25,518 bases of DNA from IMG/VR virus record IMGVR_UViG_3300047557_002025, positions 1 through 25,518 of that record; one strand, given 5' to 3'. The stretch comes from a virus. Of this stretch, positions 1 through 25,518 are shown piece by piece. Under the pieces are notes generated by a model. It saw only the letters and a list, made by a program, of their open reading frames with translations, had not been told where the DNA came from and searched no databases. Within the stretch, counting starts at the first letter, position 1, and the number at the start of each line of letters is the position of its first letter. A program made the translations under genes and the position numbers.

Positions 1-67
1 CTACACCACTTAACCCCCCCATCTCCTAATCCATACCCTATTCAGCTCTCGCTTCGCCCCACCCTCC

Positions 68-89
68 AAAGTCACTCCCAAGTAACTCC
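68..89. repeat. Dispersed hairpin, copy 1 (degenerate)
   Basis: The right arm AGTAACTCC (81-89) is intact; the left arm AAAGTCACT is diverged. It contains TCACTCC (72-78) and TAACTCC (83-89) as direct repeats 11 bp apart, about one helical turn. It lies 8 bp upstream of the P1 -35 box. Confidence 0.4.
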
Positions 90-97
90 AAAAACCC

Positions 98-126
98 TTG
101 ACACCCACACCACTCTATACTATACT
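98..126 (+). promoter_or_regulatory. Sigma70-type promoter P1
   Basis: A perfect -35 box TTGACA (98-103) is separated by exactly 17 bp from TATACT (121-126). A second TATACT overlaps at 116-121. The match to the bacterial housekeeping promoter is close to ideal, so host RNA polymerase is the likely user. A degenerate hairpin-family copy (68-89) ends 8 bp upstream of the -35 box, and a long-stem inverted repeat begins 48 bp downstream of the -10 box. Confidence 0.75.
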
Positions 127-174
127 CCAATCTCTCCAAACAGCGTGGGATGAGGTGGCCCCCTGCAAGGAGAA

Positions 175-233
175 GGGGAGTGAGGCCACTCCAACCGGTA
201 GCTGCCAGCAAGCCGCCGATTGCCTCACTCCCC
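175..233 (+). ncRNA. Long-stem hairpin after P1 (candidate small RNA or leader)
   Basis: A perfect 12-bp inverted repeat lies at 175-186 (GGGGAGTGAGGC) and 222-233, with a 35-base loop. No T-run follows (an A/T-rich stretch starts at 240), so it is not a standard intrinsic terminator. P1 would transcribe it near the start of the RNA. The sequence GCCGCCGATT in the loop (212-221) recurs at 370-379 in the next module. The role is unknown; attenuator, small RNA or protein-binding site are all possible. Confidence 0.45.
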
Positions 234-254
234 GCTAACCAATAAAAATAATAC

Positions 255-283
255 TTGACCCCCATCCTAGACTATACTATACT
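255..283 (+). promoter_or_regulatory. Sigma70-type promoter P2
   Basis: TTGACC (255-260), a 17-bp spacer and TATACT (278-283), with an overlapping TATACT at 273-278. The CTATACTATACT arrangement and the spacing are the same as in P1, 157 bp upstream, so the two look like repeated units. It faces the first coding block (start 444). Confidence 0.7.
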
Positions 284-331
284 TCATGCTGCCCACGTAG
301 GAGACTGTCACCAGCGGTTCTCTGACGGGCT

Positions 332-375
332 GGCGGCGGGGCGTATTCCCATCCGAATGGACACGCCCCGCCGCC
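332..375 (+). ncRNA. Long-stem hairpin after P2 (leader hairpin or attenuator)
   Basis: A perfect 13-bp GC-rich inverted repeat lies at 332-344 (GGCGGCGGGGCGT) and 363-375. The loop carries a further ATTC/GAAT pairing (345-348, 355-358). The stem begins 48 bases after the P2 -10 box, the same distance as in the P1 module. A run of five T (394-398) lies 18 bases beyond the stem, too far for a classical terminator. It is likely a leader structure affecting expression of the genes from 444 on, or a stable small RNA. Confidence 0.5.
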
Positions 376-443
376 GATTACCTTTCCTAGTCCTTTTTGC
401 CGGCTCTCAGCATACAAAGACACCCCCACTCCAAGGAAGCGAT

Positions 444-716
444 ATGGCACAGATCACTTCAGCAGCCGAAGCGCAGGCAGCGTTGCGGGAGGCTCATTCC
501 GAGCTGACCACCGCGCAGGAAGCGCCCCGGCACCGCAGCCACTCCGATCAGGCGGCGAACATTTCCGTCGCCATCACCAAGGTACAGGAAGCGCTGTCCT
601 GGCTGGGAGCGGTGATGCATCTGGTGGACCACATCCGGCACCCGGACCAACCGGCGGATGCCCCCAGTGAGCCGCTTCACCCCGAGCACACCACCGAGCC
701 GGGGGCGCAGGCATGA
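444..716 (+). CDS. Small protein with Acb2/Tad1-like helical motif, copy 1
   Basis: A 90-residue protein. ATG 444 is chosen because AAGGAAG lies just upstream; an open frame extends to 255, but that would run through promoter P2. The core NISVAITKVQEALSWLGAV (about residues 36-54) matches the amphipathic SLAxTKLEEAxMWL pattern I associate with the Acb2/Tad1 hairpin family, phage proteins that sequester signalling nucleotides of CBASS and Thoeris defence. The next gene has the same core (AITKV-EA--WL), so the two are paralogues. The N-terminus is a polar, probably helical segment and the C-terminus is Pro/Glu/His-rich and probably disordered. It is first in the block read from P1/P2 and overlaps the next gene by ATGA. 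The family assignment is by eye from a short motif; it could be an unrelated helical protein. Confidence 0.6.
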   Translation: MAQITSAAEAQAALREAHSELTTAQEAPRHRSHSDQAANISVAITKVQEALSWLGAVMHLVDHIRHPDQPADAPSEPLHPEHTTEPGAQA

Positions 717-1054
717 GCCACGGATCGCCCACCGAGTATCCCAAGGACGTGCGGCCGCTATTCGGCAACGTGAACAGGAGCGAAGGCATCCGGGTGCGCT
801 CCATCGACGCTCTGCAAGGCGTCGTCATGGCACTACGCGACCGCGAGCCGTCGCGGGAGAACTCCCTCGCCATCACGAAGGTCGAGGAAGCGATGCACTG
901 GCTCCAGTCCGAAGCCGGAGTTACCCTGGAAGTAACTCCAGCCGCCGGCGTCGCCCACCCCAATACTGGACCGATCGGCGCCTGCATTCCTGCGACGGCA
1001 ACGGAAGCCGGCGCCTACGCTACTCCGCTGAAGGAGCCGCCTAGCGCGGCGTAA
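713..1054 (+). CDS. Small protein with Acb2/Tad1-like helical motif, copy 2
   Basis: A 113-residue protein starting at ATG 713 inside the previous stop (ATGA), so probably translationally coupled. RENSLAITKVEEAMHWL (about residues 48-64) is a good match to the conserved helix of Acb2/Tad1 proteins, where Glu/Asn-Ser-Leu-Ala precedes a Thr-Lys-Leu-Glu-Glu-Ala and an aromatic-Leu pair. A preceding helix (about residues 30-43) could form the helical hairpin. If the assignment holds, it would bind cyclic oligonucleotides or cyclic ADP-ribose isomers in the host cytoplasm and blunt abortive-infection defences. After the motif the frame crosses a dispersed hairpin (917-939) encoding GVT-LE-VTP; the C-terminal third is low-complexity and possibly dispensable. 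Alternative: a structural or regulatory helical protein of unknown role. Confidence 0.65.
   Translation: MSHGSPTEYPKDVRPLFGNVNRSEGIRVRSIDALQGVVMALRDREPSRENSLAITKVEEAMHWLQSEAGVTLEVTPAAGVAHPNTGPIGACIPATATEAGAYATPLKEPPSAA
917..939. repeat. Dispersed hairpin, copy 2 (inside the second sponge-like gene)
   Basis: Perfect 8-bp arms GGAGTTAC (917-924) and GTAACTCC (932-939) with loop cctggaa. It lies in frame in the coding sequence and reads GVT then EVTP-like residues. Confidence 0.85.
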
Positions 1055-1069
1055 CCAGGAGCAAGTGCC

Positions 1070-1471
1070 ATTCCCCGCCAGCACACACAAGCGCGCTTCG
1101 ATCTTCTTTTGCCATCCGATGTGCTGGAGGAATTGCGGGCCATCGGCGCGGCGGAAGAGACGAACATCGCCGAGATCATCCGCCGCGTCGGCGACCTGAT
1201 CATTACCTTTGACATACCTCCAGCCAATGCGCCTATCCCGCCCATCTACGCGGGAGCCAATACCGAGCGCTTCACCTATTTCATTCCCAACCCCCAGCTC
1301 AGCCAGTTGACGGATGCGGCCGTGCGGCGCGGGCTGACGGTCCATGAGCTGTTGAGGCAGGGGCTTATCCTCTACTCGAAGAGGAAGCGCAAGGCGCTGC
1401 GGGAATGGACGATGCCGGCGGTGGAGGGGACTACGCTGACGGTGAACAACCATGGCGTGGTGACGGGGTGA
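1070..1471 (+). CDS. Tandem ribbon-helix-helix-like protein, probable ATT start
   Basis: The frame is open from 1055. The first standard start would be TTG 1109, but that removes the sequence ARFDLLLP, which looks like the beta-strand of a ribbon-helix-helix (RHH) domain. AGGAG (1057-1061) lies 8 bases before ATT 1070, so I propose ATT initiation and a 133-residue protein. The first RHH-like unit spans about residues 8-40 (strand RFDLLLP, helix, then TNIAEIIRR). A second unit spans about 66-108 (strand RFTYFIP, helix, then LTVHELLRQG) and is followed by a basic KRKRK stretch. Two units in one chain could form a pseudodimer that binds DNA. It lies between the sponge-like genes and the small terminase, so it may be an early regulator. 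The fold is inferred from pattern only. Confidence 0.6.
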   Translation: MPRQHTQARFDLLLPSDVLEELRAIGAAEETNIAEIIRRVGDLIITFDIPPANAPIPPIYAGANTERFTYFIPNPQLSQLTDAAVRRGLTVHELLRQGLILYSKRKRKALREWTMPAVEGTTLTVNNHGVVTG

Positions 1472-1477
1472 GGAGGC

Positions 1478-2206
1478 GTGGCTAAACTTCCTTCCTCTTC
1501 TTTGCCGGCCCCTATCCAGCCAGTTCGACAGCCCACGATCATCAGGCCGGACAATTATGCGGGGCCGGAGAAGGGGCGGGCGCATTCGCTGCTCAGTCCG
1601 TCGATAGGGCTGTTCATCGCCGAGATATGCTCCAATATGGAGCCGTTGGCGGTGGTGATGCGGCGGTACGGCATCAACAAACAGCAGTTTCGGGCGTTGC
1701 TGGCGCAGCCGGTGTTCCGGCAGGCAGTGTCGCAGCAGAGGCAGGTGTTTGCGAGCGCGGCCAATCTGCCGGATCGGATCAGGCTCAAGGCGCAGTTGGC
1801 GGTCGAGGACCTGATCCAGAACATGTACATGCTCGCGAGCGGGACTGCGCCGAACACACCGGCAGCGGCCCAGGTGGCTGCGTTCAATCAGATCAAGAAC
1901 CTGACGGGTCTGGAGAAGCCCGAGGCTCCGGCCCCGAAACAGAAGTTTGCGCTCACGATCAATGTTGCGCCTAGCAATGGTGGGTCGGGGGAAATCATTG
2001 AGGCCATACACGAGGAAGTGGATGTGGCGGAAGAGGTTGGGCAGGCGGCGTTGGCGGACGAGGATGCGCTGTCCGTCACCGTAGCCAATGGGGGGTGGAA
2101 CAGTGGGATAGCCCGCCCAGTGGGGGACATGCGGAACCCGCCGCCTGCGGTTGAGATCATCAATTCCGGGAAGTGGGGAGCGCGGCCCGGAGTTACTGCG
2201 GAGTAA
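1478..2206 (+). CDS. Terminase small subunit (probable)
   Basis: A 242-residue protein starting at GTG 1478, 6 bases after the previous stop, with AGGAGG at 1471-1476. That SD is unusually close, so the exact start is uncertain. The N-terminal half is helical, with a helix-turn-helix-like stretch (about residues 55-80, with RRYGINKQQFRALL), as expected for recognition of packaging DNA. The middle (about 96-150) has an amphipathic helix and the phrase QIKNLTGLEKPE, common at the end of the oligomerisation region in small terminases. The C-terminal tail is acidic and could contact the large subunit. The large terminase lies less than 1 kb downstream, which supports the call. The last residues GVTAE and the TAA stop are encoded by a dispersed hairpin (2189-2210). 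Confidence 0.65.
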   Translation: MAKLPSSSLPAPIQPVRQPTIIRPDNYAGPEKGRAHSLLSPSIGLFIAEICSNMEPLAVVMRRYGINKQQFRALLAQPVFRQAVSQQRQVFASAANLPDRIRLKAQLAVEDLIQNMYMLASGTAPNTPAAAQVAAFNQIKNLTGLEKPEAPAPKQKFALTINVAPSNGGSGEIIEAIHEEVDVAEEVGQAALADEDALSVTVANGGWNSGIARPVGDMRNPPPAVEIINSGKWGARPGVTAE

Positions 2207-2210
2207 CTTT
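2189..2210. repeat. Dispersed hairpin, copy 3 (small terminase / next gene junction)
   Basis: GGAGTTACT (2189-2197) pairs with AGTAACTTT (2202-2210); the two outer pairs would be G-U in RNA. The right arm contains the TAA stop (2204-2206), and loop plus arm form GGAG (2200-2203), the only visible SD for ATG 2212. Confidence 0.8.
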
Positions 2211-2211
2211 G

Positions 2212-2400
2212 ATGACGGCAGAAGAGTTGGCTGCGCAAGCCAAGGCTGTGGCAAAAGAAGCGGGCCTCGAGGTCAACGATGACATTCTCGACGCGATGGA
2301 CCATTGGGCTGACATGGTGATGCAGATACCTGACGAGGATATCCTCGCCATGATGCAGAAGCCCGAGCCTGCGGAGAAGAACGATGCCGATAGTCCCTAG
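2212..2400 (+). CDS. Hypothetical small acidic helical protein
   Basis: A 62-residue protein. ATG 2212 follows GGAG (2200-2203) in the loop and right arm of the junction hairpin at an 8-base spacing; the in-frame start at 2173 would lie inside the small terminase gene. It is rich in Ala, Asp, Glu and Met and probably forms two helices (about residues 2-18 and 23-48). No family is recognised. Its place between the terminase subunits suggests a packaging-related or host-takeover role, but nothing in the sequence proves this. It overlaps the next gene by 17 bases. Confidence 0.6.
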   Translation: MTAEELAAQAKAVAKEAGLEVNDDILDAMDHWADMVMQIPDEDILAMMQKPEPAEKNDADSP

Positions 2401-2623
2401 AACTTTGGGGTTTTATGAGTTGATCTTTCATTATTTATCTTTTACCGGAGGAACCATCGTTACAGCGGCGGTGTGGCCGTGCGGGTTGTGCGACCAAATG
2501 ATTGACGGTATGGGCGGGCCAGGGGATGGAGAGATTTGCGAGAAGTGTGGTGAGGACTTGAAAGCCGGGCGGTTGCGCGGTACAATTAAGCGGGAGCCGG
2601 AGAAGAAGAATGCCGGAAGTTAA
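2384..2623 (+). CDS. Small zinc-ribbon protein
   Basis: A 79-residue protein from ATG 2384 with GGAG at a suitable distance; it overlaps the end of the previous gene. Two CxxC pairs (Cys33/Cys36 and Cys52/Cys55) form a plausible zinc ribbon, followed by a basic tail. The first 25 residues are hydrophobic, come from an AT-rich patch (2400-2445) and do not look like part of the ribbon. A strong GGAGGA (2447-2452) sits just before ATC 2456 and GTG 2471 in the same frame, so the real protein may be shorter and begin close to WPCGLC. The function is unknown; small phage zinc ribbons often bind nucleic acid or host proteins. Confidence 0.6.
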   Translation: MPIVPRTLGFYELIFHYLSFTGGTIVTAAVWPCGLCDQMIDGMGGPGDGEICEKCGEDLKAGRLRGTIKREPEKKNAGS

Positions 2624-2855
2624 CGAAATCCCCGAGGCATACGAATGGGAGCATGTCCATAAGAGCGGTGCCGTCGAAATGACGGAGCGTTTTAAAGTCC
2701 CTGGTGGGTGGCTTTACCGCACAATCGTATGTACGCAAGTCACAGGAATGCTTATGCACATGACATACGTTCCCGAGCCGGAAGTGCGGTATGTGGCTGC
2801 GCAGGTGGCTGAGCCCGTTCGCGTACTCAATCCGATCACTTCCCAAGTTACCTGA
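2610..2855 (+). CDS. Hypothetical small phage protein
   Basis: An 81-residue protein starting at ATG 2610 after GGAGAAGAAG, overlapping the previous gene by 14 bases. It contains FKVPGGWLYRTIV (about residues 28-40), a beta-rich phrase I have seen in small phage proteins of unknown function, and then a second beta-like stretch ending in VTYVPEP-like residues. No catalytic or metal-binding motif is visible. Its TGA stop lies in the loop of a dispersed hairpin (2844-2865). It is probably translated with its neighbours from the same message. Confidence 0.6.
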   Translation: MPEVNEIPEAYEWEHVHKSGAVEMTERFKVPGGWLYRTIVCTQVTGMLMHMTYVPEPEVRYVAAQVAEPVRVLNPITSQVT

Positions 2856-2865
2856 AAGTAACTCC
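2844..2865. repeat. Dispersed hairpin, copy 4
   Basis: AGTTAC (2846-2851) pairs with GTAACT (2858-2863); the outer two positions are mismatched. The TGA stop of the upstream gene is in the loop, and GAAAG (2854-2858) is the only SD-like sequence before GTG 2867. Confidence 0.65.
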
Positions 2866-2866
2866 A

Positions 2867-2968
2867 GTGGAATGCGAAGGGGCGCAAATAGTAATCAACT
2901 CCATAGCGATTGGACTGATCGCTGGTACGATTATTCATTTCGCTTGGGAGTGGTGGGTAAATAAGTAA
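2867..2968 (+). CDS. 33-residue single-span membrane protein
   Basis: A short frame GTG 2867 to TAA 2968. After a short polar N-terminus it encodes a hydrophobic stretch IVINSIAIGLIAGTIIHFAW (residues 8-27), then EWWVNK, a typical one-pass membrane segment with a Trp-rich, basic interface. The TAA overlaps the ATG of the large terminase by one base (TAATG), strong evidence that the frame is translated and coupled. It is too short for common gene finders. Function unknown; holin-like, superinfection or membrane-signalling roles are possible. It could also serve only as a leader that couples terminase translation. Confidence 0.55.
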   Translation: MECEGAQIVINSIAIGLIAGTIIHFAWEWWVNK

Positions 2969-4431
2969 TGCCCGCAGTCGAGGATATCTCCCTTAATTTC
3001 ACGCCAGTCCCGTCGCTGGCCAAAATGTTTCTTGCCACTACGGCGAACAAGTTTGTATTTGTTTTTGGTCCGGTCGGCAGCACCAAGACAACATCGTGCC
3101 TGATGTGGCTCATGATGCGGGCGGCTCGTCAGGCCCCGAGCCCTGATGGCATCAGGCGCACCCGCTTCGCGCTCGTGCGCAATACGCTGGTGGCGCTGAA
3201 GCAAACGGTTCTGAAAGATATCCTCAGTCTCTTTGCCGGGATGGTGGAGTGGCGACCATCTGAGAATGTCTGCCGCATCAAGGTGGCAGATATCGATACT
3301 GAGTGGATATTGATGGGGCTGGAAAGCCCGGAAGATCAGAAGCGGTTGCTATCTCTCCAGCTTAGCGGCGTATACATCAACGAAGTTAGAGAAATTCTTT
3401 ACCAGCTTATCTTTGCGGCATTTTCGCGGACTGGGCGTTTCCCCAACATGAAGCACGGCGGGGTGACATGCTCATACCGCTTCCTGCTGGCGGACAGCAA
3501 TATGGGAGTGGACGGGTCGCCGCTGCATCACTTTCTGGAAGTGGAGAAGCATCCGGCTGTGATGTACATTCACCAGCCGAGCGCGCTTAGCTCAGCAGCG
3601 GATTGGCTGCAATATTTACCTGAAGGATACTACCGTGATGCTCAGGTTGGACAAACGCGAGCGTGGATTGATACTCATATACACGCTAAATGGAGTGCAG
3701 ACCTTTCGGGGGAACCTATTTTTGCAGCCGTGTTCAATGAGTTTTTTCACGTCTCTCCTACGCCGTTACAGACCGTTCCAGGCTTACCAATCTTGGGAGG
3801 GGTCGACCCCGGTCTTAACCCTGCGTGCATTCTCGGGCAACTTACTGCGAGCGGTCAGCTTCGAGTGTATAAGGAGTTGTTCGCCGAAAACCAACTCTTC
3901 GGAGATTTTGTCGACAGTCAAATTATCCCAACATCACAGTTACCGGGATTTGCGGGTCGCGCGCACTTCTTCACGATGGACCCATCCGGCGTTAACCGCC
4001 ACGCGATTTCCGGGCTCAGCGCCAAAGGCTTCATGGACAGCCGCGGGTTTCAATGTGTCACTGCCGCTACGAATGATATCGATCCGCGTCTCAAGGCGAT
4101 TGAAAACTACCTCACGAAAATTATCTCGCCGGGTGGCGACTTCATGCTCAGCCTTGTCGACATCAAGCGCAAAGGACCGCAACCGGGGCTGCTCATCGAT
4201 CCTTCCTGTGAGAAGTTGATCGAAGCCCTGAACGGCAAATACCGATATAAGCGCAACCGCGCTGGAGAGCTGGAAGCTAAGCCCGAGAAGAAGCACCCAA
4301 TATCCGACGTGGTGGATGGGCTAGGGTATCTGGCGATGGGCATCAATACTGCGCCGTTCAAGAAGTTAGTTTCTTCGATCGGAGCGCCGCGACCAACGCA
4401 ACTTACTGTGGACAGGAGGGGGTGGACATGA
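2968..4431 (+). CDS. Terminase large subunit (packaging ATPase and nuclease)
   Basis: A 487-residue protein, normal length for the family. It drives ATP-dependent DNA packaging into the prohead and cuts the concatemer. The Walker A motif is GPVGSTKTT (residues 34-42). The Walker B-like motif is GVYINE (134-139), with Asn in place of the usual first Asp, which I believe occurs in this terminase subgroup; Glu139 would be catalytic. The C-terminal RNase H-like nuclease has acidic candidates in VDPGLNP (Asp280), MDPSG (Asp338) and SDVVDGLG (Asp447/Asp450). The start is set by TAATG overlap with the small membrane gene. It ends in an ATGA overlap with the next gene. The call is secure; the packaging type (cos, pac or terminal repeats) cannot be told from this. 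Confidence 0.93.
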   Translation: MPAVEDISLNFTPVPSLAKMFLATTANKFVFVFGPVGSTKTTSCLMWLMMRAARQAPSPDGIRRTRFALVRNTLVALKQTVLKDILSLFAGMVEWRPSENVCRIKVADIDTEWILMGLESPEDQKRLLSLQLSGVYINEVREILYQLIFAAFSRTGRFPNMKHGGVTCSYRFLLADSNMGVDGSPLHHFLEVEKHPAVMYIHQPSALSSAADWLQYLPEGYYRDAQVGQTRAWIDTHIHAKWSADLSGEPIFAAVFNEFFHVSPTPLQTVPGLPILGGVDPGLNPACILGQLTASGQLRVYKELFAENQLFGDFVDSQIIPTSQLPGFAGRAHFFTMDPSGVNRHAISGLSAKGFMDSRGFQCVTAATNDIDPRLKAIENYLTKIISPGGDFMLSLVDIKRKGPQPGLLIDPSCEKLIEALNGKYRYKRNRAGELEAKPEKKHPISDVVDGLGYLAMGINTAPFKKLVSSIGAPRPTQLTVDRRGWT

Positions 4432-4652
4432 GTGGTATAGGCACATACGAAGTAACGGTTCGGCGCTGGTACAAGACCTATGACGAGTGCAAGGTGCTGG
4501 TGCGGGCCGAAGGCGATATGGACGCCTGCCAAAGAGTGGAACAGATGGTTGAGCACAATCCCGGCATGAATGGGCATTGGGCTGGAACCGTGGAAACACA
4601 GTTCGACCCCACGAAAGATGGTTACGCTTACAAAGCAGAGAAACTGCCATGA
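4428..4652 (+). CDS. Hypothetical small protein after the large terminase
   Basis: A 74-residue protein. ATG 4428 (overlapping the terminase stop as ATGA) is preferred over GTG 4422 because AGGAGGG (4414-4420) is ideally spaced. It begins with a beta-like YEVTVRRWYKTYDECKVLVRAEG segment split by polar residues, then a helix (about residues 27-40), which suggests a compact alpha/beta fold. No family is recognised. It is followed by an ATGA overlap with the lysin gene and so belongs to the same message. Confidence 0.6.
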   Translation: MSGIGTYEVTVRRWYKTYDECKVLVRAEGDMDACQRVEQMVEHNPGMNGHWAGTVETQFDPTKDGYAYKAEKLP

Positions 4653-5167
4653 GCAACTACCAAGTCGACCCGGTTGATTTCTTCCGCGACATCCGTCCCT
4701 ATATGGGGTGGCTCAGTGATATCACTGGCAAGAATATGGCCACTGACGAAGCATATGTCATGATGGTGGCCATCGCCATCCAAGAAAGCCAGATGAAGTT
4801 TCGTGTGCAAATCAATAGCAATGGGTCGCCGCTAGGTCCGGCCATGGGGCTATGGCAGTTCGAGCAGAAAGGCGGCGTAACTGGGGTAATGTTTTTCAAA
4901 ACCACGTCGGATTGGGCCAAGGAAGTATGCGCCTATCGCGGCGTGCTATGGGACGACAGGGAAATTCATCAGCGTTTGGCAGTCGACAACCAATTGGCGG
5001 CGTGCTTTGCACGGCTGTTGCTTTACACCGACCCCAAGAATTTACCAGCTCTGGACGAACCGGAGGATGCCTGGGATTATTACCTCCGCAACTGGCGCCC
5101 AGGCAAGCCGGACAAAGCTCGGTGGATGAACAAGTCCTATCCTGAAGCTATGGATGCCGTGCTATGA
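4649..5167 (+). CDS. Lysozyme/lytic transglycosylase-fold protein (candidate endolysin)
   Basis: A 172-residue protein; ATG 4649 overlaps the previous stop (ATGA). The helix AIAIQES (residues 41-47) carries Glu46 as the likely catalytic acid. It is followed by GPAMGLWQFE (about 63-72), the equivalent of the GLMQI-type motif of the soluble lytic transglycosylase/goose lysozyme fold. It would cleave the glycan strands of peptidoglycan. The small size and single domain fit an endolysin, while the place beside the terminase and before tail genes also allows a virion-associated entry lysin. No signal peptide or membrane anchor is visible, so an endolysin would need a holin. The fold is fairly sure; the exact role is not. 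Confidence 0.75.
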   Translation: MSNYQVDPVDFFRDIRPYMGWLSDITGKNMATDEAYVMMVAIAIQESQMKFRVQINSNGSPLGPAMGLWQFEQKGGVTGVMFFKTTSDWAKEVCAYRGVLWDDREIHQRLAVDNQLAACFARLLLYTDPKNLPALDEPEDAWDYYLRNWRPGKPDKARWMNKSYPEAMDAVL

Positions 5168-5700
5168 GTGATCAACTTACTAAATTACTTGACGTAATGG
5201 ATCATTACGAGACCCTCCACGGTAAGCCACCGGCATATTTACGCTTGACCCAGGAAGAATATAAAAAATTTTTACTCGTTGCACAGCCCCTATTAATAGC
5301 AGCGGCAGCTTCGGACGGCTCCATCAGACTTCGTGGCGTACCAATCCTATGCGGAGATGAACCTGTGCCTACTCCCAAACCAGACATGATCAAGCACCCC
5401 CCACACTACAACTCGCACCCGTCTGGCGTGGAATGTCGGACGATCGTGCAGGAGTTTCCGTTCAACATCGGCACGGCCATAAAGCATTTATGGCGGGCCG
5501 GACTGAAGCCGGGCTCCCCTACATTGGTGGACTTGGAGAAAGCGAAGCAATATATCAATTTCGAGATCGAGCGGATCACCAAGCAACAGGACAAAGAACT
5601 GGCGCAAGCGGAACCGCCCCCTTTCCGGCGCGACCTGGGTATAGCGGGGGGTAGCGTCGAACCTGGGTTACTTGTAAGTAACTCTGAACATCGGACTTGA
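5164..5700 (+). CDS. DUF3310 protein (phage nucleotide-kinase-like family)
   Basis: A 178-residue protein, ATGA overlap with the lysin gene. The DUF3310 core is clear: HPPHYN (residues 78-83), FNIGTAIKHLWRAG (about 100-113) and DLEKAKQYI (123-131). This family includes T7 gp1.7, a nucleotide kinase; activity in this protein is an inference. The first 75 residues form an extra N-terminal region (helices and a short LRGVPI strand) not needed for the core. The last residues are encoded across a dispersed hairpin (5665-5684), and the TGA stop is part of the TTGACA box of promoter P3. It closes the first transcription block. Confidence 0.85.
   Translation: MSDQLTKLLDVMDHYETLHGKPPAYLRLTQEEYKKFLLVAQPLLIAAAASDGSIRLRGVPILCGDEPVPTPKPDMIKHPPHYNSHPSGVECRTIVQEFPFNIGTAIKHLWRAGLKPGSPTLVDLEKAKQYINFEIERITKQQDKELAQAEPPPFRRDLGIAGGSVEPGLLVSNSEHRT
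5665..5684. repeat. Dispersed hairpin, copy 5 (before promoter P3)
   Basis: GGGTTACTT (5665-5673) pairs with AAGTAACTC (5676-5684), nine pairs with one G-T. It lies in the 3' end of the DUF3310 gene and ends 12 bp before the P3 -35 box. Confidence 0.75.
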
Positions 5701-5725
5701 CACTAACCCCTAATTGAGCTAGTAT
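5697..5725 (+). promoter_or_regulatory. Sigma70-type promoter P3 for the tailspike block
   Basis: TTGACA (5697-5702), 17-bp spacer, TAGTAT (5720-5725); an overlapping TATACT (5723-5728) would have a 20-bp spacer. It overlaps the DUF3310 stop codon and lies about 45 bp before the tailspike start, so it probably opens the adsorption-gene transcript. Confidence 0.65.
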
Positions 5726-5770
5726 ACTCAGCATGGTCAAACCTACTGTGGGCGGTGGGGATGACTGCGT

Positions 5771-8770
5771 ATGGAGCAGGTCACTAGTTCAGACCTGAAG
5801 ATGCGGGGTTACGAGGCCCCGCGTGTTACCCGCATCTCGGCTGATCAAGTAGCTAATGTGGATGGGCCTGACGGCGGGCCTGTCTCCATTACTGTCCCCA
5901 ATCTTGTCTCGGAAGGCTCACGGTCCCTGCCCACGGGGACTGATCCACTTGGTTCCGCCAACCCTCTTTTGCCGGTAATTATCGGCCCCGCTGACAATCG
6001 GACTACAGCGCTCTACCCGATGGCCGATGTGGTCGCGGGGGCAGCATCGTTTTATCTTGGTCCAAAGACCGTCCCGCCTGTCACCGATAATCTAGGTAAG
6101 CCGCTGCAAGTCGGGATGACGTATTACAACGTCAACGACGAGACGCAGTATGTATGGACTTCTTCTGGTAAGTGGCGCGTGGGCGGGTCCGCGTTGCCAT
6201 CGGCAAATAAGATCTACGTCTATACTTTGTCGGTGCCGGCGGCACAAATCCCGCCCAATGGGCCGGGTACACCGGACAGTCACGGCAATGTCCTACGCTT
6301 CGATATTTCTGCTTCCGCTACCAGCGTTAACGCTGTTAGTGTGTACGCTAATGGCGTGCTGTTGGTTGGTGGGGCTGATTATATTGTCCACGAAGCCGGT
6401 GAGGCGGATTGGATCGAGTTGCTGGCGACGTGGTGCGCCGGGTCCAATCTTGTCGTGGTGGTCACGAATACGGCGTCTATTCTGTTTGCGCCAAATGCGG
6501 TTAAGATAAACACGACGTTTTGGTCTACGGGCGACGATGAGTTCGGCCCGATCAATGGCGTCAATACTGTGTTTCCTTTGCGGGATATGACTGGCAACTC
6601 GGTCAATCCAGTCAACGCCGTCAATTTGTTGGTATCGCTCAATAATCGTATCATTGAGCCTAATATCGAATATCAAGTTATCGGTGATACCATCGCCTTT
6701 GCTATTCCGTTGGAAATAGAGGACGAAGTATGGGTCACGGCGGGGGTACCTACCGCCGGCAATGATCTAAGTAATGTTTCGTCCACCCCATTTACGCCAC
6801 GCGAAATGGGCGCAGTCGGCGACAAAGTGGCGGACGATACTCGGGCGATAGTTAATAGCATTAATCGGATGCTGGAGACAGGACAACCGCTCAACCTCTC
6901 GAACGGGATATTCAGGATCACTGGCCCACTCCCGTTGATGAATAAAGCCAACATCAGTGGCGATGGTACGGGTGAGATTTACGTCGATTTTGACCCCGAA
7001 CAGTCCCCTATCCTCGATATCAATATTCCGTTGGTTGATACCTACGCAGTGGCAAGCATTGCCGTTGTAAACTTTGATTTTAATGGTGCGTATACTGCTG
7101 ACAGTGAGATGACCCGGATACAACTCACGCTGACTGGTGGGCAAGTGATGCCCGCTCCGGGAGATATCTGCAAAGTTACTTCCGATGATCAGTTAGTCGG
7201 AGTTGAAACCGGCGATCACACCGGGCAGCACGTCTACATTGCGGCGGTGTCGGGCTCCTACGTCTATATCCCGAACCTGCTGTATGACGCCTACACGACT
7301 AACATCCAGCTCCACAAACTGCGGCGTACTTCGGTCGTTCTGCGCGGCTTTCGTATGTCGGCCAACTGGACATCGCTGGTCGCCAACGATTGGATTTTTG
7401 AGTTTGTCAGAGTTACTGGCGCAGTAACTCCGACACTAGAGCGGTTCACCTGCTACGACGGCGTGCAGGGAGTTACTTTTGCCGGCACGTACAAGGGTAG
7501 CACCTTGGGTTTCCGTGCATACCACATGCGTAACGCGACGGCCAGCGAAAATCCGCCTGTACCGGGTTATGGCTTTGTCGACGCTGGCTCTTTTATGACG
7601 CAACACACAGACATCGGCGGGGACGATTGCCGCCATGCGTATACAACTGTTTCCCCTGATGCGGCTACTTGGGATCGTGTCGCATGGGGTCGTACAATTA
7701 AGCCTTCTCTTAATGGAGGTAAGTCTGTTGGTTGCAGTGCTGCTGCCTATGATACTCACTCGGACTGCCTCGAACCTAATTTCGCTAATCTTGATGTTTA
7801 CGGCGGTTATTTTGGAGAAAATAGTGCTGGTGCTGGTATTCAGTTTCGGGGCATTCGCGGTATTGCTAGTAGCTGTCGGGTGCGCGATTGTGCAGTTGGC
7901 TTTGAAATCTATAAGCAGTTTACTGGTGAAGCTGCTAGTCATTTGCTTGATAATTGCTATTACTCGGGTAAAGGTACGCCAATCAGGATCGACCGCGATC
8001 CAGGGCTGAGTTCAGTTAATGCCCGGCAGATGACGAGACTGCGGAATTTCTACGGTGAAACTTACGGCTTGATGGGCATTGATGCTTCCGACTGCGATAT
8101 GCTAGTTGAGGGTATCACCAGGATCGTTCACCAAGGATCGTTGGCTGGGGCGCGAGCCCTATTCATGCGGGCAGCAGCTACAGCGCGGTCTTACGGCGAC
8201 GGCCGTTTGGTTCATGTAATTTCCGGCATGACCGGCACACCAAACCCCAGGCTAATCACATTTAGCGGGCCAAACTGCGGTGCGGACGGGTTGTTCGCGT
8301 CGGTCCGCGCAGGGTCGGTGGCATGGCAAGCGGTGGTGAGCGAGGACGACCCGACCCCGGCGGTGGCTGGAGCTTTCAGGATCGATTGCGACTGCGACCT
8401 TGCCCCCGGTGCAGCGAGCGGTGGCTACAGCTTAAACGGCGGTTCAAACTTGTTGACCGCCGGGGCTCTACAACTGATCCTGACCGTCAACAGCGCGCGC
8501 ACGCCGGCGCAGCGAGTAGGGGCCTTCTCGCTGACGGCAGCGATGAACCGACAGATCATTCTGTGCAGCGGGACATGGACACTGACGGTTCCTAGCGCAG
8601 CGGTGCTCGGTCCAGACTTCAAGTGTGAAATCATCGTGACTAGCGGAACGGTGACGATCGATGGCCCTGGCGGTACCAATCTGCCGGTCGCCGCCAACAA
8701 TTCCGGCCGTGTATGGGTAGCCGGTTCCACGGTTTACGCTTCAAGCCAAGCACTGACGACGCTGACATGA
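5771..8770 (+). CDS. Tailspike with beta-helix (pectate-lyase-like) domain
   Basis: A 999-residue protein from ATG 5771 (GGGG upstream); nearby ATGs at 5732 and 5761 open only very short frames. Residues 1-330 are a beta-rich, Pro/Val/Asn-rich region, likely particle-binding and connector domains with repeated YTLSVPAAQIP/NGVLLVGGADY-like phrases. At about residues 340-360 the motif REMGAVGDKVADDTRAI marks the start of a right-handed beta-helix of the pectate-lyase type, the usual fold of tailspikes that bind or cut surface polysaccharide. The last 80 residues form a separate beta-rich tip. Between 7690 and 7985 the codons turn strongly T-ending, which hints at exchange of the receptor-facing part. 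A dispersed hairpin (7410-7430) lies in frame. Enzyme specificity cannot be judged. Confidence 0.85.
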   Translation: MEQVTSSDLKMRGYEAPRVTRISADQVANVDGPDGGPVSITVPNLVSEGSRSLPTGTDPLGSANPLLPVIIGPADNRTTALYPMADVVAGAASFYLGPKTVPPVTDNLGKPLQVGMTYYNVNDETQYVWTSSGKWRVGGSALPSANKIYVYTLSVPAAQIPPNGPGTPDSHGNVLRFDISASATSVNAVSVYANGVLLVGGADYIVHEAGEADWIELLATWCAGSNLVVVVTNTASILFAPNAVKINTTFWSTGDDEFGPINGVNTVFPLRDMTGNSVNPVNAVNLLVSLNNRIIEPNIEYQVIGDTIAFAIPLEIEDEVWVTAGVPTAGNDLSNVSSTPFTPREMGAVGDKVADDTRAIVNSINRMLETGQPLNLSNGIFRITGPLPLMNKANISGDGTGEIYVDFDPEQSPILDINIPLVDTYAVASIAVVNFDFNGAYTADSEMTRIQLTLTGGQVMPAPGDICKVTSDDQLVGVETGDHTGQHVYIAAVSGSYVYIPNLLYDAYTTNIQLHKLRRTSVVLRGFRMSANWTSLVANDWIFEFVRVTGAVTPTLERFTCYDGVQGVTFAGTYKGSTLGFRAYHMRNATASENPPVPGYGFVDAGSFMTQHTDIGGDDCRHAYTTVSPDAATWDRVAWGRTIKPSLNGGKSVGCSAAAYDTHSDCLEPNFANLDVYGGYFGENSAGAGIQFRGIRGIASSCRVRDCAVGFEIYKQFTGEAASHLLDNCYYSGKGTPIRIDRDPGLSSVNARQMTRLRNFYGETYGLMGIDASDCDMLVEGITRIVHQGSLAGARALFMRAAATARSYGDGRLVHVISGMTGTPNPRLITFSGPNCGADGLFASVRAGSVAWQAVVSEDDPTPAVAGAFRIDCDCDLAPGAASGGYSLNGGSNLLTAGALQLILTVNSARTPAQRVGAFSLTAAMNRQIILCSGTWTLTVPSAAVLGPDFKCEIIVTSGTVTIDGPGGTNLPVAANNSGRVWVAGSTVYASSQALTTLT
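7410..7430. repeat. Dispersed hairpin, copy 6 (inside tailspike)
   Basis: GAGTTACTG (7410-7418) pairs perfectly with CAGTAACTC (7422-7430) around a 3-base loop. It encodes RVTGAVTP-like residues in the beta-helix. A lone left arm (about 7469-7478) lies 40 bases further on. Confidence 0.8.
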
Positions 8771-8790
8771 AGTTACTTCTAGGTAACTCT
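8769..8790. repeat. Dispersed hairpin, copy 7 (tailspike / fibre junction)
   Basis: AGTTAC (8771-8776) pairs with GTAACT (8783-8788), loop ttctag. The left edge overlaps the tailspike TGA stop (8768-8770). The next gene starts 15 bases downstream and has its own GGGG. Confidence 0.75.
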
Positions 8791-8804
8791 GCGGGGATGG
8801 GTCA

Positions 8805-10397
8805 ATGAGCCTCGCTGCTGAACTTGCCGCAATCATCTGCACGGGGGAAATTCCGGTGCCTGGAATGGTTCATGATCCGTCGCAGCCATTGGTGCTCGGC
8901 AATCAGCCGGGACTGAATTATACCGTCATTACCCACGATGAAGTGGCGCACCAATGCAAGATACAGGTGGTTAACGGGTCAACCGTTTCCATCATGACAT
9001 TTGGTGCCGATGGCCAATTGCTCATCAACGGCAAAACCATCGCAGAGCTGCCTGAATTGGCGGCGTTGGTTACGGCTGCGTCTGCGTCGGCTACGGCATC
9101 CGAAGCATCGAGAATAGCGTCAGACGCATCGGCGGTGTCAGCTTCGGCTTCCTCCAGTACGGCTGCCAGTGCCGCCAACACCGCGGTTACAAACTCCAAC
9201 TTGTCGCAACAATTCGCCCAAGCCCCAGATGGCACGGTGCTCCCCGGTGGCGGTAAGAGTGCTTTTGCCAATGCCGAAGATGCGGAAGAGATCGCCGTCG
9301 AAAGCCGCGACCTCGATGTGTCGGACCCGATCAGTGGAGACGAGGTATTTCAAAGCGGGTTCCTATTCACGGAACAGGTGCGTAACCCCTCCACTTTGAT
9401 GACTGTCACCATTCCGCCGGGCATTTACAATTCGCCGGACAAGCGGAAGCGGTGGGCTTCTTACCGCTTGGCTCCGGGGGCGGCAGGTTCGATTAAGTTT
9501 GCGCCGCAGCCCGGCGGAACCGACTTGGTTACGCCGCAGGTTAAGGCGCGCGGGCGAGTATTCGCGCGCTATGTGAACGCTGACAATTCTACGCGGCGTA
9601 CGCTCACGGCTACCGTTGGTATTCCTGCTGTTACCAATGGTGAAATTATCTTTGCTTTCCATGGCATTCACTCGGGGTCGACCACAGTCACTTCGATTAA
9701 TTTCTCCACCGTGGGGACCTTGGTTCCGGTGTGGAGCGAGTTGGTGCCGTACCCGGCCAACGCCAGTGCGCAGTTTATTCCCGATTGGAATGTACGCCGC
9801 GCGCCGCTGGTCGGAGTTGCTGCGCAGTCGATCGATTTGGTATTTGATGAAGGTGTCAATGTCGGCTTGCAGTGCGTCGACTGGTGGGTGATCGAGGGCA
9901 CATCCGGCAGCACTCCGCTGTGGGGCAAAGAAACGAGGACGCCCACCAATAACAGAAACAACAATGTTGCGACACTTGCCGCACTACCTGCGCAATCGTT
10001 GGTTCTTTGCTCGGCAGCGCAGGGCGCCGGCACGGGCACGAGCGGGTACGCCAGTTTTTCAGCCAATCTGGCGCGGGTCAACAGCGGCAACAGCTACGGC
10101 GCACCAGATGTGGCGGCGTCCGACGCGAGCGCAATGCGCAATGAGGTTTGGGCGACGGCGGATGGCCTTGCTACCGCTGCCGGCGATTTCGTTGGGCAGG
10201 TGAACTGGACCGGCTCGCTGAAAGGCAACATCATACTGATCGGCTACCATCCAAAGTCTGTGGTAGGCGGTGGCACGGTCGTCTTGAATAAGCAAGGTTC
10301 GCCGGCTCGCGATACCATCGTGGAGCCCAACGGCGTCGCCGAGCTATGGTTCGAGAATGACGGCAAAACTGTGGATGTTAGGGTACCAAAGACATGA
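8805..10397 (+). CDS. Tail fibre-like protein with Ala/Ser-rich coiled-coil stalk
   Basis: A 530-residue protein, ATG 8805, with GGGG (8793-8796) upstream. After a beta-rich N-terminal domain (about residues 1-85) there is a long Ala/Ser-rich stretch (about 88-128, with repeated SASA, ASEAS and ASAAN units), typical of the trimeric helical stalk of phage tail fibres. The remainder is beta-rich and Gly/Asn-rich, with aromatic-containing phrases such as CVDWWVIEGTSG, and may be a receptor-binding or virion-associated domain. It lies between two beta-helix spike genes and overlaps the next by ATGA, so the three are probably made together. No enzymatic motif is seen. It could instead be a spike anchor that links other spikes to the tail. 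Confidence 0.7.
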   Translation: MSLAAELAAIICTGEIPVPGMVHDPSQPLVLGNQPGLNYTVITHDEVAHQCKIQVVNGSTVSIMTFGADGQLLINGKTIAELPELAALVTAASASATASEASRIASDASAVSASASSSTAASAANTAVTNSNLSQQFAQAPDGTVLPGGGKSAFANAEDAEEIAVESRDLDVSDPISGDEVFQSGFLFTEQVRNPSTLMTVTIPPGIYNSPDKRKRWASYRLAPGAAGSIKFAPQPGGTDLVTPQVKARGRVFARYVNADNSTRRTLTATVGIPAVTNGEIIFAFHGIHSGSTTVTSINFSTVGTLVPVWSELVPYPANASAQFIPDWNVRRAPLVGVAAQSIDLVFDEGVNVGLQCVDWWVIEGTSGSTPLWGKETRTPTNNRNNNVATLAALPAQSLVLCSAAQGAGTGTSGYASFSANLARVNSGNSYGAPDVAASDASAMRNEVWATADGLATAAGDFVGQVNWTGSLKGNIILIGYHPKSVVGGGTVVLNKQGSPARDTIVEPNGVAELWFENDGKTVDVRVPKT

Positions 10398-12889
10398 GCA
10401 GCGCCCCACTAAAGCTGCAACGGATGCGCCCTGCTCCAGTTGGTAGCGGACCATCGCCGGCTCCATTGTTCCCTGTGGTCGGAGTTACTTCGGATAACTC
10501 CGCGATTGTCGAAGGGAGCGTAATCACTTTCCGTATCAAGCGGGTGGCTGGTCCTTCTTACCTTATCTTTGCCGTTCATTGGGCAATGACTGGCGATGCG
10601 TTGGATATGACGGGTATTATTGCAGGAGACGTAAATTTCGCTGCGGAAGATATGGAGAAAGTTATTACTGTTACCACGGTATTACGGCCGGGGGCGCAAG
10701 GAGATCGTGGAGTTACACTCAGCTTGTCAGCGCCAACTGGCGGGGCAACGCTGGACCCCGCGCGCACTAGCGCATCTGTGCTGATAAGCGACGACAGCGG
10801 GGCACCGCCGGCGTCTCCGATTGTCGGCGTTGACCCGGTATTGTCGTCGGCAACGGAAGGGACCATTGTCCAATTTACGGCGCGCCGGACGAGAGACAAC
10901 GTAGGCAGTACGGCGTTTACAGTTGGGTGGGCGGCGACCAGCGACGGCGGCAGCGCGGATATCACTGGCACTGTATCTGGCACCTTGTCTTTCGCCGCGA
11001 ATGAAATGAGCAAGGTCGTCAATATTCAAACGGTAAATCGTACTGGATTGCAAGGAGATCGTGCGCTTAGGCTGACGCTCAGTTCGCCAAGTGGGGCTAC
11101 TCTCGACCCCACCAAGACGGTCGGCATTACTACGTTGAAAGATTTTACTACTCCAGTTACTACCCCAATTGTTGGGGTTGCGGCGGATACGCCTACGGTT
11201 TTCGAGGGTAACACTGCGGGCTTCACTGTTAGCCGCAACGGCGGATCATTGACGACGCCGTTTACTGTGCATTGGGTTGTCGTCAGTTCATTGCACCCCA
11301 ATGACTTTGATGACGGCGTGGTTACTTCGGGTGATTTGTCGTTTGCATCGGGTGATTTGACTAAGCCACTTAGCTTCAAGACACGGGCAAGAACAGCGGA
11401 ACTTCAGGGCGACCGTCAGCTTACAGTAACGCTGAGCGCGCCGGTGAATGCTGATCTTGACCCAGCGCGTACCAGCGCTTCGATGATGCTGAAGGATACC
11501 ATTATAAGTCCCGGTCTGCCAAAGTACCAGCCTACCGTTCCAAACAGCAAAATCCATTGGGTCGGAGCTGGTGCGCCGGCTGGCGTCAAGAAGGTTTATA
11601 CCGGCGATTACACCGGTCTGAAAAATGCGATGTCGGACCCGAGCTATATGCCGGGAGATAAGATCAAGATTGCTAACGGGGTTTATAGCGGGGCAGACAT
11701 CACGCTTGGCCGTTCTGGTATTGCAGCAGCGGACGGTTCTACATTCTTGATGATCGAGGCTGTCAACCACTTGAAGGTGACACTAGATTTTCGCATCATT
11801 CAAGCGGCTGACTATTGGTGGTTTAGTGGTTGCAAGTTGCCGAAAGCAGCTCCATACAGGACTACTGGTTTCAGTTGGGATGGGACAGATATCGGCACGT
11901 TTTCGCTGCGGGCAAAGGGGTTGTGGGTAACGAATTGTCGGTTCACCAGTTGGTGTATATGGTCGCTGCACGCCGGCTTGTACGATGTGAATAAGGTATC
12001 TAATCTGCGGTTTTGCTATAATGACATGCCGGCAGATGTCCCGGCCGAAGCCTATTCTTTGGGGCTTATGTATATTACCAAGCTGGACAAAGCGGATAAC
12101 ATCCCTGACGACGTGGAGATCGCCTACAATAAAGGCAGTATTCTCACCAATCCTGGGCGGGGAGGCGACGCTGGTTCGCGGTTCTTCTTGCAGATACAGC
12201 CGTCTAAGCCGTCGCCAAGCACACCGGTCAATGCTACACGGCGCGCGTTCAATGTACACCACAATTGGGTTAGGGGATACCTGCACTATATCACTTACAC
12301 TAAGCGGCAAACGCAGATCAGCTACAATGTGTTCCGCTGCTTGGGTACTTACTACCCTGACGGCGGCAGCATTCAGCGGCACGGCAATATCAATGGCACT
12401 CCGGCTTACGATACCGGATCACTGATGGAAGGCAACCTCTACATTCATGAGGGCAATAAGCCGATCCAGATACAGTTGAACGGCTACGGCTCGATATGCA
12501 ACGGCAACAAGGCCGTTACGGCCGGTGCGACTTCGATCCAGCTCTCCATGGGTACGATGCCAGCTCCCAGTAAATCAGGCGAGCACGACGCGGCGTCCTA
12601 TTCCAAGGTAATCGATTGCGTCGGGTTCGACAAGGTTATTGTTGGTGACGTGTCTGATCCAACAGATACGTTTGCACCTGAGCGTGGCGGGTACTGTGAC
12701 AAGATACGGATAGGCAAGGGTGGTAACGGTTGGGACCCAACGGTAACGAACGGTGGTAACTGCGCCGGAGGTGAGCACTGCACCAGCGCCAATTGGACAG
12801 TAGTCTCCGGCAATGATGGCGAGGCGGTAATCACAACCGTCGACGAAGCCGCTTTGCTGTTGGTATGCGGCTGCGACCCGGAGGCGTAA
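10394..12889 (+). CDS. Adsorption protein with three Calx-beta-like repeats and a beta-helix
   Basis: An 831-residue protein, start in an ATGA overlap. Three related units of about 110 residues (27-134, 142-251, 258-369) each open with a VGVxxxxxxxxEG phrase and end in QGDRxLxxTLSxPxxAxLDP, the pattern of calcium-binding Calx-beta domains. From about residue 390 a different domain begins with GDKIKIANGVYSGADITL and continues with alternating strands and aromatic residues (WWFSGCKLP), resembling parallel beta-helix polysaccharide lyases of the chondroitinase-B/alginate-lyase type. Calx-beta repeats joined to a lyase-like helix suggest an extended calcium-stabilised arm bearing an exopolysaccharide-binding or cutting head. 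The C-terminal 80 residues are Gly/Asn-rich with several Cys. A dispersed hairpin is near the 5' end. The virion role is inferred from domains and neighbours. Confidence 0.75.
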   Translation: MSSAPLKLQRMRPAPVGSGPSPAPLFPVVGVTSDNSAIVEGSVITFRIKRVAGPSYLIFAVHWAMTGDALDMTGIIAGDVNFAAEDMEKVITVTTVLRPGAQGDRGVTLSLSAPTGGATLDPARTSASVLISDDSGAPPASPIVGVDPVLSSATEGTIVQFTARRTRDNVGSTAFTVGWAATSDGGSADITGTVSGTLSFAANEMSKVVNIQTVNRTGLQGDRALRLTLSSPSGATLDPTKTVGITTLKDFTTPVTTPIVGVAADTPTVFEGNTAGFTVSRNGGSLTTPFTVHWVVVSSLHPNDFDDGVVTSGDLSFASGDLTKPLSFKTRARTAELQGDRQLTVTLSAPVNADLDPARTSASMMLKDTIISPGLPKYQPTVPNSKIHWVGAGAPAGVKKVYTGDYTGLKNAMSDPSYMPGDKIKIANGVYSGADITLGRSGIAAADGSTFLMIEAVNHLKVTLDFRIIQAADYWWFSGCKLPKAAPYRTTGFSWDGTDIGTFSLRAKGLWVTNCRFTSWCIWSLHAGLYDVNKVSNLRFCYNDMPADVPAEAYSLGLMYITKLDKADNIPDDVEIAYNKGSILTNPGRGGDAGSRFFLQIQPSKPSPSTPVNATRRAFNVHHNWVRGYLHYITYTKRQTQISYNVFRCLGTYYPDGGSIQRHGNINGTPAYDTGSLMEGNLYIHEGNKPIQIQLNGYGSICNGNKAVTAGATSIQLSMGTMPAPSKSGEHDAASYSKVIDCVGFDKVIVGDVSDPTDTFAPERGGYCDKIRIGKGGNGWDPTVTNGGNCAGGEHCTSANWTVVSGNDGEAVITTVDEAALLLVCGCDPEA
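10480..10502. repeat. Dispersed hairpin, copy 8 (5' end of Calx-beta gene)
   Basis: CGGAGTTA (10480-10487) pairs with TAACTCCG (10495-10502), loop cttcgga. The right arm has lost the inner G but the outer pairs are perfect. It is in frame, reading GVTSDNS. Confidence 0.75.
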
Positions 12890-12910
12890 AGTTACTTCGT
12901 AGGTAACTCT
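12888..12910. repeat. Dispersed hairpin, copy 9 (after Calx-beta gene)
   Basis: AGTTAC (12890-12895) pairs with GTAACT (12903-12908); T-G and T-A can extend the stem inward. The left edge overlaps the TAA stop (12887-12889). GGAGAG just downstream serves as SD for ATG 12921. Confidence 0.75.
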
Positions 12911-12920
12911 GGAGAGTTCG

Positions 12921-13259
12921 ATGACGGTAAGTTTCCCCGCCGATGGGTTCGGCAACATCATCCCGTTGCTGGCGGTATCGTACGGCAATTCAATCCCCGA
13001 GCAGGCAATCACTACTGCCGGGATCACCGCCGGAGCGCAGACCGTCAGTGACGGTACTGGCAGTATCATCCGCATTTGGGTGTTTGGATGCGACATCTAC
13101 TATAAGACGGGAATAACGGGGCTTACAGCAGCGACCAGTGCGGATGCGTTGCTTTTGAGTGGGCAGTCGGTCGACGTGCCGGTGCCCTCTGGGCACACGT
13201 TGCTCAGGGCCATCGCCAAGACCGGCTCGGGTATGATCAGGATTGAGAAGCTGGGATGA
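12921..13259 (+). CDS. Small beta-rich virion-associated protein (hypothetical)
   Basis: A 112-residue protein, ATG 12921 preceded by GGAGAG. It has no Lys-rich or catalytic motif and consists of alternating hydrophobic strands (for example IIRIWVFGCDIYY, about residues 49-61, and VDVPVPSGHTLLRAIAKTG, about 84-102). The composition and size resemble small beta-sandwich accessory proteins encoded beside phage spikes. It overlaps the next gene by ATGA. No family is recognised, so the virion role is only inferred from position. Confidence 0.55.
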   Translation: MTVSFPADGFGNIIPLLAVSYGNSIPEQAITTAGITAGAQTVSDGTGSIIRIWVFGCDIYYKTGITGLTAATSADALLLSGQSVDVPVPSGHTLLRAIAKTGSGMIRIEKLG

Positions 13260-14038
13260 TCCCGGCCAGGGCCATAGGGGGTCGCAGTCGCGGCCTCAGC
13301 GGCGGTAAGTTGCTCGGGCTTGCTAACGGCTCGCAGCGCCTTGGGCTTGGCCTTGGGCTTTACAATTTTCCTCCCCCCGCGGTTCCCCCCCTTAGCGGAA
13401 CACTAGGCACGCCAATCTTGTTGGCTCCGAAAAAAGCGTCCAACACCAGTAACCTGACCAGCGACCCATTCACTATCCCAGCCGATGGCACCTTTTTCTT
13501 TTGCCAGTCGTGCCGCAGTAGCAGCACAATCGTAATCCCCACGTTGACCAACAATAGCAATTTAGCATTCAATCTACTGGCTTCGGATTATGGATATGAC
13601 AGTGGGGCAGGAGTGCGGTGCAAGTCATCGCTTTGGTGCTATATCAACAATACTCGTGCTCCTATAACTGGCGTAACAGTTAACACTCTATCGCAGCCGC
13701 GCCAACAGCATCAATATGTATTCGTCCCCTTCGCTTATCTTTTGCCGGTAGCGTCAGAGATAGCGACTGGCGGGCACCAAAACGGCGATCCTACGGTTAA
13801 CTTCGACCACGTTCCAGCAGTCAATAGTGTGATCCTCGGTTTCTTCAATGCTTCGGCCTCCGCCGATACTCCAGTTACACCTTGCGACAGCATGACGGAG
13901 TTGGAAGATATATATGAGAGCAATGGTCAAATGCAAGGTGAACTATGCTGGCGCACAGCGGGGTCGCAGAATGCGCAGTGGGTAACGACTACTGTGATCG
14001 CTACCGGCGCTCGCGTCGAGGTACGGCAGCCGGCGTAA
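13256..14038 (+). CDS. Hypothetical protein of the adsorption block
   Basis: A 260-residue protein, ATGA overlap with the previous gene. The N-terminus (about residues 1-50) is Gly/Leu/Pro-rich and low-complexity, containing a 12-bp tandem repeat (13338-13349 and 13350-13361). Two C-runs (13373-13378 and 13385-13391) follow. From about residue 50 it is a beta-rich domain with several Cys (FFFCQSCRSSS, SLWCYINN) and acidic stretches near the C-terminus. No enzyme motif or known family is seen. Its position suggests a virion or spike-accessory protein. Its TAA overlaps an ATG in the TAATG arrangement with the next frame, which is itself interrupted. Confidence 0.6.
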   Translation: MIPARAIGGRSRGLSGGKLLGLANGSQRLGLGLGLYNFPPPAVPPLSGTLGTPILLAPKKASNTSNLTSDPFTIPADGTFFFCQSCRSSSTIVIPTLTNNSNLAFNLLASDYGYDSGAGVRCKSSLWCYINNTRAPITGVTVNTLSQPRQQHQYVFVPFAYLLPVASEIATGGHQNGDPTVNFDHVPAVNSVILGFFNASASADTPVTPCDSMTELEDIYESNGQMQGELCWRTAGSQNAQWVTTTVIATGARVEVRQPA

Positions 14039-14106
14039 TGGAACTACCTACCGCCGGGCAAGTGGCTGCGCTGTAAAGTCGAATACCCGACTGGGTTAAA
14101 ATAGTA
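14038..14106 (+). pseudogene. Interrupted 5' part of the following coiled-coil gene
   Basis: ATG 14038 overlaps the upstream stop as TAATG and opens MELPTAGQVAAL, then TAA (14074-14076). The same frame continues with SRIPDWVKIV directly into the next coding sequence (ATG 14107). The continued part would complete a membrane-spanning segment. This looks like a nonsense mutation, a sequencing error or a readthrough site. A separate leader peptide is also possible. Confidence 0.45.
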
Positions 14107-14481
14107 ATGGTATTGCTAATGGCCGGGGGAGGCTATGCTAAATGGGATGCAGTAGCGAATAGTGCGTCGTACCAAGAGATAAATACAAAATTTGATGCGA
14201 TAAATATTGCGCTAAATACGATGCGTAGTTCGGTGGAAGATATACGCCACGATGTCGATAGTTTGGATACTTCATTCACAGAAATGAAAGAAGATCGTAA
14301 GGACAGATTAAAGCGAGCAGATGCTTTTATGGATGCTATCCGCGAACGATTGGCAAATATGGATCGGCGGGATGATCGGCAGGATCAAGCACTTGACTAT
14401 ATAACACGTCTTATAACAGATGATATGCCGGCGTCGCCAGCTCCAATTCCAAAAGATAACTATCGAAGGCGTCCACAGTGA
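14107..14481 (+). CDS. Membrane-associated coiled-coil protein (5' end interrupted)
   Basis: 124 residues from ATG 14107. The hydrophobic start MVLLMAGGGYA appears to be the second half of a membrane segment whose first half (PDWVKIV) lies upstream in the same frame behind a TAA. Residues about 22-90 are strongly heptad-like and charged, with phrases such as SSVEDIRHDVDSLDTSF and EDRKDRLKRADAF, and the C-terminus is Pro-rich and basic. There is no good SD before ATG 14107. The coding region is AT-richer than its neighbours. A membrane anchor plus long coiled coil resembles inner-membrane spanins or other lysis proteins, but no family signature is visible. It is followed directly by a similar small membrane/coiled-coil gene. 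Confidence 0.5.
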   Translation: MVLLMAGGGYAKWDAVANSASYQEINTKFDAINIALNTMRSSVEDIRHDVDSLDTSFTEMKEDRKDRLKRADAFMDAIRERLANMDRRDDRQDQALDYITRLITDDMPASPAPIPKDNYRRRPQ

Positions 14482-14733
14482 ATGAGAACAGCATGGGTCA
14501 TCGTTGCAATATTTGTTATTATCGTGTGGGTAGCAGCTTGGCTTAGCTTGCGCACATCGGTAGAGGACAATACTAGAGACATAGGCGATGTGCGGGATGA
14601 CGTTAAGTCTCTCGAACGTAAGATGGAAAGGTTAGATACTACGGTGTGGTCTATTATTCGAGAAAATGATAGGCAAAGTCATATATTGGATAAGTGGATG
14701 CCGCCTGTGGAACGCGGAGTTACTGCTAAGTAA
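14482..14733 (+). CDS. Small membrane-anchored coiled-coil protein
   Basis: An 83-residue protein, ATG 14482 immediately after the previous TGA, probably coupled. Residues 4-22 (AWVIVAIFVIIVWVAAWLS) form one clear transmembrane helix. A charged coiled coil follows (about 25-60) with SVEDNTRDIGDVRDDVKSL, similar in style to the SVEDIRHDVDSL of the preceding protein. The topology (short cytoplasmic start, one span, helical outer part) fits an i-spanin-like protein or other lysis accessory. No lipobox-bearing outer partner is seen nearby, so the function stays open. The last residues GVTAK and the TAA stop come from a dispersed hairpin (14716-14737). Confidence 0.6.
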   Translation: MRTAWVIVAIFVIIVWVAAWLSLRTSVEDNTRDIGDVRDDVKSLERKMERLDTTVWSIIRENDRQSHILDKWMPPVERGVTAK

Positions 14734-14737
14734 CTCC
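14716..14737. repeat. Dispersed hairpin, copy 10 (near-consensus)
   Basis: Perfect 9-bp arms GGAGTTACT (14716-14724) and AGTAACTCC (14729-14737) with loop gcta. The right arm holds the TAA stop (14731-14733) of the membrane coiled-coil gene. It lies 41 bp upstream of the P4 -35 box. Confidence 0.88.
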
Positions 14738-14778
14738 AAAAATTGGTAAATCAACTTACGGTTGAAACGTAAAGGTAG

Positions 14779-14807
14779 TTGACATGGCACTGGGTAGAGT
14801 ATACAAT
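14779..14807 (+). promoter_or_regulatory. Sigma70-type promoter P4 for the head/structural block
   Basis: TTGACA (14779-14784), 17-bp spacer, TACAAT (14802-14807) inside TATACAAT. It lies in a 150-bp non-coding gap, and the leader RNA would contain a dispersed hairpin (14847-14868) before ATG 14884. It likely drives the portal, scaffold and capsid genes. Confidence 0.72.
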
Positions 14808-14846
14808 CTATGGTGGAGGCACGGGTTCATCTGCGGTAGTAGCGTC

Positions 14847-14868
14847 AAAGTTACTTACCCGTAACTCC
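14847..14868. repeat. Dispersed hairpin, copy 11 (P4 leader)
   Basis: AGTTAC (14849-14854) pairs with GTAACT (14861-14866), loop ttaccc; the outer two positions are mismatched. It is the only copy that lies wholly in an untranslated leader downstream of a promoter. Confidence 0.7.
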
Positions 14869-14883
14869 TAAAGGGGCCAGGAA

Positions 14884-15861
14884 ATGGCAGCATTCGGGGA
14901 AACGGTTTTCGGCAAGCAAAAGACCCTCGCGGAGCGGGTCGCCGAGAACGATGCGAAGCGCAAGGCGTCCAAGCCAAGCAAAGGGCGCAAGAGTATGCAC
15001 GAGCGCAAAGCTGACCCCGGCTCCTATGAGCGGGGCGTCACGATTGCTCGCAATACCACTGTACGCAAAGACCCTGAGCCCAAGAAAGCCGAAGCTCCCA
15101 AGAAAGCCAGCGGTCCTTCCCGCGAGCGCAAGGCCGATCCTGGTTCATACGAGCGCGGCACAGCGGTAGCGCGTAACCGGGCGGGCGCGAGCCCCCCTAC
15201 CCCCGCCAGGGCTACGGCCAGCAATCAGTCGCGCAAGGAGCGTCAGAAGGTTTTACTGGCAGCGGATACGGTCAAGCCCGATCCCGAGGCTGGCCGCCAG
15301 GGAGCGATGAAGCGTACCCTATCTATTGCCGGGACTGCCAAGCCATCTACCGCTGCATTCATGGCCGCGCGGAAGCCAGCCCCAGCTACGAAAGGTGGGG
15401 GCACTACGATTGTCGCAGCTAAGCCAGCCGCCGCAGGAGGCATTTCTACTGCGGCAGCGTCGGTGAGCCCCGGCCAAGGTTCACAGCGGCAAAGCGGTAA
15501 TCCGCCGGCTGCCAATGCGCCCAAGGTGGTAGCCGCCAAGGCATCCTCCCCAGCTCCAACCAAGGTCAAGGCCAAGGCGGCTCCTGCCAAGAAGAAAGTT
15601 TCGGCCGGCGAAGCCTCGAACCGCGATCTTGGCGGACGTTCGTCAGTGACGTACCGCAGCAAGGATGGAACGACAACCACCAGGACCAGCACGGACGGCA
15701 AAGGCGACCTTAGTTCGCCGGCTAAGCCACCGTCCAAGCCTGCCCCTGTATACACCGCGCCAAAGCAGAGTAATGGGCCGGGTGGTGGAGCGGACGCTGT
15801 TCTTGCTGCTACACGCGGGCTTAGCCGCATCGAGCGCATGAAGGCAGCGAGGGCGCGCTGA
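14884..15861 (+). CDS. Basic low-complexity protein with duplicated ERKADPGSYERG motif
   Basis: A 325-residue protein, ATG 14884 after AGGGGCCAGGAA. It is rich in Lys, Ala, Pro, Ser and Arg with almost no aromatic or hydrophobic core, so it is probably disordered. ERKADPGSYERG appears at residues 40-51 and again at 81-92, each followed by an IARN/VARN-like phrase, indicating an internal duplication. Long Ala/Pro/Lys runs follow (about 150-240), like histone-tail or linker proteins. It is the first gene after P4 and precedes another small basic protein, then Tad2 and portal. It may condense or coat DNA, or be an internal virion protein; no family is recognised. It ends in a TGATG overlap with the next gene. 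Confidence 0.6.
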   Translation: MAAFGETVFGKQKTLAERVAENDAKRKASKPSKGRKSMHERKADPGSYERGVTIARNTTVRKDPEPKKAEAPKKASGPSRERKADPGSYERGTAVARNRAGASPPTPARATASNQSRKERQKVLLAADTVKPDPEAGRQGAMKRTLSIAGTAKPSTAAFMAARKPAPATKGGGTTIVAAKPAAAGGISTAAASVSPGQGSQRQSGNPPAANAPKVVAAKASSPAPTKVKAKAAPAKKKVSAGEASNRDLGGRSSVTYRSKDGTTTTRTSTDGKGDLSSPAKPPSKPAPVYTAPKQSNGPGGGADAVLAATRGLSRIERMKAARAR

Positions 15862-16151
15862 TGCCTGTAGGCCGTTTCAGTTACAAAGGATCGCCGCAGA
15901 TTGGTCGCACAAATCCCACGGCGTTGGGGACGGCTGCGACCCGATTAGCGGCGAAGGCCGGGTTAGGTGGAGGCTCCGCAGCTTCGCCTGACCCGGCCGA
16001 TGATGCTGCGTTTGCTAAAGCCTTTCGCATCCCCAAGGCTAAGCAGACAAGCAGGGGTCGGCAGAATGTCGCGGTCGTCAAACAGACACCTGTCAAGCAG
16101 GCAAAGGCAGCAGCGCCGGCTGCTAGGACCCCCAAAAGGAAGCCGGCATGA
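15861..16151 (+). CDS. Small basic Ala/Lys-rich protein
   Basis: A 96-residue protein starting in the TGATG overlap. It begins with MPVGRFSYKGSPQIG and then becomes Ala/Gly-rich, followed by a Lys/Arg/Pro-rich C-terminus (about 55-96, ending RTPKRKPA) that resembles the preceding protein in composition. It is probably disordered and nucleic-acid or protein binding. Its pairing with the larger basic protein suggests a joint role, perhaps in head assembly or DNA condensation. It overlaps Tad2 by ATGA. Confidence 0.55.
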   Translation: MPVGRFSYKGSPQIGRTNPTALGTAATRLAAKAGLGGGSAASPDPADDAAFAKAFRIPKAKQTSRGRQNVAVVKQTPVKQAKAAAPAARTPKRKPA

Positions 16152-16441
16152 ATTACTCGGAAGCCCTGCACCACGTCAAGTTTGGTGCCTTAATGGCCCG
16201 GCATGGCTGGAACGGCAAGAACATGGGAATATTTCTAGTGCCGGGTTCCGAGTTCGAGATCAATCGAGAACCGTGGCTAACGATTTTCCCACCGGGCACC
16301 AAGATTAAGTACCGTGCCCATATCGATTTGATCGCGGCTGACGGCACAGTCGGCCCGTGGACCCCATCCAGCACTGACCAGCTCGCAGATGATTGGTACG
16401 TGGCAACACGTCCGCCAGTCTCTGGAGTTACTTCGGAGTAA
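16148..16441 (+). CDS. tad2: Tad2-family (DUF2829) anti-Thoeris protein
   Basis: A 97-residue protein, full length for the family, start in an ATGA overlap. It carries the family signatures in order: ARHGWNGKNMGIFLVPG (residues 17-33), then REPWLTIFPPGTKIKYRAHID (about 40-60, aromatic-rich), ADGTVGPW (64-71) and TDQLADDW (76-83). Characterised Tad2 proteins bind the signalling molecule 1''-3' glycocyclic ADP-ribose made by Thoeris, and related members bind cyclic dinucleotides of CBASS, so the effector is not triggered. Activity here is inferred from homology. It is unusual in lying inside the head-assembly block directly before portal. The last residues GVTSE and the TAA stop come from a dispersed hairpin that also provides the portal SD. 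Confidence 0.88.
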   Translation: MNYSEALHHVKFGALMARHGWNGKNMGIFLVPGSEFEINREPWLTIFPPGTKIKYRAHIDLIAADGTVGPWTPSSTDQLADDWYVATRPPVSGVTSE

Positions 16442-16445
16442 CTCT
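16424..16445. repeat. Dispersed hairpin, copy 12 (Tad2 / portal junction)
   Basis: GGAGTTACT (16424-16432) pairs with AGTAACTCT (16437-16445), one outer G-T, loop tcgg. The TAA stop of Tad2 (16439-16441) is in the right arm, and GGAG (16435-16438) in the loop/arm is the SD for portal ATG 16448. Confidence 0.85.
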
Positions 16446-16447
16446 GA

Positions 16448-18562
16448 ATGCTGTCTGCGACTGTTCAAGCCTTCCAAGAAGAAGCCAACGTCGGCGGTGA
16501 TCCCACACCGCAGGCGCAGGCTTTACAGACGTACATCACTCGGCAGCTACAGGAGATGCAGCGGTTCCGCACCCACATCGGGGTAGTGGATCGGCTCAAC
16601 ACTTGCCTGCGATTGCGTGAAGGTCAATATGACGCAGCGCAGCTCCAGGCCATTCTCAACTTCGGCGGTTCGTCGGTGTTCGCGAGGCTCGCGACGAACA
16701 AAATTCGTGGCGCGGCGGCGATGCTACGGTCGATCTTCGTGCAGGGAGATCGGCCATGGGAAATTCGCCCGACCCCTATCCCTTCTTTGCCGGAAGAGAT
16801 AGGGGCCGATATTCAAACGTTGGTCGGCTCCGAAGCACGTACCATGGCCGAAGCGGGGCAGCCGCCGGATGCCGGTATGCTTCAGCAGCGTATGAGCCAG
16901 TTGCAGCAGGCAGCGCTTGACGTAGCCCGCAAACAGGCCAAGACCGATGCCCACCAAGCTACTCTGTACGTTGACGATATTCTTACCGAAGGAGATTTTT
17001 ACGAAGAGTTGGACAATTTCATCCTCGATTTCTGCACCTATCCCTTTGCTGTTCTTGCTGGCCCCACCGCCGTCATGGAAACAGGCGTCGACTATGTTAA
17101 CGGTAAACCCACCAGGGTCCGTAAAGCCAAACTGAAGTTCCGGCGGGTTGACCCATACTACATCATGTGGTCGCCTGGAGCATCGTCGTTTGAGAACGCC
17201 GATATTCTCGAACGGATGCCTATGAACCGAGCGCAACTTACTGCGTTGATTGGGCTGGAAGGGTACGACGAAAAAGCGATCCGTTCCGTTATCAGGGATT
17301 ACGGGCAGCAAGGTTTCAGTTACCGCGAGTTCTATGAGCAGGTTCACGAGGACGCCACTGGGCAAAACTCGCAGTTTTACAACACGCTGATTGATGTATT
17401 GGCGTTCACTGGCAAAGTATCCGGCGACCAATTGCAGGAGTTTGGCATTCGTACAACGGATGAAAATGAGATCATCCATAAGGATATGGAGTATCAAGTT
17501 CAAGCATGGATGTGCGGCCAGTACATCCTCAAGGCGCAGGTTGACCCCGATCCGGTTAACCGCCCAAGCTACTATTCTGCATCCTACGAACCTGTCCCTG
17601 GCAGTATTGTCGGCACTGCTCTACTGGAGTTGATCGCCGATGTGCTGGAAGTCTACAACGCAGTGCTGCGCGCGTTGGTCAACAATGTCGCGTTTGCCAG
17701 CGGTCCAATGGTGGGGGTCAATACTTCACGTTGGCAGGCTCCTGCTGACGGCAGGGTAAGGATCGAGCCATGGATGATTTGGCGGTACGACACCGATCCG
17801 ACAGCGCCATCGGGCGAAAAGCCAGTGGAGTTTTGGCAGCCGCAGCTCAATGCGCAAGAGTTGATGGCTGTGCTCTCGTTTCTCCAGAACATGGCGGACG
17901 AGATCAGCGGCATTCCTCGCTACTTGACGGGATCGGACAAGATTGGGGGGGCGGGTCGTACCTCGTCGGGCCTATCGATGCTGATGGGCAATGCAACCCG
18001 AACAATGACCTCAGTAGCTGGTGGTATCGACAGGTACGTTCTAGAGCCATTGCTGCGGAAAACGTATGATTTGATTTTGCTCACTACGGGAACGGATGTA
18101 CTGCGCGGTGACGAAGAGATTGCTCCGCGCGGTGCTACCTATGCGGAGCAGCGTGAGCAAGATCGGGCGCGGATGGTGGAGTTCCTCAATTCGACCATGA
18201 ACCCAGTCGACCTGCAAATCATGGGCATTCCGGGCCGTGGTGCAATTCTGCGCAAAGTCTCGGAGAGCTTCATGGGGGATGATGAAGTTGTCCCGGATAT
18301 GCAGGCACTCCAGCAGATGCAGCAGCAACAGCAGCTCCAGCAGATGCAGCAGGCTGCCGGTGGTGGGCAACCGGGCCAGGAGTTACCGGGAAGTAACTCC
18401 GCTGGTGGTGGGCCGCAGGGAGCGCAACCGTCGCAATCGCAAGGCAATGGTGGTACACCACCAAAGCCGGGGCCGGGCGAACGGCCGGGCAGCGCCACCG
18501 ATAATGCGTTTCGCGCGCGGTCGCCTGGAACTATTCAGCGCCAGACGCGGCGGGCCGCGTGA
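16448..18562 (+). CDS. Portal protein
   Basis: A 704-residue protein, ATG 16448, 9 bases after GGAG. Size, position after the packaging genes and before scaffold and capsid, and helical/beta composition fit the large portal of podovirus-type phages. Recognisable phrases include LATNKIRGAAAML (about 80-92), the FRRVDPYYIMWSPGASS segment (about 234-250) and the helical stem/crown region with GIPRYLTGSDKIGGAGRTSSGLSML split around residues 490-515. It forms the dodecameric DNA gate at one vertex and docks the terminase. The C-terminal 90 residues are Gln-rich (MQQQQQ) then Gly/Pro/Gln-rich and disordered, and contain an in-frame dispersed hairpin (18379-18400). The assignment is by pattern and context, without a search. 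Confidence 0.85.
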   Translation: MLSATVQAFQEEANVGGDPTPQAQALQTYITRQLQEMQRFRTHIGVVDRLNTCLRLREGQYDAAQLQAILNFGGSSVFARLATNKIRGAAAMLRSIFVQGDRPWEIRPTPIPSLPEEIGADIQTLVGSEARTMAEAGQPPDAGMLQQRMSQLQQAALDVARKQAKTDAHQATLYVDDILTEGDFYEELDNFILDFCTYPFAVLAGPTAVMETGVDYVNGKPTRVRKAKLKFRRVDPYYIMWSPGASSFENADILERMPMNRAQLTALIGLEGYDEKAIRSVIRDYGQQGFSYREFYEQVHEDATGQNSQFYNTLIDVLAFTGKVSGDQLQEFGIRTTDENEIIHKDMEYQVQAWMCGQYILKAQVDPDPVNRPSYYSASYEPVPGSIVGTALLELIADVLEVYNAVLRALVNNVAFASGPMVGVNTSRWQAPADGRVRIEPWMIWRYDTDPTAPSGEKPVEFWQPQLNAQELMAVLSFLQNMADEISGIPRYLTGSDKIGGAGRTSSGLSMLMGNATRTMTSVAGGIDRYVLEPLLRKTYDLILLTTGTDVLRGDEEIAPRGATYAEQREQDRARMVEFLNSTMNPVDLQIMGIPGRGAILRKVSESFMGDDEVVPDMQALQQMQQQQQLQQMQQAAGGGQPGQELPGSNSAGGGPQGAQPSQSQGNGGTPPKPGPGERPGSATDNAFRARSPGTIQRQTRRAA
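18379..18400. repeat. Dispersed hairpin, copy 13 (portal C-terminal tail)
   Basis: Perfect arms GGAGTTAC (18379-18386) and GTAACTCC (18393-18400), loop cgggaa. It is in frame, encoding ELPGSNS in the disordered tail, in a different reading phase from the GVT-type copies. Confidence 0.87.
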
Positions 18563-18783
18563 TGACCAGCAGCCTTATGCAGCTCGCCAAAGTCCTGGCT
18601 CCTTTTGCCGCTACTAACCGCGATATCGAGACGTTGTTGGTGGCGATGGAGAAGGAGCACGATACAATTTCTCGGATGCTAGGCGCGGTGCCGCGAAGCG
18701 ACTTCAACGTCGATTGGTACCGCGGCCGCATGGGCACGCTGCGGGAACTATTGGACGGGGCGCGAGGAAATGGCAACAAGTGA
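18562..18783 (+). CDS. Hypothetical small helical protein between portal and scaffold
   Basis: A 73-residue protein from ATG 18562 (TGATG overlap with the portal stop; GTG 18559 is an alternative). It is mostly helical and charged, with a hydrophobic first helix (LMQLAKVLAPF) and a second region EKEHDTISRMLG. It overlaps the scaffold gene by 14 bases. No family is recognised. The position suggests a small head-assembly factor or virion component. Confidence 0.55.
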   Translation: MTSSLMQLAKVLAPFAATNRDIETLLVAMEKEHDTISRMLGAVPRSDFNVDWYRGRMGTLRELLDGARGNGNK

Positions 18784-19927
18784 CGGCCGGGTAATTCTGC
18801 CAAGGCAAACGCGGGATCGGATTGCGTTGGGCGCGGCAATGCAGTCGCAATTGACTGGCCAGCCGGCGCAACCTACCGATGTGCTTGCCGGCCCACCTGA
18901 TGGAGCGCCGCTGCCACCGCCGCGTTTTGCAGCCGAGGTAGAGCACGTTGTTACTCAACCCCCTGCGGAGCAAACGCCTCCTCCACCGGTTGCGGAAGAG
19001 GAGCCGCCCCCTCCACCGCCAACGCGCGACACGCCTGACGTTTCGCCGGAAGAGGGGATACCACACCACCAGCCCGACATAGCGAAGCTGGAGCAACGGC
19101 TTCGCACGCTGGAAGGCAAGTATACCAGCGAGACTGGTGCGCTCCGTCAGTCGCTGCAACAGCGGGATGATCGAATTGCCACGTTGACATCGCAAGTCGG
19201 TGACTTGACGGTGCAATTGCTGCAAGTGAACCAAACAAGGAGCTTGACACCGGAGGTTGATCCTGATACACTCACAGAGGATGAAGTAAGGGACTTTGGA
19301 CCAGACTTAGTTAACGCGATCGAGCGTCGTGCCCGAGCGATGGCCCGCCATATCGTAAGCGCCGAAACGGCAGACTTGCGAGACAAGCTCACAAAGCTGG
19401 GCGGTAACGTCGAACAATTGGATACACGGTCGCAGATCGGGGAGAAAGAGCGGTTCCATTCCTTTATGGATCAGAACCACCCAGCTTGGCGTGAGATCGA
19501 TTTAGACCCCGATTTCAAGGCTTGGCTGGAACAGGTCGATCCCTTCTCGGGCTCTGCCCGGAAGTTCGGTTTAACCGCTGCGATCAGAAGCGGCGAATGG
19601 ACTAGGGTCGTATCGATCTTTAAGGGATACGAAAAAGAGCGACAGGTCGTCACGCCCACACCAGTACCCGATACCAAAAGAAACGGCAATGGCCGGGTAC
19701 GGTTGGAGACGTTGGCAGTTCCGGCTGGTGGCAGAGGTAGAACCGAAGCCATCGATCCTGTCGATCGCAACGCCCCGGAGGCTCCCGTCACGCAGGCGCA
19801 GGTACGGCAGTTTTACGCCACCGTATCCAGGCCGCATCACGTCATGACGGAAGCCGAGATCGCCATGGAGGCCCGTATTCTGCGCGATGTCGCAGCAGGG
19901 CGGGTCGTGGTGCAATCTCGGGTCTGA
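18770..19927 (+). CDS. Probable scaffold protein
   Basis: A 385-residue protein, ATG 18770. The first 100 residues are Pro/Glu-rich and disordered, with a run of Pro at about 79-84. A coiled coil follows at about 104-153 (KLEQRLRTLEGKY and LTSQVGDLTVQLLQV), then a helical acidic/basic region and a mixed C-terminus. A long soluble helical protein encoded directly upstream of the capsid gene is the classical place and style of an internal scaffold that guides procapsid assembly and is then expelled. No protease motif is seen. A promoter-like sequence lies within it (19244-19272). Its TGA is at the left edge of a dispersed hairpin. Confidence 0.72.
   Translation: MATSDGRVILPRQTRDRIALGAAMQSQLTGQPAQPTDVLAGPPDGAPLPPPRFAAEVEHVVTQPPAEQTPPPPVAEEEPPPPPPTRDTPDVSPEEGIPHHQPDIAKLEQRLRTLEGKYTSETGALRQSLQQRDDRIATLTSQVGDLTVQLLQVNQTRSLTPEVDPDTLTEDEVRDFGPDLVNAIERRARAMARHIVSAETADLRDKLTKLGGNVEQLDTRSQIGEKERFHSFMDQNHPAWREIDLDPDFKAWLEQVDPFSGSARKFGLTAAIRSGEWTRVVSIFKGYEKERQVVTPTPVPDTKRNGNGRVRLETLAVPAGGRGRTEAIDPVDRNAPEAPVTQAQVRQFYATVSRPHHVMTEAEIAMEARILRDVAAGRVVVQSRV
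19244..19272 (+). promoter_or_regulatory. Possible internal promoter in the scaffold gene
   Basis: TTGACA (19244-19249), a 17-bp spacer and TACACT (19267-19272), reading toward the capsid gene about 700 bp downstream. It lies in coding sequence, so the match may be chance. Confidence 0.25.
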
Positions 19928-19945
19928 GTTACTTCTGAGTAACTT
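19926..19945. repeat. Dispersed hairpin, copy 14 (scaffold / capsid junction)
   Basis: GAGTTACT (19926-19933) pairs with AGTAACTT (19938-19945), one G-T, loop tctg. The left edge overlaps the scaffold TGA (19925-19927). The capsid ATG is 24 bases downstream. Confidence 0.8.
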
Positions 19946-19968
19946 CGGCCCTAACCAGGGCTACGACG

Positions 19969-20940
19969 ATGGCATTTCCAATTGCTGCATCTCCAGCGTC
20001 AGTCGCTGGTGCAGTTCCCGCCGCTGCATCTCCTGCGTACTCCGGTACGTTCATCCCGGAGGTATGGAGCGGTAAGCTACTCCAGAAGTTCTATGCTACG
20101 ACCGTCCTCGCAGCGATCAGCAATGTCGACTACGAGGGTGAGATCAGCAAGCACGGCGATAAGGTAATCATTCGCCAAATCCCGACGCTGACCATCCGCG
20201 ACTACGAAGCGACCGGGCCGATCACTGTCGAGCGCCCCGCCGCCCCGGTCCTCAATCTGCTGATCGACAAGGGCAAGTATTTCGCTGCTGTCCTCGATGA
20301 CGTGATGCGCATCCAGGCGGATGTCGACCTGCTCAACATGTGGTCGGACGACGCTTCGGAACAGCTCAAAATCGCTATCGATACGCAGGTGCTCGCTGCG
20401 ATCCCCGCCGGCATCGATGCCGCCAACAAGGGGGACAAGGCCGGTAAGATCAGCGGCAACATCAATCTCGGCAAGGCCGGAGCGCCAATCGTGGTCGGGC
20501 CGGCGGATGCGTCCGGCGTCGTCGGCATCATGTCGCTGCTGGTCGACCTCGGCGTCGTGCTGGACGAGCAGAACATTCCCGAGACGGGGCGTTGGGTGCT
20601 TCTCCCGGCGTGGCTCGTGGGCATGTTGCTCAAGTCCGACGTGCGCGCGGCCAACATCATGGGCGATGCGACTTCGGCTTTTCGCAATGGCCGGGTCGGC
20701 GAACTCGCCCGCTTCACCGTCTACCAGACCAACCTCTTGCCCACCGCTTCGGAGAGTTCCAAGACTGCCGTTTGGGTGCTCGCCGGCCACAGCCACGGGC
20801 TCACCTTTGCCAGCCAGCTCACCGAGATGGAAGCGCTCCGCGTGGAGAGCACCTTCGGCACCCTTGTCAGGGGGTTGCAGGTGTACGGCTTCAAGGTGCT
20901 GGACGGCATCGCCATCGCCGGGGCCTACTGCGTCCGCTGA
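19969..20940 (+). CDS. Major capsid protein
   Basis: A 323-residue protein, ATG 19969 with only a weak CAGGG upstream. It follows the scaffold gene and has the features of HK97-fold coat proteins of about 35 kDa: an N-terminal arm, an extended-loop region with ISKHGDKVIIRQIPTLTIRDYEATGP (split around residues 60-85), a spine helix with WSDDASEQLKIAIDTQVLAAIP (about 124-146), and an A-domain near the end with RGLQVYGFKVLDGIAIAGA. Its codons are strikingly C-ending (CTC, GAC, AAC, ATC) compared with the tail genes, as expected for the most highly expressed virion gene. A stable hairpin (20987-21023) follows. The call rests on context, size and composition. Confidence 0.85.
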   Translation: MAFPIAASPASVAGAVPAAASPAYSGTFIPEVWSGKLLQKFYATTVLAAISNVDYEGEISKHGDKVIIRQIPTLTIRDYEATGPITVERPAAPVLNLLIDKGKYFAAVLDDVMRIQADVDLLNMWSDDASEQLKIAIDTQVLAAIPAGIDAANKGDKAGKISGNINLGKAGAPIVVGPADASGVVGIMSLLVDLGVVLDEQNIPETGRWVLLPAWLVGMLLKSDVRAANIMGDATSAFRNGRVGELARFTVYQTNLLPTASESSKTAVWVLAGHSHGLTFASQLTEMEALRVESTFGTLVRGLQVYGFKVLDGIAIAGAYCVR

Positions 20941-20986
20941 TTGTGCCCACAGGATCAGCGCGTAGTTACGAAGGCGATTAACGGAG

Positions 20987-21023
20987 CCGGGTGGCGGTTA
21001 ATTGGTCATTGGCTGCCACCCGG
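20987..21023 (+). terminator. Stable hairpin downstream of the capsid gene
   Basis: A perfect 9-bp inverted repeat CCGGGTGGC (20987-20995) and GCCACCCGG (21015-21023) with a 19-base loop lies in the 107-base gap after the capsid gene. No T-run follows, so it is not a normal intrinsic terminator. It may reduce read-through or stabilise the 3' end of capsid mRNA. Confidence 0.4.
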
Positions 21024-21047
21024 TTGCCACAGTCAAGGTGAAGGCAC

Positions 21048-21530
21048 ATGGTCAAGCGGCTAAAAGATGCAAGCGGTTTCGTCTACGGATGGAACCACGA
21101 GATGGCGAAGAACCCGGACCTCACCGAGTTCGATGACGAAGATGAAAATGCTCAATTCGAGCCTACCGCCAAGACGCCGGACGTGCGCGGACAACAGCCC
21201 CCCGTCATGATGCCTACCATCGTCGGCGATCTGCCGCAGGATCAGGCAGCCCGCGAGGCCGCAGCAGTGGCGTTGGCCACGTCTGCGGCAACGGAGGGAC
21301 AAGCTGCTTTGGATGATGGAGTTACCCCCGAAGTAACTCCGGCGGACGAGGATGCTGGCTACATCATGGTGGACGAGAACGGCGACCCCATTCTCGACGC
21401 CAATGGCAACGAAATTCCATCCGACGCCGATGGTAACCCCCTCGATCCCAACTACCCCCGCGCGTCTGACGTTCCGGTGGAGGAAGAAGTCGTACCCGAG
21501 GCTCCAGCCTCTAAGAAGGGGCGGAAGTAA
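21048..21530 (+). CDS. Acidic protein downstream of capsid (possible head decoration or completion)
   Basis: A 160-residue protein, ATG 21048 after GGTGAAGG. It begins with MVKRLKDASGFVYGWNHEMAKNP, a start-of-protein phrase I have seen in small phage proteins following capsid genes, and then becomes highly acidic and probably disordered. An in-frame dispersed hairpin encodes GVTPEVTP. The middle has repeated Asp/Asn/Gly calcium-loop-like phrases (DENGDPILDANGNEIPSDADGNP split around residues 107-129), and the C-terminus is basic. It may be a virion or assembly protein, but the family is not recognised. Confidence 0.6.
   Translation: MVKRLKDASGFVYGWNHEMAKNPDLTEFDDEDENAQFEPTAKTPDVRGQQPPVMMPTIVGDLPQDQAAREAAAVALATSAATEGQAALDDGVTPEVTPADEDAGYIMVDENGDPILDANGNEIPSDADGNPLDPNYPRASDVPVEEEVVPEAPASKKGRK
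21318..21340. repeat. Dispersed hairpin, copy 15 (acidic gene after capsid)
   Basis: Perfect arms GGAGTTAC (21318-21325) and GTAACTCC (21333-21340), loop ccccgaa. It is in frame, encoding GVTPEVTP, nearly the same peptide as copy 2. Confidence 0.87.
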
Positions 21531-21533
21531 TCC

Positions 21534-21860
21534 ATGTTGGTGTCGCATATCATTGCGGCAGTCCGCGACGTTCTTCAGGACGACGATGAAGAACGCTACA
21601 AAGACGACCGTTTGATACGTGGCCTCAATCTTGCCGTACGCGATATGCGGCGCGTCCGTCCCGACTTCTTTATCGGCCGTTTTTCGGAACCAGTGTGGCA
21701 GGCCACCGCACTGACCGACGTATACCCCTACCCCGAAGTGACGTTTCCGTCTGTGGTCAAATACGTCAGTGGGTGGGCTGAACTAGCAGACGATGAGTAT
21801 ACGACGGATGGACGCGCCGCTGGGTTGCTTGGGGCGTTCCGCACTGACCTGGGTGTGTGA
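21534..21860 (+). CDS. Head-tail adaptor protein (probable)
   Basis: A 108-residue protein, ATG 21534 with GGAAG upstream. The N-terminal helix IIAAVRDVLQDDDEERYKDDRLIRGLNLAVRDM, split around residues 6-38, matches the style of small phage adaptor/connector proteins that add the first ring below the portal: an amphipathic helix, an acidic turn and a second helix with a RxLNLAxxxxxRxRPD-like end. The rest is a short beta region. Its place two genes after capsid supports this. It overlaps the next gene by GTGA if GTG 21857 is used. Confidence 0.65.
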   Translation: MLVSHIIAAVRDVLQDDDEERYKDDRLIRGLNLAVRDMRRVRPDFFIGRFSEPVWQATALTDVYPYPEVTFPSVVKYVSGWAELADDEYTTDGRAAGLLGAFRTDLGV

Positions 21861-22573
21861 CGATGGGCGAGCCGTTTCCAAACGGAGGTATCACGAGGCC
21901 CCAGGATTGGCTGGACGGCTTGATCCCAAAGCTGCCCAATCTTGCCGAGGATGCAATCAAGTTTGAGATACTGGCTGTCCTGCGCGATTTCTTCAAGCAG
22001 GGCAAGTGCTGGCGCGATTGGATTGGGCCGATTACCCTTCAACCCAATACAGTAGTTTATTCGATGGAGGGAGCCGACTACAAGACTGATATAGTCGATA
22101 TCCTTAGCGCTTACCGGGTCAGTGATAGTCTACCGCTGCGTATTGTGGACCGCTCGGATATTGGAGCGGATGCCAATATTTTTGATCCGGGTTCTCCCAG
22201 CTATATTGTACAGACCCCGGAAGGGATGGCGCAAATTTGGCCGCCGATTGGAGAAGGTACGGCAGAGAGCGTGCGCCTGTTCGTTACCATGATGCCTATC
22301 GATCTGTGCGTACCAGACTGGATCAAGATACAGCATTATGACGAAATCGTAGCCGGTGTAATGTCCCGCTGGCTGTTGTCCCCTGGGCCAAACTACAACT
22401 TCCAGCTTGGCAATTGGTACCGGCGAATGTATCGTGACGCGCGTAACGCAGCGCAGTTGCGGTCGGCCGCTAGTGGCACCTTAGCCCCGGAGAAGGCGGT
22501 TCCTCCACGGATGGGGGTCCATGGCTCACAACGCGGCTTTGGCACCCGCACCACGTCGAGCGGAGCATGGTGA
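21857..22573 (+). CDS. Tail-connector protein (probable, tail-tubular-like)
   Basis: A 238-residue protein from GTG 21857 (GTGA overlap), or 236 residues from ATG 21863. The N-terminal helices (PQDWLDGLIPKLPNLAEDAIKFEI), beta-rich middle (ITLQPNTVVYSM) and helical C-terminus with MSRWLLSPGPNYNFQLGNWYRRMYRDARNAA, each split over the protein, resemble the tail-tubular/gatekeeper proteins that dock under the adaptor in short-tailed phages. Its position directly after the small adaptor fits. No enzymatic motif is visible. The C-terminal 40 residues are Gly/Ser-rich and likely flexible. Confidence 0.65.
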   Translation: MTMGEPFPNGGITRPQDWLDGLIPKLPNLAEDAIKFEILAVLRDFFKQGKCWRDWIGPITLQPNTVVYSMEGADYKTDIVDILSAYRVSDSLPLRIVDRSDIGADANIFDPGSPSYIVQTPEGMAQIWPPIGEGTAESVRLFVTMMPIDLCVPDWIKIQHYDEIVAGVMSRWLLSPGPNYNFQLGNWYRRMYRDARNAAQLRSAASGTLAPEKAVPPRMGVHGSQRGFGTRTTSSGAW

Positions 22574-22954
22574 ATGGTCGCCATCTACGCTTGCGCCAGG
22601 ACTGCTTTCTCTAAGAAGCAATTTGATTGGGAAAGTGAAGCGGTACGCTGCGCAATCCCTAGGTTGGGCTACGTCCCTAATCTGGAAACCGACACCAATA
22701 TCAGCCAAGCCTCCCCGCTGCGCGGTTTTGTGGATGTCACATCGCGGGTGGTGAGTAGTGTCGGCTGGCTGCAACACGACCTGATTACTTTCGCCGGCAT
22801 ACCGGTGAATGAGAACTTCGACCGCGTAACGATGTACCGAGTATCAGACGGGTTGCTGCTGTTCGACGTTCCGTTCCCAACCATCAATCTCCCAGCTTCG
22901 GTTCCGTTGACCATGCCGCTCGATGTCTCTAGCATCGGGTTGGGACGGGTATGA
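22574..22954 (+). CDS. Hypothetical virion protein
   Basis: A 126-residue protein, ATG 22574 immediately after the previous TGA. It is beta-rich with hydrophobic strands (GWLQHDLITFAGIPV and GLLLFDVPFPTINLPAS, about residues 64-110). No family or motif is recognised. The location between a tail connector and further tail genes points to a virion role. It overlaps the next gene by ATGA. Confidence 0.5.
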   Translation: MVAIYACARTAFSKKQFDWESEAVRCAIPRLGYVPNLETDTNISQASPLRGFVDVTSRVVSSVGWLQHDLITFAGIPVNENFDRVTMYRVSDGLLLFDVPFPTINLPASVPLTMPLDVSSIGLGRV

Positions 22955-23514
22955 GCGGCATTGCTCCTTATGTCTTTTTGGAGTTACTTGGCGGTAACTT
23001 GGTGGCGCTCGGACCCAGCGTCATTCAGTACATATACGATGGCAGTACGCATCTAGTAATTCCGATCGTTGGCACTGACTTCTTTCAGGCCGGCTGCATG
23101 GCCGCCGTGCCACAAGCGGTGGGGTCGCAGCACCCTATCAACTCCTACAACACAAGCTATCCTTATTGCCGCACCGCAGTCACGTACCGGATGGACGACC
23201 CGAGACGTGATCCTCAACTTGGGCAATTCGTGGTCGCGGCTCCTTTCTTGTCAATCAAGGTTCTTCTTGCCGGTTGCGACCGGGGGCTACCTATCAGCGT
23301 AAGCTACCACGGTGTACAGCCTTCAGTGTCTAACTGCGCGGTTGGAGTATATCCAGGGTTTGATCCAACTGAGTTCTACATTCAGGTGGAACGGGCTAGG
23401 GTTACTTTACCGGCAAGGATAAACTTTACGATCACCAACGGCACGCGAAGCAAAGCGTTCTGGATTGGACTGCGGGATAGGCGTGATGGTACGCCGTCAG
23501 GGGCAGTGATATGA
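22951..23514 (+). CDS. Hypothetical virion protein with in-frame hairpin near its start
   Basis: A 187-residue protein, ATGA overlap with the previous gene. It is beta-rich with several Cys (about residues 49, 73, 89, 107, 126) and repeated strand phrases (FLSIKVLLAGC, LPISVSYHGVQ). A dispersed hairpin (22981-23000) lies near the 5' end and encodes ELLGGNL. No enzyme or family signature is seen. It lies directly upstream of the collar-type fibre and may be a tail or fibre-attachment protein. Confidence 0.5.
   Translation: MSGIAPYVFLELLGGNLVALGPSVIQYIYDGSTHLVIPIVGTDFFQAGCMAAVPQAVGSQHPINSYNTSYPYCRTAVTYRMDDPRRDPQLGQFVVAAPFLSIKVLLAGCDRGLPISVSYHGVQPSVSNCAVGVYPGFDPTEFYIQVERARVTLPARINFTITNGTRSKAFWIGLRDRRDGTPSGAVI
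22981..23000. repeat. Dispersed hairpin, copy 16
   Basis: GAGTTAC (22981-22987) pairs with GTAACTT (22994-23000), outer G-T, loop ttggcg. It is in frame, in the start region of the gene. Confidence 0.75.
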
Positions 23515-24554
23515 GCGGCAGGTTCCGGTTTAGTAATCGCGCCTCGTCGCTGGTAGCGGCTACTGTCAGTTCGTCTGCTACGACGGTGCAGCTTGAGGCT
23601 GGTGGCGGCGCCAAGCTGCCATTGCTGGCAAGCGGCGATCGGATACGTGCGACACTGATTGCCAGTACAGGAGTACAGGAGAATGTTACCGTTACCCTGG
23701 TAGTGGGTGACGTGGTTACGATCGAACGTGCGCAGGAGGGGTCGGCTGCGTCGACATTTCCGACCGGCTCAAGGTTTGAACTGCGGATTACAGCCGGCAT
23801 AGCTGATAACTGGTTGCAGCGTTCTGGCGATAGCATGACTGGCCCGCTCGATATGGGTGGGTTTCCTATTAAGAACCCTGTATTTAATGGGCCTACTGTT
23901 TTTTCTACTATCCACGCGACACAGATCAGAGCTATCGATACTGATCCATCATTGCCTTACGACCCCGAAACTGAAATATCTGCCATTAATATTCCGCCGC
24001 AAGCGTCAGGGCAGCGTCCGCGCTACAACGGCAGCACTATCCTCAATGCCGCCATGTTTGCTGGAATTGTGTTTGACGCTTTCATCGATGTGAACCATGT
24101 GCCGGCTTGGTTTAAGCTGTGCGATGGTACTAATGGCACACCGGATTTGAGGGGCCGGTTTATTCGTGGTTGGACTGCCGCCTTTGGTGTTACTGGACAC
24201 GGTTCCAAAGGCGCATTCATGGCGGATGACCCATTCGATCCTGCTGGCGTAAATAGCAGCCCGGCAGCAGACTACATCAATACCAGCATCGTTGGAGATC
24301 ACAATCATGGTGGAGCAACAGCGCCGAAATCACTAGGGCCAGCAGAAGTTCCCGGTATTACCGTTAGCACTGATCGGCGGTCAGTCGAAAGCGGTGGTGA
24401 CTACACCGTGCTCGATCACATCCTTTCGATAACACACACTGGCGCCGGCGCAGCATTCGCCATGGGCATCAACCCCGGCGGCGGGCACGCTCACCAAGTC
24501 TACAACCTACCACCGTTCTACGTCCTCGCCCGTGTCATGTTCAACATCCCGTAG
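23511..24554 (+). CDS. Tail fibre with C-terminal collar-type domain
   Basis: A 347-residue protein, ATGA overlap. The N-terminal 100 residues are a beta-rich attachment domain (SSSATTVQLEAGGG and SGDRIRATL-like strands). GDSMTGPLDMGGFPIKN (about 106-122) is typical of tail-fibre hinge repeats. The C-terminal half has collar-domain signatures: FKLCDGTNGTPDLRGRFIRG (201-220), GDHNHGG (262-268) and GGHAHQVYNLPPFYVLARVMF (324-344), with His-x-His pairs that bind iron or another metal in related receptor-binding tips. It therefore probably contacts the cell surface, separate from the spike cluster further left. Confidence in the collar domain is high. Confidence 0.82.
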   Translation: MSGRFRFSNRASSLVAATVSSSATTVQLEAGGGAKLPLLASGDRIRATLIASTGVQENVTVTLVVGDVVTIERAQEGSAASTFPTGSRFELRITAGIADNWLQRSGDSMTGPLDMGGFPIKNPVFNGPTVFSTIHATQIRAIDTDPSLPYDPETEISAINIPPQASGQRPRYNGSTILNAAMFAGIVFDAFIDVNHVPAWFKLCDGTNGTPDLRGRFIRGWTAAFGVTGHGSKGAFMADDPFDPAGVNSSPAADYINTSIVGDHNHGGATAPKSLGPAEVPGITVSTDRRSVESGGDYTVLDHILSITHTGAGAAFAMGINPGGGHAHQVYNLPPFYVLARVMFNIP

Positions 24555-24563
24555 GAGTGTACC

Positions 24564-24848
24564 ATGGTCAAGTTCTCACCGGAACCCGACGCCTGCAAGC
24601 CCGGCGCAGACAGCTATCCGCTTCCCGGCAAGGGTAAGCTCGGGTCGCCGCGTACTCAGGGCGGTAACTCCAAGTACCCGGTCGGCGACGGCCCCAAGGG
24701 CAAGGGTGGTGGCCACCAGCTTGGTCCGACTGGCACTACGAGTGGAGCGGCGGGTACGCGGATCAGCGGCTTCGGAGGCGCTACCAAGAGCTTCGGCGGC
24801 AAGAAGGATTTGGAGCCGCGCCACCGCTCCAATCCGATGAAGCGCTGA
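24564..24848 (+). CDS. Small Gly/Lys-rich basic protein
   Basis: A 94-residue protein, ATG 24564 after GGAG. It is rich in Gly, Lys, Pro and Ser, with KGKGGGHQLGPTGTTSGAAG in the middle and no hydrophobic core, so probably disordered. The function is unknown; it could be a virion filler or nucleic-acid-binding protein, and its composition recalls the basic proteins at 14884-16151. Its TGA lies in the left arm of a dispersed hairpin. Confidence 0.5.
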   Translation: MVKFSPEPDACKPGADSYPLPGKGKLGSPRTQGGNSKYPVGDGPKGKGGGHQLGPTGTTSGAAGTRISGFGGATKSFGGKKDLEPRHRSNPMKR

Positions 24849-24866
24849 GTTACTTGGAAGTAACTC
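24847..24866. repeat. Dispersed hairpin, copy 17
   Basis: GAGTTACTT (24847-24855) pairs perfectly with AAGTAACTC (24858-24866). The upstream TGA (24846-24848) overlaps the left arm, and GGAAG (24856-24860) is the only SD-like site before GTG 24868. Confidence 0.82.
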
Positions 24867-24867
24867 C

Positions 24868-25152
24868 GTGAACGATAACGTCGTACAGCTCCAGCCGGAA
24901 CCGGCCAGCTACATACAAGGGCAAGCATGTTGCTTAGCGTGCAAGCACGAGTGGGTAGCTGTGGTTCCGGCTGGAACGGTGTTCTTGGAGTGTCCTTCGT
25001 GTGGCGTCCATAAGGGGGTTACTAAATACCCGTGCGATGTGGACAGCGGCCGCGCGCATTGGGTATGCAATTGCGGCTGCTACTACTTCTTCATCGATGA
25101 GGATACCAAGAACATCAAGTGCGCCAACTGCGGCGTCGGGCAGAGGTTCTAG
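24868..25152 (+). CDS. Zinc-ribbon protein
   Basis: 94 residues from GTG 24868, 7 bases after GGAAG in the hairpin. Cys22/Cys25 with Cys42/Cys45 form a first ribbon (CCLACKHEW and ECPSCG), and Cys67, Cys69 and Cys71 with Cys85/Cys88 form a second (CNCGC and CANCG). It probably binds zinc and a nucleic acid or protein partner. No catalytic motif is present. The gene sits in the tail block, a common place for such small proteins of unknown role. TAG overlaps the next GTG (TAGTG). Confidence 0.65.
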   Translation: MNDNVVQLQPEPASYIQGQACCLACKHEWVAVVPAGTVFLECPSCGVHKGVTKYPCDVDSGRAHWVCNCGCYYFFIDEDTKNIKCANCGVGQRF

Positions 25153-25518
25153 TGGTAGCGTTTGTTGTAAACTCATTCCAGGGGTTAGCGCCGCGCTTCG
25201 CTGACCGGTTACTGGATGATGCGCAAGCCAGCCACGTCGCCAATCTCAAAGCGACGAACGGTAATCTGCGCGGTTTTCGCTCGCTGGATCAAGTCGCTAC
25301 TTTTACTCCGGCCGGGCACGTCTATCGCCGCGCGATCAAGTTCTACTATCCTGGCTCCGATGACTTTGAGTGGTTCCTATCGGACGACATAAATGCTGAC
25401 GCGGTTGCTAATCCTTTGGCGAATGATGCCTATAATCGCATCTATTTCACGGAGGCGTCGCAGGCCAATCTCCGCGTCACTACGCTCGCGCTGCTCGATA
25501 CTGGCGGCCCCTCCGTGG
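25152..25518 (+). CDS. Tail/virion structural protein, 5' part only
   Basis: The frame opens at GTG 25152 (TAGTG overlap with the previous stop) and stays open to the window end, giving about 122 residues of a longer protein. The start MVAFVVNSFQGLAPRFADRL followed by LLDDAQASHVANLKATNGNLRGFRSL, split around residues 20-46, is the opening commonly seen in large tail structural proteins of phages, in which a FxGLAPR-like phrase precedes a helix and a GxLRxxR turn. The remaining beta-rich part (YRRAIKFYYPGSDDFEWFL) fits. The full length cannot be seen. Confidence 0.6.
   Translation, partial: MVAFVVNSFQGLAPRFADRLLDDAQASHVANLKATNGNLRGFRSLDQVATFTPAGHVYRRAIKFYYPGSDDFEWFLSDDINADAVANPLANDAYNRIYFTEASQANLRVTTLALLDTGGPSV

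Follow-up and report, generated by a model that had tools for sequence, protein, structure and literature searches.

The window, the whole stretch of DNA analyzed here (IMGVR_UViG_3300047557_002025, a 25,518-base virus record of the linear class, possibly a fragment), carries two small overlapping genes, P0001 and P0002. Judged from its sequence, P0002 is a member of the Acb2/Tad1 hairpin superfamily in reduced form, and P0001 is probably its diverged tandem paralogue. We give an even chance to P0002 being a nucleotide-signal sponge.

Organization of the locus

The main features of the region are the following:
98..126, plus strand: promoter-like site P1, TTGACA-17-TATACT, 11/12 consensus matches, called from the consensus match alone
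255..283, plus strand: promoter-like site P2, TTGACC-17-TATACT, 10/12 consensus matches
444..716, plus strand: P0001, 90 aa, diverged Acb2/Tad1-hairpin-like (PF24729 at 17.7 bits, AlphaFold, alignment)
713..1054, plus strand: P0002, 113 aa, Acb2/Tad1 hairpin protein (PF24729 at 28.4 bits, AlphaFold, hhalign)
917..939 (core 920-936), no strand assigned: palindrome copy GGAGTTAC-N7-GTAACTCC, in frame directly after the P0002 hairpin, encoding GVTLEVTP
1109..1471, plus strand: weakly RHH/CopG-like gene (PF01402, E 0.012; PHROG Arc-like repressor, E 0.095; coding score)
1478..2206, plus strand: presumed terminase small subunit (position before TerL; phrog_36773, a function-unknown family)
2968..4431, plus strand: terminase large subunit, TerL (phrog_2, E 6.9e-10; tblastn to annotated TerL genes)

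The 3' end of P0001 and the start of P0002 overlap by 4 bp, as ATGA. Scored against the window's other genes, codon use in the stated frames was positive for P0001 (+0.13 bits per codon) and P0002 (+0.17) and negative in their other forward frames; one antisense frame opposite P0002 was weakly positive (+0.05), and the remaining shifted or antisense frames were rejected. Both genes look coding.

The sequence-only reading had placed P1 and P2 ahead of the pair, and both sites do match the promoter consensus; 0.5 such sites were expected, and the two have a 49-nt stretch in common at 71%. The early expression suggested from this placement found no support: we could recognise no replication block in the 25.5-kb contig, and the pair runs into the RHH-like gene, the presumed small terminase and TerL. 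Upstream, the RHH-like frame stays open as far as about 1070 and contains no ATG, GTG or TTG start there. The whole open frame (1070-1471) has a good coding score; a start at the TTG at 1109 would truncate a conserved strand, and the ATT at 1070 is a possible start.

The window portal is SU10-like. By portal and terminase, the nearest relatives with a name belong to the Rhizobium phages, for example RHph_TM3_14A (39% and 34% identity); Pseudomonas phage Rollin is related through both genes too, and its terminase is likewise close. A TerL search of viral contigs recovered no sibling phages. Searched with PF24729, neither 16 portal-related records (many of them short fragments) nor RHph_TM3_14A gave a match; in Rollin, a gene for a PF24729 protein precedes the terminase. 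This Acb2-like Rollin protein (OR577172.1, 1455-1745 of locus L050; 63.9 bits) is annotated as a NAD/FAD-utilizing enzyme.

Sequence evidence for hairpin kinship

The motif AITKV-[EQ]EA--WL had been reported in a helix of both genes. We recovered it as S[VL]AITKV[QE]EAxxWL in P0001 and P0002, within a predicted helix in both AlphaFold models, and neither protein had any Pfam match other than PF24729 (Acb2/Tad1 hairpin), even with the threshold relaxed to E<=10. The two genes are the only PF24729 places in the 25.5-kb record, and the pair matched nothing in PADLOC or NCBIfam. P0002 scored above the curated cut-off of 27 bits and P0001 below it (E 0.0042); this cut-off is strict, as the Tad1-like proteins of L001, L002 and L004 also fall slightly under it. 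A family profile built without either protein gave 43.8 bits for P0002 and 24.2 bits for P0001, compared to a best score of 11.0 bits among 20,000 shuffles (10,000 per protein). The motif was part of the pattern used to collect most members of this profile, which is therefore biased to it; PF24729 is free of this bias and so provides an independent test of kinship. HMM-HMM comparison, proposed earlier as a check, was carried out with hhalign against a family alignment lacking both queries (the hairpin-only family in the case of P0002) and returned 96.6% for P0002 and 89.5% for P0001. In addition, a profile of the hairpin-only relatives together with P0002 and P0001 matched solved Tad1 chains in the PDB (E 1.8e-7) and the 76-aa 'Acb2 homolog 43' (9ptq, E 3e-5), which was also matched by the profile of the RFxHHPPKGD group alone.

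The kinship proposed for both genes is thus upheld for P0002 and likely for P0001, which lies below the Pfam cut-off and well above the shuffles. That P0001 is unrelated, its AITKVQEALSWL helix resembling that of P0002 through chance or convergence, appears improbable, and would be compatible with P0002 acting as a sponge or as a regulatory module. P0001 indeed falls under the Pfam cut-off, with no match by tblastn against phages, among viral contigs, or by Foldseek with its model at E<=10; however, its only Pfam match is to the same family as P0002, BLASTP aligns the two proteins at E=3e-5, and its family-profile score is more than that of any shuffle.

Predicted structures

AlphaFold models were made from 13 sequences, and a helical hairpin is predicted for both proteins: helices at residues 19-42 and 48-69 with a low-confidence tail in P0002 (mean pLDDT of at least 90 across residues 31-60), and at 7-25 and 32-65 in P0001. 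The pTM was low (0.42 for P0002 and 0.40 for P0001). A structure search of the PDB with the hairpin model gave no match at E<=0.001. With VIA-align, T4 Acb2 (Z 5.8, 66 residues, 4.0 A) and CmTad1 (Z 5.2, 46 residues, 1.5 A, 28% identity) ranked among unrelated hairpins, and several of the top 22 rows from a viral structure library were named 'Acb2/Tad1 hairpin domain-containing', all at E>0.1. Since a two-helix hairpin is structurally generic, fold searches cannot decide membership.

Modules kept and lost in P0002

P0002 keeps the helix seen in Tad1-type proteins, S-R-E-N / A-I-T-K / E-E-A / W, with the core SREN-x-x-AITKVEEAxxWL; helix 2 opens with the [SC]-R-E-N motif (S47-R48-E49-N50). Its second helix thereby resembles that of Tad1 (PDB 7uav, 8kbb-8kbh), SREN-x-x-A-[IL]-T-x-V-E-E-A-x-x-W. 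In contrast to Tad1, P0002 lacks the beta domain, the invariant Phe of S-F-Q and the RGVEGT tail, and in P0001 the REN is missing too. CbTad1 reportedly makes contacts through F82 and N92. The N-terminal beta domain is absent from both proteins: AlphaFold predicted no strands, and 18 residues in P0002 and six in P0001 precede the first helix, in contrast to A6. The pocket-lining C-terminal R..RGVEGT tail, whose R-G-V-E-G is invariant in A6, is likewise absent from both.

Like Acb2 (T4 Vs.4, PDB 7uq2; p26, PDB 8h2j), P0002 is a small protein with a predicted all-helical hairpin, and it resembles the A-x-T-K-x-x-E-A-x-x-W of the T4 protein. It differs in that the T4 F82 position is not conserved, and neither Y8 nor F82 of T4 is clearly present. 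In neither P0002 nor P0001 did we detect the Acb2 N-terminal YRxLSxxE...IK segment, whose Tyr (T4 Y8) belongs to the dinucleotide site. A profile built from 123 sequences, almost all of Acb2 type, matched the whole length of T4 Acb2 (E 1.5e-10) and P0002 at residues 41-65 only. By eye, Y9-x10-V20-N21 of P0002 can be set against Y8-x10-V19-N20 of T4, with Glu replacing Lys; the 123-sequence profile gives no support to this Tyr, and we rejected it. In T4 Acb2, F82 stacks against the ligand, and Y8A reportedly disrupts dinucleotide binding and abolishes the activation of Panoptes by Acb2 (PMC12657218).

Scans turned up relatives of four layouts:
Layout 1: Tad1-like proteins (L001-L004 and others), with a beta-domain-like N-terminus, REN and the RGVEGT tail
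Layout 2: small RFxHHPPKGD...SRExALTKVEEAxFWANAxIARN proteins, matched in 325 phage records at a single place per record
Layout 3: short SRERxLAITKVQEA proteins (L016, L018, L019), with an EPTADNLKL tail
Layout 4: Acb2-type YRxLSxxEKxxMxxIK proteins, whose joint profile is the one matching full-length T4 Acb2

P0002 is closest to layout 3, yet its SREN is common with Tad1. The protein of L016 and a gene of Tenacibaculum phage Gundel_1 (H87) have the same short N-terminus, SRE[RN]xLAITKV[EQ]EA and no beta domain; they differ from P0002 in a conserved NPYPxSYxP...EPTADNLKL tail, which P0002 lacks, and in being single genes. The new branch suggested previously holds in so far as P0002 does not match Acb2 or Tad1 over their full length; hairpin-only relatives, however, are common and already within Pfam.

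Two further observations concern these relatives. The Acb2-type proteins of L054 (2501-2653) and L137-L194 carry the YRxLS...IK segment plus SREISLAKTKVEEAVMWAVKHIT, and by sequence connect T4 Acb2 to the SRE/TKVEEA group; in L190-L192 and L194, E-K replaces T-K in the SREISLAKTKVEEAVMWAVKHIT helix. In L018 (IMGVR_UViG_3300013099_000021, 2476-3153), a single ORF encodes both a RyR domain (PF02026, 36.7 bits) and an Acb2/Tad1 hairpin (26.4 bits). Because phage RyR proteins bind or degrade cADPR signals (PMC13232231), this ORF could be a two-domain anti-Thoeris/anti-CBASS protein.

P0001 and the tandem arrangement

In the alignment, A37-A38-N39-I40 of P0001 stands at the position of the P0002 SREN. 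P0001 keeps the predicted hairpin and the ITKVxEAxxW face; the SRE motif, found in almost every sequence compared, is gone, which argues against P0001 as a second ordinary sponge. We then counted loci with any hairpin match over 11,498 six-frame ORFs: 174 of 175 have a single hairpin protein and the window is the sole locus with two, some loci being re-fetched from one contig and flanks being short. In each of 22 whole viral records we also observed one hairpin protein. These counts mark the tandem pair as unusual and P0001 as its odd member. P0001 would modify P0002, in a mixed oligomer, or be decaying; an independent sponge would be less likely. The earlier suggestion that the two copies cover different signal molecules exceeds what the evidence supports.

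P0001 might instead be an obligate partner, forming with P0002 a mixed hexamer with an asymmetric channel or pockets for a signal that neither protein binds alone. The 4-bp overlap, the tandem order, the common interface motif, the loss of SRE and the only two-copy locus of the 175 all favour such a partnership, but our literature search gave no mixed Acb2/Tad1 oligomer and the resemblance of P0001 to P0002 and the family is weak beyond about 15 residues; we consider it quite improbable. A two-gene sponge in which a mixed core-helix hexamer captures a nucleotide, cyclic tri- or other, that neither Acb2 nor Tad1 takes would be a long shot. We know of no earlier two-gene sponge of the Acb2/Tad1 superfamily.

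A dispersed palindrome

The palindrome GGAGTTAC-N6/7-GTAACTCC has 15 exact-core copies in the window, compared to 0.07 expected from shuffles, at the following positions:
920-936, 2192-2207, 2847-2862, 5667-5682, 7412-7428
8772-8787, 12891-12907, 14719-14734, 14850-14865, 16427-16442
18382-18397, 19928-19943, 21321-21337, 22983-22998, 24849-24864

The copies lie mainly at gene ends, and some are in frame within C-terminal tails (P0002, the portal and 21048-21530). RHph_TM3_14A has 28 copies of GTTAC-N7/8-GTAAC across 60.9 kb, with none for the reversed control, and Rollin has no copy. The repeat is a candidate conserved genome-wide operator or repeat, and the RHH-like protein is a candidate for its binder. 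The copy at the start of the P0002 tail may account for this tail matching nothing.

Proposed function

As a sponge, P0002 would oligomerise via its hairpin and sequester a nucleotide second messenger of host defence without degrading it, a mechanism described for Acb2 and Tad1 (PMC12043709). The likeliest ligand class would be a cyclic trinucleotide, held in the central trimer channel. We infer a trinucleotide rather than a dinucleotide or gcADPR because the core helix common to Acb2 and Tad1 is all that P0002 retains, and because in both families trinucleotides occupy a trimer-interface channel separate from the dinucleotide/gcADPR pockets (PMC12043709). The modules missing from P0002, or not detected in it, are the Acb2 Tyr/Lys segment, which is the dinucleotide site, and the Tad1 beta domain and tail, which form the gcADPR/dinucleotide pocket. 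That these known binding features are absent or undetected argues against a sponge.

The same absence of both known ligand-binding add-ons would fit a hairpin that serves as an oligomerisation or regulatory module only, P0001 and P0002 acting in the packaging or transcription block with no signal bound, as would a gene order that leads straight into the RHH-like gene, the presumed small terminase and TerL. We regard this as unlikely, though the least so of the alternatives: conservation is focused on SRE/ITK/EEA/W, positions that match the solved sponges, and true Tad1-like and Acb2-like genes elsewhere also lie just upstream of phage terminases. A counter-defence role would be in line with P0002 as a sponge.

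Acb2 and Tad1 have one helix pair in common and bind different signals through parts added around it. From a bare-core protein beside a copy without the core's most conserved motif one could learn what the naked hairpin binds, and the pair would reveal whether two different subunits can build a sponge. If P0002 binds nothing, the PF24729 domain name alone should not imply counter-defence.
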